Source: Nocardioides luteus
Lineage (GTDB): Bacteria > Actinomycetota > Actinomycetes > Propionibacteriales > Nocardioidaceae
Direction of reading: 5' to 3'
DNA length: 64,000 nucleotides
Assembly (NCBI RefSeq): GCF_000960475.2
Contig: NZ_JZDQ02000012.1
Coordinates: forward strand, 62,001 to 126,000
Below the pieces are notes generated by a model, which saw nothing but the letters and a program-made list of their open reading frames with translations, was not told the origin of the DNA and searched no databases. This document shows, in pieces, positions 1-64,000 of the stretch (positions are counted from its first letter, which is position 1; each line of letters opens with the position of its first letter). A program made the position numbers and the translations under genes.

Positions 1-372
1 CGCCGCCGCGATGGCGGTGGCCTTGTTGCCGGTGAGCGTGAGGACCTCCGCGGACGGTCCGATGAACGTGATCCCCGCCTTGGCGCAGGCCTCGGCCAGC
101 GCCGGGTTCTCCGAGAGGAACCCGTAGCCGGGGTAGATCGCGTCCGCGCCGCTCTGCTTGGCGACCTCGACGATCGCGTCGGGATCGAGATAGGCCCGGA
201 TCGGGTGACCGAGCTCTCCGATCTGGTAGGCCTCGTCGGCCTTCAGCCGGTGCTCAGAGCCCCGGTCCTCGTAGGGGAACACGGCGACCGTCTTGGCCCC
301 GAGCTCGAAGCCGGCACGGAAAGCTCGGATCGCGATCTCGCCGCGGTTGGCAACCAACACCTTCTTGAACAT
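1..372 (-). CDS. pyc: Pyruvate carboxylase, N-terminal fragment (runs off the left edge)
   Basis: This is the first 124 codons of a biotin carboxylase domain. The N-terminus MFKKVLVANRGEIAIRAFRA, the stretch VAVFPYEDRGSEHRLKADEA and PGYGFLSENPALAEAC are typical of pyruvate carboxylase rather than acetyl-CoA carboxylase, which in this window has the different sequence seen at 5539-7302. Pyruvate carboxylase makes oxaloacetate from pyruvate, bicarbonate and ATP in the cytosol. The ATG at 372 gives the family's usual start. An in-frame ATG at 390 would add six residues, and neither has a convincing ribosome binding site. The ATP-grasp, carboxyltransferase and biotinyl domains lie outside the window. 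Confidence 0.9.
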   Translation of the reverse strand, partial: MFKKVLVANRGEIAIRAFRAGFELGAKTVAVFPYEDRGSEHRLKADEAYQIGELGHPIRAYLDPDAIVEVAKQSGADAIYPGYGFLSENPALAEACAKAGITFIGPSAEVLTLTGNKATAIAAA

Positions 373-442
373 GGCCGCCACGGTACCCATCAGAATCGGC
401 TTGTCCAGGGTGTGGGACGTTACCGCCCGGTGGGTGGACGCA

Positions 443-1354
443 TCATCGGCCGAGCAGGGCGTCCTGCTGCTCGGCCATCTGCTCCCGGAGCCCGCCCACG
501 ACCGCGGCGACGGCCGGCCGGCGCCACGACTCGGGATGCACGACCGCCCAGTAGGGCAGCCGCTGGTGCATCTCCTCGTGGAGCATCCGGACGAGGTCGG
601 GGTGACGGTCGGCCATGAAGCAGGGCAGCAGGCCGAGACCGGCCCCGGCCCGGGTGGCCTCCACGTGCACGAACACGTTCGTCGAGGTGACGGCGTCGCG
701 GATGCCGGGCAGCAGCCGTCGGGGGATGTCGAGGTCGTCGACCTGGAGCATCGAGTCGACGAAGTAGACCAGGCGGTGGCGTACGACGGCCTCCTCGATC
801 GTGGCGGGGGCGCCGTGGCGTTCCAGATAGCCCGGCGAGGCGTACAGACCGAGCTCGTACTCACCCAGGCGCATCGCCCGGCCCCGGTTGACCGCGGGCT
901 CGCCGACGACCACCTCGATGTCCACGCCGGAGCGGTGCTGTGCCGCCTGCCGGGTCACGGTGACGATCTCGACCGCGAGCTCGGGATGGTCCTGCCGCAG
1001 CGCCGCGACCGCCGGAGAGGCGATGTACGCCGCGAACCCGTCGGTCGTCGACATCCTGACCACACCGGCCACCGGGTCGGCGGGCTCGTCCGCGGCCAGC
1101 CGGGCCAGCGACTCGGCGACGCCCTCGGCGGCCCGGGCCGCACGCTCGCCCAGGGCGGTCAGTGCCCACCCGTCGGAGCCGCGCACCAGGACCCGGCCGC
1201 CGAGGGCGCGCTCGAGGGCGGAGATGTTGCGGCTGACCGTCGTGTGGGTCAGGCCCAGCGAGCGGGCGGCGGTGGTGAAACGCCCGCTGCGCGCCACCTC
1301 CAGCAGCACCAGCAGCTGGTCGGCGGAGGGCGGTGTCGGGGTGGAGGTGGCCAT
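443..1354 (-). CDS. LysR-family transcriptional regulator
   Basis: The 303-residue product has the usual LysR length. A winged helix-turn-helix lies at about residues 10-70 (LLVLLEVARSGRFTTAARSL followed by GLTHTTVSRNISALERALGG), and a substrate-binding domain of the periplasmic-binding-protein fold fills the rest. It is transcribed divergently from the MHS transporter and 3-hydroxybutyrate dehydrogenase pair starting at 1449. LysR proteins usually regulate the divergent neighbour, so control of hydroxybutyrate uptake and oxidation is inferred. The effector cannot be read from the sequence. Confidence 0.88.
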   Translation of the reverse strand: MATSTPTPPSADQLLVLLEVARSGRFTTAARSLGLTHTTVSRNISALERALGGRVLVRGSDGWALTALGERAARAAEGVAESLARLAADEPADPVAGVVRMSTTDGFAAYIASPAVAALRQDHPELAVEIVTVTRQAAQHRSGVDIEVVVGEPAVNRGRAMRLGEYELGLYASPGYLERHGAPATIEEAVVRHRLVYFVDSMLQVDDLDIPRRLLPGIRDAVTSTNVFVHVEATRAGAGLGLLPCFMADRHPDLVRMLHEEMHQRLPYWAVVHPESWRRPAVAAVVGGLREQMAEQQDALLGR

Positions 1355-1448
1355 CAGTCCACCCTAGTCCTGAATGTGCATTTTCGTTCACAGCGTGTGC
1401 CAACATGCGCGTTGCAAGCACAATATGATCACTGTCACACTCCCAGCC
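1355..1448. promoter_or_regulatory. Divergent control region between the LysR gene and the hydroxybutyrate operon
   Basis: This 94-base spacer separates the LysR start from the likely transporter start. It is noticeably less GC-rich than its surroundings, with TTTTCGTTCAC and GCAAGCACAATATGATCACTG stretches, as expected for a shared promoter and LysR box. I could not identify one certain T-N11-A site, so the exact operator is not assigned. Confidence 0.4.
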
Positions 1449-2837
1449 ATGTCCTCGACACAGCCGGGCGCCACCGCCGCCCCCACCGATCCCCCCGCCG
1501 ACGAGCGGAGCCTGCTCCGCAGGACCGTGGCAGCCTCCATGGCCGGCACGGTCGTGGAGTGGTACGACTTCTTCCTCTACGCCACCGCCTCGGCGCTGGT
1601 CTTCGCGAAGGTGATCATGCCGGCCACCGGCAACGCCTACGACGCGATCATCGCCGCCTTCGTCACCTACGCCATCGGGTTCGTCGCCCGCCCGCTGGGC
1701 GGCGTCGTCTTCGGCCACATCGGCGACCGCCTCGGCCGCAAGTACACGCTCCAGCTGACCATCATGCTGATCGGCGTCGCCACCGTGCTGATGGGCTGCC
1801 TGCCGACGTACGGCCAGGTCGGTCTCGTCGCGCCGATCGCGCTGGTGCTGCTGCGGTTCGTGCAGGGGCTCGCGCTGGGTGGGGAGTGGGGCGGTGCCGT
1901 CCTGCTCGTCGCCGAGCACGCCCCGGACGCCAAGCGGGCGACCTGGGCCGCCTGGCCGCAGGCCGCGGTGCCGGTGGGCAACCTGCTCGCCACGCTGGTG
2001 CTCACGCTGATGACCATCACGCTCTCCGACGCCGCGTTCCTGGCCTGGGGCTGGCGGGTCGCGTTCTGGCTCTCGGCCGTCGTCGTCCTCGTCGGCTACT
2101 TCATCCGCCGCTCGGTGACCGACTCGCCGATCTTCGAGGAGGCGAAGGCGGAGCAGGCCGACGCCGCCTCGGCCGGCTACGGCGTCTTCGAGGTGCTGCG
2201 CCGCTACCCGGTGGGCGTGCTCAAGGGGATGGGCCTGCGGTTCGCGGAGAACATCATGTACTACCTGGTGGTCTCGTTCTCGATCGTCTACCTCGTCGAG
2301 GACCAGAAGATGGACCAGGGTGCGCTGCTCGGCCTGATCGCCATCGCCCACGCGTGCCACTTCTTCTTCATCCTCGCCGTCGGCCGGATCGCCGACGGTG
2401 TGGGCCGCAAGCCGGTCTATCTCGTCGGTGCGGTCCTGGGTGCCACCTGGGGGTTCTGGGCGTTCCCGATGCTCGACACCAAGAGCAACGTCGCGATCGT
2501 GGCGGCGCTGATCGCCGGCCTGGCGATCCACGCGCTGATGTACTCCACCCAGCCCGCGATCATGGCCGAGATGTTCCCGACCCGGATGCGCTACTCGGGC
2601 ATCTCGATCTCCTACCAGGTGACCTCGATCTTCGCCGGCTCGCTCGCCCCGCTGCTGGCCATCGCCTGGCTCAAGGACACCGGCACCTGGACCAACACCG
2701 CGATCTACCTCGCCGTGGCCGGCATCATCACCGCGCTCGTCGTGCTGACCCTCAAGGAGACCAGGGGCACGTCGCTGCGGGCGCTGGACCGGGCCGACGC
2801 CGACCGTGAGGCCGCACGCGAGGTGAGCCCGGCGTGA
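1449..2837 (+). CDS. MHS-family MFS transporter, probable 3-hydroxybutyrate/organic acid symporter
   Basis: The 462-residue, 12-helix membrane protein carries the metabolite:H+ symporter signatures TVVEWYDFFLYATASA near the N-terminus and GHIGDRLGRKYTLQLT in the first cytoplasmic loop. Its second half has the repeat GRIADGVGRKPVYLVG. These transporters bring in carboxylates by proton symport. Its stop codon overlaps the GTG start of 3-hydroxybutyrate dehydrogenase, so the two are translationally coupled and 3-hydroxybutyrate is the probable substrate (inference). Starts at 1374 and 1425 are also in frame; 1449 (MSSTQPG) begins the part that looks like protein, but no start has a clear ribosome binding site. 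Confidence 0.85.
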   Translation: MSSTQPGATAAPTDPPADERSLLRRTVAASMAGTVVEWYDFFLYATASALVFAKVIMPATGNAYDAIIAAFVTYAIGFVARPLGGVVFGHIGDRLGRKYTLQLTIMLIGVATVLMGCLPTYGQVGLVAPIALVLLRFVQGLALGGEWGGAVLLVAEHAPDAKRATWAAWPQAAVPVGNLLATLVLTLMTITLSDAAFLAWGWRVAFWLSAVVVLVGYFIRRSVTDSPIFEEAKAEQADAASAGYGVFEVLRRYPVGVLKGMGLRFAENIMYYLVVSFSIVYLVEDQKMDQGALLGLIAIAHACHFFFILAVGRIADGVGRKPVYLVGAVLGATWGFWAFPMLDTKSNVAIVAALIAGLAIHALMYSTQPAIMAEMFPTRMRYSGISISYQVTSIFAGSLAPLLAIAWLKDTGTWTNTAIYLAVAGIITALVVLTLKETRGTSLRALDRADADREAAREVSPA

Positions 2838-3619
2838 AGTCGGATACGGCTGTCTCGGGCGCCGTCGATCCCGGACGTACGCTGCAGGGCCGGCGGGCCC
2901 TGGTCACCGGCGGCGCCTCGGGGATCGGCGCGGCGGTCGCCCGCGAGCTCGCCGCCCGCGGCGCGCGGGTCGTCGTCGCCGACGTGGCCGGGGACGCCGC
3001 CCGCGCCCTCGCCGAGGAGATCGGCGGCGAGGCGTGGGTGGTGGACCTGACCGCCACCGAGGAGCTCGACGACCTCAGCCTCGAGGTCGACGTCCTGGTC
3101 AACAACGCCGGCATCCAGCGGGTCAGCCCGATCGAGGAGTTCGACCCCGACGACTTCCGCCGGATCCACTCGATCATGCTCGTCGCGCCGTTCCTGCTGG
3201 TCAGGGCCGCCCTGCCGCACATGTACGCCAACGGCTGGGGCCGCATCATCAACATCTCCTCCGTGCACGGCCTGGTCGCCTCGCCCTTCAAGAGCGCCTA
3301 CGTCTCGGCCAAGCACGGCCTGGAGGGACTCTCCAAGGTCACCGCCCTCGAGGGCGGGCCGCACGGCGTGACCAGCGTCTGTGTCAACCCGGGCTACGTG
3401 CGTACGCCGCTGGTGGAGAAGCAGATCGCCGACCAGGCCGCGGTGCACGGCATCGAGGAGTCCGAGGTCGTCGAGCGGGTGCTGCTGCAGGATGCGGCGG
3501 TGAAGCGGCTGGTCGAGCCGGCCGAGGTCGGCTCGCTGGTCGGCTGGCTGACCGGTCCGGACGCCTCGATGGTCTCAGGCGCCTCGTGGGCCATGGACGG
3601 TGGCTGGAGCGCCCGGTAG
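2834..3619 (+). CDS. bdhA: 3-Hydroxybutyrate dehydrogenase (SDR family)
   Basis: The 261-residue product is a classical short-chain dehydrogenase. It has the nucleotide motif TGGASGIG, NNAGIQ, the catalytic serine in NISSVHGLVAS and YxxxK in SAYVSAKHG. The segments NNAGIQRVSPIEEF, GWGRIINISSVHGLVASPFK and NPGYVRTPLVEKQIADQA match the 3-hydroxybutyrate dehydrogenase subgroup closely. The enzyme oxidises (R)-3-hydroxybutyrate to acetoacetate with NAD+. It starts at a GTG overlapping the transporter stop by four bases, which indicates a two-gene catabolic operon under the divergent LysR regulator. Confidence 0.88.
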   Translation: MKSDTAVSGAVDPGRTLQGRRALVTGGASGIGAAVARELAARGARVVVADVAGDAARALAEEIGGEAWVVDLTATEELDDLSLEVDVLVNNAGIQRVSPIEEFDPDDFRRIHSIMLVAPFLLVRAALPHMYANGWGRIINISSVHGLVASPFKSAYVSAKHGLEGLSKVTALEGGPHGVTSVCVNPGYVRTPLVEKQIADQAAVHGIEESEVVERVLLQDAAVKRLVEPAEVGSLVGWLTGPDASMVSGASWAMDGGWSAR

Positions 3620-3636
3620 CCCCAGCCCGTCCCCGC

Positions 3637-4566
3637 TCAGGCCTGCGTACGCCACCAGTCCACCGTCGCCTTGGCCCCGGTCTCGAGCGGGGTGGGGGAC
3701 AGGCCGAGCAGCGACTCGCTGGCCGAGGAGTCCAGCACGAACGGCTTGTCGAACTGGTAGACCATCTCGGCCAGCTCCCGGGTGCCGGCGTGCACCGCAC
3801 CGATCGCCTTGAGCGTCCAGGTCGGGATGCGGCCGACCCGCGGGGCGGCGACCCCGGCCACGTCGGCGTAGAGCTCGACCATGGCCCGCTGCGAGATCGC
3901 CGGCGCGGTGGGGGCGTGCAGGAAGGTGTTCCACAGGCTCTCCTCGTCGGCCGCCCGGATCATCGCGGCGCCCAGGTCCGGGACGTACGTCCAGGAGTGC
4001 GGTGCGTCCGGGTCGCCGAGGACGCGCATGGTGCGGCCGGCGAGGACCGTCGGCACCATCCGCTCTCCGGCGTGCGCGTTGCGCACCAGCGGGCCGTAGA
4101 AGTCCGAGGCCGCGACGCTGACCGTCGGTGTCGGGGAGGCGTCGCGGGCGCGGAGCAGCTCGACCCGCACGGCGGGCTTGCCGAAGTCGGCGTTCCGCGG
4201 GGTCTGCTCGGTCATCGGCCCGGTGACGTGGCCGTAGGCGTAGAGGCTCTCGGGGAAGACGACCACGGCGCCCGCCTTCCCGGCGGCCTCGAGCACGACC
4301 TTCTCGGCCCGCGGGAGCTCGGCACGCCAGGTGTCGGCGGCGTAGGCGCTGCCGTGCATGCAGTGGAAGACGGCGCGGGTCCCGTCAGCGGCGTGGGTGA
4401 GGGTGTCGAGGTCCGAGGCGTCGCCGCGGAGCCGCTCGATGCTCGCGTGCACCGGGCCGCTGCCGGAGCGGGTGAGGAGGCGAACCCGATCACCGCGGGC
4501 GGCGAGCTGCTGGGCGATGGTCGCGCCGACGGGGCCGGCGCCGATGACGAGGTAGGTGCTGTTCAT
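3637..4566 (-). CDS. NAD(P)-dependent epimerase/dehydratase-like protein (atypical SDR)
   Basis: The 309-residue protein begins MNSTYLVIGAGPVGATIAQQ, a Rossmann fold with GxGxxG. It has the extended-SDR length and features such as FHCMHGSAYAADTWR and ESLYAYGHVTGPM, in which the Y may be the catalytic tyrosine although YxxxK is not intact. The substrate is unknown. It is transcribed divergently from a TetR gene, and the shared spacer contains two GAGCAGTGCTC palindromes, so it is probably the main target of that repressor. The ATG at 4566 starts exactly at the Rossmann strand; longer in-frame extensions run into the operator region and are unlikely. Confidence 0.82.
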   Translation of the reverse strand: MNSTYLVIGAGPVGATIAQQLAARGDRVRLLTRSGSGPVHASIERLRGDASDLDTLTHAADGTRAVFHCMHGSAYAADTWRAELPRAEKVVLEAAGKAGAVVVFPESLYAYGHVTGPMTEQTPRNADFGKPAVRVELLRARDASPTPTVSVAASDFYGPLVRNAHAGERMVPTVLAGRTMRVLGDPDAPHSWTYVPDLGAAMIRAADEESLWNTFLHAPTAPAISQRAMVELYADVAGVAAPRVGRIPTWTLKAIGAVHAGTRELAEMVYQFDKPFVLDSSASESLLGLSPTPLETGAKATVDWWRTQA

Positions 4567-4607
4567 GGCTGTGTCCTTTGGTTTCTGGGGTCGAGCCTGT
4601 CGAGACT

Positions 4608-4626
4608 CCGAGAGCAGTGCTCTCGG
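4608..4626. promoter_or_regulatory. Palindromic TetR operator candidate, copy 1
   Basis: A perfect inverted repeat has arms CCGAGAGCA and TGCTCTCGG around a single central G. Its core GAGCAGTGCTC is repeated at 4660-4670, 48 bases away centre to centre, in the same intergenic region between the epimerase and the TetR gene. Size and position are typical for TetR-family operators. Confidence 0.65.
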
Positions 4627-4659
4627 AAAGAGTCTGACGGTTGCCGACGGCAAAAGCAA

Positions 4660-4670
4660 GAGCAGTGCTC
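4660..4670. promoter_or_regulatory. Palindromic TetR operator candidate, copy 2
   Basis: GAGCAGTGCTC repeats the core of the 19-bp palindrome at 4608-4626. It lies immediately upstream of a TTGACA element (4678-4683), so a bound repressor would interfere with tetR transcription (autoregulation). Confidence 0.6.
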
Positions 4671-4677
4671 ACTTTTG

Positions 4678-4714
4678 TTGACAGCGCTCTCCGGGACGGG
4701 TCACGATGACGCCA
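4678..4714 (+). promoter_or_regulatory. Probable promoter of tetR with leaderless start
   Basis: A perfect -35 TTGACA (4678-4683) is followed after 18 bases by CACGAT (4702-4707). The expected transcription start, about seven bases further on, falls on the A of the ATG at 4714. No Shine-Dalgarno sequence precedes that ATG. This suggests a leaderless transcript, which is common in actinobacteria. Confidence 0.5.
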
Positions 4715-5430
4715 TGACAGCCACCTCACGAGACGGCACCCCACGCGAACGGGCGCGGGCGCAGACCATGGACGAGATCGTCCGGATCGGCCGCGAGCAC
4801 CTGGCGGTCCACGGCGCCGCCGCGCTCTCGCTGCGCGCGGTCGCCCGCGATCTCGGCGTGGTCTCCTCGGCGGTCTACCGCTACGTGAAGAGCCGCGACG
4901 AGCTGCTGACGCTGCTCCTCGTCTCCGGGTACGACGAGCTCGGCGACGCCGTCGACGCGGCCGTCGCGGCCGCCCCCGAGGACGACCACCGCGCCCAGTT
5001 CCTGGCCCTCGGCCGCGCGGTCAGGACCTGGGCGCTCGCCGAGCCGGCGACGTACGCGCTGCTCTTCGGATCGCCCGTCCCCGGCTACGCCGCGCCGGAT
5101 GAGCGCACCAGCGTGCCGGGCACCCGGGTGCCGGCCGCGATGCTGCGGATATGTGCGGGCGCTCTCGCCGCGGGCAGGCTGACCCTCCCCGAAACGTCGG
5201 AGGAGATCTCGCCCGCGCTCGCCGTGGGTCTCCAGGGCATCCGCGACCAGCTCGGCCTCGACATCCCGGACGCCGGGCTCACCCGCGGCGTACTCGTCTG
5301 GACCAGCCTCTTCGGCCGGGTCAGCTTCGAGATCTTCGGCCAGTTCGGCCCCGATGCGTTCGGTGACCCCGCCACCCTCTTCGAACTCCACCTGGCAGTC
5401 CTGGCCGACACCCTAGGACTCGCCGAGTAG
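4714..5430 (+). CDS. TetR/AcrR-family transcriptional regulator
   Basis: The 238-residue protein has an N-terminal TetR helix-turn-helix at about residues 15-65 (ALSLRAVARDLGVVSSAVYR followed by YVKSRDELL) and an all-helical ligand-binding C-terminal domain of the WHG/TetR_C_33 type. It is divergent from the epimerase at 3637-4566. The two intergenic palindromes point to autoregulation and control of that neighbour. The ligand is unknown. The ATG at 4714 is chosen because it follows the promoter and operators; the upstream in-frame reading would be a shadow of the opposite gene. Confidence 0.88.
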   Translation: MTATSRDGTPRERARAQTMDEIVRIGREHLAVHGAAALSLRAVARDLGVVSSAVYRYVKSRDELLTLLLVSGYDELGDAVDAAVAAAPEDDHRAQFLALGRAVRTWALAEPATYALLFGSPVPGYAAPDERTSVPGTRVPAAMLRICAGALAAGRLTLPETSEEISPALAVGLQGIRDQLGLDIPDAGLTRGVLVWTSLFGRVSFEIFGQFGPDAFGDPATLFELHLAVLADTLGLAE

Positions 5431-5458
5431 TCAGTTCCTGGTGTCGAGAGGTCAAAAA

Positions 5459-5498
5459 CTGACGGCGAGAGGTCACCGGAGTGACCTCTCGCCGTCAG
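5459..5498. terminator. Strong hairpin between convergent tetR and biotin carboxylase genes
   Basis: Perfect 18-bp arms (CTGACGGCGAGAGGTCAC and its complement) flank a CGGA loop. Partial copies of the same words (GTCGAGAGGTCA before it, GTCGCCGTCAGAAATCGAC after it) surround it. It lies between two converging genes, so it probably terminates both. It lacks long T tracts. Confidence 0.75.
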
Positions 5499-5538
5499 AA
5501 ACCGACTAGTCGCCGTCAGAAATCGACGTCTCGGCGAG

Positions 5539-7302
5539 CTACTTGATCTCGGCGATGACTGCGCCGTTGGCGACCGTCTCGCCCACCGTCGCATTCAGGC
5601 CGGTGATGACGCCGGCCTTGTGGGCCTTGAGGGGCTGCTCCATCTTCATCGCCTCGATGACCACGACGACGTCGCCCTCGGCGACCTCCTGGCCCTCCTC
5701 GACGGCGATCTTGACGATGGTGCCCTGCATCGGCGAGGTGACGGAGTCGCCGGAGGCGGCCGCGCCGGCCTTCTTCGCCGAGCGCTTCGGCTTCTTGGCG
5801 GCACCGGTGCCGCCGCCGACCGCGAGGCCACCGAGCCCGGCGGGCAGCGAGACCGAGAGCCGCTTGCCGCCGACCTCGACCACGACGGTCTGACGCTCGA
5901 CGTCTTCGGCCGGCTCGCCGGCAGCACCGGCGTACGGCGTGATCTGGTTGTCGAAGTCGGTCTCGATCCAGGTCGTGTAGACGTCGAAGGAGCCGTTCTC
6001 GGCGGTGTAGGCCGGGTCGCTGACGACGGCCTGGTGGAACGGGATGACGGTGGGCATGCCGTCGACCTTGAACTCGTCCAGGGCGCGACGCGAGCGCTCG
6101 AGTGCCTGGGTGCGGTCGCGGCCGGAGACGATCAGCTTGGCGATCAGCGAGTCGAACGAGCCCGGGATGGTCTCGCCCTTCTCGTAGCCGCCGTCGAGGC
6201 GTACGCCCGGGCCGGCCGGGGGCGCCCACTCGGTCAGGGTGCCGGGGGCGGGCATGAAGTTGTTGCCGCCGTCCTCGGCGTTGATGCGGAACTCGATGGA
6301 GTGGCCGCGGACCTCGGGGTCGTCGTAACCCAGCTCCTCGCCTGCGGCGATGCGGAACATCTCGCGGACGAGGTCGATGCCGGTGACCTCCTCGGAGACG
6401 CAGTGCTCGACCTGGAGGCGGGTGTTGACCTCGAGGAAGGAGATGGTGCCGTCGGCGGCGACGAGGAACTCACAGGTGCCCGCGCCGACGTAGCCGGCCT
6501 CGCGCAGGATCGCCTTGGACGACTCGTAGAGGCGCTTGTTCTGCTCGTCGGTCAGGAACGGCGCGGGGGCCTCCTCGACCAGCTTCTGGTGGCGACGCTG
6601 CAGGGAGCAGTCGCGGGTGGAGACGACGACGACGTTGCCGTGCTTGTCGGCCAGGCACTGGGTCTCGACGTGGCGCGGCTTGTCGAGGAACTTCTCGACC
6701 AGGCACTCGCCACGACCGAAGGCACCGACGGCCTCGCGCACGGCCGACTCGTAGAGCTCGGGGATCTCCTCGAGGGTGCGGGCGACCTTCAGGCCGCGAC
6801 CGCCACCACCGAAGACCGCCTTGATGGCGACCGGGAGGCCGTACTCCTCGGCGAAGGAGACGATCTCGGAGGCGTCCTTGACCGGGTCCTTGAGGCCCGG
6901 GGCCAGCGGCGCACCGGCCTTCAGCGCGATCTGCTTGGCCTTCGCCTTGTCGCCCAGCGCGTCGATCGCCTCGGGCGAGGGGCCGATCCAGGTCAGGCCG
7001 GCGTCGATCACGGCCTGGGCGAAGTCGGCGTTCTCCGCCAGGAAGCCGTAGCCCGGGTGGACCGAGTCAGCACCGGACTGGCGCGCCACATCGATGATCT
7101 TCTCGATGGACAGGTAGGACTCCGCCGGCGTGGCTCCGCCGAGTGAGTAGGACTCATCGGCCAGGCGCACGAAGAGCGCGTCACGGTCGGGGTCCGCGTA
7201 GATCGCTACGGAGCCGATTCCGGCGTCCTTGCACGCGCGGATCACTCGGACGGCGATCTCACCGCGGTTGGCGATCAGGACCTTTGTCAGTGGCTTGCTC
7301 AA
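5539..7302 (-). CDS. accA3: Acetyl/propionyl-CoA carboxylase alpha subunit (biotin carboxylase plus BCCP)
   Basis: The 587-residue protein combines a biotin carboxylase ([20 protein letters not shown] at the N-terminus, ATP-grasp glycine loop [12 protein letters not shown]-terminal domain to about residue 447) with a biotinyl domain whose EAMKM motif puts biotin on Lys553. An Ala/Lys-rich linker joins them. It carboxylates biotin to supply acyl-CoA carboxylases with malonyl-CoA or methylmalonyl-CoA units; the beta subunit is not in the window. An ATG at 7317 is in frame, but the TTG at 7302 is preceded by GGAGGAG with six-base spacing and gives the family N-terminus ([13 protein letters not shown]), so I prefer 7302. 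Confidence 0.92.
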
Positions 7303-7383
7303 CGAGAACTCCTCCATCGTGAATGCAAGGACATGCTAGGGGAGGCCTTCCGGCCTGGCTTCAGACAGCCGTAGTAACGATTG

Positions 7384-8346
7384 TCACACTCCGGTGAGCT
7401 GAGCGAGCGACGAGGTTACCCGTGCGTAGACCTCGTCGTCGACGAGCTCACCTCCGTGACGCAGCGCCAGCACCGCCGCTCCGGCCAGTCCGTCGGTGGC
7501 GAGAACCGCCCCGGGAGCGACCCGTGCGGCGAAGTCCGGCTGCCGGGCCAGGACGCTCCCGGCAGCGACCAGCGGCCCCTCGACATCAGACGTACGCACC
7601 GCCGCCAGCGTCTCTGCCAACCCGGCCGCGGCCCGGTCGAGGATGCCCGCGGCGACCTGGTCGCCGGCGCCCGCCGCGGTGAAGACGAGCGCTGCGAAGT
7701 CGGCCAGTCGCAGCGGCGGCATCGCGTAGAGGGCAGCGGTCGCCGCGACCAGGGTCGCGGTCCGGCCGCCCTGTCGACGGTCGTCGACGGCGATCCCGAG
7801 CCGGTCCAGCAGCAGGCCGGTCAGCGACGTGGTCGCGCCCCGCCCGTCGAGGGGCGCCAGCCCGGCACGTACGACCTCACGGCCCAGCCAGAAGCCGGAG
7901 CCGACGTCGCCGAGCAGCCAGCCCAGCCCGTCCGAGATACCCGCCAGCCGGCCGTCCTCGACCCGCACCGCCGACGCCCCCGTGCCGGAGAGCAGCACAT
8001 AGCCGTCCGGCGCCGCCGTCCCCGAGAAGTACGCCGCCAGCACATCGAAGTCGAAGACCGGCTCGCTCGCGACCAGCCCGGAGAGAGCGGACACGATCGC
8101 CGCCCGGTGCCCGGGGTCGGCCGCACCGGCGACCGCCAGCGCGGCGCCGGCGACCGGACCGGCGTTCGCGGAGGTCACGGCCTGGGTGACCGCGTCCCTG
8201 ATCGCCGCGGTGGCGGCGTCGACGCCGGCGGAGGTCGGGTTGCCGCTGCCGGCCTTCCCGACGCCTCTGCAGAGCCCGTCGGAGGAGACGACGACGGCCC
8301 GAGTGCTGGTGCCTCCAGCGTCGAGGCCCAAGTAGTTGTTATTCAT
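7384..8346 (-). CDS. BadF/BadG-type sugar kinase, probable N-acetylglucosamine kinase
   Basis: The 320-residue protein begins MNNNYLGLDAGGTSTRAVVV, whose DAGGTSTRA is the phosphate-1 motif of the ASKHA kinases. LLSGTGASAVRV and GDVGSGFWLGREVV match the BadF/BadG/N-acetylglucosamine kinase family. It would phosphorylate an imported aminosugar using ATP in the cytosol. It is divergent from the SIS protein and NgcEFG importer genes, which supports N-acetylglucosamine or chitobiose as substrate (inference). The ATG at 8346 is preceded by AAAAGG; longer readings enter the promoter region. Confidence 0.82.
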   Translation of the reverse strand: MNNNYLGLDAGGTSTRAVVVSSDGLCRGVGKAGSGNPTSAGVDAATAAIRDAVTQAVTSANAGPVAGAALAVAGAADPGHRAAIVSALSGLVASEPVFDFDVLAAYFSGTAAPDGYVLLSGTGASAVRVEDGRLAGISDGLGWLLGDVGSGFWLGREVVRAGLAPLDGRGATTSLTGLLLDRLGIAVDDRRQGGRTATLVAATAALYAMPPLRLADFAALVFTAAGAGDQVAAGILDRAAAGLAETLAAVRTSDVEGPLVAAGSVLARQPDFAARVAPGAVLATDGLAGAAVLALRHGGELVDDEVYARVTSSLAQLTGV

Positions 8347-8353
8347 TGACACC

Positions 8354-8403
8354 TTTTCGTAACAGAAAACCATTGCCAGGCGTACTCTCTCCAAATAGTT
8401 TTC
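8354..8403. promoter_or_regulatory. Divergent promoter/operator region of the aminosugar island
   Basis: TTTTC-gtaaca-GAAAA (8354-8369) is an inverted repeat, and GAAAAC (8365-8370) recurs inverted as GTTTTC (8398-8403). Between them lies a plausible plus-strand promoter, TTGCCA (8373-8378), a 17-base spacer and TAGTTT (8396-8401), driving the SIS gene. The regulator is not encoded nearby. I looked for a DasR-type TGGTCTAGACCA box and did not find one. Confidence 0.4.
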
Positions 8404-8458
8404 GAGCGCAGGCCTCGGCATACAGTCGCGGCGCGAGTTTGCTAGGTGGGTGGACTAA

Positions 8459-9220
8459 TTGACCAGAGACGTGTTCGGAGCCTTCGACGAGCAGGTTCGC
8501 ACACGCCTGTCCGAGCTGCAGTCGATTGCGCAGTCCGGGGGTCTCGACGAGGCGGTCGAGGCGATGGTGACCAGCATCCGCAACGGCGGCGTGCTCCAGG
8601 CCTTCGGCACCGGCCACTCCCAGGCGTTCGCGATGGAGATCGCCGGACGGGCCGGTGGTCTGATCCCCACCCACGCCATCGCGCTGCGCGACACGGTCCT
8701 CCAGGGGGACCGGCCGGCGAGCGACCTCAAGGGCGGTCTCCTCGAGCGTGACACCAACATCGCCGACGAGCTCTGGGAGCTCCACGAGTTCCACCCCGAG
8801 GACGTCTTCCTGATCGCGTCCAACTCCGGCGTCAACGGCTCGATCGTCGGCATCGCGCTGCGCGCGAAGCAGGAGGGCCACACGGTGATCGCGGTGACCA
8901 GCCTCGAGCACACCAACGCGGTCACCCCCAAGCACCCCAGCGGCAAGCGCCTGGCCGAGATCGCCGACGTGGTGATCGACAACCTGGCCCCGTTCGGCGA
9001 CGCGACCGTCCCGGTCGGCGACGGCGGCATCCTCGCCGGTGCCGTCTCCTCCATCACGGCGGCCTACATCGCCCAGCTCCTGACCCTCGGCACCGCCGCG
9101 CGGATCCAGGAAGCGGGCGAGACCCCGCCCCTCTATCTCTCCGCCAATATCCCGGGTGGCGATGAGCACAACGATGCGTTGAAGGCTCGCTACGGCGAGC
9201 GCATCGGAAGCATGGCCTGA
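8459..9220 (+). CDS. SIS-domain phosphosugar-binding protein (COG4821-like)
   Basis: The 253-residue protein is a single SIS domain. VLQAFGTGHSQAFAMEIAGRAG and FLIASNSGVNGSIVGIALRA are the two phosphosugar-binding loops. It resembles the COG4821/UPF0309 group, which binds phosphosugars and often sits beside sugar ABC transporters; its exact reaction is not established. It is the first gene ahead of NgcEFG and opposite a BadF-type kinase, so it probably acts on the phosphorylated product of that kinase. The TTG start is preceded by AGGTGGG with workable spacing. Confidence 0.75.
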   Translation: MTRDVFGAFDEQVRTRLSELQSIAQSGGLDEAVEAMVTSIRNGGVLQAFGTGHSQAFAMEIAGRAGGLIPTHAIALRDTVLQGDRPASDLKGGLLERDTNIADELWELHEFHPEDVFLIASNSGVNGSIVGIALRAKQEGHTVIAVTSLEHTNAVTPKHPSGKRLAEIADVVIDNLAPFGDATVPVGDGGILAGAVSSITAAYIAQLLTLGTAARIQEAGETPPLYLSANIPGGDEHNDALKARYGERIGSMA

Positions 9221-9270
9221 ACACCCGTAAGAAGAAGTAAAGAGGAACCCACCCGAAAGAAGGCAGCACG

Positions 9271-10680
9271 ATGTCCCAGCAGCTTCACCGGCTCGACCGC
9301 CGGACTCTTCTGCGCGGCACCCTCGCCGGCGCGGCGCTCGTGTCGTTCTCCGGAGCGCTCGCAGCGTGTGGCGCGCCCGGTAGCGACACCGACAAGTCCG
9401 GCGGTGGCACCAAGTCCGCGTCCAACCCGTTCGGCATGGCCAAGGACGGCACCGTCGACGCGGTGATCTTCGACGGTGGCTACGGCTACGACTACGTCGA
9501 GTTCGCCGCAGGTGTGGTCGCCAAGGAGTTCCCGAAGGCCGACCTCAAGGTCAGCGCGACCACGAAGATCGCCACGGAGCTGCAGCCGCGCTTCGTCGGC
9601 GGCACGCCCCCGGACCTGATCGACAACTCGGGTGCGGACCTGATCGGCTTCAGCTCGATCGCCGCCCAGCTCGAGGAGCTCGACGACGTCTTCGAGGCCG
9701 ACAGCTACGAAGGCGTCAAGATCGAGGACACCCTCTACCCGAACGTCAAGGTGCCCGGCACCTACAGCGACCGGTTCGTGGCGATCAACTACGTCATGAC
9801 CCTCTACGGCGTGTGGTACTCCGCCTCCCTCTTCGAGGAGAACGGCTGGACCCCGCCGAAGACCTGGGACGAGGCGCTCGACCTCGGTGCCAAGGCCAAG
9901 GCCAAGAAGAAGTACCTGTGGACCTGGGGCAAGGAGGCGGCGACCTACTACCGCACCCTGGTGATCGACTCTGCGGCCAAGGAGGGCGGCGACGAGGTGC
10001 GTCTCGGCCTCGAGAACCTCGAGAAGGGCATCTGGTCCCACAAGGTCATCCAGGACATCCTGGGCAAGCTCGGCGAGATGGTCAGCAAGGACATGTTCAT
10101 CCCGGGCGGCGCCGGCACCCAGTTCACCGCCGCGCAGGCCAAGTGGTCCAACGACCAGCAGGCGCTGCTCTACCCGAGCGGTGGCTGGATCGAGAACGAG
10201 ATGAAGGACGCCACCAAGGACGGCTTCGAGATGACCGGCATCCCGGAGTTCGTGCTCAGCGACAGCTCGGCGCTGCCGTACGAGGCCGTTCGTGCCGCGG
10301 CCGGTGAGGCCTTCATCGTCCCGAGCAAGGCGAAGAACCCCGCCGGCGGCAAGGAGATCCTCCGCGCCATGCTGTCGAAGGAGGCCGCGACCAACTTCGC
10401 CAAGACGAAGCTCGCGCCGACCATCGTCAAGGACACCATCCCTGCCGACGGGTTCGGCTCCGCGGCGCTGAAGTCGCAGAGCGCGATGCTCGACGCCGCC
10501 GGTGAGAACACCTTCAACTTCCAGTTCTACGACTACTACGGCACCAACGCCGACGAGCTGGTCGTGTGGAACTCGTTCCTCTCCGGTGACCTGGACGTGA
10601 AGGGCCTGACCAAGGCCGTCCAGGGCATCTTCGACAAGGTCGCGGACGACTCCTCGATCGAGAAGCTCAAGGTTTCCTGA
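9271..10680 (+). CDS. ngcE: N-acetylglucosamine/diacetylchitobiose ABC transporter, substrate-binding lipoprotein
   Basis: The 469-residue protein has a twin-arginine leader (DRRTLLRGTL) and a lipobox ending in Cys33 (GALAAC), so it is probably exported by Tat and lipid-anchored. The mature part is a family 1 extracellular solute-binding protein. The run AVIFDGGYGYDYVEFAAG and later AGEAFIVPSKAKN fit the NgcE subgroup known from Streptomyces olivaceoviridis. Two permease genes follow at once, and no ATPase gene is present. AAGAAGG lies seven bases before the ATG. Assignment to NgcE rather than another CUT1 binding protein rests on remembered family motifs. Confidence 0.8.
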   Translation: MSQQLHRLDRRTLLRGTLAGAALVSFSGALAACGAPGSDTDKSGGGTKSASNPFGMAKDGTVDAVIFDGGYGYDYVEFAAGVVAKEFPKADLKVSATTKIATELQPRFVGGTPPDLIDNSGADLIGFSSIAAQLEELDDVFEADSYEGVKIEDTLYPNVKVPGTYSDRFVAINYVMTLYGVWYSASLFEENGWTPPKTWDEALDLGAKAKAKKKYLWTWGKEAATYYRTLVIDSAAKEGGDEVRLGLENLEKGIWSHKVIQDILGKLGEMVSKDMFIPGGAGTQFTAAQAKWSNDQQALLYPSGGWIENEMKDATKDGFEMTGIPEFVLSDSSALPYEAVRAAAGEAFIVPSKAKNPAGGKEILRAMLSKEAATNFAKTKLAPTIVKDTIPADGFGSAALKSQSAMLDAAGENTFNFQFYDYYGTNADELVVWNSFLSGDLDVKGLTKAVQGIFDKVADDSSIEKLKVS

Positions 10681-10684
10681 CACC

Positions 10685-11710
10685 ATGCCGGACCCATCCA
10701 CCACGATGGCCGTGACGGCAGGCGGCCCCACCGAGGAGAATCCTTGGGGGGCCGCCCCCGGCCGGCGTCGCCGCAAGCTCACCCTCGACCGGGCACTGTT
10801 CATGACAGTCTTCCTCGGCCTTCCGGTCGCGGTCTTCGTCATCTTCGTCGTGGTCCCGATCGGGCAGGCACTCTTCTACTCGCTGACCGACTGGACCGGC
10901 TTCTCCCCGGTCATGAACTTCGTCGGCCTGGACAACTACGCCAAGCTGCTCCACGACGAGACCTTCCTCAAGGCGCTGCGCAACAACGTACTGCTGACGA
11001 TCGTGGTGCCGCTGGTGACGCTGGTCGCGGCCCTGGCGATAGCGGTGGTGGTGACCACCGCCGGTCCCAGCACCGGTCAGGTACGCGGTCTCAACGGCTC
11101 CGCCTTCTACCGGGTCGTCTCGTTCTTCCCCTACGCCGTCCCGGCCGTCGTCATCGGCCTGCTCTGGGCGCAGGTCTACGACCCGGCCGCCGGCCTGCTC
11201 AACGGGATGCTCACCGGCATCGGGCTCGACGGCTTCAAGGACTACGCCTGGCTCGGGGAGGTGCGCGCGGCGATGCCGGCGTCGATGTTCGTGATGATCT
11301 GGGCCAACATCGGCTTCTACACCGTGCTCTTCGTGGCCGCGATCAAGGGCGTACCGGCGGAGATCTACGAGGCCGCCCGCATCGACGGGGCCGGCCGCTT
11401 CCGCACCGCCATCTCGATCACGCTCCCCTCGATCCGTGACAACGTGCAGACGGCCTACATCTACCTGGGCATCCTGACCCTCGACGCCTTCGTCTTCATG
11501 GCCGCGCTCAACCCTGGCGGCGGCCCCGCCAACAGCACGCTGACGATGAGCCAGCACCTGTTGAACATCGCCTTCAAGAAGAGCCAGTTCGGCTACGCCA
11601 CTGCCATGGGCGTCGTGCTCGCCCTGGTCACGCTGCTCTTCGCCGCCCTGGTCTTCGCCGTCTTCCACTTCGCCGGTGGACGGGACAAGAAGGGAGACGT
11701 ACGCCGATGA
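10685..11710 (+). CDS. ngcF: Sugar ABC transporter permease (NgcF-like)
   Basis: The 341-residue inner-membrane protein has six predicted helices after a polar N-terminal tail of about 40 residues. It also has the MalF-type EAA loop EIYEAARIDGAGRFRTAISI that docks the shared ATPase. It begins four bases after the binding-protein stop and ends with a 4-bp overlap into the second permease, so it is part of the ngc operon. No good ribosome binding site precedes 10685; an in-frame ATG at 10706 is possible. Confidence 0.86.
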   Translation: MPDPSTTMAVTAGGPTEENPWGAAPGRRRRKLTLDRALFMTVFLGLPVAVFVIFVVVPIGQALFYSLTDWTGFSPVMNFVGLDNYAKLLHDETFLKALRNNVLLTIVVPLVTLVAALAIAVVVTTAGPSTGQVRGLNGSAFYRVVSFFPYAVPAVVIGLLWAQVYDPAAGLLNGMLTGIGLDGFKDYAWLGEVRAAMPASMFVMIWANIGFYTVLFVAAIKGVPAEIYEAARIDGAGRFRTAISITLPSIRDNVQTAYIYLGILTLDAFVFMAALNPGGGPANSTLTMSQHLLNIAFKKSQFGYATAMGVVLALVTLLFAALVFAVFHFAGGRDKKGDVRR

Positions 11711-12594
11711 GCACCGTCACTCTGGACAAGCCTGTCGCTGCCCGCTCCGGCGGCCAGCGGCGCACGCCCGGCGACGCGCTGGTCGCCGGCACCTCGCACA
11801 CGATGCTGATCATCTGGTCGGTGATCGTCATCGTCCCGTTCTGCTGGGTGGTGCTCTCCTCGTTCAAGACGTCGAAGGAGATCCTGTCCTCGCCGTTCTC
11901 GCTGCCGGCCGAGTGGAGCTTCGAGAACTACACCAGCGCCTGGACCAAGGCCGGCATCGGGACGTACTTCTTCAACACCGTCATCGTCGTCGGCACCGCA
12001 CTGGTGCTGGTGATGCTGCTGGGGGCGATGTGCGCCTACGTGCTGGCGCGGTTCGAGTTCTTCGGGCGCAACTTCATCTACTACACGATGCTCGGCGGGC
12101 TGACCTTCCCGGTCTTCCTGGTCATCGTCCCGCTGTTCTTCGTGCTCCAGGGCTTCGGGCTGCTCAACACGCTGCCCGGGCTGATCCTGACCTACGTGGC
12201 GTACGCGCTGCCGTTCACCGTCTTCTTCCTCTACGCCTTCTTCAAGACGTTGCCCGACGACGTCTACGAGGCCGCGATGATGGACGGTGCGGGGGAGTGG
12301 CGCACGTTCTTCCAGATCATGCTGCCGATGGCCGCACCCGGGATGGCCGGCGTGGCGATCTTCAACTTCCTGGGGCTGTGGAACCAGTTCCTGCTCCCGG
12401 TGGCGCTCAACACGCAGCGGGAGAACTGGGTGCTCACCCAGGGGATGGCGTCGTTCTCCTCCCAGGCGGGCTACAACGTCGACTTCGGCGCGCTCTTCGC
12501 CGGGGTTGTGATGACCGTGCTTCCGGTGCTGGTCGTCTACCTGATCTTCCAGCGGCGGATCTCCGGGACGGTCTCGACCGGCACGTTCCGCTGA
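11707..12594 (+). CDS. ngcG: Sugar ABC transporter permease (NgcG-like)
   Basis: The 295-residue MalG-type permease has six predicted helices and the EAA loop DVYEAAMMDGAGEWRTFFQI. It pairs with the preceding permease to form the membrane channel of the aminosugar importer. The ATGA overlap with the upstream gene shows translational coupling. The operon ends here without an ATPase gene. In actinomycetes such importers are commonly energised by one multitasking ATPase (MsiK) encoded elsewhere, which is the likely situation here. Confidence 0.86.
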   Translation: MSTVTLDKPVAARSGGQRRTPGDALVAGTSHTMLIIWSVIVIVPFCWVVLSSFKTSKEILSSPFSLPAEWSFENYTSAWTKAGIGTYFFNTVIVVGTALVLVMLLGAMCAYVLARFEFFGRNFIYYTMLGGLTFPVFLVIVPLFFVLQGFGLLNTLPGLILTYVAYALPFTVFFLYAFFKTLPDDVYEAAMMDGAGEWRTFFQIMLPMAAPGMAGVAIFNFLGLWNQFLLPVALNTQRENWVLTQGMASFSSQAGYNVDFGALFAGVVMTVLPVLVVYLIFQRRISGTVSTGTFR

Positions 12595-12624
12595 GCTCGA
12601 TCTGACCGGATGTGATGCGGGTCT

Positions 12625-12660
12625 CGCGCCCTAGGTTAATAAGCGCTAACCTAGGGCGCG
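12625..12660. promoter_or_regulatory. 36-bp palindrome overlapping the acyl-CoA dehydrogenase start codon
   Basis: Perfect 14-bp arms (CGCGCCCTAGGTTA and its complement) flank ATAAGCGC. The right arm contains TAACCT, a fair -10 hexamer about seven bases before the GTG at 12660, so a leaderless transcript would start at the edge of the palindrome. A bound repressor would block it directly. The element could also act as the transcription terminator of the ngc operon. Confidence 0.6.
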
Positions 12661-13838
12661 TGACCGCATTTCTCCAGCCCGAGCACGAAGAGTTGCGTGC
12701 TGTCGTCCGTGACTTCGCCCAGAAGGAGATCGCGCCCCACGCCTCGCAGTGGGACCGCGACCACCACTTCCCCGTCGACGTGGTCCACAAGATGGGTGAG
12801 CTGGGCCTCTTCGGCCTGACCGCTCCCGAGGCGTACGGCGGGGGTGAGGGTGACCTCGTCGCGCTCTGCGTCGCGATCGAGGAGCTCGGCCGCGTCGACC
12901 AGTCGATCGGGATCACGCTCGAGGCCGCCGTCGGGCTGGGCATCAACCCGATCCTCACCTACGGCACCGACGAGCAGAAGGAGCGCTGGCTCCCCGACCT
13001 CGTCGCGGGCAGGAAGCTGGCCGGGTTCGGGCTGACCGAGCCGGGTGCCGGCTCCGACGCCGGTGCGACCGCCACCAAGGCCGTCCTGGACGGCGACGAG
13101 TGGGTCGTCGACGGGTCCAAGCAGTTCATCACCAACTCAGGCTCCTCGATCACCTCGGTCGTCACCGTCACCGCGCGCACCGGCACCCGCGAGAACGGCA
13201 AGCCCGAGATCAGCACCATCATGATCCCCTCGGGCACGCCCGGGTTCACCGCCGAGAAGGCGTACGACAAGCTCGGCTGGCACGCCTCCGACACCCACCC
13301 GCTCTCCTTCGACGGCGCCCGGGTCCCGGCCGACCACCTTCTCGGCGAGCGTGGCCGCGGCTACGCCCAGTTCCTCGCCACCCTCGACGACGGCCGTGTC
13401 GCGATCGCCGCCCTCGCGGTCGGCTGCATCCAGGCCTGCCTCGACATGGCGCTCGAGTACGCCGGGGAGCGGCAGACCTTCGGCGGCCCGATCGGCCGCA
13501 AGCAGGGCGTCGCGTTCCAGATCGCCGACCTGGAGGTCATGCTGCGGGCCTCGCGCCTGCTGACGTACGAGGCCGCCGCGATGAAGTCGGGGCTCGACTC
13601 GGGTGCGGTGACGATGAAGGAGTTCAAGCAGGCGGCCGCCGCCGCGAAGCTGTATGCCACGGAGTCGGCCGTCACCGCGACCCGGATCGCCACCCAGATC
13701 TTCGGCGGCTACGGCTTCATGGAGGAGTATCCGGTGGCCCGTTTCTACCGCGACGCGAAGATCCTGGAGATCGGCGAGGGCACCTCCGAGGTCCAGCGCA
13801 TGCTCATCGCGAGGGGTCTCGGCCTGCCCGTCGAGTGA
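12660..13838 (+). CDS. Acyl-CoA dehydrogenase
   Basis: The 392-residue flavoenzyme has the family's usual length. It has the N-terminal helical domain with KEIAPHASQWDRDHHFP, FGLTEPGAGSDAGATATKA for FAD/substrate binding, and the C-terminal signature YGFMEEYPVARFYRDAKI followed by EIGEGTSEVQRMLIARGLGL. It performs the first dehydrogenation of beta-oxidation or branched-chain acyl-CoA catabolism; the chain length cannot be read. The GTG at 12660 is chosen because it begins the homologous sequence directly at the end of the palindromic operator. Extensions to 12612 would read through the operator. Confidence 0.9.
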   Translation: MTAFLQPEHEELRAVVRDFAQKEIAPHASQWDRDHHFPVDVVHKMGELGLFGLTAPEAYGGGEGDLVALCVAIEELGRVDQSIGITLEAAVGLGINPILTYGTDEQKERWLPDLVAGRKLAGFGLTEPGAGSDAGATATKAVLDGDEWVVDGSKQFITNSGSSITSVVTVTARTGTRENGKPEISTIMIPSGTPGFTAEKAYDKLGWHASDTHPLSFDGARVPADHLLGERGRGYAQFLATLDDGRVAIAALAVGCIQACLDMALEYAGERQTFGGPIGRKQGVAFQIADLEVMLRASRLLTYEAAAMKSGLDSGAVTMKEFKQAAAAAKLYATESAVTATRIATQIFGGYGFMEEYPVARFYRDAKILEIGEGTSEVQRMLIARGLGLPVE

Positions 13839-13918
13839 GGGCGGATCCTACTGCGTACTGAACAAACCGCGGGAAGTAATCAAGAGCCATCTCACCATTG
13901 ACCGTTTACTGTGGCTCC

Positions 13919-14521
13919 ATGGTGTTCGGGGGACAGCTGCTGGGACGGCTGCGTCGCACCCGCCTCTTCGGTGAGGTGGTCCGCTTCATGATGGTGGGCG
14001 GGATCGCGACTGCAGTCGCCTTCGTGCTGTTCAACGGACTCGTCCACGGGTTCTTCCTGGGGGCGGGTCCGATGAACGGCCAGCCGATCCCGGCCTACAT
14101 CATCGCTAACACGGTCGGCATGCTGATCAGCTACGACCTGAGCCGCCGCTGGACCTTCCGCCACCGCGTCTCCGACCATCCCGACGGCGGCTTCACCGCC
14201 TACGTCGTGATCAACGCGGTCACCATGCTGCTACCGATCGCCTGCCTCTACGTCACCCGCAGCGTGATCGGCTGGGACAGCGCCATCGCCGACAACCTCT
14301 CGGCGAACGTGGTCGGTGTGCTGATGGGTCAGGTGGCGCGATTCTTCCTGTTCCGGACGTTCGTCTTCGGCCGCCCGATCCGCTACACGCAGGTCTATGG
14401 CAGCGTCGACGAGGAGGCGGCCGCGCTCGAGGCCGCCGCCGGACCGCTCCTGGTGGCCCCTGACCGTCGCGAGCCGATCAGCGGTTCCACAGATCAGGCC
14501 ACGCATGACCGAGCCGGCTGA
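13919..14521 (+). CDS. GtrA-family membrane protein
   Basis: The 200-residue protein has four predicted transmembrane helices. RFMMVGGIATAVAFVLFNGL opens the domain, and SYDLSRRWTFRHR and RFFLFRTFVFGRP are the GtrA family's aromatic/basic motifs. GtrA proteins are thought to help move lipid-linked sugars across the membrane for cell-envelope glycosylation. A hydrophilic tail of about 45 residues follows the last helix and overlaps the oppositely oriented maf gene by 44 bases. A TTG at 13898 is an alternative start; ATG 13919 is preferred because it begins just before the conserved part. Confidence 0.82.
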   Translation: MVFGGQLLGRLRRTRLFGEVVRFMMVGGIATAVAFVLFNGLVHGFFLGAGPMNGQPIPAYIIANTVGMLISYDLSRRWTFRHRVSDHPDGGFTAYVVINAVTMLLPIACLYVTRSVIGWDSAIADNLSANVVGVLMGQVARFFLFRTFVFGRPIRYTQVYGSVDEEAAALEAAAGPLLVAPDRREPISGSTDQATHDRAG

Positions 14522-15077
14522 GCAGATGGCGTAGCAGCGGCAGGCTCAGCCCGACCACGTTGTGGTGGTCGCCCTCGATCCCGGTGATGAAAGCACCGCC
14601 GAGCCCGTCGATCGTGAACGCGCCGGCCACGTGCAGCGGCTCGCCGGTCGCGACGTACGCCGCGATCTCCTCGTCGCTCACCTCGGCGAAGTGCACCGTC
14701 GTGGCGGCGGTCTGCGACACCTGCCGACCTGTCGCGGTGTCGGTCAGCGCATGCCCGGAGACGAGTACGCCGCTGCGTCCCCGCATCTCCCGCCAGCGCT
14801 GGATCGCCTCGTCGGGGTCGTGCGGCTTGCCGAGCGCCTTGCCGTCGAGCTCGAGCACGCTGTCACAGCCGAGCACGAGCGCTCCTTCGGGGACGTCCGA
14901 CCGGTCGGCGACGGCGTCGCGCTTGAGCTCGGCGAGCCCCAGCGCGAGCTCGGTCGGCGCGAGGCCGTCCAGGACGCTCTCGTCGACGCCGGAGACGATC
15001 ACCACAGGCTCCACACCTGCGCTGCGCAGCGTCTGGAGCCGAGCGGGGGACTGGGAGGCGAGGACCAGCGTGGTCAT
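14478..15077 (-). CDS. maf: Maf-family nucleotide pyrophosphatase
   Basis: The 199-residue protein starts MTTLVLASQSPARLQTLRSA, the Maf phosphate-binding motif. It continues with SGVDE and VLGCDSVLELDG, where the aspartate is catalytic. Maf proteins hydrolyse non-canonical or modified nucleoside triphosphates to monophosphates in the cytosol and have been linked to septum inhibition. Its 3' end overlaps the convergent GtrA gene by 44 bases. The ATG at 15077 directly starts the motif. Confidence 0.9.
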   Translation of the reverse strand: MTTLVLASQSPARLQTLRSAGVEPVVIVSGVDESVLDGLAPTELALGLAELKRDAVADRSDVPEGALVLGCDSVLELDGKALGKPHDPDEAIQRWREMRGRSGVLVSGHALTDTATGRQVSQTAATTVHFAEVSDEEIAAYVATGEPLHVAGAFTIDGLGGAFITGIEGDHHNVVGLSLPLLRHLLSRLGHAWPDLWNR

Positions 15078-15170
15078 GGCTCCACCCTAGGGGGTCGCGG
15101 TCCTTTACCTCGGTGCCCGTCCCGACTAGGTTTCGCACATCCAATTCATCTCGACGAGGAGATATCCGAC

Positions 15171-15608
15171 GTGACGGATTACCCGCCGCCCCCGCCCCCG
15201 CAGCAGCCGTACGGCGCTGGCCCCGTGGGGGAAGTTTCACTGAGCCAGCCGCTCCGCGGCGCTGCGCCGCGCGACGCCATCGTGCGCTTCTTCAAGAAGT
15301 ACGCCACGTTCGAGGGGCGCGCCAGCCGCTCCGAGTTCTGGTGGCCCTGGGGTGCCGCTGTGGTCGTCAACATGGCGATCAACCTGCTCCTCGGTTCCGA
15401 CTCGACGGCCGGGTCCATCGTCGGTGGCCTCTTCTCGCTCGCCATCCTGGTCCCGTCCCTCGCCGTGGGTGCCCGCCGGCTGCACGACACCGGCCGCTCC
15501 GGCTGGTGGCAGCTGCTCTGGCTGCTCCCGTGCATCGGCTGGATCGTGCTGATCGTCTTCTGGGCTCTTCCGGAGAAGCCCGAGGGTGACAAGTACAACG
15601 TCGCCTGA
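15171..15608 (+). CDS. DUF805 membrane protein with proline-rich N-terminus
   Basis: The 145-residue protein has a Pro/Gln-rich cytoplasmic N-terminus of about 35 residues, then the DUF805 domain. The latter shows the diagnostic YATFEGRASRSEFWWPWG and VGARRLHDTGRSGWWQLLW motifs around three or four hydrophobic helices. DUF805 function is unknown. The GTG start has GAGGAGA eight bases upstream. A strong hairpin follows, so the gene appears monocistronic. Confidence 0.85.
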   Translation: MTDYPPPPPPQQPYGAGPVGEVSLSQPLRGAAPRDAIVRFFKKYATFEGRASRSEFWWPWGAAVVVNMAINLLLGSDSTAGSIVGGLFSLAILVPSLAVGARRLHDTGRSGWWQLLWLLPCIGWIVLIVFWALPEKPEGDKYNVA

Positions 15609-15622
15609 TCGGCGGCTAACCA

Positions 15623-15658
15623 CGAGCGCCGATCAGTCTCTAGACTGATCGGCGCTCG
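15623..15658 (+). terminator. Hairpin terminator of the DUF805 gene, abutting tRNA-Leu
   Basis: Perfect 16-bp arms (CGAGCGCCGATCAGTC and its complement) enclose a TCTA loop. The hairpin ends on the base before the tRNA-Leu 5' end, so it can stop read-through into the tRNA; no T tract follows because the tRNA begins at once. Confidence 0.75.
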
Positions 15659-15740
15659 GCCGAAGTGGTGGAATTGGCAGACACGCAGGATTTAGGTTCC
15701 TGTGTCTTAGGACGTGCGGGTTCAAGTCCCGCCTTCGGCA
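15659..15740 (+). tRNA. tRNA-Leu (anticodon TAG)
   Basis: The acceptor arms GCCGAAG and CTTCGGC pair perfectly. The anticodon stem CAGGA/TCCTG encloses loop TTTAGGT with anticodon TAG. A long variable arm (TGTCTTAGGACG) marks a class II tRNA, and the T arm GCGGG-TTCAAGT-CCCGC is intact. The discriminator base is A. The next bases are CCC, so the CCA tail must be added enzymatically. Confidence 0.95.
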
Positions 15741-15850
15741 CCCAGAATCCGGGTCGGACCCGGGGCGCACCAGGGTCGATCCCCATGGACAACAGAGACC
15801 TGACCCCCAAGGATGGAAGAACAACACCCCATCCAGAGAGGGATGAAGTC

Positions 15851-16258
15851 ATGTCGTTCAAGGACAACGCGTCCAACTGGCGCGATGGCGTCCAGAAGGG
15901 CGTCGAAGGCGCCAAGCCCGCAGTCGAGGACGCCAAGGTGAAGTCGGCACCTCACCTTGTCACCGGCGGCGAGAAGACCATCGAAAAGGCCGGCGAGTTC
16001 AAGGCGCAGATCGAGGCCAAGCGGGCCGAGATGGCGTCGGCCCCCGACGCCGACTCGCCGCGCAACCAGGCGATCTCCGGTCTGCTCCAGGTCGGCGCCG
16101 CCGCCACCGAGGTCGCCGCCCACGCGGGCGAGTGGCTGAAGGAGACCGGCGCCAAGTGGAGCGCCGGCACCGGCCCCGTGGTCGTCGAGCCTCCCAAGGA
16201 GATCCCGGGGGACGTACCTCCTCCGCCGGACTTCAAGAAGCCCGACGACCAGCAGTAG
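15851..16258 (+). CDS. Small hypothetical protein, Ala/Lys-rich and helical
   Basis: The 135-residue soluble protein is rich in Ala, Lys and Glu. A long amphipathic or coiled-coil stretch (about residues 25-95) is followed by a Pro-rich acidic tail with PPKEIPGDVPPPPDFKKP. I do not recognise the family; the composition recalls small stress or cell-envelope-associated helical proteins, but that is only an impression. The ATG at 15851 follows GAGAGGG by several bases. The upstream reading frame would run through the tRNA and is rejected. It converges on the peroxiredoxin gene, with a three-base gap. Confidence 0.7.
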   Translation: MSFKDNASNWRDGVQKGVEGAKPAVEDAKVKSAPHLVTGGEKTIEKAGEFKAQIEAKRAEMASAPDADSPRNQAISGLLQVGAAATEVAAHAGEWLKETGAKWSAGTGPVVVEPPKEIPGDVPPPPDFKKPDDQQ

Positions 16259-16261
16259 ACC

Positions 16262-16732
16262 CTACGAAGCCAGACCGAGGTCGCGGCGGAGCTTGGCGAC
16301 GTGACCGGTCGCCTTGACGTTGTACTGCGCGACCTCGATCTTGCCGTCCTCGTCGACCACGAACGTCGAGCGGATCACGCCCTCGACGACCTTGCCGTAG
16401 AGCTTCTTCTCGCCGTAGGCGCCGTACGCCTGGTGCACCGCCAGGTCCTCGTCGGAGGCCAGGGTGATGGTGAGCCCGTCGCGCTCGCGGAACTTCGCGA
16501 GCTTGGCGGGCTTGTCCTTCGAGATGCCGACGACCTCATAGCCGGCGGCCTTGAGCGAGTCGATCGAGTCGGTGAAGTCGCAGGCCTGCTTGGTGCAGCC
16601 GGGGGTCATCGCGGCGGGGTAGAAGTAGACGATCACCTTGCGGCCACGGAGGCTGCTGAGCGAGACCTCCGCTCCGGTGTCGTCGGGAAGAGTGAAGTCA
16701 GGGGCAACATCGCCCGGCTCGAGACGCGTCAT
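16262..16732 (-). CDS. bcp: Thioredoxin-dependent peroxiredoxin (Bcp type)
   Basis: The 156-residue protein has the peroxiredoxin fold. The active-site segment FYPAAMTPGCTKQACDFTDS places the peroxidatic cysteine at position 46 and the resolving cysteine at 51, the atypical 2-Cys arrangement of Bcp/PrxQ. It reduces peroxides in the cytosol using thioredoxin. It is divergent from the DUF3618 gene and convergent with the small hypothetical gene. Confidence 0.93.
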   Translation of the reverse strand: MTRLEPGDVAPDFTLPDDTGAEVSLSSLRGRKVIVYFYPAAMTPGCTKQACDFTDSIDSLKAAGYEVVGISKDKPAKLAKFRERDGLTITLASDEDLAVHQAYGAYGEKKLYGKVVEGVIRSTFVVDEDGKIEVAQYNVKATGHVAKLRRDLGLAS

Positions 16733-16813
16733 GTCGACAACCTACCCAACTGATCCGGCGAACCGCAGCGGTGGAGCACGCAGTGGACGTACGCCGGTTG
16801 CTAAGGTCTGCGC

Positions 16814-17071
16814 ATGTCCAAGGACCAGACTTCCTCGCTCGAGTCCGAGATCGAAGAGATCCGCGAGCGGCTCGCAGGCACCATCGACGAGCTGATCTAC
16901 CGGGGCAGCCCGAAGACGATCGTTCAGCGCCAGGTGGCGGCCGTCAAGGCGGTCTACGTCGACCCGGTCTCCGGCGAGCCGAAGATGGGCAACATCGCCA
17001 AGACCGTCGGCGGGGTGGTGGGCACCGTCCTGCTCATGGCGACGCTGCGTAAGATCACCAAGGTCAACTGA
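16814..17071 (+). CDS. DUF3618-family protein
   Basis: The 85-residue protein contains the DUF3618 pattern: an N-terminal helix with SEIEEIRERLAGTIDELIYR, a middle polar loop and a C-terminal hydrophobic helix GGVVGTVLLMATLRKI ending in basic residues. DUF3618 proteins are small membrane-associated actinobacterial proteins of unknown role. It is followed after 28 bases by the GroES-like gene in the same direction, so the two may be cotranscribed. Confidence 0.8.
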   Translation: MSKDQTSSLESEIEEIRERLAGTIDELIYRGSPKTIVQRQVAAVKAVYVDPVSGEPKMGNIAKTVGGVVGTVLLMATLRKITKVN

Positions 17072-17099
17072 CCACCCCCACCGGCAAGGCAAGACGGAA

Positions 17100-17426
17100 G
17101 TGACCGACAAGACCCCCATCAAGATGCTCCACGACCGGGTGCTGGTCGAGGTGGGTTCCGACGCAGGTGAGCGCCGCTCCTCGGGCGGCATCGTCATCCC
17201 GGCGACGGCCGCCATGGGCGCGGCCCGGCGGCTCACCTGGTCGCGTGTGGTCGCGGTCGGCCCGCACGCGCGGGCCGTCGAGATCGGTGACCGGGTGCTC
17301 TTCGACGCCGATGACAAGCCCGAGGTCGAGGTCGCCGGAGAGGTCTACATCCTCATGCGCGAGCGCGACGTGCACGCCGTCGCCGCCGAGCGGATCGCGG
17401 ATGAGTCCACGGGGTTGTATCTCTGA
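17100..17426 (+). CDS. GroES-like (Cpn10) protein, stand-alone paralogue
   Basis: The 108-residue protein has the Cpn10 pattern: IKMLHDRVLVEV at the start, GGIVIPATA where the mobile loop lies, VVAVGPHARAVEIGDRVLF and EVYILMRERDVHAVAAE at the end. It differs from housekeeping GroES by an RRLTWSR insertion and a longer C-terminus, and no groEL is adjacent. It is therefore more likely a divergent paralogue than the main co-chaperonin. The GTG at 17100 is preceded by AAGACGGAA. Confidence 0.8.
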   Translation: MTDKTPIKMLHDRVLVEVGSDAGERRSSGGIVIPATAAMGAARRLTWSRVVAVGPHARAVEIGDRVLFDADDKPEVEVAGEVYILMRERDVHAVAAERIADESTGLYL

Positions 17427-17432
17427 ATTTAC

Positions 17433-17507
17433 TGCCGAGTCGGCGCATCCGACCCCTCTGGCTCGCTTCGCTTCGCCAGGCACGGGGTCAGATGCGCCGA
17501 CTCGGCA
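17433..17507. terminator. Long inverted repeat of the GCCGAGTCGGCGC family
   Basis: Outer arms of 17 bases (17433-17449 and 17491-17507, TGCCGAGTCGGCGCATC and its complement) enclose a 41-base middle whose ends (GACCCC, GGGGTC) extend the stem imperfectly. It lies between two converging genes and shares its arm sequence with hairpins near 48.6 kb and 50.7 kb. A bidirectional terminator is the likely function. Confidence 0.7.
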
Positions 17508-18098
17508 TCACGAAGGTAGCGCGTTGAACCGGTGCGCCATCACGACGATGTTGCTGTCGTAGCTCGACCCGTTCCAGTCGGTGCAGGTGATGATCACCAG
17601 CCGGCCGTCGCCGTGGTCCTGGCCGAAGATGCGCTGGGCCTGCTCGGCCAGCTCCTTGCGGCTGAGCACCTCGACGGAGTCGACCTGGTGCTGGAAGGTC
17701 CCGTCCTTGGTGACGACGTCGACCTCCTGCCCCTCCTTGATGTGGTCGAGCTTGTTGAGGCTGCCGCCGCCGGTGTGCACGGTGTGGCCGGTGACCACGG
17801 TCTGACCCTGCGCCGAGCCCGGCTTGGCGCTGCCGACCCACCAGCCGATCTCGCGCGGGTTGCGCGGCGGGTCGAGCACCTGACCGTCGAGCCGGATCGG
17901 CACGACCTTGGCCCTCGTGTGCAGCCCGGGCAGCTCGAGGCGCTTCGGGGCACCGGGCGGCACCTCCACCGCGGCGCTGCCGGCGGGCCACACCAGCCCG
18001 GCCAGCACCATCGCCACGGCGAGCACGACCAAGCCGGTCCACAGGCTGCTCGCCGCCGCGGCGAGCCGCGACGGCGAGTCAGCAGTGGTTTCAGCCAC
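17508..18098 (-). CDS. Class F-like sortase
   Basis: The 196-residue protein has one N-terminal transmembrane helix (about residues 18-37) and an extracellular sortase domain. The catalytic triad is visible as His105 in VTGHTVHTGGG, Cys172 in LVIITCTDWNG and Arg190 in NIVVMAHRF. Sortases cut C-terminal sorting signals and attach proteins to the cell wall. The GTG at 18098 overlaps the stop of the upstream surface-protein gene by eight bases, so the two are translationally coupled. That neighbour has a C-terminal hydrophobic helix with basic tail but no clear LPXTG. Class F is judged from size and the TCTDW context. Confidence 0.82.
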   Translation of the reverse strand: MAETTADSPSRLAAAASSLWTGLVVLAVAMVLAGLVWPAGSAAVEVPPGAPKRLELPGLHTRAKVVPIRLDGQVLDPPRNPREIGWWVGSAKPGSAQGQTVVTGHTVHTGGGSLNKLDHIKEGQEVDVVTKDGTFQHQVDSVEVLSRKELAEQAQRIFGQDHGDGRLVIITCTDWNGSSYDSNIVVMAHRFNALPS

Positions 18099-19338
18099 GC
18101 CGCAGCATGCGGACGTACGTCGCCGCACCGGCGCCCGCGGCCGCGAGGAGCAGCAGGGTGACGAGGGCGATACGTCCGGCGCTGCCGTCGTCGTAGCTCT
18201 CCATGCCGGCGGTCACCACGGTCGGGACCGAGGCCGGAGGGTTGTTCTTCGGCGGGTTGTTGACGACCGTCTTGGTGATCGGGCTGTTCGGGCCGCAGTG
18301 GCTCGTGCCGATCGTCAGGTGCGCGAGGCTGCCGCCGACGAACCCCTCGGCTGCCGGCAGGACCTTCGCGTCCAGCGCGGTCACCGTGATCTCGCCGGGC
18401 GCGGTGTCCTGCTTGTTGAGGGTGATGTCGAGGACGTTCTCCTCCAGCGGCGCGAGCTGCGACTGGATCTGGCCGAGGGCCGTGTCGAGCACCTGCTTCT
18501 GGAGCTGGTCGAGCCCGCCGTTGGCCGGTGCCAGGGCGCCGTTCAGGGCCTTGCTGAACTGGGTGCGCAGAGCATCCAGGATCGCGTCGGTCACGCCGGT
18601 CAGGTCGGTGACGACCTTCTGGTTGACGGCGGGGTCGACCGGAAGGTCGACCAGGGTGACGTCGCCGACGGTCGGAACGGTGATGTAGGCCCGGCTGTTC
18701 GCCAGGCTGCTGTCGCCGGAGGCGGTGTCCTTGTCGGCGGTGCAGCTGCTCTGCACGGCGCCGAGGTCCAGGTGCAGACCGGGATCGCCCATGGCCGCGA
18801 GGAGATCCCCGAGCGCCTTCGACAGCGGGTCGGTGACCGCGGTCTGACTGAGCCCGGCATCCTTCAACGCGGTGATCAGCTGCTGGTCGACGCCCTGGAA
18901 CAGCCCCGACGAGACGAGCTCGACGTCGCTGAAGTCGAGGCTGGCCGCGTCGAGCGAGATGTTGTCGCCGCCGCTGAGGCAGTTGCCGGACCCGACGGCG
19001 ACCACGGTCGCGCCGTCTCCGGCGAGACCGGAGCAGGCAGCCGAGGTCGCGTTCTTCTTGGCCACCGCGTCCTGGGCCAGCGTGCCCGCCTGGATCGCTT
19101 CCTGCCCACCGAGCGCCGTGATGAGCGGCTCGTTGGTGCCGGTGGCGGACTCTGTGGAGCCGTCATTGGTGACGGCATATGTGCCTGTGTCCCTCGCCCC
19201 GGTGCCGGCGAGCTCCAGGCTCAGCGCGGTTGCGGACGCCTGCGACACCGTTGCGGCGCTTGCAGGTGCGGCTGACAAGGCAACCATGGCGGCCGCAGCC
19301 GCGACTGCGGCTCCCCGCGCGATGAGTGTTGTGCGCAC
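18091..19338 (-). CDS. Secreted, C-terminally membrane-anchored surface protein, paralogue 1
   Basis: The 415-residue protein has a Sec signal peptide (cleavage near APASAA, residue 29), a Ser/Thr/Ala/Asp-rich ectodomain and a C-terminal helix (IALVTLLLLAAAGAGAA) followed by RMLRRG. Its ectodomain shares several blocks with the protein at 20462-21772: CSGLAGDGATVVAVG, ITLNKQD, VTALDAKVL and IGTSHCG, including four matching cysteines that could form two disulfides. VPTVVTAG just before the helix loosely resembles a sorting motif. The GTG has GGGGAG upstream. Function is unknown; coupling to a sortase suggests it is that enzyme's substrate (inference). Confidence 0.75.
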   Translation of the reverse strand: MRTTLIARGAAVAAAAAMVALSAAPASAATVSQASATALSLELAGTGARDTGTYAVTNDGSTESATGTNEPLITALGGQEAIQAGTLAQDAVAKKNATSAACSGLAGDGATVVAVGSGNCLSGGDNISLDAASLDFSDVELVSSGLFQGVDQQLITALKDAGLSQTAVTDPLSKALGDLLAAMGDPGLHLDLGAVQSSCTADKDTASGDSSLANSRAYITVPTVGDVTLVDLPVDPAVNQKVVTDLTGVTDAILDALRTQFSKALNGALAPANGGLDQLQKQVLDTALGQIQSQLAPLEENVLDITLNKQDTAPGEITVTALDAKVLPAAEGFVGGSLAHLTIGTSHCGPNSPITKTVVNNPPKNNPPASVPTVVTAGMESYDDGSAGRIALVTLLLLAAAGAGAATYVRMLRRG

Positions 19339-19392
19339 GTACTTCTCCCCTCCCTTTGACCTTCGTCACACACAACGGTCGAGGAACGCCGG

Positions 19393-19412
19393 GGGTTACG
19401 GGCAGGTAACCC
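19393..19412. promoter_or_regulatory. Inverted repeat between the HNH gene and surface protein 1
   Basis: GGGTTAC-gggcag-GTAACCC has 7-bp arms. It lies in the 90-base spacer downstream of the HNH gene and upstream of the surface-protein gene, so it could be a weak terminator or an operator. No T tract follows it. Confidence 0.4.
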
Positions 19413-19428
19413 GTTCTGTGCAGCGGAA

Positions 19429-20292
19429 TCAGCTGTCGCAGACCGTGCCGTCCTTGTCGCCGTCTCGATACCACTCGTACTCGGCGTCGCGTCCCTTCCG
19501 GTAGGGCCCGTAGCCCTTCGCGGTCGCCTTGGCGCAGGTGTCGAAGCGCGGGTCCTCGCCGGAGCCGCCGGCGGGGGTGCCGCTCTGGCCGGTGCCGGCC
19601 TCGGGTGGTCCGGCCTGGGCCAGCCGTACGGTGATCTCGGGGTCGTCGCAGCCCGCGGCGGTCCTCTTCAGCGCGGCCTTCTCGGCACGGTCGACGAAGA
19701 GGCTCCAGCGGATCTTCACGGCGACCCAGTCGGCGACGTACGTGCAGTGGTAGCTCGTGGCGTCGGGCATCCAGTCGGCCGGGTCCTGGTCGCCCTTGCT
19801 GCGGTTGGTCGCGGCGGTGACGGCGATGAGGGTGCGCGGGTCGCCGAGGTCGTTGGCGTACGCCTCCCGCTCCTCGGCGTTCCATGCGTCGGCGCCGGAC
19901 TCCCAGACCTCCTTGAGCGGGACCATGTGGTCGATGTCGAGTCCGCCGGGGCGCTTGAGGGTGACGCCGTCGTACGCAGAGAGCCATACGCCCTTGGTGG
20001 CCTCGCACCTGCCGCGTGCCTTCTTCCTCGACTCCTCCAGGAGCACCTCGGTGCGGGCGTCCTGGCAGTCGCCGTCGGCGTCGACCCAGTGGTGGAACTT
20101 CTCGCGCTCGTAGCCGGAGGTGACCTCCTTGGCCACCGGCAGCCTCGCGATGGCCTCGGTCAGCGGAAGGCTGACCTCTTCGCCGCTGTCGGCGCCGTAC
20201 CCGGCTTGGACGGCGGTGTCGGGTTCGGCGATCTCGGCGCAGCCGGAGCAGAGGAGTACGACGGCGCACAGGGTCGCCAACGGGCGCAGCAT
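19429..20292 (-). CDS. Secreted HNH (GmrSD-type, DUF1524) endonuclease lipoprotein with Excalibur domain
   Basis: The 287-residue protein has a lipoprotein signal peptide (VVLLCSGC, lipidated Cys about 18). Its central HNH nuclease core contains the DIDHMVPLKEVWESGA motif and a downstream asparagine in TAATNRSKGDQDP. A Gly/Pro linker leads to a C-terminal Excalibur calcium-binding motif (DGDKDGTVCDS). Such secreted nucleases probably degrade extracellular DNA for nutrients or competition. The ATG has GGAG six bases upstream. It lies between two paralogous surface-protein genes in the same orientation, with intergenic hairpins on both sides. Confidence 0.85.
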   Translation of the reverse strand: MLRPLATLCAVVLLCSGCAEIAEPDTAVQAGYGADSGEEVSLPLTEAIARLPVAKEVTSGYEREKFHHWVDADGDCQDARTEVLLEESRKKARGRCEATKGVWLSAYDGVTLKRPGGLDIDHMVPLKEVWESGADAWNAEEREAYANDLGDPRTLIAVTAATNRSKGDQDPADWMPDATSYHCTYVADWVAVKIRWSLFVDRAEKAALKRTAAGCDDPEITVRLAQAGPPEAGTGQSGTPAGGSGEDPRFDTCAKATAKGYGPYRKGRDAEYEWYRDGDKDGTVCDS

Positions 20293-20409
20293 GGGGGACT
20301 CCAGAGAATTGGGGAAGAGCTCTGGGGAGCATCGGGGGCGGCGTAACTTTGTCGGATCCTGCGGCGGTCGGCACGCAGGCGCGCCGCCGATCGCTTACCG
20401 CAAAAGGAA

Positions 20410-20442
20410 TCCCGGGCCAAGGCTGAGAGCCTTGGCCCGGGA
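20410..20442 (-). terminator. Rho-independent terminator of surface protein 2
   Basis: Perfect 15-bp arms (TCCCGGGCCAAGGCT and its complement) enclose a three-base loop. Read on the minus strand, the hairpin lies just after the surface-protein stop and is followed by TTCCTTTTG. This separates surface protein 2 from the HNH gene transcriptionally. Confidence 0.85.
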
Positions 20443-20461
20443 CCGGGTGCTGATCGGTGGA

Positions 20462-21772
20462 TCAGGCGTGTGCGCGACGCAGCAGGAACCACCGGGTGGC
20501 GGCGGCCGCGGCGACGAGCAGCACGAGCGCGCCGGCGGCGACCCCACCCTTGCCGGCCGGGGACGAGAGCAGGTTCAGCTCGGCGTTGGCCGGGGCGTTG
20601 TCGGGCTTGGCCGCGACGCCGGCCTCCGGGTCGGACTTGTCACCGGAGGCGACGACGTCGACGTTCGTCTTCTTGCCGGTGGTGACGGCCTTCTCCTCCG
20701 ACGCGGTGAGACCGTTGGTGCCGCAGGTGCTGGTGCCGATGGCGACCTTGGCGGCGGTCGGGGCGCCGACCTTCTTGACCGCGTCGAGGACCTTGACGTC
20801 CAGAGCGGACACCTCGAGGGCGTGAGCGGACTTGTCCTGCTTGTTCAGGGTGAGCTTGACCAGGTCGGTCTCGAGACCCTTGAGGACGGTGGCGAGCTGC
20901 TGCTTGACCAGCTCGATCAGGTTGGTCCGGATCGAGATGTCCAGGACGCCCGGCGCGATCTCGCTCTTCAGGCCCGACCGGAGCAGGGTGTCGACCCGGC
21001 CGAGGACGGCGTCGGTTACCGGGGAGAGGTCGGGGACGACCGTCGTGTTCTTCTTCGGGTTCACCGGCAGGTCGGCGACCTGGACGTCACCCTTGCCGGG
21101 GACGGTCACGGTGACGGCGGCGTTCTTGAGGCGGGTCGTGCCCTTGAACGAGCTGTCCTTCGCCATGCAGGTGCTCTCGGCGGCATCGAGGTTGATGCCG
21201 ACCGACAGCCCGCTGACCTTCTTGAGGACGTTGGCGACGACGGTCTGGACCAGGTCGTTCACCGGGCCGAGCTTGACGTGGACGTCCTTGCTCTCGTCGG
21301 TGAGCAGGTAGTCGGTGGTTGCGCCCAGCTTCTGGAGGTCGAGCTCGGCGAGGTTCACCCTGACGGCCTCGCCCGGCTTGACGCAGCTGTCGCCGTCACC
21401 GATCGCGACCAGGGTCGCACCCTCGCCGGCCAGCGCCGAGCAGGCGCCGGAGTAGACGGTGCCGTTCCGGAGCGCAGCGGCGGCGTCCTGCGCGAAGACG
21501 CCGACGGAGATCAGCTGCTGCTCGCCCTTGAGGAGTGGCAGGGCCGGCTTGTTGGTGCCGGAGTTGACGGTCTTCTTGCCGTTGTAGGTGGCGGTGTAGC
21601 GGCCGGTGTCCATCTTGACCTTGTCGGACACGTCGACGGTCAGAGCGACCGACGAGGCCTTGGCCTGCGGCTTCTTCTCCGCCGCCGTCGCCGGGGCCGC
21701 GGTCACGCAGAGACCGATCATCGCGGTCGCCGCGACAACGGCGGCTCCGCGGACCGAGAGTGGGGAGCGCAA
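20462..21772 (-). CDS. Secreted, C-terminally membrane-anchored surface protein, paralogue 2
   Basis: The 436-residue protein has a Sec signal peptide (cleavage near APATAA, residue 30), an ectodomain related to that of the protein at 18091-19338, a low-complexity spacer and a C-terminal helix (GGVAAGALVLLVAAAAA) with a basic RWFLLRRAHA tail. Shared blocks include CSALAGEGATLVAIG, LTLNKQD, VSALDVKVL and IGTSTCG, with the same four cysteines. It is more Lys-rich than its paralogue and shows no LPXTG. The TTG start has GGAGAAG six bases upstream. It has its own terminator. Function is unknown; I do not recognise a named family with certainty. Confidence 0.75.
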   Translation of the reverse strand: MRSPLSVRGAAVVAATAMIGLCVTAAPATAAEKKPQAKASSVALTVDVSDKVKMDTGRYTATYNGKKTVNSGTNKPALPLLKGEQQLISVGVFAQDAAAALRNGTVYSGACSALAGEGATLVAIGDGDSCVKPGEAVRVNLAELDLQKLGATTDYLLTDESKDVHVKLGPVNDLVQTVVANVLKKVSGLSVGINLDAAESTCMAKDSSFKGTTRLKNAAVTVTVPGKGDVQVADLPVNPKKNTTVVPDLSPVTDAVLGRVDTLLRSGLKSEIAPGVLDISIRTNLIELVKQQLATVLKGLETDLVKLTLNKQDKSAHALEVSALDVKVLDAVKKVGAPTAAKVAIGTSTCGTNGLTASEEKAVTTGKKTNVDVVASGDKSDPEAGVAAKPDNAPANAELNLLSSPAGKGGVAAGALVLLVAAAAATRWFLLRRAHA

Positions 21773-22108
21773 GTGACTTCTCCAATGATGTTGATAACTG
21801 TCGATGACAGGGCACGACGAGTAGAAGTCAGCTGCTGCAGCCCCCCGGTTGCTGTGACTCGCCGTGACGAAGCGGGGAGTCTAACCACGTCGATTCGCCG
21901 TCGCCCAGCGCTCGACCGCCGCCGTAATTCGCAAAATTTCGCCGTAACTTCGCCGGTAACAGGTCGTGTTCGCGGTCGAGATCCGGACGGAAATGACGAA
22001 GGTCCCGGAAGCCGCCTCCGATATGGACCGGGCGTATGGATCTTGTGCCCCGGTTGTTCTTTTCGGTCGCGATGGCAAAAAGTCGTGCTCAATCCCCCGT
22101 GCGGGAAC
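21773..22108. promoter_or_regulatory. Gene-free region upstream of surface protein 2
   Basis: No convincing gene lies here. The stretch is less GC-rich than its surroundings. At 21921-21960 it carries three close repeats of a CGCCGTAAC-like word (GCCGTAATTCGC, TTCGCCGTAACTTC, CGCCGGTAAC). It probably holds the promoter and upstream control sites of the minus-strand surface-protein gene. A 124-codon minus-strand reading frame across it has Ser/Arg-rich composition and poor codon bias and is not reported as a gene. Confidence 0.45.
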
Positions 22109-22122
22109 TTAGGGTAACCTAA
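22109..22122. promoter_or_regulatory. Iron-box (DtxR/IdeR-type) candidate ahead of heme oxygenase
   Basis: TTAGGGTAACCTAA is nearly palindromic and matches the half-sites of the DtxR/IdeR consensus (TTAGG...CCTAA). It lies about 90 bases upstream of a heme oxygenase gene, a known target of DtxR-type repressors in corynebacteria. Confidence 0.6.
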
Positions 22123-22142
22123 ATTAGATCTTGAGAACTTTT

Positions 22143-22155
22143 TGACAGTGTGTCA
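22143..22155. promoter_or_regulatory. Palindrome TGACA-GTG-TGTCA overlapping a -35-like TTGACA
   Basis: Five-base arms flank GTG, and the left arm is part of TTGACA (22142-22147). The site sits between the iron box and the heme oxygenase start, so it could be the operator of the TetR protein encoded at the end of this operon. Confidence 0.45.
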
Positions 22156-22209
22156 GTATCTTTGTCCGGAACGCCGATCGCCCGACGCCCCGACCTCACT
22201 GGAGCACAC

Positions 22210-22881
22210 ATGTCCGCCCAACTCGTCGACGAGACCACCGAGGCTCCGCTCTCCGCACTGATGCGCGAGGGGTCCCGCGCCGAGCACACCGCCGCCGAGA
22301 CCTCCTCGTTCATGGGGGAGCTGTTGGCGGGCCGGGTCAACGAGCAGGGGTACGCCGACTACCTGCTGCGTCTGCGCAAGGTATATCTCGCGCTCGAGTC
22401 GGTGGGCCGTGACCTGGCGGCCACCGACGCCATCGCGGCCGCCGTCCATGACGTGGCTCTGGAGCGCCTGGCCGCGATCGACGCCGACCTGGCCGTATGG
22501 GCGCCGGGCGTCGACACCGATGCCGTGGAGTCGGCGGCCGCCGATGCGTACGTCGCCCGGATCGAGGCCACCCGCGCCTGGGGTGGTCTCTACGCCGCCC
22601 ACCACTACACCCGCTACCTCGGCGACCTCTCCGGCGGCCAGGCGATCGGCCGGCTGCTCGACCGGTTCTTCGAGCTCGGCGGGGACGGGGTGGACTTCTA
22701 CGAGTTCGCCGAGATCCCCAAGCCGAAGCCCTACAAGGACGGCTACCGCGCTCGCCTCGACGCGCTGGACCTCGATCCCGCGGAGAAGATCCGCATCGTC
22801 GAGGAGGTCCGGGTCGCCTTCGGGCTCAACCAGGCACTCTTCGAGGAGCTCGGCGCTCGCCTCGACGACTATCGCCTGTGA
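22210..22881 (+). CDS. Biliverdin-producing heme oxygenase
   Basis: The 223-residue protein has the length and signatures of HmuO-type heme oxygenase: the proximal heme ligand His26 in SRAEHTAAE and the distal-helix motif YLGDLSGGQAIGRLL. It cleaves heme to biliverdin, CO and free iron in the cytosol, allowing heme to serve as an iron source. GGAG lies about five bases before the ATG at 22210. An in-frame ATG at 22150 would overlap the control sites. The iron-box upstream suggests derepression under iron limitation. Confidence 0.92.
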   Translation: MSAQLVDETTEAPLSALMREGSRAEHTAAETSSFMGELLAGRVNEQGYADYLLRLRKVYLALESVGRDLAATDAIAAAVHDVALERLAAIDADLAVWAPGVDTDAVESAAADAYVARIEATRAWGGLYAAHHYTRYLGDLSGGQAIGRLLDRFFELGGDGVDFYEFAEIPKPKPYKDGYRARLDALDLDPAEKIRIVEEVRVAFGLNQALFEELGARLDDYRL

Positions 22882-22897
22882 ACTATGGTTCGTCCTC

Positions 22898-23461
22898 GTG
22901 CCCCGTATCGCCGCCGAGAACGTCCCCGAGCACCGCAAGCTGGTGCGCGAGCGGATCTTCACGGCGTTCGCGGAGCTGATGGCGGAGGGCAGCTATGACG
23001 CTGTCACCATGTCGAAGCTGGCGCAGCGCGCCGACATCGGGCGCACCGCGATCTACCACCACTTCAAGGACCGCGATGCGGTGATGGTCGCCTTCGCGAC
23101 CCACGAGACCGCCGAGTACGTCGCCTCCCTGCAGGCTCAGCTCGCCGCGAGCGACCAGCCGGCGGAGCGGCTGCGGATCTACGTACGCAACCACCTCACG
23201 CTCGGCGAGAGGTTCCACATGGGCTTCGGCCCTCAGGTCTACGGCGGGCTCCCCGAGGAGGCCCGGCAGGAGATCCGCGAGCACGTCGTCGCCGTCGAGC
23301 GGGTCCTCGCCGAGATCCTCGAGCAGGGCGCCGAGCAGGGCATCTTCGCCGTCACCGACATCGACGCCACGCTCGCCCTCATCCACGCCGTCCTCGGCAC
23401 CCGTCACCTTCCCGCCGAACGGATCGAGGAGTTCGTGCTCCGCGCCGTCGGCGCCTGGTGA
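22898..23461 (+). CDS. TetR-family transcriptional regulator
   Basis: The 187-residue protein has the TetR helix-turn-helix at about residues 15-60 (TMSKLAQRADIGRTAIYHHF followed by KDRDAVMVAFA) and a helical C-terminal domain. It starts with a GTG 17 bases after the heme oxygenase stop and is therefore probably cotranscribed. An ATG at 22885 is out of frame. Its operator may be the palindrome at 22143-22155. The ligand is unknown, though heme or a breakdown product would be logical. Confidence 0.82.
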   Translation: MPRIAAENVPEHRKLVRERIFTAFAELMAEGSYDAVTMSKLAQRADIGRTAIYHHFKDRDAVMVAFATHETAEYVASLQAQLAASDQPAERLRIYVRNHLTLGERFHMGFGPQVYGGLPEEARQEIREHVVAVERVLAEILEQGAEQGIFAVTDIDATLALIHAVLGTRHLPAERIEEFVLRAVGAW

Positions 23462-23479
23462 GCTGCGCGCGCAGGTCGG

Positions 23480-24193
23480 CTAGCCCTGCGGCAGGCCGAC
23501 ACTGTTCCGCTGGAAGTCCAGCAGCCGCTCGTTCTCGTACGTGATGCGGTCGGCGGTGCCCTCGAGCTCGCGAAACATCTTCTTCAGGGTGCGGACCCCG
23601 TCGGACGACTGACGCGCGACGAGCCCTGCCAGCTCGAGAGCGATCGCCTCGGCTTCGTCGGCAGGAGCCCTCCGCTGGGCCAGGCCCAGCGCGACAGCCT
23701 CGTCCGCCCCGACAGGGCGCCCGGTGTAGATCAGCTCCTTGGCGCGCGAGAGGCCGACGAGCTGGGTCAGTCGGGCCGGTCCGACCGGAACGCCCAGCCG
23801 AGCCCCCGCCCATGCCAGCTTCAGATTCTCCCCGGCCACGCGCAGGTCGCAGCCGGCGATGATCTCGGCGCCGGCGCCCACGCAGTTGCCGACGCAGACG
23901 GCGATCGTCGGCACGGGCACCTGCTCGACGAGCCGGTAGAGCTCCGCGAACGCCTCCATCCGTGCGACTCCGCCGGCCGCGTCCAGGGCCTCGGTGACGT
24001 CCGCGCCTGCGCAGAAGGCCTCGGGAGACGTCGTCGAGAGGACGACGGCACGAACGTCGCCGTCATCGGACAGCTCCCTCAACACGTCGTTGAGCAGGCG
24101 CAGCGTCGGGGTGTCGAGAGCGTTTCGCTTCTCGGGACGGTTGAGCCGGAGGATCTCGACCTCTCCGCGCCGCTCTCTGACCAGGCTCGTCAT
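23480..24193 (-). CDS. Enoyl-CoA hydratase/isomerase-family protein
   Basis: The 237-residue protein has the crotonase fold: LNRPEKRNALDTPTLRLLND, FCAGADVTEA for the first oxyanion-hole strand and VGAGAEIIAGCDLRVAG, which retains one catalytic glutamate. The second glutamate position, normally in a PEIxxG motif, reads AGARLG here. It may therefore not be a true hydratase but an isomerase or other crotonase-type enzyme. Its ATG overlaps the stop of the upstream SDR gene by four bases. The pair is divergent from a PaaX-type regulator. Confidence 0.82.
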   Translation of the reverse strand: MTSLVRERRGEVEILRLNRPEKRNALDTPTLRLLNDVLRELSDDGDVRAVVLSTTSPEAFCAGADVTEALDAAGGVARMEAFAELYRLVEQVPVPTIAVCVGNCVGAGAEIIAGCDLRVAGENLKLAWAGARLGVPVGPARLTQLVGLSRAKELIYTGRPVGADEAVALGLAQRRAPADEAEAIALELAGLVARQSSDGVRTLKKMFRELEGTADRITYENERLLDFQRNSVGLPQG

Positions 24194-25011
24194 GGCCGGT
24201 CCACGAAGATGTCGTACTCCAGGTCGCCGGTGCCGCCGTACTTCGAGAAGTCCGTGACTCCGGCATCCCGAAGCACGTCCACATCCAGGAACGCGTTGCC
24301 GGTGCACTCGCGCGAGGGGCGCCCCAGGATCTCCATCGCGGCGTCGGCGACGATCTCGGGCGTACGCGACCTCTCCACCGCTGCGTCTCCGCCGAGGAGG
24401 TTCTGCACCGCGGCGGTGGCGATGAGGGTCTCCGGCCACAGGCAGTTGGCGGCGATGCCGTGCTCGGCATATTCCGCCGCCCAGCCGAGCGTCAGCAGAC
24501 TCATCCCGTACTTCGCCAGGGTGTACGCCGGGTGCTTGCCCAGCCACTGCGGCGACAGGTTGACCGGCGGCGACAGCGACAGGATGTGCGGGTTGGCCGA
24601 CGCGCGCAGGTGGGGGAGCGACTTGCTGGTGAGCAGGTACGTGCCGCGCAGCTGGATCTGGGTCATCAGGTCGAACCGCTTCATCGGCAGGTCCTCCGTG
24701 CCGTCGAGCGCGATCGCGGAGGCGTTGTTGAGCACGATGTCGATGCCGCCGAACCGCTCGACGGTCTGCGCGACCGCGTTCTCCACCGAGGCCTCGTCGC
24801 GGACATCGCCCACGACCGCCAGCGCCTGCCCGCCTGCTTCCTCGATCTCGGCGGCGGCGGTGTGAACGGTGCCGGGGAGTCGCGGGTCGGGTTTGTCCGT
24901 CTTCGCCAGCAGCGTGACGTTGGCTCCCAGTCGCGCCGCGGCGATGCCCACGGCCAGGCCGATGCCGCGGCTGCCGCCCGACATGATGATGGTGCGTCCA
25001 GTAAGGCTCAT
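24190..25011 (-). CDS. Short-chain dehydrogenase resembling HSDL2
   Basis: The 273-residue protein shows SGGSRGIGLAVGIAAARLGA for nucleotide binding, NNASAIALDGTEDLPMKRFD and the active site YTLAKYG (YxxxK). The insertion LLAKTDKPDPRLPGTVHTAA and SLSPPVNLSPQWLGKHPAY match the HSDL2-like subgroup, which lacks a firmly known substrate. It is the first gene of a two-gene operon with the crotonase-family protein. A role in acyl or aromatic-acid catabolism is inferred from the PaaX neighbour. MSLTGRT at 25011 is the best start; the longer ORF runs into the divergent promoter. Confidence 0.82.
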   Translation of the reverse strand: MSLTGRTIIMSGGSRGIGLAVGIAAARLGANVTLLAKTDKPDPRLPGTVHTAAAEIEEAGGQALAVVGDVRDEASVENAVAQTVERFGGIDIVLNNASAIALDGTEDLPMKRFDLMTQIQLRGTYLLTSKSLPHLRASANPHILSLSPPVNLSPQWLGKHPAYTLAKYGMSLLTLGWAAEYAEHGIAANCLWPETLIATAAVQNLLGGDAAVERSRTPEIVADAAMEILGRPSRECTGNAFLDVDVLRDAGVTDFSKYGGTGDLEYDIFVDRP

Positions 25012-25048
25012 GCCTGGGAACGTTACAGATCCCCTGCGGTTGTGGCAA

Positions 25049-25091
25049 TGACGTAAATAACACATCGTCTGCGGACGTGGGATTGATGTAA
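25049..25091. promoter_or_regulatory. Repeated TGAYGTAA elements between the SDR and paaX-like genes
   Basis: AATGACGTAA (TGACGTAA at 25049-25056) and ATTGATGTAA (TGATGTAA at 25084-25091) recur in the 90-base divergent spacer. Direct repeats in this position could be binding sites for the PaaX-type regulator. The match is short, so confidence is low. Confidence 0.35.
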
Positions 25092-25101
25092 GGTCGCAGC
25101 G

Positions 25102-25854
25102 ATGTCATCGAACAACGCCGCCGCGAGCGCCCTTCGCCCTGTGTCCGCCCGTTCGGCGCTCCTGGGCCTGCTCATGGGTGCCGAGGTGCCCACGCTGTCC
25201 GCTCGCGAGCTCGTCGCAGGCGGCGGTCTGGTCGGCTTCTCGGAGACGACGGTCCGGGTCGCGCTCTCCCGCATGGTCGCCGCCGAGGACCTGGTCCGAA
25301 CGGTGGACGGGAGATATCGGCTCTCCGAGAGGTTGAGCCACCGCCAGCGCCGTCAGGAGGCGGCGATCCACGTGCAGACCAGCGCGTGGGACGGCGAGTG
25401 GGACATGGTCGTCATCACCGCTACCGGCCGCTCCGCCGCCGACCGCGCGAGCCTCCGCGCGACGCTCACCGACCTCCGGCTGGCCGAGCTGCGTGAGGGT
25501 GTCTGGGTACGCCCGGCCAACCTCGACCTCGCCTGGTCCGATCACCTCGCCGGTCTGTGCGAGCGGCTGACGATGCGCCCCACGACCGACCCTGCCGCGC
25601 TCGCCGGCAGGCTGTGGGACCTGACCGGCTGGGCCGACCGGGCGCGCGAGCTGCTGGCGGCCACCGACACCGACGACCCCGTACTCCGGTTCACCGCCTG
25701 CGCGACGTCCGTTCGCCACCTGCTCGAGGATCCCGCCCTGCCCGACGAGCTGCTCCCCGCGGACTGGCCCGGTGCCGCGCTGCGCAAGGCGCACCTCGAC
25801 TACAAGGACTGGCTGATCGAGACTCGTCGAGCGCTCATCGAGCGCGTCTCCTGA
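25102..25854 (+). CDS. PaaX-family transcriptional regulator
   Basis: The 250-residue protein has the PaaX architecture: an N-terminal winged helix (ARSALLGLLMGAEVPTLSAR, then FSETTVRVALSRMVAAEDLV), a central ferredoxin-like domain (WDMVVITATGRSAADRASLR) and the C-terminal PaaX domain. PaaX proteins repress catabolic genes and release DNA on binding an aryl- or acyl-CoA. It is divergent from the SDR/crotonase pair, which is the likely target. AAGG lies eight bases before the ATG. Confidence 0.87.
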   Translation: MSSNNAAASALRPVSARSALLGLLMGAEVPTLSARELVAGGGLVGFSETTVRVALSRMVAAEDLVRTVDGRYRLSERLSHRQRRQEAAIHVQTSAWDGEWDMVVITATGRSAADRASLRATLTDLRLAELREGVWVRPANLDLAWSDHLAGLCERLTMRPTTDPAALAGRLWDLTGWADRARELLAATDTDDPVLRFTACATSVRHLLEDPALPDELLPADWPGAALRKAHLDYKDWLIETRRALIERVS

Positions 25855-25940
25855 ATGTGCGGATGAGCAGACGGGCTGGTGACCGCATTCCTTGCGCGAT
25901 TCCTTACGCACGCAGTATCGGGTCCCTGAAATGCAAGAAA

Positions 25941-25967
25941 CTCCTGACCGTCTATCCAGGTCAGGAG
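25941..25967 (-). terminator. Terminator of tRNA-Lys
   Basis: CTCCTGACC and GGTCAGGAG form a 9-bp stem around a nine-base loop. On the minus strand the stem lies eight bases after the tRNA 3' end and is followed by TTTCTTGCATTT. It may also stop paaX transcripts on the plus strand. Confidence 0.75.
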
Positions 25968-25974
25968 CCTTGTT

Positions 25975-26050
<76 letters not shown>

Positions 26051-26132
26051 ATGTCCTTCGCGCGTCAGGCGCGCTCGGCGACGAGAAGAACATTAGCAGC
26101 GGGCGCGGATGCGGCCCAAATCGAGGAGGGGG

Positions 26133-27710
26133 TCAGCGGAGCTCCAGAACCGCCTGGGCGGCGTTGTGGCCGCCGAGGCCGGAGACGGCGCCGCCGCGGC
26201 GGGCGCCGGAGCCGCACAGCAGGACCGATCCGAGGTCGGTGGCGACGCCCCAGCGGGCGGCCGGAGTGGTCAGGTCGGCGTCGTCGGGAGCCCAGGGCCA
26301 GGCGAGGTCGCCGTGGAAGATGTGGCCGCCGGGCATGGCGAGGTCGGCCTCGATCTCCTGGGGGATCTTGGCCTCGATGCACGGCTCCCCGTCCGCGGAA
26401 CGGGCGACGACGGAGGAGATCGGGTCGAGCAGGTGCCGGTCGAGGGAGGCGATGGCGCGCTCGACCGCAAGGGCCTTGCGCTCCTCGCGGGTGGCCGGGT
26501 CCTCGAAGAGGGTCGCCGGGGCGTGCAGGCCGAAGTAGGTGAGGGTCTGGGTGCCGGGCGGCACGTCGCCGAGGATGGAGGGGTCGGTCAGCGAGTGGCA
26601 GTAGACCTCGCCGGGCATCTCGGTCGGCACCGAGCCGGCGGCGGCCTCGGCGTACGCCTTCTCCAGTTCCGAGTAGGACTCGCCGAGGTGGAGGGTGCCG
26701 GCGAAGGCGACCTTCGGGTCCTCGCCGGAGCGCAGCCGGGGGAGCCGCTCGAGGAGCATGTTGATCTTGAGCTGGGCGCCCACCGGCTTGGTCGCGGGGG
26801 ACGGGGTGCGGCCGAGGAGGCCGTCGAGGACGTACGGGGCCAGGCCGGAGAGCACGTAGTCGGCGGCCGCGGTGTGGGACCCGGAGCCGTCGGTCCAGGT
26901 GACCTCGGCGCCCTCGCCGGCCGCACCGCCCCGGATCGAGGTGACGGTCGCGCCGGTGAGGACCTGCGCCCCGCCGGCGTACGCCGCCTTGGCGATCGCG
27001 CCGGTGACCGCACCCATGCCGCCGACCGGGACCCGCCACTCGCCGGTGCCGTTGCCGATCAGGTGGTAGAGGAAGCAGCGGTTCTGGATCAGGGTCTCGT
27101 CGCCGAGGCCGGCGAAGGTGCCGATCAGGGCGTCGGTGGCGACCACGCCACGGACGAGGTCGTTGCCGAACCGGCGCTCGATCGCCTCGCCCAGAGGCCG
27201 CTCGACGAGGTCGCGCCAGATCGGCGCGCCCACCTGCGACCTGATCGCGGTGGCCGTGGACAGCGGGGAGGTGAGGGTGGGGGCGACGACCCGGGCCAGA
27301 TCGGCGACCTCCGCGTAGAACGACTGCCACGCGGCGTACTCCTCCTCCGACCCGGTCACCGCGCGGAAGCTGGCCGCGGTGGCCTCGCCCTCGGGCGTCT
27401 CGACGAGAAGGCCGGTGGCCCGGGAGCCGTCCAGATAGGGCGAGTACGACGCGGTCTGCCGCGACGCGAGCTCGATGTCGAGCCCGAGGTCGGTGCGGAT
27501 CTGCTCGGGGAGCAGGGAGACCAGGTAGGAGTAGCGCGAGAGCCGGGTCGGGAATCCCTCGAACGCCTGCGCCGAGATGGCCGCGCCGCCGACATGGTCG
27601 AGCCGCTCCAGCACCAGGACCGAGAGGCCCGCCCGGCTCAGATAGGCCGCGGCGGTGAGGCCGTTGTGACCGCCGCCGGCCACCACTACGTCGTACGTCT
27701 CCTGTGCCAT
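26133..27710 (-). CDS. FAD-dependent oxidoreductase of the phytoene desaturase/PYROXD2-like group
   Basis: The 525-residue protein begins with a dinucleotide-binding fold (VVVAGGGHNGLTAAAYLSRA, then LERLDHVGGAAIS). It ends with a C-terminal FAD loop (SGLGGHNAAQAVLE). The overall pattern is that of the NAD(P)/FAD-dependent oxidoreductases related to carotenoid desaturases; PYROXD2 is the closest named relative I recognise. No carotenoid genes are nearby and the substrate is unknown. It is the last gene of a tight operon behind two MarR regulators, with nine bases between it and the second regulator. Confidence 0.82.
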   Translation of the reverse strand: MAQETYDVVVAGGGHNGLTAAAYLSRAGLSVLVLERLDHVGGAAISAQAFEGFPTRLSRYSYLVSLLPEQIRTDLGLDIELASRQTASYSPYLDGSRATGLLVETPEGEATAASFRAVTGSEEEYAAWQSFYAEVADLARVVAPTLTSPLSTATAIRSQVGAPIWRDLVERPLGEAIERRFGNDLVRGVVATDALIGTFAGLGDETLIQNRCFLYHLIGNGTGEWRVPVGGMGAVTGAIAKAAYAGGAQVLTGATVTSIRGGAAGEGAEVTWTDGSGSHTAAADYVLSGLAPYVLDGLLGRTPSPATKPVGAQLKINMLLERLPRLRSGEDPKVAFAGTLHLGESYSELEKAYAEAAAGSVPTEMPGEVYCHSLTDPSILGDVPPGTQTLTYFGLHAPATLFEDPATREERKALAVERAIASLDRHLLDPISSVVARSADGEPCIEAKIPQEIEADLAMPGGHIFHGDLAWPWAPDDADLTTPAARWGVATDLGSVLLCGSGARRGGAVSGLGGHNAAQAVLELR

Positions 27711-27719
27711 GGGCCGATC

Positions 27720-28142
27720 TTAGGAGGTGGCCAGAGCGGCGTTGGCCCGTTCGGTGAGGGTGGCCAGGACGCGTGCGGTCGCGGCGAGGTCCTCGGCCGG
27801 GATGTCGGCGAAGAACGTCCTGGTCAGCGGCTGGCTGCGCTCCGTGATCTGCTGCTGGAGGCGCTCGCCCGCAGAGGTGAGGGTGAGGCCGTCGGCGATC
27901 AGACCGCGGGCGATCGCGGCGTCGAGGTGGGACTCGACCTCGGCCGCGGAGACCTTGATGTTGCCGGCGGTCGTCGTGATCAGTTCGGCCCGCGTCGCAT
28001 CGCCCCGGCTCAGGTAGTTGAGCAGGAGCGACTGCTCGAAGGTCAGGTCGTAGTCGTCGAGCACGTCGAGGAGGTTCTTGCGGATCGCGAAGTAGGCGAC
28101 GCCCAGGTTGGCGCCGGTGACGGGAGGAGTTGCGGTGGTCAT
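27720..28142 (-). CDS. MarR-like winged-helix regulator, second of two
   Basis: The 140-residue protein looks like a MarR-type winged helix: LTFEQSLLLNYLSRGDATRA, then a recognition segment around VSAAEVESHLDAAIARGLI and ADGLTLTSAGERLQQQITER for the wing and dimer helix. It is less typical than the first MarR protein. Its ATG overlaps the stop of that protein by four bases. The ORF reading upstream of 28142 lies inside the first gene and is a shadow. The pair may form heterodimers or regulate in series; that is speculation. Confidence 0.72.
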   Translation of the reverse strand: MTTATPPVTGANLGVAYFAIRKNLLDVLDDYDLTFEQSLLLNYLSRGDATRAELITTTAGNIKVSAAEVESHLDAAIARGLIADGLTLTSAGERLQQQITERSQPLTRTFFADIPAEDLAATARVLATLTERANAALATS

Positions 28143-28603
28143 GATCGTTCTCCAGGTGTGGGGTCGGTGTCGATGGGTGCGGTGAGCATCGCCTCGAGCG
28201 CTGCCTGCGCCTCGGCGGCACGGCGGCTGGTGCGGCCGCCGAGCGGTGCGGTGAGCTGGTCGAGCAGTCGGCTGGTCACCGTGATCGCCTCGCGGGTCAC
28301 CTCGGTGCCCTCGGGTGTGATGGCGAGACGTACGGCTCGGGTGTCCTTGGCGTCGCGGACGCGCTCGACCCAGCCCTTCGTCTCGAGCTGGCGGGCGAGC
28401 TTGGAGACGTACATCGGCTCGAGTCCGGTGAGGTCGGCCAGCTGTTTCTGGGTGGGGGCCTCCGAGGCGCGGAGGCCGTAGAGGGAGGCGATGAGCGAGT
28501 ACTGCGCGTGGGTGAGCCCCAGGGGCGCGAGCGCTCGGTCCATCGACACCCGCAGACGCATGGCGAGCCGCCACACGACGTATCCGATCGTCTGCTTCTC
28601 CAT
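28139..28603 (-). CDS. MarR-family transcriptional regulator, first of two
   Basis: The 154-residue protein is a typical MarR: dimerisation helices at both ends, and a winged helix with QKQLADLTGLEPMYVSKLAR and the wing VRDAKDTRAVRLAITPEG carrying the conserved D-R pattern. It heads the three-gene operon with the second MarR protein and the FAD oxidoreductase. A clear palindrome at 28615-28637 just upstream is the probable autoregulatory operator. Confidence 0.9.
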   Translation of the reverse strand: MEKQTIGYVVWRLAMRLRVSMDRALAPLGLTHAQYSLIASLYGLRASEAPTQKQLADLTGLEPMYVSKLARQLETKGWVERVRDAKDTRAVRLAITPEGTEVTREAITVTSRLLDQLTAPLGGRTSRRAAEAQAALEAMLTAPIDTDPTPGERS

Positions 28604-28614
28604 GCCAGAAACCG

Positions 28615-28637
28615 TACATGTTGATCATAAACATGTA
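28615..28637. promoter_or_regulatory. MarR operator candidate
   Basis: TACATGTT and AACATGTA form perfect 8-bp arms around GATCATA, 12 bases upstream of the first MarR start codon. Size, AT-rich nature and position fit a MarR-family autoregulatory operator; it could also affect the divergent gene at 28680. Confidence 0.65.
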
Positions 28638-28679
28638 TAGCAATTAAGGATGTCGGTGCTCCCTGGCAGGATCGGAGGC

Positions 28680-29060
28680 ATGGCTGAGCGTCCAGAGGTT
28701 CCCGAGGCGATGGTGGCGCGGCTGCGGGAGATCCTCGGCGCGTTCCCGAAGTGCCTCGAGGACGACGCCTGGGTGGGGGTGCGCTGGCGGGTCGGCCAGG
28801 CGACGATCGCGCACGTCTTCGGCGGTGAGGACCAGCTCTTCCGGATCGTGTTCCGGGGCGAGCCTGACGAGGTGGTGGCCTTCGAGCATCTGGGCCACCC
28901 CTACTTCAAGGCCGGCTGGGGCGGCAATGTGGTCGGGATGATCCTCGACGACGACACCGACTGGGACGAGGTCGCTGAGCTTCTCACCGATTCCTACTGT
29001 ATCCAGGCTCCGGCGAAGCTGGCCGCTCTCGTGGAACGCCCGGCGGTGGGGTCCGAGTAG
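28680..29060 (+). CDS. MmcQ/YjbR-family protein
   Basis: The 126-residue protein has the single-domain YjbR fold, visible in AFPKCLEDDAWVGVRWRVGQ, FRIVFRGEP and the C-terminal LTDSYCIQAPAKLAALV. The family is described as having a CyaY-like, possibly DNA-binding fold with unknown role. The ATG at 28680 has GGAGG upstream but very close (one base). An in-frame ATG at 28650 is an alternative with AAGG, also close. It is divergent from the MarR operon. Confidence 0.75.
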   Translation: MAERPEVPEAMVARLREILGAFPKCLEDDAWVGVRWRVGQATIAHVFGGEDQLFRIVFRGEPDEVVAFEHLGHPYFKAGWGGNVVGMILDDDTDWDEVAELLTDSYCIQAPAKLAALVERPAVGSE

Positions 29061-29214
29061 GGTCCGCGCGAAGGTCTCGCTGGTCACGCCCTGATTTCTC
29101 GTGGTGGCGCTGATTTCGACGCTCGTCCACGGCGTCTGCCTGTGGAAGAAGTTGCGAAGAGTAGAGGCTTCGATTGGGACCTTAGACCCTAGGCTGACCG
29201 CTTGGACTCCGGCA

Positions 29215-29261
29215 TGTTGCCATGGTAAATCCAGGGGAACAATTTCCTATCCACGGCAACA
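29215..29261. promoter_or_regulatory. Imperfect inverted repeat upstream of the lipoprotein gene
   Basis: TGTTGCCATGG (29215-29225) and CCACGGCAACA (29251-29261) are complementary except at one position, within an AT-rich patch that ends in the ribosome binding site AAGGAG. It lies in the 220-base gap 29061-29280, in which I see no gene. It may be an operator or a leader hairpin. Confidence 0.4.
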
Positions 29262-29280
29262 AATTTCATAAGGAGTGCGT

Positions 29281-29865
29281 GTGCGTCGTTTGGCCATGCT
29301 GATCCTCGGGGGAGCCGTTGCGGCGGCCGGGGTCGGCTGCGGTTCGGACAGTTCCGTCGACTACGGGTTGTACAGCAACAACCACGGTGAGAACCCGGCG
29401 ATGGAGAAGAAGGTGATCACCGTCGACAGCACCGAGAGGATCCAGCAGAACCAGCAGCTGGGGCTGACGGGCGAGGGCACCATCAAGGGCGAAGCACCCG
29501 GAATCCTGTTGCGGGTGATCGTGCAGGACGTCTTCGAGACGTCGTTCACCGACGGCACCGTGACTCCGCCGGGGTCGCGCGTGATGGCCGTCGAGATCCA
29601 GGTCATCAACGCCGGGTCGAGGGTCTTCAACGACACCCCGGCCACCGGTACGACGGTGATCGATGCCTCGGGCAAGAAGTACAAGAGCCAGCCCAGCACG
29701 GTGAAGGTCGACGGCGGCGAGGTGTTCCCGAACCCGTTCGGGCTGCAGCCGCGTGACCAGCGGACGGCCCTGGTGCCGTTCGTCGTCCCGGTCGGGGCGA
29801 CCATCAAGCAGGTCGCGTTCCAGATCGACAAGGGCGGCGAGAGCGGCCTGTGGCGGGTTCCGTAG
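29281..29865 (+). CDS. Putative lipoprotein with DUF4352-like domain
   Basis: The 194-residue protein has a short lipoprotein signal (MLILGGAVAAAGVGC) and an extracellular beta-rich domain. Features such as RVMAVEIQVINAGSRVFNDT and LVPFVVPVGATIKQVAFQI resemble the DUF4352 (telokin-like) fold; this is a fold-level impression. The GTG at 29281 is preceded by AAGGAG with five-base spacing, better than the GTG at 29275. A SARP-type regulator follows 132 bases downstream in the same direction. Function is unknown. Confidence 0.75.
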   Translation: MRRLAMLILGGAVAAAGVGCGSDSSVDYGLYSNNHGENPAMEKKVITVDSTERIQQNQQLGLTGEGTIKGEAPGILLRVIVQDVFETSFTDGTVTPPGSRVMAVEIQVINAGSRVFNDTPATGTTVIDASGKKYKSQPSTVKVDGGEVFPNPFGLQPRDQRTALVPFVVPVGATIKQVAFQIDKGGESGLWRVP

Positions 29866-29997
29866 ACCTGAAGCCCTAAATCTGGGCTCAGTACGTCCTC
29901 CAGGCAACCTTCTGGCGGCATTCCGCGTCACCATCGGTGTGGTGATGAGACGATGGTTCGTCTCGGACGTAATGCTGCGTGGTCAACTGGAGGTGTG

Positions 29998-32724
29998 GTG
30001 CGGGTCCGGGTCCTTGGCGCCGTCGAGCTGATCTGTGACGACGGCACGGTGCAGAGGCTGTCGCGTACGCGACGGACCCTGCTTGCCCTGCTGGCCGCCG
30101 CGCGTGGAGCGCCGGTCTCCTCCGACCTGTTGGTCGACGAGCTGTGGAGAGGTTCACCTCCGGCGACGGGGGTGAACCTCCTTCACCAGCGCGTCCGCGA
30201 CCTGCGCCGTGCGCTCGGCGAGGATCGTCACCGCCTGGAGAGCCGGGCGAACGGCTACGCGCTCGTCGGCGCGGACATCGACCAGGCCCGCTTCGAGGAC
30301 CTGGTCGAGCAGGGCCGTGCCTCCGCCGAGGCCGGTGACCACGAGCGGGCCAGCATGCTCTTCGACGCCGCGCTGGGGTTGTGGACCGGAGGCGCCTACG
30401 GCGCGGTCGGTGAGTCCCGCATGATCGCGACCGAGGCCGCGCGTCTCGAGGAGCTGCGCCTGGTCGCCGTCGAGTCGCGAGCCGCCGCCGACCTGGCGCT
30501 CGGCCGTCAGGCCGCGGTGGTGGGCGACCTGGGGCCGGTCGTGCAGGCCAACCCGCTCCGGGAGGGCCTGTGGCTCTTGCTGATGACGGCGCTGTGGCAC
30601 TCCGGCCGTACGGCCGAGGCCCTGGACGCCTACCAGCGTCTCTTCCGTGTCCTCCGCGACGAGCTCGGGGTCGAGCCGTCCAAGGACGTACGCGACCTGC
30701 ACCTGCGCATCCTCGACGGCGACGATCCCGAGCCCGCGCCGGCCCGGACCCACGAGGAGATCGTGCCGCGCCAGCTGCCGCCGGTCGTCGCCACCTTCGC
30801 CGGTCGCGAGGACCAGCTGACGAAGCTGGACCAGCTGGTCACGGAGGACGACGGCCGGGCCGTGGTGATCTCGGCGATCGCGGGCACCGCGGGGATCGGC
30901 AAGACGACGCTGGCGCTCTACTGGGCGCACCGGAGCGCCCCGCGCTTCCCGGACGGGCAGGTGTTCGTGAACCTGCGTGGCTTCGACCCGCGCGACGCGC
31001 TCGACCCGCTGGACGCGCTCGGCGTGGTGCTCGAGGCGTTCGGGGTGGAGCGGTCCCGCCAGCCCCAGGACATCGACGGCCGGGCCGGGCTGCTGCGCAG
31101 CAAGCTCGCCGGCAAGCGGGTGCTGCTCGTGCTCGACAACGCCCGCGACAGCGAGCAGGTCCGCAGCCTGCTCCCCGGCAGTCCCGGGTGCGTGACCCTG
31201 GTGACCAGCCGGAACAGGCTCTCCGGCCTGGTCGCGGAGGCCGGCGCGAGACCGATGGAGCTGGGGCTGCTCGACGACGCCGAGGCCTACGAGCTGCTGG
31301 CCGGGCGGCTCGGGAAGGAGCGCCTCCTGGCCGAGCCGGAGGCCGTCGACCGGATCATCGAGCTGTGCGCCTCGTTGCCGCTGGCGCTGTCGGTCGTGGC
31401 CGCCCGGGCGGCGACCAGGCCCGCCTACGCCCTCGCCGACCTGGCCGAGGAGCTCGGCGAGTCCCGCCTGGACGGGTTCGGCGGTGGTCGCGGGGACATC
31501 CGGGCGACCTTCTCGTGGTCGGTGCGGCACCTGTCCGAGGAGGCGGCCCGGCTGTTCCGGCTGATCGGGCTGCATCCCGGGCCGACGCTCACCGTCCTGG
31601 CCGCGGCCAGTCTCGCCGGGATCTCCCGGGTGCGGGTGCGCCGCCTGCTCGACGAGCTCACCGAGGCCAACCTGCTGACCGAGGTCGCGCCCGGCCGGTT
31701 CGTGCTGCACGACCTGCTCCGGGAGTACGCCGCCGACCTCGCCACGGGCGAGCCGGACCCGGTGCGCGAGGAGGCCGAGCTGCGGATGATCGACCACTAC
31801 GTCTTCAGCGCTCGGGCCGTGCACAGCGCCTACGACCCTCATCAGAGCCACCTCGGCACCACCGAGCCGATGCGCGACGGGGTCACCATCGAGGTCGTCG
31901 GCGACAGCGGCGAGGCGCTCGCCTGGATCGCCACGCAGCTGCCGGTGATCTCCCGGGTGATCGACGTCGCCGTGGGCCGGGGTATCGCGCCCGATCGGAT
32001 CGTGCTGCTCGTCGGAGCCCTCGAGCGCCTGCTCGACCTCCAGGGGCGCTGGATCGAGCTCGCGGCGCTGGCCGAGGCGGCGCTCCCGGGCGTGCGACGC
32101 AGCGTCTCGCAGGGCGGCGACCCGGCCGGGCTCGGCGTCATGCACCGCGCCGCCGGGGCGGCCTGCGGGCGCCTGGGCCGGGTCGAGGACGCCCTCGACC
32201 ACCTCGGCCGGGCACTCGACCTGGCGATGGAGTCCGCCGACCTGGTGGCGGAGGGCAAGACCCTGCACCGGCTGGCCACCGTGGCCACGGCCTCCGGCGA
32301 CCACGCCGGGGCTGCTGCGTACGCGGCTCGGGCGGCGGACGTCTTCGCGCGCGGGGGCGACCCGATCCGGGCGGCCTGGACGACCGGCCGGCTCGGCCTC
32401 TACGAGGCCCTCGACGGGGCGTACGAGTCGGGGCTGCGGCACTGCGAGGCGGCGCTCGCCGAGCTGCGCCGGGTGGCCCCCGGCTACCGCAGCGAGGGCA
32501 ACGTCGTGGCCACCATCGGCTGGATCCACCAGCAGCTCGGCGCGGTCGACGAGGCGGCCGGCCACTTCGACGAGGCGGTCACCAAGCTGCGTGCCGCCGG
32601 CGACCTGCCCGGTCTGGCCGACGCGCTCGGCCACCTGGCCGAGACCCGCGCCGCCCTGGGCAAGCACGAGGACGCCCGCTGCGCGAGGGTCGAGCGCGAC
32701 TCGATCCTCGCGCAGCTGGGCTGA
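29998..32724 (+). CDS. AfsR/SARP-family regulator with NB-ARC ATPase and TPR repeats
   Basis: The 908-residue protein has the large-SARP layout. An OmpR-type winged helix (VRVLGAVELICDDGTVQRLS) is followed by a bacterial transcriptional activation domain to about residue 245. An NB-ARC ATPase follows, with Walker A GTAGIGKTT near residue 300 and VLLVLDNARDSEQV as Walker B, and TPR-like helices run from about 690 to the end. Such proteins activate secondary metabolism or development genes. No biosynthetic cluster is visible here, so its target is unknown. GGAGG lies four bases before the GTG at 29998; 29995 is also possible. Confidence 0.88.
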   Translation: MRVRVLGAVELICDDGTVQRLSRTRRTLLALLAAARGAPVSSDLLVDELWRGSPPATGVNLLHQRVRDLRRALGEDRHRLESRANGYALVGADIDQARFEDLVEQGRASAEAGDHERASMLFDAALGLWTGGAYGAVGESRMIATEAARLEELRLVAVESRAAADLALGRQAAVVGDLGPVVQANPLREGLWLLLMTALWHSGRTAEALDAYQRLFRVLRDELGVEPSKDVRDLHLRILDGDDPEPAPARTHEEIVPRQLPPVVATFAGREDQLTKLDQLVTEDDGRAVVISAIAGTAGIGKTTLALYWAHRSAPRFPDGQVFVNLRGFDPRDALDPLDALGVVLEAFGVERSRQPQDIDGRAGLLRSKLAGKRVLLVLDNARDSEQVRSLLPGSPGCVTLVTSRNRLSGLVAEAGARPMELGLLDDAEAYELLAGRLGKERLLAEPEAVDRIIELCASLPLALSVVAARAATRPAYALADLAEELGESRLDGFGGGRGDIRATFSWSVRHLSEEAARLFRLIGLHPGPTLTVLAAASLAGISRVRVRRLLDELTEANLLTEVAPGRFVLHDLLREYAADLATGEPDPVREEAELRMIDHYVFSARAVHSAYDPHQSHLGTTEPMRDGVTIEVVGDSGEALAWIATQLPVISRVIDVAVGRGIAPDRIVLLVGALERLLDLQGRWIELAALAEAALPGVRRSVSQGGDPAGLGVMHRAAGAACGRLGRVEDALDHLGRALDLAMESADLVAEGKTLHRLATVATASGDHAGAAAYAARAADVFARGGDPIRAAWTTGRLGLYEALDGAYESGLRHCEAALAELRRVAPGYRSEGNVVATIGWIHQQLGAVDEAAGHFDEAVTKLRAAGDLPGLADALGHLAETRAALGKHEDARCARVERDSILAQLG

Positions 32725-32731
32725 GCTCGGG

Positions 32732-34357
32732 CTACGCCGTGGGCAGCTTGTAGTCGGCGTACTCCTCGCGCAGGGTCTTCTTGGAGAACTTCCCGACCGA
32801 GGTCTTGGGCACCTCGTCGATGAAGACCACGTCGTCGGGCACCTGCCACTTGCCCAGGTTGTCGGCGAGGTAGCCGAGCAGCTCCTCCTTGGTCACCGAC
32901 TCACCGTCCTTGACCACCGCGAACGCCAGCGGCCGCTCGCCCCACTTGGGGTGCGGCACCGCGACGACCGCGGCCTCGGCGATGCTCGGGTGGCCCATGA
33001 TGAGGTTCTCGATCGCGACGGTCGAGATCCACTCGCCACCGGACTTCACCAGGTCCTTGGTGCGGTCGACGATGCGTACGTAGCCCAGCGGCTCGATCGC
33101 GGCGATGTCACCGGTGCGCAGCCAGCCGTCGGGGGAGAAGGAGGTCGGTGCGTCGACCTTGTAGTAGCCCGAGGCGATCCACGGGCCGCGGCACTCGAGC
33201 TCGCCGGTCGTCTCCCCGTCCCAGGGGAGCTCGTCGGTGGTGCCGGGCTCGACGATGCGGAGCTCGACGCCGACCGCCGGGATGCCCGGCGACGTACGGA
33301 AGTCGGCCTTCTCCTCCTCGGAGAGGTCGGCGATCTCGGCGCGCTCGTTGAAGACGCTGCCGAGCGGCGACATCTCGGTCATGCCCCAGGCCTGGGTGAT
33401 CGGCAGGCCGATCGCCTCGCGCCAGGCCTCCGAGAGCGACTTCGGCACCGCGGAGCCGCCGCAGATGACCACGCGCAGCGAGGAGAGGTCGGCGTCCTTC
33501 AGGAGCGGGACCATGCCCATCCAAATGGTGGGTACGCCGGCCGCGATCGTCACCTTCTCGGCCTCGAGCAGCTTGATGATGCCGGCGGGCGAGAGGTCGG
33601 GGCCGGGCAGGATCAGGTTGGCGCCGGCGAGCAGCGAGGAGTGGGCGAAGCCCCAGCCGTTGGCGTGGAAGAACGGCACCACCGGCAGCACCCGGTCACG
33701 GTCGTTGGTGCCGAAGAGGGTGCCGGACAGGGAGGCCAGCGCGTGCAGGTACTGCGAGCGGTGGGTGTAGACGACGCCCTTCGGGTTGCCGGTGGTGCCC
33801 GAGGTGTAGCAGATCCCGGCGGCGGTGCGCTCGTCGGTGACCCGTCCGTCGATGTGCCCCTCCTCGGCGTCGGCCATCAGCTCCTCGTAGGAGACGACCC
33901 GCGGGTCGTCGGGGAGCGGCGTCGGCGCCCCGTCGTCCATCACGACGACGTGCTCGAGCGTGGTCAGCTGGGGGAGCAGCGGAGCCAGCAGGCCGAGCAG
34001 CGACCGGTCGATGAAGACCGCCTCGTCCTCGGCGTGGTTGAACGTGTAGACGAGCTGCTCGGGGAAGTAGCGGATGTTGCCGGTGTGCAGCACCCGGCCG
34101 GTGCAGGGGACGGAGTAGTAGAGCGCCAGGTGGCGCAGGGTGTTCCACGCGAAGCTCGCCACCCGGCCGTCCTCGGAGATGCCCAGCCGGTCGAGCACGG
34201 CGGCCTGCTTGCGCACCTCCACGGCCAGGTCCTTGAACGTGTGGCGCTCCAGACCGGTGGCGGTCTTGGTGACGATCTCCCGCGTCGGGAAGACGCGCTC
34301 GGCGCGCCGGATGATCGTGTCGATGGTCAGCGGTGCGTCCTGGATCAGTCCTTGCAT
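32732..34357 (-). CDS. AMP-dependent acyl-CoA synthetase (probable long-chain fatty acid-CoA ligase)
   Basis: The 541-residue protein has the adenylate-forming signature [18 protein letters not shown], the aromatic/Gly motif [11 protein letters not shown], the hinge region [20 protein letters not shown] and the C-terminal lysine in [12 protein letters not shown]. It activates a carboxylic acid, probably a fatty acid, to its CoA ester with [23 protein letters not shown] at 34357 is the family's usual start; an ATG at 34366 is an alternative. It converges on the SARP gene with seven bases between stops. Confidence 0.88.
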
Positions 34358-34415
34358 GCCCCACATCCTGACGGAATGTGGCACGGGTCACAACAGATTC
34401 GCCGAGTCGGCTCGG

Positions 34416-35846
34416 TCAGACGACGGCTTCCGAGGTGGTGAGGGCCAGGGCGGGGGTGGAGGCGGCGCGCGGCCATACCTCAGCGAGGATCTCGACACCG
34501 CGCCGGACCAGGTCGGGGCGGGGCGTGATCGCCAGCCGCAGGTGACGCTCGTAGGCGCCGTCGACCCCGAACCGCGGCCCGGCCGTGACGAGCAGTCCGT
34601 GGGGCCGGGCGGCCAGGGTGAGCTGGGAGCTGACCGGTGCCGGCAGGCCGACCCAGGCGGAGAGACCGCCGTCGATACGTGGCGGCAGCTCCCAGTCGGG
34701 CAGGTGCTCGCGCATCGCGTGGTAGAGCGCGGCACGGCCGGCGGCGAGCTGGGCGGCGCGCTCCTCGAGGATCTCGGGGAGGTGCTGGAACAGGATCGTG
34801 GTGACCAGCTGCTCCCAGATCGGGGTGCCGAGGTCGGTCGCCGAGCGCCCGCTGGCGATCTGGGTCAGCAGCACCGGGTCGGCCCGGATCCAGCCGACGC
34901 GCAGCCCGCCCCACAGCATCTTGCTCGCCGAGCCGATGTGGACGACACGGGCCTGGTGCTCACCGGCCATCGCGGCCAACGGTGGGTAGGTGTGCGGGCG
35001 GTCGATGTTCAGCTCGGCGGTGGTGTCGTCGGCCACCACGAGGGTGTCGACCTTCGCGGCGGCGTGCAGCAGCCGGAGCCGGTCCTCGGTCGACATCGAT
35101 CGGGACGTCGGGTTGTGGAAGTCGGGCATGACGTACGCCATCACGGGGGTGGTGCGGGCGATCGCCGCCGCCATCGCCGGCATGTCCCAGCCGGCGTCGG
35201 TGGTGACCGGGCTCGTGATGATCCGGGCGCCGGCGAGGCTCAGGGCGTCGTACGCGTTGGGGTAGGACGGGCTCTCCGCGTAGGCCCGGTCGCCGCGGCT
35301 GATCACGGTGCGGGCGAGCAGGGCGATCGCGCTCTGGCCGCCGGTGGTCACCATGATCTGATCGGGATCGGTCGGCAGGCCGCGCGCGGTGTAGCGCGCC
35401 GCGATCTCCGCGCGGAGCTCCTCGATGCCCCACAGCGTGTAGCCGGGGCCGGTCATGTGGTCGGCCAGTCGCCGGGTCGCCTCGACGGCGGCCTCGGGGA
35501 GCCGTCGGGTGGCCGGCAGGGTGGCCCTGACCAGGTCGATCTCACCGCCCTCGGTGAACGAGTCGGGTGCGGTGGGCGGGAGCTTGGTCGTGGTGCCCGA
35601 CCCCTGCACGCTCAGCGCGTAGCCGTGCTCCCGCAGGCGCCGGTAGGCGGCGGTGATCGTGGTGCGGCTCAGAGTCAGCCGCTCGGAGAGCTCGCGCTCG
35701 GAGGGGAGGCGTACGTCGGCGGAGAGCCGTCCGTCGATCAGCAGCAGCTGGATCCGTTCGGCCAGGTTCTCGTACGCCGGGCCTTCTCCCTGCCACTGAC
35801 CGAGCAGGCCGGCGAGCGCAGTGGCTCCGATTCTTCCGCGAGGCAT
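34416..35846 (-). CDS. MocR-type regulator: GntR DNA-binding domain fused to aminotransferase (YczR-like)
   Basis: The 476-residue protein has an N-terminal GntR winged helix (ADVRLPSERELSERLTLSRT, then TTITAAYRRLREHG) joined to a fold-type I aminotransferase domain. PLP would bind the lysine in VVHIGSASKMLWGG. MocR proteins regulate genes in response to PLP or amino compounds. The divergent neighbour is a YczE-type membrane protein, an arrangement known for YczR regulators. Three GATTGG repeats lie in the spacer. The ATG at 35846 directly begins the coding sequence. Confidence 0.88.
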   Translation of the reverse strand: MPRGRIGATALAGLLGQWQGEGPAYENLAERIQLLLIDGRLSADVRLPSERELSERLTLSRTTITAAYRRLREHGYALSVQGSGTTTKLPPTAPDSFTEGGEIDLVRATLPATRRLPEAAVEATRRLADHMTGPGYTLWGIEELRAEIAARYTARGLPTDPDQIMVTTGGQSAIALLARTVISRGDRAYAESPSYPNAYDALSLAGARIITSPVTTDAGWDMPAMAAAIARTTPVMAYVMPDFHNPTSRSMSTEDRLRLLHAAAKVDTLVVADDTTAELNIDRPHTYPPLAAMAGEHQARVVHIGSASKMLWGGLRVGWIRADPVLLTQIASGRSATDLGTPIWEQLVTTILFQHLPEILEERAAQLAAGRAALYHAMREHLPDWELPPRIDGGLSAWVGLPAPVSSQLTLAARPHGLLVTAGPRFGVDGAYERHLRLAITPRPDLVRRGVEILAEVWPRAASTPALALTTSEAVV

Positions 35847-35862
35847 GAGGCCACCTTACGCT

Positions 35863-35899
35863 GATTGGCTCCTTTACCTTCGATTGGACCCGTGATTGG
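35863..35899. promoter_or_regulatory. Three GATTGG direct repeats, MocR operator candidate
   Basis: GATTGG occurs at 35863-35868, 35882-35887 and 35894-35899 in the short spacer between the MocR gene and the YczE gene; two copies extend to TGATTGGCT. MocR proteins are known to bind direct repeats in divergent promoters. The intervals are 19 and 12 bases. Confidence 0.6.
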
Positions 35900-35924
35900 C
35901 TTTGCAATCGTGAAGGATCTCTCT

Positions 35925-36548
35925 GTGAAGTCGCTCTCCTGGTTGATAACTGGACTCTTCCTCTATGGCATCGCACTCGCTCTGCTCTTGCGTGCCTCGC
36001 TCGGCGTCGGGCCGTGGAACGTGCTGACCTCGGGTCTGGTCGAGGTCACCGGCATCTCGTTCGGCCTGATGACCAACCTGATCGGGCTCGGCGTGCTGCT
36101 GGTGTGGATCCCGCTGCGCCAGCGGCCCGGGATCGGGACGGTGCTCAACGTGCTCCTGGTCGGGACCTCGGCGGACATCGGTCTGTGGCTCATCCCGCCC
36201 GTCTCCGGTCCGGTCGCACAGGTCGCGGTCTTCGCGGGCGGGCTGTCGCTGCTCGCTGCCGCGACCGGGATCTACATCGCTCCGGGCCTCGGCCCCGGCC
36301 CGCGTGACGGCCTGATGACCGGGCTGCACGAGCGGACCGGTGCCCCGGTCTGGCTCTGCCGCGCGGGCGTCGAGATCACCGTGCTCGCCATCGGCTGGCT
36401 CCTCGGCGGACTGGTCGGGATCGGCACGGTCGCCGAGGCGCTGCTGATCGGTCCGATGGTGCACCGCACCCTGCCGTTCTTCCGGGCGATGTACGCCGGG
36501 AGGACCGCCGCGACCGCCGTCGCCGCAGAAACACGCGCGGGCGCATGA
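35925..36548 (+). CDS. YczE/YyaS/YitT-type membrane protein
   Basis: The 207-residue protein has about five transmembrane helices. GIALALLLRASLGVGPWNVL, GISFGLMTNLIGLGVLLVW and APGLGPGPRDGLMTGLHERT fit the YczE branch of the YitT/BCR family. In Bacillus, YczE affects surfactin and lipopeptide production, but its biochemical role is open. The GTG at 35925 has AAGGA eight bases upstream. Longer readings from 35865 overlap the operator repeats and are unlikely. It is under the divergent MocR regulator. Confidence 0.82.
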   Translation: MKSLSWLITGLFLYGIALALLLRASLGVGPWNVLTSGLVEVTGISFGLMTNLIGLGVLLVWIPLRQRPGIGTVLNVLLVGTSADIGLWLIPPVSGPVAQVAVFAGGLSLLAAATGIYIAPGLGPGPRDGLMTGLHERTGAPVWLCRAGVEITVLAIGWLLGGLVGIGTVAEALLIGPMVHRTLPFFRAMYAGRTAATAVAAETRAGA

Positions 36549-36570
36549 TTTAACCCACACGAATTTCCGG

Positions 36571-36647
36571 TGGCGCCCCCGACAGGATTCGAACCTGTGA
36601 CCGTCGGATTAGAAGGCCGATGCTCTATCCAGCTGAGCTACGGAGGC
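36571..36647 (-). tRNA. tRNA-Arg (anticodon TCT)
   Basis: On the minus strand the acceptor GCCTCCG pairs with CGGGGGC through one T-G wobble. The anticodon loop CTTCTAA gives TCT, and the T arm ACAGG-TTCGAAT-CCTGT is perfect. The discriminator is G and CCA is encoded at 36571-36573. Confidence 0.95.
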
Positions 36648-36872
36648 GTGGCCCGCGTGAGCACCCCACCGGAAGGGGGTTTGCGCAGGCCGCGCCCGAT
36701 CTTACCGGTGCCCGTATCCCATGTGTGCATCGGAAACCGAAACGCTGACCGGAGTGTTACCAAGGTGTGGGGGGTATTTGGGCGCACTGTCCCCACACTG
36801 TCGACCAACGTGTCCGGGTGGTGGACCACGAGGGTTCGAGACTCGACCGGATCATCGGTAAGGTCCCCGGAC
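36648..36872. promoter_or_regulatory. Spacer between tRNA-Arg and the zinc-ribbon protein gene
   Basis: No gene is seen in these 225 bases. They must hold both divergent promoters. GTGTGGGG (36765-36772) and CCCCACAC (36791-36798) form an 8-bp inverted repeat with an 18-base spacer that could be an operator of the downstream gene. Confidence 0.3.
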
Positions 36873-38957
36873 ATGACTATGGAGTCCATGTGCACCTCGT
36901 GCGGTGCAGCCGTCACCGGTATGCGCTTCTGCACAGGTTGTGGGACCCCCGTCAGAAGCGCTCATCAGCCGCCGTCGCAGGGTGCACCGGAGCCGGTCGC
37001 ACCGCCGCGACTGCCGCAGCGGGGTGCCGATCCTGACCAGGGTGGTCTGTCGTTGCCGAGGCGTGGGCAGGAAGCTGCGAGGCCCGCGCCGCAGGCCGAC
37101 GCGGAGCCGGCGCCGTTGCCCCTCGGGCAGGTCCGGCGTACGCCCGGGGCGTCGATGGCGCCCCAGCTGAACATCACCGCCCCGAGCGGTGAGCAGCCGG
37201 CCTTCGGCGGTGGCATGGCGCCGCCGCCGGCAGGTTCGGAGGGCGGTGGCCTGTTCGGGCTGGCGGCGCGTACGCCGAAGTTCGAGCCGGAGCTCGCCTC
37301 CGAGTCCCAGTCGCTCTTCCTGCCGAAGCGCAAGCGCGTGGCGGAGGAGCCCGAGCCCGAGCCGGCTCCGCAGGAGCCGCAGCCGCAGGCCGATGCGCCG
37401 TCGCCGGCCTCGGGGCTGCCGACGAGGTCGCCCGTGCACGAGCGCGCCCCCGAGCCGCCCGCGCCTGCGCCCGAGCCGCAGCCGCGGGAGCCGCAGACGC
37501 CCGAGCCGCAGGCGTTCGAGGCCCAGACGTTCGAGGCTCGGACCCCCGAGCCCCAGCGGCCGGAGCCGCAGGCGCCACCGGCGCCGGAGCCCGAACCGGA
37601 GCCCGCGGCCATGCCGCCGCTGCCCACGCGTCCGGCCGCGGCCCACAACCAGAGCGCGGAGCACCCGGCCTTCGCCGAGCCCGCGCCGCGGCCGGATGGT
37701 CCGGCGTACGAGGCGACCCAGGAGGCGATGCCGCCGGTCGAGCGACGCCAGCCCGAGCCGGTCCGCCCCGAGGAGACCACCGTCGCGATGAGCCCTCGCT
37801 TCGACACCGTCGAGGAGGAGGCCACCGGCGGCACCCGTCCGCGCGACGAGTTCGAGCAGTTCGCGCCGCCGCAGCAGCAGTCGTTCGACGCCCCGGCGCC
37901 CGAGGCACGCTACGACGGCGGCCAGCAGGACTTCGGCCAGCAGGACTTCGGCCAGCAGGACTTCGCCCAGCAGGACTTCGGCCAGCCCGACCAGGGGCAG
38001 CAGCCCCCGGCGTACGGCGACCCGGCCTATGCCCCGCTCGCGCCGCAGCTGGAGCCGGACCAGGCCCAGTGGTCCCCGAGCTACGACCAGCCCCATGAGC
38101 AGGCGTACGACCAGGGTTACGAGCAGCCTTTCGGTCAGCCGCAGAACTCGTCCCCGGACCAGTTCGGCCAGCCGTACGGTGACCCCTACGGCCAGAACAC
38201 CTACACCGACGCCACCCTCGTCGGGCAGCCGCCGGTCGGCGGTGGGCCCAACACCCCGGCGCCGCCGCCGATGGCGCCGCAGGGCTACGACCCGTACGGG
38301 AACGCCTATGACGCCCGCTACGAGCCGCAGCGCGGTCAGGGTGGTCAGGGCAAGGGGCAGGGCTTCGACCGCAAGCGCTGGGTCCTGATCGTCCTGGTGC
38401 TGGCCGTCGTGGTCGCGATCATCGCCTTCGTCATCGGCCTGGTGAACAACAGCGACGACGCCAACGCGAAGACCGGCACCGCCGAGGGCACCACCACGAG
38501 CGCAGGTGGAGCCGCGGCGGAGGCGAAGAAGATCGACGACCTCATCAAGACCTCTGCGGAGGACAAGGCGGCCATCGGCGCCGCTCAGGCGGACCTCGAG
38601 GCCTGCGAGAACATCGACGAGGCGGTGCAGACCTTCCAAGACGCCGCGGCCTCCCGCAAGGAGCTGGCGACGAAGGTCGCGTCGATCGACACGGCCGTCC
38701 TCCCCGGATCGCAGAAGCTCGTCAAGAACCTCGAGTCCGCATGGATGACCTCGCAGAACGCAGACCTGGCCTTCGCCGCCTGGGGCGAGAAGCGCAAGCT
38801 CAACGCCGACGGCGAGTGCGTCGGCGGCAAGCGCAAGCTGGAGAAGGCGACCACGCTCAGCCTGGCCAGCCATGACCCGAAGAAGGCGGCCGCCAAGGCG
38901 TGGGGGCCGATCGCGGAGGAGTACGGCCTCGAGCCCGTCGAGTGGACGAAGCTCTGA
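36873..38957 (+). CDS. Zinc-ribbon, intrinsically disordered, single-pass membrane protein
   Basis: The 694-residue protein starts with a zinc ribbon (CTSCGAAVTGMRFCTGCGTP, residues 6-26). It continues with about 470 residues of low complexity, first Pro/Glu/Gln-rich (PEPQ-like), then Gln/Tyr/Asp-rich with four GQQDF-type repeats. One transmembrane helix (WVLIVLVLAVVVAIIAFVIG) lies near residues 500-523. The C-terminal 170 residues are extracellular and helical, with two cysteines (EACENIDE, DGECVGGK). The layout suggests a cytoplasmic scaffold tethered to the membrane; function is unknown. The ATG at 36873 begins six residues before the first zinc ligand; ATGs at 36879 and 36888 are alternatives. 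Confidence 0.75.
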   Translation: MTMESMCTSCGAAVTGMRFCTGCGTPVRSAHQPPSQGAPEPVAPPRLPQRGADPDQGGLSLPRRGQEAARPAPQADAEPAPLPLGQVRRTPGASMAPQLNITAPSGEQPAFGGGMAPPPAGSEGGGLFGLAARTPKFEPELASESQSLFLPKRKRVAEEPEPEPAPQEPQPQADAPSPASGLPTRSPVHERAPEPPAPAPEPQPREPQTPEPQAFEAQTFEARTPEPQRPEPQAPPAPEPEPEPAAMPPLPTRPAAAHNQSAEHPAFAEPAPRPDGPAYEATQEAMPPVERRQPEPVRPEETTVAMSPRFDTVEEEATGGTRPRDEFEQFAPPQQQSFDAPAPEARYDGGQQDFGQQDFGQQDFAQQDFGQPDQGQQPPAYGDPAYAPLAPQLEPDQAQWSPSYDQPHEQAYDQGYEQPFGQPQNSSPDQFGQPYGDPYGQNTYTDATLVGQPPVGGGPNTPAPPPMAPQGYDPYGNAYDARYEPQRGQGGQGKGQGFDRKRWVLIVLVLAVVVAIIAFVIGLVNNSDDANAKTGTAEGTTTSAGGAAAEAKKIDDLIKTSAEDKAAIGAAQADLEACENIDEAVQTFQDAAASRKELATKVASIDTAVLPGSQKLVKNLESAWMTSQNADLAFAAWGEKRKLNADGECVGGKRKLEKATTLSLASHDPKKAAAKAWGPIAEEYGLEPVEWTKL
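37920..37979 (+). repeat. Four tandem 15-bp repeats within the zinc-ribbon gene
   Basis: GGCCAGCAGGACTTC occurs three times exactly and once with G to C at the second base (GCCCAGCAGGACTTC). It encodes GQQDF or AQQDF. The repeat number could vary by slippage. Confidence 0.9.
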
Positions 38958-38970
38958 GACGACTGGAGCG

Positions 38971-39025
38971 AGGCCGAGCGAAGGAGTGACCGCGCGAAGC
39001 GCGGATCGGAGCCTGAGCTCGGCCT
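38971..39025. terminator. Composite hairpin between convergent genes
   Basis: AGGCCGAGC (38971-38979) pairs with GCTCGGCCT (39017-39025), and inside lies CCGCGC-GAA-GCGCGG (38990-39004). It lies between the zinc-ribbon gene stop and the amidase stop, so it probably terminates both. Confidence 0.6.
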
Positions 39026-39029
39026 GAGC

Positions 39030-39911
39030 TCAGCGTGAGCGGAGGTACGCCGCCATCGCCCGTTCGATGGCGGCGGCCACCTTCGCCTGGAACCGGTCGG
39101 ACTTGAGCAGGCGCGCGTCCGCGGCGTTGCGCATGTTGCCCGTCTCGAGCAGCACCTGCGGCACCGTGGTCAGGTTGAGCCCGGCCAGGTCGTCGCGCTC
39201 CACGAAACCGCCCTTGCCGAGGTAGGAGGCCAGCGGCATCCCGGTCTTCCCCATCTCGGTACGCAGCAGCTCGGCGTAGCGCCGCGAGGGCTGGACGATC
39301 TCGTCGTTCGTGCCCGACGGCACCGGGATCAGCAGCGAGTAGCCCCGCTCGGAGGCGGCCGCGCCGTCGGCGTGGATGTCGATCGCGACGTCGGCCTTCG
39401 CGTCGTTGATGATCTTCGCCCGCTCGTCGATGCACGGTCCGACCCCGTCGTTGCTGTCCCGGGTCATGACCACCTTCGCGCCCGACTCGCGCAGGTCGGC
39501 GGCGAGCTTGGTGGCCACGGCCCAGGTGAAGTCGGTCTCCGGGTAGCCGTCGTTCGTCGCGGTGCCGGTGGTGTTGCACGGGCTCTTCGAGCGCCCGTTC
39601 CACACCGGCTCGTCGATCACCTCGGGTGCGCCCGCGTTGCCGCCGTTGTGACCCGGGTCGATGCCGACCACGGTGCCCTCGAAGACGTCGCCCGGGACCG
39701 GTGCCGCCGATGTCGAGGCGCTCGGGGTCGCCGACGCGGCGGGCTGCTGTCGTGGCGTACGTCCGGGGCTGCAGGCCGTCAGGGCCGCGGCCAGCGCGAG
39801 GCAGCCGGCGACGGCGGCCGCTGACCGAGGTACCTCGGTGAGCAGTCGCTGCCCTCGTGGAACTCCACGAAGGCAGCGCGGCTCGACTGAGTCACCTCGG
39901 TCAGTATTCAC
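39030..39911 (-). CDS. N-acetylmuramoyl-L-alanine amidase (Amidase_3), probable lipoprotein
   Basis: The 293-residue protein is a cell-wall hydrolase that cleaves the amide bond between MurNAc and the stem peptide. The zinc ligands and catalytic glutamate are visible in VVGIDPGHNGG, VAIDIHADGA and VLLETGNMRN. A hydrophobic segment ending LAAALTAC gives a lipobox, preceded by an unusually long N-region of about 26 residues. The disordered linker is Ala/Ser/Pro-rich. The GTG at 39911 begins one base after the aminopeptidase stop, so the two genes are coupled. It resembles mycobacterial Rv3717-type amidases. Confidence 0.87.
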   Translation of the reverse strand: MNTDRGDSVEPRCLRGVPRGQRLLTEVPRSAAAVAGCLALAAALTACSPGRTPRQQPAASATPSASTSAAPVPGDVFEGTVVGIDPGHNGGNAGAPEVIDEPVWNGRSKSPCNTTGTATNDGYPETDFTWAVATKLAADLRESGAKVVMTRDSNDGVGPCIDERAKIINDAKADVAIDIHADGAAASERGYSLLIPVPSGTNDEIVQPSRRYAELLRTEMGKTGMPLASYLGKGGFVERDDLAGLNLTTVPQVLLETGNMRNAADARLLKSDRFQAKVAAAIERAMAAYLRSR

Positions 39912-39912
39912 G

Positions 39913-41337
39913 TCACAGATACTGGCCCATCCAGGCTTCGACGTCGTCGGCGGTGCGGGGCAGGCCGGAGGAGAGGTTCACGGCGCCGTCGGCGGTGACC
40001 ACGATGTCGTCCTCGATGCGGATGCCGATGCCGCGCAGCTCCTCGGGGACGAGCTTGTCCTCCTTCTGGAAGTAGAGGCCCGGCTCGACGGTGAGGACCA
40101 TGCCCTCCTGCAGCGGCCCCTCGACGTAGGTCTCCTTCGACGCGGACGCGCAGTCGTGCACGTCGAGGCCGAGCATGTGGGAGACGCCGTGGAGGGTCCA
40201 GCGGGAGTAGGTCTTGTTGTCCTCGGAGAGCGCCTCGTCGACGGAGACGGGCAGCAGCCCCAGGTCGTCGAGGCCGTGGGCGAGGATCTCCATCGCGGCG
40301 AAGTGGCCGGCCCGGAAGGTCACGCCGGGGCGAATCGCCTCGATGCCCGCCTGCTGCGCCTTGTAGACGAGCTCGTAGAGGTTGCGCTGCAGCGGCGTGA
40401 ACGTCCCGGAGATGGGGAGCGTGCGGGTGATGTCGGCGGTGTAGAGGTTGTGGCCCTCCACACCCATGTCGAGCAGAACCAGCTCGCCGGGGACGATCGG
40501 GCCGTCGTTGTCGATCCAGTGGAGCGTGGTGGCGTGGGAGCCACCGCCGACGATCGAGTCGTAGCCGAGGTCGTTGCCCTCGGCACGCGCGCGGCGGAAG
40601 AAGGTGCCCTCGATCCAGCGCTCGCCGTGCTTCAGCACCTGGTCCCACTCGCGGACCGCGTCGGTGAAGCCGCGCACGGTGATGTCGCAGGCCTCCTTGA
40701 GCTCGCCGAGCTCCCACTCGTCCTTGATCAGGCGCAGCTCGGAGAGCGCCTTGGTGAACTCCTCGTCGCGGCCGCCCTCGGCCGGGGTGACCAGCTTGTC
40801 GACGTCGGCCGAGACCCCGCGGAGGACGCGGGTCGGGGTGTTGGCGGAGAGCCCGGACGCGAGCTGGTCGACGTGGCGTACCTCGATGCCGAGCGAGTCG
40901 GAGAGCTCACGGGCCGAGGGACGCGCACCGGCCCAGAGCGCGCCGTACTGACGGTCGCGGAAGAACTCGTCGGTGTCGCGACCGCTGCGCGGGCGGGCGT
41001 ACAGGACCGAGCTGCCGTCGGGCTCGATCACGACGACGGCGTCGGAGGTCTGGTTGCCGGTCAGGTGCACGTGCGCGGTGTCGGCACGGAAGCGGTAGTC
41101 GGTGTCGTTGGCGCGGACCTTGTAGGTGCCGGCCGGGACGACCAGGCGCTCGCCCGGGAAGATGCTCGCCAGGCGCTCCCGGCGGGCGGCCGCCCACGGG
41201 GTGATCGGATGCTCGGGAACCTCGGCCTCGCGGTCGTCCCAGCCCTCCCTCATGAAGTTGGACCACGCCTCCGGAACCGACTGGTCATGGCTCTCGGTGT
41301 GGTCGTCTGCAGGAGTGGGGGCGCCGTTGTCCGTCAT
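39913..41337 (-). CDS. Xaa-Pro aminopeptidase (aminopeptidase P family, M24)
   Basis: The 474-residue protein has the creatinase-like N-terminal domain and a pita-bread metallopeptidase domain. The five metal ligands are seen in LLDMGVEGHNLYTADITRTL (two Asp), HGVSHMLGLDVHD (His), LTVEPGLYF (Glu) and GIRIEDDIVV (Glu). It removes N-terminal residues preceding proline. The ATG at 41337 starts the protein; the much longer open frame upstream is antisense to the PrsW and GTPase genes. It is divergent from prsW and coupled to the downstream amidase. Confidence 0.92.
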   Translation of the reverse strand: MTDNGAPTPADDHTESHDQSVPEAWSNFMREGWDDREAEVPEHPITPWAAARRERLASIFPGERLVVPAGTYKVRANDTDYRFRADTAHVHLTGNQTSDAVVVIEPDGSSVLYARPRSGRDTDEFFRDRQYGALWAGARPSARELSDSLGIEVRHVDQLASGLSANTPTRVLRGVSADVDKLVTPAEGGRDEEFTKALSELRLIKDEWELGELKEACDITVRGFTDAVREWDQVLKHGERWIEGTFFRRARAEGNDLGYDSIVGGGSHATTLHWIDNDGPIVPGELVLLDMGVEGHNLYTADITRTLPISGTFTPLQRNLYELVYKAQQAGIEAIRPGVTFRAGHFAAMEILAHGLDDLGLLPVSVDEALSEDNKTYSRWTLHGVSHMLGLDVHDCASASKETYVEGPLQEGMVLTVEPGLYFQKEDKLVPEELRGIGIRIEDDIVVTADGAVNLSSGLPRTADDVEAWMGQYL

Positions 41338-41460
41338 ACCGGAATCGTACGCCGCGCCGTGACGACGACGCTCGTGAGTTCCCAGGCCACGGGGCCACGA
41401 GCGTGTCTCGATCGGTGTCTGGTGGCACGTCCGGTCCGCGCGCCCGATAGTCTGGCGCGC

Positions 41461-42627
41461 ATGGGGGCGATCCCGAAGGATCCGACGAGAAGCAACCGCA
41501 CGTTCACCATCGTGGTGGGCGTGCTTGTCGTGCTGGCCTCGTTGCCGGTGCTGGGCATCGTTCTGTTGAGCACCAGCGTCGTCAACGACCATCTCGCACC
41601 GACCGGCGCGATCCTCGGGGTGCTCTTCGCGGCCGTTCCGGTGGCGCCCCTCGTCTACGCGTATCTCTGGCTGGACCGCTATGAGCCGGAGCCGAAGTCG
41701 CTGCTGGCCCTCGGTCTGGGCTGGGGTGCCTTCGTCGCGGTCGCGGCCGCGCTGATCGTGCAGAGCGTCGGGGCGCTGCTCGCCGGGTGGAGCCAGCCGA
41801 CCCAGCTCGCGATCGTCGCGCCGGTCACCGAGGAGGCGGCCAAGGGGCTGTTCCTCTTCGTGCTGCTGGTCTGGCGACGCCACCTCCTCGACGGCGTGCT
41901 CGACGGCATCGTCTACGCCGGCATGGTCGGCATCGGCTTCGCGTTCACGGAGAACATCCTCTATCTCGGCGGCACCTACAACGGCACGCCCGGCATGGGC
42001 GACAGCTCGGCCGGACACATCGGTGAGTTCACCGTCGTCTTCGTGATGCGCTGCCTGTTCAGCCCGTTCGCGCACCCGCTCTTCACCGCCTTCACCGGTA
42101 TCGGCATCGGGGTCGCGGTGGTGACCCGCAAGCGCTGGCTGAAGGTGGTCGCGCCGGTGCTGGGCTACAGCATCGCGGTGCTGGCCCACGGCACCTGGAA
42201 CGGCTCGACGCTGCTCTTCGACGGGGCCGGCTTCCTGCTGGCGTACGTCGTGGTGATGGTGCCCGCGTTCGTCTCGATGGTGGCCTTCGCGATCTGGCGG
42301 CGGAAGTCCGAGCGGATCGTGCTGACCCGGTCGCTGACCGACGCCGCCCAGCGCGGGCTGATCCCCTACACCGACATCGGCTGGGTGGTCGATCTGCGGC
42401 GGCGGGAGCAGGCGCGGAAGTTCGCGTCGACCCATGGTGGGGCTCAGGGGGTTGCGGCGATGCGTGAATACCAGCAGGCTGCGATCGAGCTCGGATACTT
42501 GCACTGGCGATTTCTGCGCGGCAACCCGCCGCCGGACTTCGCCGCCCGGGGGAGGGCATACGTTGACCGCATCAGTGAGGTACGTCCACACATCGCGTTC
42601 CCGAGCGGACAGGTGATGACCGGATGA
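41461..42627 (+). CDS. PrsW-family intramembrane metalloprotease
   Basis: The 388-residue protein has about eight membrane helices. VTEEAAKGLFLFVLLVW holds the paired glutamates, FAFTENILYLGG and AHGTWNG further conserved active-site positions of the PrsW/CPBP group. A hydrophilic C-terminal domain of about 100 residues follows. PrsW cuts an anti-sigma factor in Bacillus; the substrate here is unknown and no anti-sigma gene is adjacent. Its stop overlaps the next GTPase start by four bases. The ATG at 41461 starts just before the first helix. Confidence 0.87.
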   Translation: MGAIPKDPTRSNRTFTIVVGVLVVLASLPVLGIVLLSTSVVNDHLAPTGAILGVLFAAVPVAPLVYAYLWLDRYEPEPKSLLALGLGWGAFVAVAAALIVQSVGALLAGWSQPTQLAIVAPVTEEAAKGLFLFVLLVWRRHLLDGVLDGIVYAGMVGIGFAFTENILYLGGTYNGTPGMGDSSAGHIGEFTVVFVMRCLFSPFAHPLFTAFTGIGIGVAVVTRKRWLKVVAPVLGYSIAVLAHGTWNGSTLLFDGAGFLLAYVVVMVPAFVSMVAFAIWRRKSERIVLTRSLTDAAQRGLIPYTDIGWVVDLRRREQARKFASTHGGAQGVAAMREYQQAAIELGYLHWRFLRGNPPPDFAARGRAYVDRISEVRPHIAFPSGQVMTG

Positions 42628-44474
42628 GCGAGTATCCGCACAACTCTGGGGCTCCGGGCGAGGAGTCGAAGGCATACGAGGCGCTCACGGCGGGGATGCT
42701 CGCCGAGAAGCCGACCACGGAGTTCGAGGCCGCCAGGGCCCAGATCCTCGCGGGGGGCGGCGAGAGCAACCGGATGGTGACCTCCCTCATCCAGCTCCAT
42801 CAGGCGCTGACCGAGGTCACCCTGCCGCTGGACCTGCCCGGTGCCGACGAGCAGCGAGCCGCGCGGCAGACCATGGTCGAGCAGCTCGAGGACTACATCA
42901 TCCCGCGGATGATGACGATCGACGCGCCCATGCTGGCGGTGGTCGGTGGCTCGACCGGCGCCGGCAAGTCGACGCTGGTCAACTCGCTGGTCGGCACCAA
43001 GGTGACCACGCCGGGCCTGCTGCGGCCGACGACCCGCTCGCCGGTGCTGGTGCACAACCCCGAGGACGGCCACTGGTTCGGCCAGGACCGCCTGCTCCCC
43101 GAGCTGGAGCGGGTCGATCACCCGACCAACGACCCGGGTGCGCTGCAGCTGGTCGCCAGCGACCGGCTCCACCCCGGACTGGCGATCCTGGACGCCCCCG
43201 ACGTCGACTCCGTCGAGGAGGCCAACCGGGTGCTCGCGGCCGAGCTGCTCGCCGCGGCCGACCTGTGGATCTTCGTCACCTCGGCCGCGCGCTACGCCGA
43301 CCAGGTGCCCTGGGAGTTCCTCCAGCTCGCGGCCAACCGTTCCACGGCGGTGGCCGTGGTGCTCGACCGCACCCCGACCGACGCGGTCCAGACGGTGGCC
43401 GGCCACCTGGCCCGGATGCTCGCCTCGCGCGGGCTCAAGGACTCCCCGCTCTTCATCGTCCACGAGGGCGAGGTCTCCGAGCACGGGCTGCTGCCGCCCG
43501 AGCACGTCGCCGAGGTACGCGCCTGGCTCGACATGCTCGCCGACGACGCCACCGCGCGTCACCAGGTCGTCACCCAGACCCTCGACGGTGCGGTGCGGGC
43601 GCTGACCCTGGAGGTGCACCCGATCGCCGACACCGCGGACGGTCAGGGCGAGGCCGCGCAGCGGCTGCGTACGGATGCGGACATGGCCTACGACGAGGCG
43701 CTGAAGTCGATCATGGCGGCGACCGCCGACGGCACGCTGCTGCGTGGCGAGGTGCTCGCCCGCTGGCAGGAGTTCGTCGGCACCGGCGAGATCCTCAAGG
43801 CGCTCGAGACGCGGGTCGGGATGATCCGCGACCGGATCCTCGGCTCGATCAAGGGCAAGCCCCAGCAGGCCGAGCGGGTGACCGCGGCCGTGCAGGGTGG
43901 CCTGGAGATGCTCATCCTGGAGCAGTGCGAGGCGGCCGCCGAGAAGGCAGAGGCCGCCTGGCAGATGAGCCCGGCGGGTCGTGGGCTGCTGGCAGCCGGC
44001 CCCTCCGACCTCGGCCGCGCCTCGCGCGCGCTGCGGCCCAAGGCCGAGCGAGCGGTGCGCGACTGGCAGCAGGACGTGCTCGAGATGGTGCGCAGCGAGG
44101 GTCAGGACAAGCGTACGACCGCGAAGTTCCTCTCCTACGGGGTCAACGGCCTCGGTGTCGCGCTGATGGTGGTGGTCTTCGCCTCGACCGGAGGAGCGCT
44201 CGTCGGTGCCGAGGTGGGCATCGCCGGCGGCACCCTCCTGCTCGGCCAGAAGCTGCTCGAGGCGGTCTTCGGTGACCAGGCCGTACGCGGGCTGGCCGCC
44301 AAGGCGCGCAAGGCGCTTGAGGTACGCATCGTGGGGCTCGTCGACGAGGAGCGTGCGCGCTACACGGGGCAGGTCGACGCGCTGCAGATCGACCAGGGTG
44401 CACCGGAGCGACTGCGGCACGCCGCGCGTAAGGTCGGCGACGCCAGGTTCGCCAGCCAGCGCGGCGATGACTGA
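42624..44474 (+). CDS. Dynamin-like GTPase A
   Basis: The 616-residue protein has a GTPase domain with G1 VVGGSTGAGKSTLVNSL near residue 112, switch regions TTRSPVLVH and ILDAPDVDS in place of DxxG, and LDRTPTDA in place of NKxD. Long helical segments follow, with a hydrophobic hairpin (LGVALMVVVFASTGGALVGA) near residue 525 and a basic C-terminal tail. This is the pattern of bacterial dynamin-like proteins that bind and remodel membranes. It is coupled to prsW upstream and followed by a second GTPase. The substitutions in G3/G4 are common in this actinobacterial family, so activity is not excluded. Confidence 0.82.
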   Translation: MSEYPHNSGAPGEESKAYEALTAGMLAEKPTTEFEAARAQILAGGGESNRMVTSLIQLHQALTEVTLPLDLPGADEQRAARQTMVEQLEDYIIPRMMTIDAPMLAVVGGSTGAGKSTLVNSLVGTKVTTPGLLRPTTRSPVLVHNPEDGHWFGQDRLLPELERVDHPTNDPGALQLVASDRLHPGLAILDAPDVDSVEEANRVLAAELLAAADLWIFVTSAARYADQVPWEFLQLAANRSTAVAVVLDRTPTDAVQTVAGHLARMLASRGLKDSPLFIVHEGEVSEHGLLPPEHVAEVRAWLDMLADDATARHQVVTQTLDGAVRALTLEVHPIADTADGQGEAAQRLRTDADMAYDEALKSIMAATADGTLLRGEVLARWQEFVGTGEILKALETRVGMIRDRILGSIKGKPQQAERVTAAVQGGLEMLILEQCEAAAEKAEAAWQMSPAGRGLLAAGPSDLGRASRALRPKAERAVRDWQQDVLEMVRSEGQDKRTTAKFLSYGVNGLGVALMVVVFASTGGALVGAEVGIAGGTLLLGQKLLEAVFGDQAVRGLAAKARKALEVRIVGLVDEERARYTGQVDALQIDQGAPERLRHAARKVGDARFASQRGDD

Positions 44475-44516
44475 GACTTGTCAGACCGAGACATTCCAGG
44501 AAGGGACGGGGGAGCA

Positions 44517-46169
44517 TTGAGCGGCCTGCTCGAAGGTGCAAAGAACCTGGTCGGCCGAGGTGGAGACCTCGGTGACCGGCTGGACGGACTCACCGCTGCG
44601 ACCGCCGCCGCGACCGGACGTCTCGACGACGGCCTCGTCGAGAACGCACGCAGCGTGGTCACCAAGGCCCAGGGGCGGCTCAAGCTCTCCGCCGACCACA
44701 CGGTCGTCGGTGTCGCGGGGGCGACCGGGTCGGGCAAGTCCTCCACGTTCAACGCCCTGACCGGGCTGGAGCTCTCCGCCGTCGGGGTCCGCCGGCCGAC
44801 CACGTCGTGGGCCACCGCCTGCGTGTGGGGCTCGGAGGGCGCCCAGGAGCTGCTCGAGTGGCTCGGCATCCCCGAGCGCCACCAGACCACCCGCGACTCG
44901 ATGCTCGACACCCGTCGTGAGGGTCACGAGCTCGACGGGGTCGTGCTGCTGGACCTGCCCGACCACGACTCCACCGAGGTCTCCCACCATCTCGAGGTCG
45001 ACCGGCTGGTCGAGCTCGCCGACATGCTGGTGTGGGTGCTCGACCCGCAGAAGTACGCCGACGCCGCCATCCACGACCGCTACCTGCAGCCGCTGCGCAC
45101 CCACTCAGAGATCATGGTCGTGGTGCTCAACCACATCGACCGGGTTCCCGAGGACCGCCGTGAGTCGATGCTGGCCGACGTACGCCGCCTGCTCGACCAG
45201 GACGGGCTGCGCAACGTCCCGGTGATCCCGGTCTCGGCCAAGCTCGGCTGGGGGATCCCGCAGCTCAAGACGGAGATCGCCCAGCGGGCCGCGGCCAAGC
45301 GGGCCAACAAGTCCCGGCTCGCCGCCGACATCAAGACCGCGGCCGTGAAGCTCGCCAAGGCGTCCGGCGACGCCAAGCCCCGCTCGCTGGCCAAGCCGCG
45401 GGTGGAGGCGTTGGAGGACGCCATCGCGGAAGCCGCGGGGGTGCCGACCGTGGTCGACGCCGTCGAGCGGTCCGTACGCACCCGTGCCCGGGCGGCGACC
45501 GGCTGGCCGCTGATCTCGTGGGTCTCCCGGCTGAAGCCGGATCCGCTGAAGCGGCTTCACCTCTCGCTCGGCGAGGAGGCGACCCAGCTCGCGGGGCGGG
45601 CACGGACCTCGCTGCCGCAGACCACCGCCGTCGAGCGAGCCCGGGTCGACACCGAGGTGCGGCAGCTGGCCGACGAGGCCGGTGCCGGGCTCGCCTCGCC
45701 GTGGCGCGACGCGATCCGCCGGGCCTCGGTCTCGCGGATGGGCGACCTCGCCGACAGGCTCGACTCCTCGGTCGGCGGCGTCGACCTCAACGCCGAACGG
45801 CTGCCGCTGTGGACCGGGGTGGTGAAGGCGCTCCAGTGGCTGCTGATCGTCGTCGCCGGTGTCGGCCTGGTGTGGTCGGTGGCGCTGCTCCTCTCCGGAG
45901 CGGCTCAGGTCGGGGACATGACGCCCTCGGTGGCCGGGGTCGAGCTGCCCTACGTGCTGTTCATCGGAGGTGTCGGGCTCGGGCTGCTGCTGTGGTGCGT
46001 GTGTCATCTGCTGGTGATCAGCACCGCTCGGCGGCGGGCGCGGGTGGCCGATGCGCGGCTGCGTACGGCGGTCGCCGAGGTCTCTCGTGAGCTCGTCGTC
46101 GACCCGATCGAGACCGAGCTCGCGGCCTACTCCGCGCTCCGCCACGGGGTGGCCAAGGCGCTGCGCTAA
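44517..46169 (+). CDS. Dynamin-like GTPase B (YfjP-type) with C-terminal membrane helices
   Basis: The 550-residue protein has G1 GVAGATGSGKSSTFNALTG, G3 VLLDLPDHDS and G4 VVLNHIDRV, all better matching Era/YfjP-type GTPases than GTPase A. A helical domain leads to two membrane helices (WLLIVVAGVGLVWSVALLL and YVLFIGGVGLGLLLW) and a C-terminal helical tail. It follows GTPase A and may form a hetero-oligomer with it, as paired bacterial dynamins do (inference). The TTG at 44517 has GGGGGAG close upstream. A TTG at 44478 is in frame but lacks a ribosome binding site. Confidence 0.8.
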   Translation: MSGLLEGAKNLVGRGGDLGDRLDGLTAATAAATGRLDDGLVENARSVVTKAQGRLKLSADHTVVGVAGATGSGKSSTFNALTGLELSAVGVRRPTTSWATACVWGSEGAQELLEWLGIPERHQTTRDSMLDTRREGHELDGVVLLDLPDHDSTEVSHHLEVDRLVELADMLVWVLDPQKYADAAIHDRYLQPLRTHSEIMVVVLNHIDRVPEDRRESMLADVRRLLDQDGLRNVPVIPVSAKLGWGIPQLKTEIAQRAAAKRANKSRLAADIKTAAVKLAKASGDAKPRSLAKPRVEALEDAIAEAAGVPTVVDAVERSVRTRARAATGWPLISWVSRLKPDPLKRLHLSLGEEATQLAGRARTSLPQTTAVERARVDTEVRQLADEAGAGLASPWRDAIRRASVSRMGDLADRLDSSVGGVDLNAERLPLWTGVVKALQWLLIVVAGVGLVWSVALLLSGAAQVGDMTPSVAGVELPYVLFIGGVGLGLLLWCVCHLLVISTARRRARVADARLRTAVAEVSRELVVDPIETELAAYSALRHGVAKALR

Positions 46170-46188
46170 GCGATCGCCGGGCCGATCA

Positions 46189-46225
46189 CTGTCCACAGGG
46201 ACGGTTCGATCCGGGGTTGTCCACA
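46189..46225. promoter_or_regulatory. Two DnaA-box-like sites upstream of ssb
   Basis: TTGTCCACA (46217-46225) matches the GC-adapted actinomycete DnaA box exactly, and CTGTCCACA (46189-46197) differs at one base. They are 28 bases apart in the same orientation, in the 150-base spacer between GTPase B and ssb. Regulation of ssb by DnaA is possible. Confidence 0.4.
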
Positions 46226-46319
46226 GGCAGACGTACGCCGCCCGGAACTGTCGGCGGTCGAGCGCAGGGTTGTCTCCGAGGGCCCGCACCAGGCGGGCGC
46301 GAACACTGAGGAGACAACG

Positions 46320-46847
46320 ATGAACGACTCGATCATCACCCTGCGCGGCTACGTCGGCGCCGACCCTGTCGTGCGGAGCGTCGGTGAGGTCTCGGTGGCG
46401 AACTTCCGGATGGCGTGCACACCGCGGAAGCTCAACCGGACGACCGGGGAGTGGAGCGACGGCGTGACGCAATGGTTCACGGTCAGCGCCTGGCGCCAGC
46501 TGGGGGAGAACGTCGGGCGCTCGCTGCGCAAGGGAGACCCGGTGGTCGTCCAGGGACGGCTATCGGCCCGCAGCTACGTCAACAAGGACGGCCTCGAGGT
46601 CAACACCTTCGAGGTGGAGGCGACCGTCGTCGGCCACGACCTCAACCGTGGAATGACGAGCCTCTCGCGCAACCCGCGCTCGTTGGCCGCGGCCGCTGCC
46701 CCGGCCCCCGACCCGCGCGACGACGACCCCGAGCGCGACCCGATCGCCGACTGGCGGGCTCCGGGCGCGGACCCGTGGGAGGAGAAGCCGGCGACCGCCG
46801 ACGATGTCGATGCGGCTGCCGAGACGGAGACGTCCGCGGCGGCCTGA
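46320..46847 (+). CDS. ssb: Single-stranded DNA-binding protein
   Basis: The 175-residue protein has the SSB OB fold (NDSIITLRGYVGADPVVRSV, TQWFTVSAWRQLGENVGRSL, KGDPVVVQGRLSARSYVNKD) in the first 110 residues. An acidic, disordered C-terminal tail follows. The tail ends AETETSAAA, not the DDDIPF-like tip of the replication SSB, so this is likely a secondary paralogue used in recombination or competence. GAGGAG precedes the ATG at 46320. Confidence 0.87.
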   Translation: MNDSIITLRGYVGADPVVRSVGEVSVANFRMACTPRKLNRTTGEWSDGVTQWFTVSAWRQLGENVGRSLRKGDPVVVQGRLSARSYVNKDGLEVNTFEVEATVVGHDLNRGMTSLSRNPRSLAAAAAPAPDPRDDDPERDPIADWRAPGADPWEEKPATADDVDAAAETETSAAA

Positions 46848-46927
46848 GGTGGATCGGGCGCTCGCCGGGTCGGCGGCGGGGTGCGCCGGTTGTACCGGCG
46901 TGCCTCTCCCTCATTAGGGTGGACCCC

Positions 46928-48610
<1,683 letters not shown>

Positions 48611-48620
48611 TCGAACCCCT

Positions 48621-48668
48621 GCCGACTCGGCGCGTCTGTCTCGTACGGACGCGCCGAGTCGGCGCATC
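48621..48668. terminator. GCCGAGTCGGCGC-family hairpin after ettA
   Basis: GCCGACTCGGCGCGTC (48621-48636) pairs with its complement (48648-48663) around 11 bases. The right arm continues into GCCGAGTCGGCGCATC (48653-48668), the exact word also found at 17434-17449. It lies between the convergent ettA and MFS genes. Confidence 0.75.
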
Positions 48669-48682
48669 CTGACCGAGAACCA

Positions 48683-48718
48683 CGCCGAGCCGGCTCGTCA
48701 TGACGAGCCGGCTCGGCG
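48683..48718. terminator. 36-bp perfect palindrome after ettA
   Basis: CGCCGAGCCGGCTCGTCA is followed directly by its reverse complement, giving 18-bp arms with no spacer. It lies in the same convergent-gene gap as the previous hairpin, ten bases before the MFS stop. A second terminator is likely. Confidence 0.7.
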
Positions 48719-48728
48719 GGCGGTGGCG

Positions 48729-50027
48729 TCAGTTCGAGCCGACTCGCTCGGCGGTCAGGGCGGGACGTACGCCGTTGACGGCGGGGGTGATCCGACGCTC
48801 GAGTCGCATCGCGCCGGCGACGATGCCGACGCAGCCGACCACCATCAGCGCGATGAACACCGTCGACTGGTCGTGCTCGAGCAGGAACCCGGCCAGGATC
48901 GGGCCGATGATCGCGCCGGTCTGGAACGAGGCCGAGTTGATCGCGTTGTAGCGCCCACGCAGGTGGTCGGGGGCCATGTCGTTGGTCAGGGCGGGGAAGG
49001 CCGACTGCATCAGCGTCTCGCCGAGGGCGAAGAAGAGCCCCTGGAAGGCGACCACGCCGACGATGGCCGCGACGGAGCCCGGCACCAGACCGGTCGCCCC
49101 GAAGACCACCCAGGCGAAGGCCCAGATCCCCGCGGTGGCGATCAGGACCCGGGTGCGCCGCCGGCCGCTGACCCGGTTCATCACCCAGAACTGGGCGAGA
49201 ACGATCACCGCGCAGTTCACCACGAACGCGAACCCGACGACGCGGGTGGAGACCTCGGAGATCTGCCGGGAGTAGGCCGGGAACCCGCTCTCGATCTGGC
49301 CGTAGCCGAGGGTGGAGAGCAGCACACCGATCACCACCAGCCAGACGACCTCGGGGCGGCGCAGGATCGTGGCGTACGACGCGGTCGCGTCGGGCTCGTC
49401 GGCGGCGGGACGCGCGGCGCGGCCGTGCAGATGCCGCAGCGGGCCGAGCATGACGAGGGCCGGGATCGTGAAGGTGGCGGCGTTGGCCAGGAAGGCGTAG
49501 GTGAACGTCTCCGGCCGGGTGACGTCGATGAAGAGGCCGCCGATGACACCACCGACGCCGATGCCGAGGTTGATCAGCGCGAAGTTCACCCCGTAGTAGC
49601 GCTGTCGCAGCTCGCCCTCGACGACGGTGGCGACCAGCGCGTTGGCGGCCGGCCAGGAGACCCCGGCCTGGACACCCAGGAGGCAGAGCGCCGCACCGGC
49701 GAGCACCGGGGTGGTGCCGAAGGCGAGCGTGACGTCGCCGGCGATCGCACAGACCAGGCCGCCGAGGATCACCGGACGTGCTCCGTACCTGTCGATCAGC
49801 GTGCCCGCCGGGCCGGTGACGACGAAGCCGACGATGGCGATCAGACCCATCAGGGTGCCGGCGAGACCGAGGTCGAAGCCGCGTACCTCATGCAGGTAGA
49901 TGATCGTGAACGGCAGCGTCATGCCGCGACCGAGGAGCTGGATCGTGACCGTCGCGAGAAGCCAGCGGCCCTCGCGGGGCAGCGCGGCCAGGAAGTCACG
50001 GAGACCGAGAGCAGGGGGAGTCGACAC
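48729..50027 (-). CDS. MFS transporter (12 helices), probable drug/metabolite exporter
   Basis: The 432-residue protein has 12 predicted helices with the MFS loop motif GTLIDRYGARPVILGGLVCA between helices 2 and 3. The central cytoplasmic loop is short and Ala/Arg-rich. It looks like a DHA-type proton antiporter, but the substrate is unknown. The GTG at 50027 is the start. A MarR gene lies divergently 171 bases upstream and may control it. Confidence 0.85.
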   Translation of the reverse strand: MSTPPALGLRDFLAALPREGRWLLATVTIQLLGRGMTLPFTIIYLHEVRGFDLGLAGTLMGLIAIVGFVVTGPAGTLIDRYGARPVILGGLVCAIAGDVTLAFGTTPVLAGAALCLLGVQAGVSWPAANALVATVVEGELRQRYYGVNFALINLGIGVGGVIGGLFIDVTRPETFTYAFLANAATFTIPALVMLGPLRHLHGRAARPAADEPDATASYATILRRPEVVWLVVIGVLLSTLGYGQIESGFPAYSRQISEVSTRVVGFAFVVNCAVIVLAQFWVMNRVSGRRRTRVLIATAGIWAFAWVVFGATGLVPGSVAAIVGVVAFQGLFFALGETLMQSAFPALTNDMAPDHLRGRYNAINSASFQTGAIIGPILAGFLLEHDQSTVFIALMVVGCVGIVAGAMRLERRITPAVNGVRPALTAERVGSN

Positions 50028-50198
50028 CGCATAATCTTCGCCTTTACCTGGAGCCGTGGCGAATTGTTTCTCGGGCCCTGAAGCCGGCCATCCCGGGCTA
50101 AGGTCCCGCCCTATTTCTGCCGTTGGTCCCGACTTCGTCGCTCCAAAATGCGTGCCCGTGCGCGGAACAGGCTGGCGGGAGGTCTAACGTAATGCCCC

Positions 50199-50678
50199 GT
50201 GGGTGATGAGACTCGGTGGCTGGACGAAGAGCAGCAGCGCTCCTGGCGTGCGCTGATGATGGGGATGACCCTGCTCGATGACCGCCTGGACGCCGATCTG
50301 CGCGCCGGTTTCGACATCTCGCTCCCGGAGTACGAGATCCTCGTGCGGCTCTCCGAGAACGACGGCGCCATGCGGATGGCCCAGCTCGCCGACTCCCTGG
50401 CCCACTCGCGCTCCCGGGTCACCCACACCATCACCCGGATGGAGCGCTCCGGGCTCGTCGAGCGCCGCAACTCGGCCGAGGACGGCCGTGGTGTCGTCGC
50501 GACGCTCAGCGAGCGCGGCTTCGAGCTGTTGCAGGAGGCAGCCCCTGTGCACGTCAAAGGCGTACGCGACTACCTCATCGATCTGGTCAGCGCGGAGGAC
50601 TTCGCGGCTCTGGGGCGCGTGATGAACGCCGTCTCCGACCACCTCATCAGCGACCGCCCCGGCATCGAGATGCGCTGA
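50199..50678 (+). CDS. MarR-family transcriptional regulator
   Basis: The 159-residue protein has the MarR winged helix (ISLPEYEILVRLSENDGAMR, then MAQLADSLAHSRSRVTHTIT) with wing VERRNSAEDGRGVVATLSER. It is divergent from the MFS transporter, a common arrangement for MarR repressors of efflux pumps. The spacer of 171 bases shows no obvious palindrome. The GTG at 50199 is used. An ATG a few codons later (ATGATGG...) lies within the helix and is less likely. Confidence 0.87.
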   Translation: MGDETRWLDEEQQRSWRALMMGMTLLDDRLDADLRAGFDISLPEYEILVRLSENDGAMRMAQLADSLAHSRSRVTHTITRMERSGLVERRNSAEDGRGVVATLSERGFELLQEAAPVHVKGVRDYLIDLVSAEDFAALGRVMNAVSDHLISDRPGIEMR

Positions 50679-50683
50679 AATCC

Positions 50684-50748
50684 GCCGAGTCGGCGCGTTA
50701 GAACGCGCCGACTCGGCAGGAATTTCGGTCAGAACGCGCCGACTCGGC
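50684..50748. terminator. GCCGAGTCGGCGCGTT hairpin plus third copy between MarR and thiolase genes
   Basis: GCCGAGTCGGCGCGTT (50684-50699) pairs with AACGCGCCGACTCGGC (50702-50717) around two bases. A further AGAACGCGCCGACTCGGC copy follows at 50731-50748. The gap separates the converging MarR and thiolase genes, and the third copy ends just before the thiolase stop. Confidence 0.75.
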
Positions 50749-50752
50749 GTGG

Positions 50753-51967
50753 TCAGATGCGCTCGAGGATCATCGCCATGCCCTGGCCGCCGCCGACGCA
50801 CATGGTGATCAGACCGGTGGTCTTGTCGTGCCAGTCGAGGCTGTTGAGCATGGTGTTCTGCAGGCGCGCGCCGGTCATGCCGAAGGGGTGACCGACGGCG
50901 ATGGCGCCACCGTTGATGTTGAGGCGGTCGATGTCGATGCCGAGGTCCTGGTAGGACGGGATCACCTGGGCCGCGAAGGCCTCGTTGATCTCGACCAGGT
51001 CGATGTCGCCGATCGACATGCCGGCGTACTTGAGGGCGTTCCGGGTCGCCTCGACCGGGCCGAGGCCCATGATCTCGGGGGAGAGGCCGGAGACGCCGGT
51101 GGACACGATCCGCGCCAGCGGGGTGGCGCCGAGCTCGGCGGCCTTGGTGTCGGACATGATCACCACGGCGGCCGCGCCGTCGTTGAGTGCGCAGCAGTTG
51201 CCGGCGGTGACGGTGCCGTCCTCGCGGAAGACCGGCTTGAGGCCGGAGATGGCCTCCAGGGTCACGCCGGCGCGGGGGCCGTCGTCGGCCGAGACGACGG
51301 TGCCGTCGGGCGTGGTGACCGGGGTGATCTCGCGGGCCCAGAAGCCGTCGGCGATGGCCTTCTCGGCGAGGTTCTGGGAGCGTACGCCGAACTCGTCCAT
51401 CTCCTGGCGGGAGATGCCACGCGAGGTGGCGAGGTTCTCGGCGGTCTGACCCATCGCGATGTAGACGTCGGGCAGCAGGCCGTCCTCGCGCGGGTCGTGC
51501 CACTTGTCGTTGGAGGCGGCGGTCGCGGCCGTCCGGGACTGGGCGTCGTCGAAGAGGTGGTTCACGGTGTCGGGCAGGTGGTCGGAGGTGCCCTTGAAGA
51601 AGCGGGAAACCGTCTCGACGCCGGCCGAGACGATGATGTCGGCCTCGCCGGCCTTGATCGCGTGCAGCGCCATCCGCGAGGTCTGCACCGAGGACGAGCA
51701 GTAGCGGGTGATGGTCGCGCCGGGGACCTTGTCCCAGCCGTTCAGCACCGAGACGACGCGGCCCATGTTGTTGCCGGACTCGCCGCCCGGCAGGCCACAG
51801 CCCAGCAGCAGGTCGTCGATGTCGTTGGGGTCGAGACCCTCGACCTTCCCGACGGCCTCCTTGGTGATGAGGGCCGCAAGGTCGTCCGGACGGAAGTCCT
51901 TCAGAGATCCCTTGTTGGCTCGCCCGATCGGGGTACGGGCGGCGGCGACGATGACTGCCTCAGGCAT
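50753..51967 (-). CDS. Acetyl-CoA C-acetyltransferase (thiolase)
   Basis: The 404-residue protein has the full thiolase pattern: start PEAVIVAAARTPIGRANKGS, nucleophile Cys90 in ITRYCSSSVQ, NEAFAAQVI, NINGGAIAVGHPFGMTGAR with the active-site His, and the second cysteine in MCVGGGQGMAM. It interconverts acetyl-CoA and 3-ketoacyl-CoA. Whether it is degradative or biosynthetic cannot be told. The ATG at 51967 begins the domain directly. It is divergent from an acyl-CoA thioesterase with 136 bases between starts, a plausible joint control region. Confidence 0.92.
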   Translation of the reverse strand: MPEAVIVAAARTPIGRANKGSLKDFRPDDLAALITKEAVGKVEGLDPNDIDDLLLGCGLPGGESGNNMGRVVSVLNGWDKVPGATITRYCSSSVQTSRMALHAIKAGEADIIVSAGVETVSRFFKGTSDHLPDTVNHLFDDAQSRTAATAASNDKWHDPREDGLLPDVYIAMGQTAENLATSRGISRQEMDEFGVRSQNLAEKAIADGFWAREITPVTTPDGTVVSADDGPRAGVTLEAISGLKPVFREDGTVTAGNCCALNDGAAAVVIMSDTKAAELGATPLARIVSTGVSGLSPEIMGLGPVEATRNALKYAGMSIGDIDLVEINEAFAAQVIPSYQDLGIDIDRLNINGGAIAVGHPFGMTGARLQNTMLNSLDWHDKTTGLITMCVGGGQGMAMILERI

Positions 51968-52103
51968 GAACACTCCCGGGTTACTGGTGAGTAGAAAGCG
52001 ATGTGGTCGACACCATACTCGCCCGCGCCCGGCGTTGAGACCAGGCCCAGTGCCCAAGATCATCTCGACAAGCTCGATACAGGGATCTGGAAGGATCGGT
52101 CGC

Positions 52104-52970
52104 GTGCGCCACCTCTACGAATGCCCCATGCGATGGGCCGACCTCGACATGCTCGGTCACGTCAACAACGTCGTCTACGTCGACTACCTCCAAGAGGCGC
52201 GTGTGGACATGCTGCGCACGCATGCCCGCAGCCCGCAGACCCAGGGTCTGGCCGAGGGGGTCGTGGTGGCCAGCCACCAGGTCACGTACGTCGAGCCGCT
52301 GCTCTTCGACTTCACACCGGTCTACGTCGAGTCCTGGGTGACCGACATCCGGGCGGCGAGCTTCACGATGGCCTACGAGATCTTCCGCGATCAGCCCGAC
52401 GGCAGCCGGAAGGTCTTCCTGCGGGCGAGCACCGTCCTGGCGCCGTACGTCTTCGCCACCGAGTCGCCGCGCCGGCTCAAGCCGGAGGAGAAGGCCAACC
52501 TCCAGCCCTACCTCGAGGCCTATCCGGAGGGATGGTCGCCGAAGCCGCTCGCGCTGGGTGAGCCGAAGCGGCTCGAGGCCGGACGCTTCCCGCTCTACGT
52601 CCGCTTCTCCGACGTCGACGCCTACGGGCACGTGAACAACGTGAAGTACTTCGAGTACTTCCAGGAGTCGCGGGTGGCGCTGATGCAGCGGCTCAGGTCG
52701 CACCACGGCCTCGAGGCCTGGCCGTCCGTCGTCGTGGCCCAGACCGACGTCTCCTACCACGCGCCGATCCTCGCCCGCTCCGAGCCGTACGACGTGTGGA
52801 GCCACGTCTCCCGGCTGGGCACCAAGTCGATGACGATCGAGTCCGAGATCGCCGACGGGGACCTCAGGCTCGCCCGCGGGCAGGTCACGCTGGTCTTCTG
52901 GGACCTGGCGTCCGGGAAGTCCGTCGAGCCGACGCCGGAGGTGCGTGCGGCCATCGAGAGCGTGCTCTAG
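52104..52970 (+). CDS. Acyl-CoA thioesterase with two fused hotdog domains
   Basis: The 288-residue protein holds two 4HBT-type hotdog repeats. The first has RWADLDMLGHVNNVVYVDYL (about residue 10), the second RFSDVDAYGHVNNVKYFEYF (about residue 167). In both, Asp precedes GHVNN, as in the 4-hydroxybenzoyl-CoA thioesterase/FadM/YbgC group. It probably hydrolyses acyl-CoA to free acids in the cytosol, as a monomeric equivalent of the usual homodimer. The GTG at 52104 is preceded by AAGGATCGG. It is divergent from the thiolase. Confidence 0.87.
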   Translation: MRHLYECPMRWADLDMLGHVNNVVYVDYLQEARVDMLRTHARSPQTQGLAEGVVVASHQVTYVEPLLFDFTPVYVESWVTDIRAASFTMAYEIFRDQPDGSRKVFLRASTVLAPYVFATESPRRLKPEEKANLQPYLEAYPEGWSPKPLALGEPKRLEAGRFPLYVRFSDVDAYGHVNNVKYFEYFQESRVALMQRLRSHHGLEAWPSVVVAQTDVSYHAPILARSEPYDVWSHVSRLGTKSMTIESEIADGDLRLARGQVTLVFWDLASGKSVEPTPEVRAAIESVL

Positions 52971-52982
52971 CGAGCCCCGGTC

Positions 52983-53531
52983 TCAGTCGCGCCGGTCGAG
53001 ATCGTCGCAGGCGTCCCGGCGGTCGTAGCGGTCGTAGCGGCTGTCGCGCCGGCAGTCGTCACGGTCGTCGCTGTCGCGGTCGCCGTACCACCCGTCTCCG
53101 TCGGTCCACCCGCTCCAGTCCCAGCCGTCCTGGGTCACGGTGAAGTCCTGCTCGGGCATGGCGGGGAGCTGGTCCGAGGGCTTCTTCCCGGGGCGGCTCT
53201 TCCGCGCGCTCAGCGTGTTGCCCTCGGCGGGCTGCCCCGCCTTCGACGGCGGGCCGGACGGCGCGAGCAGGTCCCGCGAGGCGAGCTGGGTGGCGAGCGA
53301 CGCGTCGGGCGGCGGGGGCAGCGTGCCGACGGAGGTGTCCTCGGCGGCGTCGACCGGCTCGGGCGGACCCGTCGGGCCATCGAGCACGCTCTGCGGACCT
53401 GTCGCCTGGTGGGCGGGCTGGCTCGCCTGGTCCGGTCCGATCGACCGTAGACCCCCGATGAGCAGTGCCATCGCGACGGTGGCGACGACGGCAAGTCCGA
53501 CTCCGACGATGGCCCGCTGAGATGCCCGCAT
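52983..53531 (-). CDS. Hypothetical single-pass membrane or exported protein with Asp/Arg-rich tail
   Basis: The 182-residue protein has an N-terminal hydrophobic segment (IVGVGLAVVATVAMALLIGG), a Pro/Ser-rich spacer, a Trp/Asp/Gly patch (TQDGWDWSGWTDGDGWYGDR) and an extremely charged C-terminus with alternating Asp and Arg (DSDDRDDCRRDSRYDRYDRR). I recognise no family. The ATG at 53531 is secure: GGAGG lies five bases upstream. The charged tail could interact with polyanions or metal ions, but that is speculation. Confidence 0.7.
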   Translation of the reverse strand: MRASQRAIVGVGLAVVATVAMALLIGGLRSIGPDQASQPAHQATGPQSVLDGPTGPPEPVDAAEDTSVGTLPPPPDASLATQLASRDLLAPSGPPSKAGQPAEGNTLSARKSRPGKKPSDQLPAMPEQDFTVTQDGWDWSGWTDGDGWYGDRDSDDRDDCRRDSRYDRYDRRDACDDLDRRD

Positions 53532-53625
53532 GCGTCCTCCGAGATGGCGCTGATCCACTGTTTGTTGTGCTTGAGTCCAGTAGCCTCTCAGTGCTTGCGT
53601 CGGTTGTCGAGAAGCGGGACCTTTG

Positions 53626-54585
53626 TCAGCGTTTCCTGAGTCGGGCCGCCAGCAGCGCGCGGCGCTCGGAGATGCGCTGCCACAGGAACTGCTGGACGAC
53701 GAGGGTCAGCCAGCCGGCGAGCGCCATGCCGGAGATGTTGACGACGAGCTGCAGCGTGCTGCCCCAGATCTCGTCGCCGAGCCCGAAGGCGAGCCCGAGG
53801 GCCACGTTGGCGGCCGCCGGGATCGTGGTGACCGAGATGAACACCCCGGAGAGGTTGCCGGCGCGCGCCGAGGTGAGCGCGAGCACTCCGGCGGCGGCCG
53901 CGATCAGCGCGACGATGAAGGACCACTTGTCGGGGGTGTAGATGAAGGCCGTACCCGGTCGCTCGGCGGTGATGTCCGCGGCCGTGATCCAGCCCAGCCC
54001 GCGGGCGACGAGCGCGGCCAGCGTCGTCATGGCGATGCCGACCGCGAACCCCACCACCAACGTACGCAGCGACTGACCCAGCAACCCGAAGCGGCGGCGG
54101 ACCAAGGCGACTCCGAGGGCCGCGATCGCGCCGAACTCGGGCCCGATGACCATCGCCCCGATGACGAGGATCTGGGAGTCGAGGACGATCGCGATGCCGG
54201 CCAGGATCGTGGCCAGGCTGATCAGGCTCATGAAGGACCAGTTGCTCTCGGAGTCCTCGTAGGCCCGCTGGGTCACGTCGGCCCACACCACCGAGTCGGC
54301 GCTGCTGCCCGGCGCCAAGTGGTCTGCGGCGAGGCCGGCCGCGGACATCCACGTCTGCACGGGCTCGACGTGGAGGCTCCCCTCCCGGGGTATGCCGAGC
54401 CCGCGGAGGCGGTCGATGATGTCGTTGGCCGCCTCCCGGGCCACCGCGGCGAGGACGACGTCGCCCTCGGGACGCAGCGAAGCCCCCGGCATGGACGAGA
54501 GCTCGCTGACCGCGGGATCGGCGGTGAGGACCTCGAGGACCGACGGTGTCAGGTGCTTCGGCGAGGTGATCCGTAGCTGCAGCAT
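53626..54585 (-). CDS. DUF389 membrane protein
   Basis: The 319-residue protein has a soluble N-terminal domain of about 130 residues and about six transmembrane helices. SQILVIGAMVIGPEFGAIAAL and SVTTIPAAANVALGLAFG are diagnostic of DUF389. The family is widespread and of unknown function; transport is presumed. It follows corA in the same direction after 68 bases and may be cotranscribed with it. ATG 54585 is used; the longer reading runs into the corA 3' end. Confidence 0.82.
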   Translation of the reverse strand: MLQLRITSPKHLTPSVLEVLTADPAVSELSSMPGASLRPEGDVVLAAVAREAANDIIDRLRGLGIPREGSLHVEPVQTWMSAAGLAADHLAPGSSADSVVWADVTQRAYEDSESNWSFMSLISLATILAGIAIVLDSQILVIGAMVIGPEFGAIAALGVALVRRRFGLLGQSLRTLVVGFAVGIAMTTLAALVARGLGWITAADITAERPGTAFIYTPDKWSFIVALIAAAAGVLALTSARAGNLSGVFISVTTIPAAANVALGLAFGLGDEIWGSTLQLVVNISGMALAGWLTLVVQQFLWQRISERRALLAARLRKR

Positions 54586-54653
54586 GGGCACATTGTTGCG
54601 GACGGGCTCCTCGCCGATCCCGGGCCCGTCCTCACCACGCCGCCGCCGGGGTC

Positions 54654-55805
54654 TCAGATCCAGTTGCGGCGGCGGAAGAGGATGTAGAGCACGACGTTGA
54701 CGGTCAGCATCAGCCCGAGCGCCATGAAGTAGCCGTAGCGCCACTGCAGCTCGGGCATGAAGTCGAAGTTCATCCCGTAGACGGTGCCGACCAGGGTGGG
54801 CGCGAACAGGATCGCCGCCCAGCCGGAGATCTTCTTGACCTCGTCGTTCTGCTGCACGCTGAGCTCGCTGAGCGCCTTCATCTCCTCGTTCTGCTGCTGG
54901 GCGACGAGCGTGGCGTTGACGGTGAGGATGTCGCGCAGCAGGTTGCGGAACTCGTCGATCTGCTCGACGGTGCCGATCACGTGGTCCTCGACGTCGCGCA
55001 GGTAGCGCTGGAGCTCCTCATCGGTGCGGTACTTGGAGAACCCGGCGGCGAGGGAGCGTACGACGCCCAGCAGGGGACGGGTCGCCCGCTGGAACTCGAC
55101 CACCTCGCGGGAGAGCTCGTAGATGCGGCGGGACACCTGGGTGTCGCCGCGGAACATCTCGGTCTCGATCTCGTCGATGTCGTTGGCGAGACCGGCCACG
55201 ACCGGCGCGTAGCCGTCGACGACGCGGTCGAGGATGGCGTACAGCACCGCCTCCGGGCCGAGGCGGAGCAGATCCGGGTTGCTCTCCATGCGGCGGCGTA
55301 CGGGGGAGAGGTCGGGCTGGGCACCGTGGCGCACGGTGAGCACGAAGTCGGGGCCGACGAAGAGGTGCAGCTCACCGAAGTCGATGTCCTCGGTCTCGTC
55401 GACGTACCAGGCCGCCCGCAGCACCACGAACAGGGTGTCGTCGTAGCGCTCGATCTTCGGCCGCTGGTGGGCCAGGATCGCGTCCTCCACGGCCAGCTCG
55501 TGCAGGCCGAACTCCTCGGCCAGCGAGGCCAGCTCATGCTGGTTTGGCTGGTAGAGGCCGATCCAGGCCATCGCGTCGGCGTGCTCGTGGAGCGAGCGGT
55601 AGGTGTCGGCCAGCGTCGAGGGTGAGTCGACGCGGTCGCCGCCGACGTAGACGGCGCTGTCGATCATGCTGCCGCGCGTCACCGGCGTCGGCATCGAGGA
55701 CCGACCGCCTCCGCCCTGCGGTGAGGTCGTCGGCGGAATCTTCGGCGGGTCGGAGCGGCGCTGCTTGGTGAGGGCGCGCAGGGACTTGAACGGGCGCTCG
55801 GACAT
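54654..55805 (-). CDS. corA: CorA-family magnesium/cobalt transporter
   Basis: The 383-residue protein has a large cytoplasmic N-terminal domain with a long stalk helix and two C-terminal membrane helices. The diagnostic YGMNFDFMPELQWRYG loop lies between them, and a basic FRRRNWI end follows. It forms pentameric channels for Mg2+ influx. The first 45 residues are polar and probably disordered. The ATG is secure: AGGAGG lies five to six bases upstream. Confidence 0.93.
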   Translation of the reverse strand: MSERPFKSLRALTKQRRSDPPKIPPTTSPQGGGGRSSMPTPVTRGSMIDSAVYVGGDRVDSPSTLADTYRSLHEHADAMAWIGLYQPNQHELASLAEEFGLHELAVEDAILAHQRPKIERYDDTLFVVLRAAWYVDETEDIDFGELHLFVGPDFVLTVRHGAQPDLSPVRRRMESNPDLLRLGPEAVLYAILDRVVDGYAPVVAGLANDIDEIETEMFRGDTQVSRRIYELSREVVEFQRATRPLLGVVRSLAAGFSKYRTDEELQRYLRDVEDHVIGTVEQIDEFRNLLRDILTVNATLVAQQQNEEMKALSELSVQQNDEVKKISGWAAILFAPTLVGTVYGMNFDFMPELQWRYGYFMALGLMLTVNVVLYILFRRRNWI

Positions 55806-55895
55806 GGTGGCCTCCTGGATGCTGCGAGCGAGCGGGACGGCGACGAACAGACGCGTCGCGCCGGCCCGGGCACGTTCTCCAGGTGTCCGGACCGG

Positions 55896-56105
55896 TCAGG
55901 GCGAGGTGGTACTCGGAGGTTGACCGTCCATGCCGGCCACCTCCTCTCTTCCTCGCTCGCGGGGCTGCAGCCCGGATGCCTCGTTCGTACGGATCCACGT
56001 CCGCACCGGGACATCGTAGGTCCAGCGCGCTCGGCTCAGGTAGTCGTGGCGGCAGAGCGGTGTGAGCGTGGTCTGCGGCTCGCCGTCCTCTGGGCGCTCA
56101 GGCAT
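55896..56105 (-). CDS. Possible small protein, 69 residues
   Basis: A 69-codon minus-strand frame (MPERPEDGEPQTTLTPLCRH at its start) has nearly all G/C third positions in its first 50 codons, as real genes here do. It is polar, contains RHDYLSRARWTYDVPVRTWI and shows no known motif. No ribosome binding site precedes it, and it lies in the 402-base gap between corA and kdpF (55806-56207). Its last part has weaker codon bias. It may be real but short, or chance. Confidence 0.35.
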   Translation of the reverse strand: MPERPEDGEPQTTLTPLCRHDYLSRARWTYDVPVRTWIRTNEASGLQPRERGREEVAGMDGQPPSTTSP

Positions 56106-56118
56106 CCGGGACGGCCGG

Positions 56119-56167
56119 GTCAAGGATGCGTCAAGCGCGCGACGTACGTCGTCAGGAAACCGTCAAG
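56119..56167 (+). promoter_or_regulatory. KdpE-type direct repeats ahead of kdpF
   Basis: GTCAAG (56119-56124) and GTCAAG (56130-56135) are exactly 11 bases apart. GTCAGG (56151-56156) and GTCAAG (56162-56167) are also exactly 11 bases apart. OmpR-family regulators such as KdpE bind hexamers repeated with about one helical turn. The site lies 40 to 90 bases upstream of the kdpF start, where an activator should bind. Confidence 0.6.
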
Positions 56168-56207
56168 GCGGGCGGTCCGCGCCCGCGCACGGGCATGCAA
56201 TGGAGCC

Positions 56208-56354
56208 GTGCTAGATCTCGTCTACATCCTCATCACGCTGGTGTCCTTCGCCGGGCTCGCCGCGTTGGTCGGAGTCATCGACCGACGTCTGGACGACCCG
56301 TCGGACACCGACGTCGCCCCCACTGAGACCGAGACGCGGACGGTGAGCCGATGA
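56208..56354 (+). CDS. kdpF: KdpF-like small subunit of the potassium-transporting ATPase
   Basis: The 48-residue protein has one membrane helix ([21 protein letters not shown]) followed by a polar, acidic tail of about 25 residues. KdpF stabilises the KdpABC complex; known enteric examples are about 29 residues, so the tail is an extension. It begins with a GTG preceded by GGAG with short spacing and overlaps the kdpA start by four bases. Confidence 0.78.
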
Positions 56355-58015
56355 ACACCGTCGTCGCCGCCGTCCTTCAGGTTGCCGTCCTGATCGCCGC
56401 GCTGGCTCTTGCGGTCCCGTTCCTGGGCCGATACCTCGCCCACATCTACACCACCGAGAAGCACCTGCGCGTCGAGAAGGTGGTCTACCGGGTGCTGCGC
56501 GTCGACCCCGACGCGGACCAGCGCTGGCGCTCGTATGCGCTCGCGGTGCTCGGGTTCTCCCTGGTCGGGATCCTGTTCCTCTACCTCCTCGCGCGGGTGC
56601 AGCAGTGGCTGCCGCTGAGCCTCGGCTTCGACCCGTTCCCCAGCGACGGCGCCTGGAACACCGCGGTGTCGTTCGTGACCAACACCAACTGGCAGTGGTA
56701 CTCGGGCGAGGCCGCCGCGGGGAACCTGCTCCAGATGGCCGGCCTGACCGTGCAGAACTTCGTCTCCGCCGCGGTCGGCATGTCGGTCGCGGCAGCCTTC
56801 GCGCGCGGGCTCGCCCGTGGGCGCGGCAACGGTCGCGTCGGCAACTTCTGGGCAGACCTCGTCCGCACCACCCTGCGCGTCCTGCTGCCGATCTCGTTCG
56901 TCGGCGCGCTGGTGCTCGTGGGCTTCGGCGCGATCCAGAACCTCCGGGCCGACCTGGCGATGACCACACTGGACGGCGGACAGCAGATCCTCACCTCCGG
57001 GGCGATCGCCAGCCAGGAGGTGATCAAGGAGCTCGGCACCAACGGCGGCGGCCCCTACAACGTGAACTCGGCGCACCCGTTCGAGAACCCGACCCCGTTC
57101 ACGAACCTCCTGGAGATCTTCCTGCTCCTGGTGATCCCGTTCGCGATGGCCTGGGCGTTCGGGCTCATCGTGAAGGACCGGCGCCAGGGTGGCGCCGTGC
57201 TCGCCACGATGGCGACCCTGTGGCTCGGCGCGGTCGGCCTGCTGACCTGGGCCGAGATCGCCGGGCCCGGCACCGCTCCGCAGCTCGCCGGTGGCGCGAT
57301 GGAGGGCAAGGAGGCCCGCTTCGGCGAGGCCGCCTCGGCGCTCTTCGCATCGTCGACGACCGGCACCTCGACCGGTGCCGTCAACGCGATGCACGACAGC
57401 CTCACCGCCCCGGGCGGTGGGATCGCGATGTTCAACATGATGCTCGGGGAGGTGGCGCCGGGCGGCGTCGGCTCCGGGCTCTACGGGATGCTCATGCTGG
57501 CCATCGTCACGGTCTTCCTGTGCGGCCTGATGGTGGGGCGTACGCCGGAGTACCTGGGCAAGAAGATCGGCCAGCGCGAGATCGTCCTGGTCGCCCTCTA
57601 CATCCTGGCCACGCCGATCCTGGTGCTGGTCGGTGCCGCGGTCGCGGTGAGCTTCCCGGCCGGACCGGCAGGGATGCTCAACTCGGGCGCCCACGGCTTC
57701 TCCGAGGCGTTGTACGCCGTGACGTCGGCCGCCAACAACAACGGCTCCGCCTTCGGCGGGCTGACCGCGGGCACTCCGTTCTGGAACACCCTGCTCGGTG
57801 TGCTCATGCTCTTCGGGCGGTTCCTGCCGATCGTCTTCGTGCTCGGCCTGGCCGGTCGTTTCGCGACGACGCAGCACCTGCCCGCCGGCGCCGGCACCCT
57901 GCCCACCCATCGGCCGCTCTTCGTCGTGCTGCTCACCGGCGTCGCGCTGGTCGTGGTCGGCCTGACGTACGTCCCTGCTCTTGCCCTCGGTCCGATCGTG
58001 GAGTCGCTGTCATGA
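56351..58015 (+). CDS. kdpA: Potassium-transporting ATPase subunit KdpA
   Basis: The 554-residue protein has ten predicted helices and four pore-loop motifs of the superfamily of K+ transporters, including [51 protein letters not shown] and [12 protein letters not shown]. It provides the K+ entry and selectivity filter of the Kdp pump. It overlaps kdpF by four bases (ATGA) and kdpB by four bases, which indicates tight coupling. Confidence 0.95.
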
Positions 58016-60099
58016 CCCAGTTCAACGTCCTTTCCCCCACTCCTGACACCGACGCGGCCCAGGAGCACCACCACGAGCGGCACCCGGTGCCGGCGGCGAG
58101 CGGCGTGCTCTCGCTCGCCCAGATCCGGGAGGCCCTACCGGGCGCCTTCCGCAAGCTCGACCCGCGGCTGTTGGTCGCCACCCCGGTCATGCTGGTGGTC
58201 GAGGCCGGCGCGGTGGTGACCACCGTGCTGTCGATCCTCGACCCGAGCGTGATGGGCTGGCTGGTCACGGCCTGGCTGTGGCTGACCGTGATCTTCGGCA
58301 ACCTGGCCGAGTCGGTCGCGGAGGGCCGAGGCAAGGCCCAGGCGGCCAGCCTGCGCGCGCTGCAGACCGAGACCTCCGCCCGGCGGCTGCGCCCGGACGG
58401 CAGCGAGGAGGCGGTCGCCTCCACGTCGCTGCGGGCGGGTGACACGGTGGTGGTCACCGCGGGGGAGCGGATCCCCGGCGACGGTGACATCATCGAGGGC
58501 GTCGCCTCGGTCGACGAGTCGGCGGTCACCGGCGAGAGCGCACCCGTGATCCGGGAGTCGGGCGGTGACCGGTCCGCGGTTACCGGAGGCACGACGGTGC
58601 TCTCCGACCGGATCGTGGTGCGGATCACCTCCGATCCCGGCCACTCCTTCGTCGACCGGATGATCGCGCTGGTCGAGGGGTCCGAGCGGCAGCGTACGCC
58701 CAACGAGATGGCCCTCAACGTGCTGCTCTCGACCCTGACGGTCATCTTCGTGGTCGTCTGCGGGACGCTCTACTTCCTCGCCGACCACTCCGGCGCCCAC
58801 CAGTCGTGGCTGGTGCTCATCGCACTGCTGGTCTGCCTGATCCCGACCACCATCGGCGCTCTGCTGAGTGCGATCGGCATCGCCGGCATGGACCGGCTCG
58901 TACGCCGCAACGTCCTGGCGATGTCGGGAAGGGCGGTCGAGGCGGCCGGTGACGTCGACGTGCTCCTGCTCGACAAGACGGGCACGATCACCTACGGCAA
59001 CCGGCAGGCCACCGAGATCATCCCGGTCACCGGAGTCACCCTGACCGCGGTCGAGAACGCCGCGGTGCAGGCGAGCCTGGCCGACCTGACGCCGGAGGGA
59101 CGCAGCATCCTGCACCTCGTCGGACGCAGCGCCGCCGGCCCGTCCGGTGCGACCATGGTCGAGTTCTCCGCGACGACCAGGATGAGCGGCCTGGACGCGC
59201 CCGACCTGATGATCCGCAAGGGCGCTGCGTCCGCGGTGGCCGCCTGGGTGGAGGAGAACGGCGGCACCGTTCCGCCCGAGACGTACGTGATCGCCGGGGA
59301 CATCAGCGCCGAGGGCGGTACGCCGCTCGTCGTCGCCGAGCAGCGAGACCGCGAGCGCGCGCGGGTGCTGGGCGTCGTGCACCTCAAGGACGTCGTCAAG
59401 GACGGCATCCGGGAGCGGTTCGACGAGATGCGCGCCATGGGCATCCGTACGGTGATGATCACCGGCGACAACGCCGTCACGGCCGCGGCCATCGCCAAGG
59501 AGGCAGGGGTCGACGACTTCCTCGCCGAGGCGACACCGGAGGACAAGCTGGCGCTGATCCGGAAGGAGCAGCGTGGTGGCCGGATGGTCGCGATGTGCGG
59601 CGACGGCACCAACGACGCTCCCGCGCTGGCCCAGGCCGACGTCGGGGTGGCGATGAACACCGGCACCACCGCGGCCAAGGAGGCCGGCAACATGGTGGAC
59701 CTCGACTCCGACCCGACCAAGCTCATCGACGTGGTCGAGATCGGCAAGCAGCTGCTCATCACCCGTGGTGCCCTGACCACCTTCTCGGTGGCCAACGACA
59801 TCGCGAAGTACTTCGCGATCCTGCCGGCGATGTTCGTGGTCGCCTTCCCGCAGCTCGAGGTGCTCAACATCATGCGGCTCTCGACGCCGGAGTCCGCCAT
59901 CGTCTCGGCGGTCGTCTTCAACGCGCTGATCATCGTCGCGCTGATCCCGCTGGCGCTCCGCGGCGTGCGCTACCGGCCCGCCTCGGCCGTCGAGCTGCTG
60001 CGCCGCAACATCCTCCTCTACGGCGTCGGCGGCCTGATCGCTCCCTTCGTGGGCATCAAGCTCCTCGACCTCGTCATCTCTCTCATCCCAGGACTGTGA
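58012..60099 (+). CDS. kdpB: Potassium-transporting P-type ATPase subunit KdpB
   Basis: The 695-residue P-type ATPase has the phosphorylated aspartate (Asp321) in [10 protein letters not shown], the TGES actuator motif in [12 protein letters not shown], the nucleotide-binding domain, and the hinge [18 protein letters not shown]. It energises K+ uptake through KdpA. It overlaps kdpA by four bases. Long readings upstream of 58012 are shadows of kdpA. Confidence 0.96.
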
Positions 60100-60107
60100 T
60101 CACTGCC

Positions 60108-60719
60108 ATGAACGACATCTACGCCCTCATGCGGCACTCCTGGGCAGGGCTCCGGGTGCTCATCGCCGCCACCCTCCTGCTCGGTCTCGGCTATCCGCTC
60201 CTCGTCACCGGCGTCGCCCAGGTCGCCTTCCCCTGGCAGGCCAACGGCTCGCTGGTGACGGCCGACGGGAGCCGCACCACCGACCCGTCCGAGGCCGCGG
60301 GGTCCGTCCTACTCGGGCAGGTCAGCGACGACTCTGCGCTGTTCTACCCGCGGCCCTCCGCCGCCGGTGACGGCTACGACACGATGTCCACCTACGGCTC
60401 CAACCTCGGTCCCGAGGAGCCGGCGCTGATCAAGGCGATCAAGGAGCGCAAGGCCGAGGTCGCCGCCCGCGAGGGCGTCACGGCCGACGAGGTGCCCGCC
60501 GACGCGGTCACCGCCTCCGCCTCCGGCCTCGACCCGCACATCTCCCCGGCCTACGCCTCGCTCCAGGTCGCTCGGGTGGCCGAGGCCAACGGCCTCCCGG
60601 AGGCGAAGGTGCGTGAGCTGGTCGAGGAGAGCACCGAGGGACGTACGGCGGGAGTGCTCGGAGAGGCGCGCGTCAACGTGCTCCTGCTCAACATCGCTGT
60701 GAAGCAGGCGGCACACTGA
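60108..60719 (+). CDS. kdpC: Potassium-transporting ATPase subunit KdpC
   Basis: The 203-residue protein has one N-terminal helix and an extracytoplasmic domain. The features SVLLGQVSDDSALFYPRPSA, SGLDPHISPAYASLQVARVA and LGEARVNVLLLNIAV are the KdpC signatures. It is thought to assist K+ binding or assembly. It starts eight bases after kdpB. The following kdpD starts five bases after its stop. Confidence 0.95.
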   Translation: MNDIYALMRHSWAGLRVLIAATLLLGLGYPLLVTGVAQVAFPWQANGSLVTADGSRTTDPSEAAGSVLLGQVSDDSALFYPRPSAAGDGYDTMSTYGSNLGPEEPALIKAIKERKAEVAAREGVTADEVPADAVTASASGLDPHISPAYASLQVARVAEANGLPEAKVRELVEESTEGRTAGVLGEARVNVLLLNIAVKQAAH

Positions 60720-60724
60720 TCCTC

Positions 60725-63259
60725 GTGAGCATCAGTCGCAGGGCGGAGACGCCGGCCGCGCCCAGGCGCGGCCGGCTCACCGTCTACCTCGGCGCGGCGC
60801 CGGGGGTGGGAAAGACGTACGCGATGCTGGGCGAGGCGAGACGGCGAGCGGCACGCGGGACGGACGTGGTCATCGGGTACGTGGAGACCCACGACCGCGT
60901 GCACACCACCGAGATGCTGGAGGGACTCGAGGTGATCCCGCGCCGGGAGATCGGCTACCGCGGGACGACGTTCACCGAACTCGACGTCGAGGCTGTGATC
61001 GCCCGCGACCCGAAGGTGGTCTGCATCGACGAGCTCGCGCACACCAACGTGCCCGGCAGCCGCCACACCAAACGGGCCCAGGACGTCGAGCAGATCCGGG
61101 CGGCCGGCATCGACGTGATCACCACCGTCAACATCCAGCACCTGGAGTCGCTCAACGACGAGGTCGAGCGGATCACCGGCGTACGTCAGCGGGAGACCGT
61201 GCCGGACGAGGTGGTCCGCACCGCCGACCAGATCCAGCTCGTCGACATGGCGCCCGACGCGCTGCGGCGGCGGATGGCGCACGGCAACATCTACAAGCCC
61301 GACAACATCGACGCGAGCCTGACCTCCTACTTCCGGGTCGGCAACCTGACCGCGCTGCGCGAGCTGGCGCTGCTGTGGCTGGCCGACCGGGTCGACGACG
61401 CTCTCGGCGACTACCGGCGCGAGCACCGGATCGAGCACCCGTGGCCGACCAAGGAGCGGATCGTGGTGGCGGTCACCGGTGGACCGGAGTCGGAGACGCT
61501 GCTGCGGCGGGCGGCCCGGCTCTGCCAGCGCGCGAAGGGGTCCGAGCTGCTGGCGGTGCATGTGGTCACCGCCGACGGACTGGCCCGTCCGGAGGCCGGG
61601 TCGATCGAGCGCGTCCAGGCGCTGACCGCGTCGCTCGGCGGCACCTTCCACAGCGTCGTCGGCGAGGACGCGGCCGCCGCCGTCGTCGACTTCGCCACCG
61701 GCGCCAACGCCACCATGATCATCGTCGGCGTCTCCCGTCACGGGCGGCTGCGCCGGCTCTTCACCGGCACCACCGGAGACCGGATCGCGGCCGCGGCCGG
61801 GTCGATCGACGTACACCTCGTCACCCACGACGAGATCGCCCGTGGGTCGCGGGTCCGTGGTGGCCTCGGCTCACCGCTCAGCCGCACCCGGCAGGTCCTG
61901 GGCTGGCTGTGCGCCGTGCTGGTGCCGCTCGGCCTGGTGTGGCTGCTCCACCACGACGGCATCGAGGGCCCGATCTCCGGCCAGCTTCCGCTGGCCAGCA
62001 TGCTGCTGCTGGCCGCGACGGTCCTGGTCGCCATGATCGGTGGGAGGTGGCCGGCGGTGGTCGCCGCGCTCGCCGGGTTCGGACATCTGAACTGGTGGTT
62101 CACCCCGCCGGTGCACAAGGTCACCATCGCCGAGCCGCGCAACCTGGTGATGCTGGTGATCTTCGTGGCGGTCGCGGTCGGCGTCGCCACGGTCGTCGAC
62201 CGCGCCTCGCGGCGCGCGGACGAGGCCCGCCAGGCCAGGGGAGAGGCGGCGACCATGGGGGCGCTGTCGCGCTCCGTGCTCACCGGCCAGGACACCGCCG
62301 AGGCGATCGTGAGCCGGGTGCGCGAGACGTTCGCCCAGCAGGCGGTGGTGCTGCTGGAGGAGACCCCGCAGGGGTGGGTGCGGATGGCGGGTGCCGGGAT
62401 CGGCTATCCCGCGGAACCGGACCAGGGCGACGCCCAGGTCGCGGTCGACGAGACCCACGTGATCGTCCTGCGTGGCACCCCGCTGCGGGCACGCGACCGA
62501 CGCGTCCTGGAGGCCTTCGCGCTCCAGACGTCGCTGGTCCTGGAGCATCGGCGGCTGCGTGACCAGGCCGATCGCGCGCTCGCCCTGGAGCGTGCGGAGC
62601 AGACCTCGACGGCGCTCCTCCGAGCGGTCTCCCACGACCTGCGTACGCCGCTGGCGACGATGCGCGCCGCCCTCGACGGCCTGCTCGTGGGCCGGGTGCC
62701 GGAGGAGGACCGCAAGGAGCTCGTCGAGTCGGCCGCCTCCTCCGCCGACCAGCTGGAGTCGCTGATCGACAACCTCCTCGACCTCTCCCGGGTCGAAGCG
62801 GGGCTGGTCCACCCCGCGATGCGGGACGTCAGCCTGGAGGAGTCGCTGCCGATGGCCGTCGCCGGCCTGCCCCCGGGCTCGATCGCCTTCGAGGTCGGCG
62901 AGGACACCCCGCTCGTACGCACCGACTCCGGCCTCCTGGAGCGCATCGTCGCCAACCTGGTGAGCAACGCCGTCCGGGTGTCGACCGGCGAGCCGGTGCG
63001 GGTCCTGGCGCACGAGACCCCGGAGACTGTGGAGGTGATGATCGTCGATCGTGGACCGGGCGTGCCCGAGGAGCAGCGGGAGCGGATGTTCGAGCCGTTC
63101 CAGCGGCTCGACGACACCTCGGCCGGCGGGCTGGGACTCGGCCTGGCGGTCGCCCGCGGACTCAGCGAGGCGCTCGGGATCAGGCTCACGGCCGAGGACA
63201 CCCCGGGTGGGGGACTGACCATGGTCGTCGCGGTGCCGCGGGCGAGGAGCGCCCGATGA
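60725..63259 (+). CDS. kdpD: Sensor histidine kinase KdpD
   Basis: The 844-residue protein has the full KdpD layout. An N-terminal KdpD domain has Walker A GAAPGVGKTYAMLGE and CIDELAHTNVPGSRH, and is followed by a universal-stress domain. Four membrane helices (DUF4118) lie near residues 390-490, then a GAF-like region. The kinase follows with phosphorylated His in AVSHDLRTPLATM and ATPase motifs NLVSNAVR, DRGPGVPEEQRERMF and GLGLGLAVARGLSE. It senses low K+ or turgor and phosphorylates KdpE. GTG 60725 is used. Confidence 0.94.
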   Translation: MSISRRAETPAAPRRGRLTVYLGAAPGVGKTYAMLGEARRRAARGTDVVIGYVETHDRVHTTEMLEGLEVIPRREIGYRGTTFTELDVEAVIARDPKVVCIDELAHTNVPGSRHTKRAQDVEQIRAAGIDVITTVNIQHLESLNDEVERITGVRQRETVPDEVVRTADQIQLVDMAPDALRRRMAHGNIYKPDNIDASLTSYFRVGNLTALRELALLWLADRVDDALGDYRREHRIEHPWPTKERIVVAVTGGPESETLLRRAARLCQRAKGSELLAVHVVTADGLARPEAGSIERVQALTASLGGTFHSVVGEDAAAAVVDFATGANATMIIVGVSRHGRLRRLFTGTTGDRIAAAAGSIDVHLVTHDEIARGSRVRGGLGSPLSRTRQVLGWLCAVLVPLGLVWLLHHDGIEGPISGQLPLASMLLLAATVLVAMIGGRWPAVVAALAGFGHLNWWFTPPVHKVTIAEPRNLVMLVIFVAVAVGVATVVDRASRRADEARQARGEAATMGALSRSVLTGQDTAEAIVSRVRETFAQQAVVLLEETPQGWVRMAGAGIGYPAEPDQGDAQVAVDETHVIVLRGTPLRARDRRVLEAFALQTSLVLEHRRLRDQADRALALERAEQTSTALLRAVSHDLRTPLATMRAALDGLLVGRVPEEDRKELVESAASSADQLESLIDNLLDLSRVEAGLVHPAMRDVSLEESLPMAVAGLPPGSIAFEVGEDTPLVRTDSGLLERIVANLVSNAVRVSTGEPVRVLAHETPETVEVMIVDRGPGVPEEQRERMFEPFQRLDDTSAGGLGLGLAVARGLSEALGIRLTAEDTPGGGLTMVVAVPRARSAR

Positions 63260-63942
63260 GCCGCGTACTCGTCGTCGATGACGAGCCTGCTCTGCTGCGG
63301 GCGCTCGCCATCAACCTTCGTGCCGCCGGCTGGGAGGTCGAGACCGCGACCGACGGGCGCTCGGCGCTCGCCGCCGTGGCGGCAACCCATCCCGATGTCG
63401 TGCTTCTCGACCTCGGGCTCCCCGACCTGGACGGCACCGAGGTGATCGAGGGGCTGCGGGGCTGGACCCAGGTGCCGGTGGTCGTGCTCTCCGCGCGCCA
63501 GCACGGTGACGACAAGGTCGAGGCGCTCGACCTGGGCGCCGACGACTACGTCACCAAGCCGTTCGCGATGAACGAGCTGATGGCGCGTCTGCGGGCGGCG
63601 GTCAGGCGCTCCCAGGAGTCCGCGCCGCCGGCCGCGACCACCCTGACCGTCGGTGACCTGGAGATCGACTTCGCCCGCAAGCGGGTGCACAAGGCGGGCT
63701 CGGACGTACGACTGACGCCGACCGAGTGGTCCTTCCTGGAGCTGCTCGCCCGCAACGTCGGCCGGCTGGTCCCACGCGACCAGATCCTCAAGGAGGTCTG
63801 GGGCCCCGCCTACGCGAAGGAGACCCACTACCTGCGCGTCTATGCCGCCCAGCTGCGCCGCAAGCTCGAGGACGACCCCTCGCACCCGCGCTACCTGGTC
63901 ACCACCCCGGGGGTGGGTTACACCCTGGATCCGGGGGAGTAG
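63256..63942 (+). CDS. kdpE: Response regulator KdpE (OmpR family)
   Basis: The 228-residue protein has a receiver domain (LVVDDEPALLRALAINLRAA, phosphorylated Asp in VVLLDLGLPDLDG, Lys in YVTKPFAMNEL) and a C-terminal winged helix (VRLTPTEWSFLELLARNVGR, YLRVYAAQLRRKLEDDP). It overlaps kdpD by four bases. It should activate the kdpF promoter, where 11-bp-spaced GTCAAG repeats lie at 56119-56167. The kdp operon thus carries its own regulator at the end. Confidence 0.95.
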   Translation: MSRVLVVDDEPALLRALAINLRAAGWEVETATDGRSALAAVAATHPDVVLLDLGLPDLDGTEVIEGLRGWTQVPVVVLSARQHGDDKVEALDLGADDYVTKPFAMNELMARLRAAVRRSQESAPPAATTLTVGDLEIDFARKRVHKAGSDVRLTPTEWSFLELLARNVGRLVPRDQILKEVWGPAYAKETHYLRVYAAQLRRKLEDDPSHPRYLVTTPGVGYTLDPGE

Positions 63943-64000
63943 AGCGAGGCCACGATCCCCAGGGCCAGGAGCAGCGCCAGGTGGCGCAGGTCGCTGGCGG
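63918..64000 (-). CDS. C-terminal fragment of a membrane protein (runs off the right edge)
   Basis: Reading the minus strand from the window edge gives ASDLRHLALLLALGIVASLY and SPGSRV before a TAA at 63918-63920. It is one hydrophobic helix with a short polar end, with strongly G/C third positions. Its last 25 bases overlap the kdpE 3' end. The family cannot be told from 26 residues. Confidence 0.5.
   Translation of the reverse strand, partial: ASDLRHLALLLALGIVASLYSPGSRV

Follow-up and report, generated by a model that had tools for sequence, protein, structure and literature searches.

The window is the 64,000-nucleotide stretch of DNA that we analysed from the soil bacterium Nocardioides luteus (contig NZ_JZDQ02000012.1, positions 62,001 to 126,000). 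Four consecutive minus-strand genes had been claimed here in an earlier note made from the sequence, and all four reading frames are indeed open. They encode PA1 (20462..21772, 436 aa), a putative HNH (GmrSD_C) nuclease lipoprotein with a C-terminal Excalibur domain (19429..20292), PA2, a putative secreted substrate (18091..19338, 415 aa), and a class-F-like sortase (17508..18128, 206 aa, or 196 aa from the GTG at 18098). The eight-base overlap claimed for the sortase and PA2 genes fits the GTG start at 18098; the first GTG, at 18128, gives 38 bases. Intergenic gaps of 169 and 90 bases flank the HNH gene. A promoter scan of the locus found none. Two terminator-like sites were found between 17300 and 22300, both on the plus strand and not above the number in shuffles (2.3), and none on the minus strand.

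The sortase has an N-terminal membrane segment and the residues His115, Cys182 and Asn193 (206-aa numbering). It scored 69.6 bits with the sortase domain PF04203, for which the gathering cut-off is 26.6. The best NCBIfam subfamily was class F (NF033748) with 77.2 bits, under its curated cut-off of 166; a general sortase model came next (35.6 bits), and the class E model gave 21 bits. An alignment of 130 sortase rows, two of them the window sortase and one a class E sequence, showed His in 130, Cys in 129 and Asn in 124. Asn193 sits where the catalytic Arg is expected. Only sequence alignment was used to locate this position, and in the same column the class E row carries Gly, with Arg adjacent. 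Asn for Arg in the window sortase and in 124/130 aligned rows was counted against the explanation that we prefer below. The genome encodes five sortases. Beside the other related one (contig C53), the only match in the neighbouring protein, PPSYVFAG, runs into the membrane helix and is doubtful; this neighbour was also counted against the explanation.

Over 362 aligned positions, PA1 and PA2 share 37% identity (E 8e-57). The blocks NKQD, CSxLAGxGAT and IGTSxCG and the four cysteines (C102, C120, C199 and C348 of PA2) are common to both, as the earlier note had read. Among 22 aligned members of the PA family, three of these cysteines (C102, C199 and C348) never vary and the fourth, C120, hardly does. 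Neither protein gave a Pfam match, or a credible NCBIfam match at E 1. L127, whose PA frame is apparently broken, was excluded from the structure alignment. The AlphaFold2 model of PA2 had a mean pLDDT of 72.1 and a pTM of 0.66. Foldseek with this model returned no match at E 0.001. VIA-align gave a best row with Z 5.8 and rmsd 12.2, and many of the other rows were porin-like barrels with Z 3 to 4 and rmsd mostly above 9. For the predicted model, these rows are read as no usable match, and the absence of a match is not the same as a new fold. In the PA tree the stem branch leading to PA1 is long (1.62), and PA1 is an old or fast-evolved paralogue.

PA2 is built from a predicted signal peptide, an ectodomain (residues ∼29–350), a Pro-rich linker, a putative sorting signal, a membrane helix and an Arg-rich tail. 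VPTVVTAG occupies residues 371–378. Its core, PTVVTAG (residues 372–378; 18205..18225, minus strand), has a predicted cut between A377 and G378 by analogy with LPXT/G. The membrane helix (∼388–407 from sequence; 388–414 in the model, at low pLDDT) and the tail RMLRRG follow at 18091..18177 on the same strand. P[TSA]x[VI]x[AS]G with a membrane helix and an Arg-rich tail closes 19 of 20 PA relatives; the general tripartite arrangement of a short conserved motif, a hydrophobic helix and a basic tail is found in PA2 and in these 19. LPXTG or LAXTG was seen in neither PA1 nor PA2, and L[PA]xTG in 0/40 adjacent PA-family tails. It was correct to say that neither paralogue has a clear LPXTG, but the variant signal in PA2 had been overlooked. 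When 150 of 342 candidates from the same genome were scored with the signal profile, PA2 was the top match (E 8.6e-11), PA2 itself being row 1 of that profile. Two unlinked proteins of this genome (contigs C15 and C19) bear a PA2-type signal and, from this likeness, may be further substrates of the window sortase. Over 197 genomes, many matches of the signal profile A6 were helix-only and most full-length ones were the proteins that built it, so the phylogenetic profile of A6 was not used as evidence.

Of 20 PA loci taken from other genomes of the order, all 20 have a class-F-like sortase as the gene immediately downstream on the PA strand. Together with the window's own locus these represent six genera and two families. 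Of the four genes, those for PA2 and the sortase are the only ones that make up a conserved unit. Two observations on PA-like and signal-bearing proteins were counted against our explanation: in genome G004 a second PA match (L028), weak at E 7e-11, lacks both the signal and a sortase within 1.5 kb, and genome G007 has a VPSRIDAG protein with no sortase within 1.5 kb.

Proteins without relation to PA carry the signal too. Next to near relatives of the window sortase, defined as sortases scoring at least 100 bits with the profile of its family, it was found in 14/17 adjacent tails, one of them doubtful, using a strict pattern that was fixed after some tails had already been seen. As controls we used 80 membrane-helix-plus-basic tails from six-frame ORFs of 800 kb of control DNA. 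The strict pattern matched 0/80 and the broad pattern 6/80. Many six-frame ORFs are not genes; when the controls were limited to likely genes (587 ORFs, 31 tails), the strict, broad and R2 patterns matched 0, 3 and 0 tails, respectively. The first set held 123 sortase rows, of which 118 were used after domains of fewer than 100 residues were dropped, and adjacency was limited to a same-strand stop at −500 to +250 bases. For the held-out test, the patterns were written down before new genomes were examined, and six loci from class genomes already seen were omitted together with repeats of the same domain. An adjacent tail was present for 33/46 held-out sortases. The broad, looser pattern matched 28 of these 33 unseen tails compared with a shuffle expectation of 5.1, and the strict pattern matched 4/5 where the sortase reached at least 100 bits. 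Beside lower-scoring sortases, R2 matched only 6/28 tails and the strict pattern 4/28. We counted these results beside lower-scoring sortases against the explanation, as we did the sortases with no adjacent tail (13/46 held-out, some near contig ends, and 23/118 in the first set).

Signal type follows the sortase tree. One clade of 56 rows (support 99/94) contains 44/53 PTxVxAG-type labels, and the remaining 72 rows contain 47/52 GG-type labels. The label changes 14 times on the tree compared with 40.8 times in shuffles, and 0/500 shuffles were as low. The tree comprised 128 rows with an adjacent tail (95 plus 33), near-identical sortases included. Its GG pattern was looser than R2 and was set after the held-out test, and the counts were left unchanged. 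Because this looser pattern also catches PA tails like VPTSVPAGSGG, the label of a few PA rows is GG or other.

The HNH protein matches PF07510 GmrSD_C (44.9 bits, gathering 23) and PF05901 Excalibur (34.3 bits, gathering 22), and a lipobox-like LCSGC was read by eye. The earlier note had placed this nuclease in the same surface programme as its neighbours and had raised the recurrence of the gene order. The PA-sortase pair does recur, in six genera; the full order PA1-HNH-PA2-sortase is kept in 4/21 named loci, all close relatives, and is confined to the N. luteus group. The 20 other PA loci (10 to 13 kb each) yielded no HNH relative, whereas 49/59 genomes of the genus contain one, a count that includes the window's genome. 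If the four genes were one surface programme, PA1 and PA2 would form a two-layer envelope structure in which the HNH lipoprotein would digest DNA. Within the clade some features agree with this: in the four named close relatives the HNH protein is 80–86% identical, PA1 is 81–85% identical to the window protein compared with 71–92% for PA2, and the minus strand between 17300 and 22300 has no terminator-like site. However, PA occurs without HNH in 17/21 named loci and in 20/20 others, and the sortase is kept in 16/17 and 20/20 of these. The HNH family is frequent in the genus away from the PA locus, and the 169- and 90-base gaps separate the gene from its neighbours. We consider a shared four-gene programme unlikely; it is unproven because HNH and PA1 accompany the pair in the N. 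luteus group alone and members of the HNH family are widespread in the genus. As a default it was rejected, PA and sortase being found without HNH outside that group. The HNH lipoprotein is a local neighbour, and its tie to the pair is putative.

PA1, the divergent paralogue of PA2, ends in a membrane helix and a basic tail. The PA2-type signal is absent from the C-terminus in 5/5 orthologues (the window protein and four others), and the signal profile did not list PA1 in its own genome at E 10 among the 150 of 342 candidates scored. PA1 probably stays in the membrane, judging from this C-terminus. Both paralogues had been proposed as sortase substrates. The proposal stands for PA2, with its conserved adjacency and a variant signal common to unrelated neighbours, and not for PA1, which lacks the signal; the two alternatives offered earlier, a variant signal or membrane retention, seem to fit PA2 and PA1, respectively. 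A degenerate signal, either SDPEAG or the helix-proximal SSPAG, could still make PA1 a substrate of the window sortase or of another of the genome's five. PA1 has the tripartite look of linker, helix and basic tail, and SDPEAG lines up with the motif columns. But the four other orthologues have SDPDTS or SDPDAA at the aligned position and SSPAA close to the helix, so the Gly of the candidate signal is not conserved. With PA1 also unlisted by the profile, we regard its sorting as very improbable.

Our explanation as a whole, in which PA2 and the sortase are a dedicated pair with a variant signal, PA1 is kept in the membrane and the HNH lipoprotein is a local neighbour, is one that we hold with good confidence. 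The sortase probably fixes PA2 to the cell envelope through a non-LPXTG tag, as sequence and gene context suggest. PA2 would be exported, and its C-terminal helix and Arg tail would stop it in the membrane. The adjoining class-F-like sortase would read VPTVVTAG (consensus P-T-x-[VI]-x-[AS]-G) ahead of the helix, and its Cys182 and His115 would cut between the Ala and Gly of the signal. The PA2 ectodomain would be passed to a cell-envelope acceptor, most likely a peptidoglycan precursor. We observed the ORFs, the paralogy, the adjacency, the motif in unrelated proteins and its co-variation with the tree; recognition, the cleavage site, covalent anchoring and the fate of PA1 we infer. The same motif could instead be a conserved membrane-proximal stalk of membrane-anchored proteins, with the sortase serving other substrates. 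Membrane retention seems workable in the PA family because PA1 has a membrane helix without the signal, and the motif pattern overlaps Pro-rich linkers. A stalk, however, is at odds with the presence of the motif in unrelated ectodomains directly upstream of sortases and its absence from control membrane tails (0/80), with the way the motif type tracks the sortase tree, and with the sister motif GVDTG being named a sorting domain by NCBIfam. We therefore find a mere stalk distinctly improbable and prefer PA2 as the sorted partner of the adjoining sortase.

A wider picture is possible, and we offer it tentatively. Class F and F-like sortases may be a large family, mostly of one-enzyme, one-substrate pairs. 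Their specificity may have diverged along the enzyme tree into at least two codes, PTxVx(A/S)G and (G)(V/A)xTGxGG, and they may function with Asn instead of the catalytic Arg. The luteus group of Nocardioides may then have built a paired envelope structure from two copies of one ectodomain, PA2 being sorted and PA1 kept in the membrane. The same enzyme-tag pairing occurs on unrelated proteins in distant bacteria, so substrates can be predicted and tested for an enzyme class that is poorly understood. The available text of PMC13251363 calls the physiological roles of class F sortases unknown and sets aside proteins encoded beside them, no pentapeptide having been seen. Reading the signal from sequence yields a list of enzyme-substrate pairs for testing. 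The variant signal would extend sortase-substrate searches past LPXTG and LAXTG, and could supply new motif specificities for protein ligation.

Among known systems, choice-of-anchor G proteins (NF033766) align with the PA family profile over 97 columns (probability 98.5, E 2.6e-15). NF033766 weakly matches 3/22 PA members (best E 2.4e-4; the one PA member score shown is 15.4 bits, cut-off 45), and neither PA1 nor PA2 at E 1. Unlike PA2, the six choice-of-anchor G C-termini in view carry LP[DES]TG. Class E sortases resemble the window's in being actinobacterial and in departing from LPXTG, their signal being LAXTG (available text of PMC13257024), but the window protein scores only 21 bits with the class E model. 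The Cutibacterium acnes class F sortase is likewise a class F transpeptidase using a C-terminal signal; it is set apart by that signal, reported as LPXTG (Di Girolamo 2019, as cited in the available text of PMC13257024) rather than PTxVxAG.

The class F/GVDTG pairs (NF033748, NF058571) share with the window a sortase with active-site His and Cys and a secreted neighbour with a signal ending in [TAS]-G, a helix and a basic tail. Canonical class F sortases pair with a TGxGG-type signal, already named GVDTG in NCBIfam, and two of their neighbours score 29.3 and 29.5 bits with NF058571. In contrast, the PA2 signal is PTxVxAG without a following GG, and PA2 does not match NF058571 (cut-off 29 bits) at E 1, although 9/25 signal tails match it weakly (best E 3.4e-4). 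Compared with the rows that pass NF033748, the window sortase, at 77.2 of 166 bits, lies across the midpoint split of the tree. In Actinoplanes missouriensis, the quadruple deletion of four class F sortases left the phenotype unchanged in the available text of PMC13251363, a result that we counted against our explanation. From gene context, the same authors suggest AMIS_11010 and AMIS_36440, the neighbours of SrtF1 and SrtF4, as possible substrates. By the description in that text, these proteins are like PA2 in being secreted, in having a helix and a basic tail with no recognised pentapeptide, and in lying beside a class F sortase.

The genome containing the window (5.76 Mb, 86 contigs) carries PA1 (20462-21772), an HNH/Excalibur lipoprotein gene, PA2 (18091-19338) and the sortase consecutively on the minus strand, in that order of transcription, as the earlier note had observed. 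The exported proteins PA1 and PA2 share 37% identity over 362 positions (E 8e-57) and, judged from their sequences, are true paralogues; a search for a third PA protein in this genome at E 0.1 found none. Four of its five sortase-domain matches are also matched by the class F model. On contig C42 (2902-4001) two sortase genes lie side by side, one above and one below the class F cut-off, and an upstream tail was recognisable in neither case. A GroES-like gene (17100-17426, plus strand; Cpn10, 61.7 bits) is convergent to the window's sortase, and one is found near the PA-sortase pair in several relatives too.

Of 196 genomes in the order, 21 had a match to a PA profile; they include the genome of the window and represent 6 of the 29 genera. 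We compared 10 to 13 kb around the best PA match in each of the 20 other genomes. A window-like sortase lay downstream of PA on the same strand in all 20; at L037 there were two, the domain of the nearer one starting 24 bases past the PA stop. The HNH protein had no match at E 1e-4 in any of these loci. In an overlapping set of 21 named PA loci (at least three genomes in common), a sortase was present at 20. It was not found at L127, where the PA reading frame is apparently broken as well. The complete four-gene order was seen at 4 of the 21, all from the N. luteus group. Thus the conserved unit is PA plus sortase, which PA1 and the HNH protein accompany in one species group. In the genus, 49 of 59 genomes encode a relative of the HNH protein, and only four besides the window's own have one of at least 78% identity; that this nuclease belongs to the same surface programme is unproven.

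PA2 is 92% identical to its relative in N. turkmenicus KC13, 77% in Nocardioides sp. YR527, and 71% in both N. luteus and a MAG. Within the N. luteus group, identity to the window is 71-92% for PA2, 81-85% for PA1 and 87-93% for the sortase, PA2 being the most variable. One of the 20 other genomes, G004, has an additional weak PA match (L028, E 7e-11) that lacks the signal and is not accompanied by a sortase within 1.5 kb. In a Nocardioides MAG (L128, 4446-8509) the PA-sortase pair is duplicated in tandem. The second PA there has the ending ITAVNSG, and the sortase appears to have been duplicated along with its substrate.

In the PA alignment a poorly conserved linker gives way to a tightly conserved motif, V-P-T-x-[VI]-x-[AS]-G; after it come a spacer, a membrane helix and a C-terminus rich in Arg. 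The strict pattern P[TSA]x[VI]x[AS]G fits 19 of 20 PA relatives, the exception being L040 (PISVPAG). The core in PA2 is PTVVTAG, and this together with the conserved adjacency supports the proposal that PA2 is a sortase substrate with a variant signal. The same proposal for PA1 is unsupported: PA1 does not fit the pattern, and its four orthologues keep no Gly in the aligned SDP stretch or in the SSPA stretch close to the helix.

Searching the genome with a signal profile, A6, in whose alignment PA2 is itself a row, returned three proteins (E 8.6e-11, 2.4e-8 and 4.2e-5); the next match (0.005) covered the helix only. These are PA2 and two unlinked proteins, ending VPTRIDAG (contig C19) and VPTNIDAG (contig C15), with a sortase within 1.5 kb of neither. 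The C19 protein carries LPNTG, of LPxTG type, a few residues after its variant signal. It is secreted-looking, with a 430-codon frame (C19:63831-63962, locus L298; L079:1492-2784, minus strand) and the tail VPTRIDAGLAGNLPNTGG.

To relate signal and enzyme, we gathered sortases in class-wide searches and inspected the C-terminus of the gene directly upstream of each. In other genera and families, near relatives of the window's sortase (at least 100 bits against its family profile) lie downstream of proteins that have no relation to PA and end VPTAIPAG, VPTEIPAG, LPTAVNAG, VPTSVDAG and the like. An adjacent tail (membrane helix and basic end) was present for 17 of 23 near relatives. The strict pattern, fixed after some of these tails were known, occurred in 14 of the 17, one of them doubtful. 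It occurred in none of 80 control tails from six-frame ORFs in 800 kb of control DNA, and in none of 31 from likely genes. For a held-out test, patterns were set down before new genomes were drawn across the phylum, giving 46 sortases, of which 33 stood beside such a tail. A broader pattern matched 28 of these 33, compared with 5.1 in shuffles and 6 of 80 controls. Beside sortases of at least 100 bits the strict pattern matched 4 of 5 tails; beside lower-scoring ones it matched 4 of 28. R2, the pattern for canonical class F signals such as TGxGG, matched 6 of the 28 beside sortases under 100 bits, below prediction. At L159 (423-1337) a DUF1775 protein, which we take to be YcnI-like, ends PSMVKAGTGG directly upstream of a class-F-like sortase.

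Canonical class F sortases (above the NCBIfam cut-off) are often preceded by proteins ending PRGSVKTGVGG, GGAATGGG and similar. In a tree of 128 sortases, one clade of 56 (support 99/94, the bootstrap not fully converged) had 44 PTxVxAG labels among 53, and the other 72 rows had 47 GG labels among 52. The PTxVxAG label changed 14 times where shuffling gave 40.8, and none of 500 shuffles came as low; clustering of this kind is inflated by near copies. As far as sequence can tell, signal type tracks the enzyme tree; the telling point is the sharing of one type by unrelated ectodomains within the clade. PTxVxAG is a putative second sorting-signal type for class-F-like sortases, and the finding reaches beyond the window.

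Cleavage of PA2 is predicted between Ala377 and Gly378, by analogy with LPXTG, cut before its Gly, and because both signal types share the core [VIA]-x-[TAS]-G. The acceptor that sortases usually employ is lipid II.

PA2 residues 29-350 are modelled with fair confidence as a mixed beta-rich and helical domain, for which solved structures gave no useful match. Profile comparison relates the PA family distantly to choice-of-anchor G (probability 98.5, E 2.6e-15, 97 columns). A different genus of the family has full-length PA homologues (L060-L062, E 1e-23 to 2e-17), two with the ending LPATG and one with LPDAG; their flanks, searched over 1.5 kb, yielded no sortase of the window's type. It is as if the same ectodomain had acquired a different anchor. 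Our guess is that PA2 is a wall-linked structural or binding protein. PA1 has a long stem in the tree (1.62) and good conservation thereafter. This pattern is suggestive of a new role; PA1 may be a membrane-held partner of PA2.

One paper describes class F sortase roles as unknown and sets aside the neighbours of two class F sortases of Actinoplanes missouriensis, possible substrates according to its authors, because no pentapeptide was found (PMC13251363). A second paper on A. missouriensis names the same sortases (PMC13293333). We found no description of the PTxVxAG signal in literature on class F sortases and sorting signals, and no paper on six forms of the motif itself, in a search that covered mostly non-subscription journals. 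The canonical signal type is already modelled in NCBIfam as the GVDTG sorting domain (NF058571). The two neighbours of canonical class F sortases that were scanned just reached its cut-off of 29 (29.3 and 29.5 bits), and PA2 had no match to it. The window's sortase retains His115 and Cys182, and alignment places Asn193 (17550-17552) at the usual Arg position, as in 124 of 130 aligned rows. At this aligned position it would depart from the His-Cys-Arg set that all sortase classes are stated to retain in PMC13257024.
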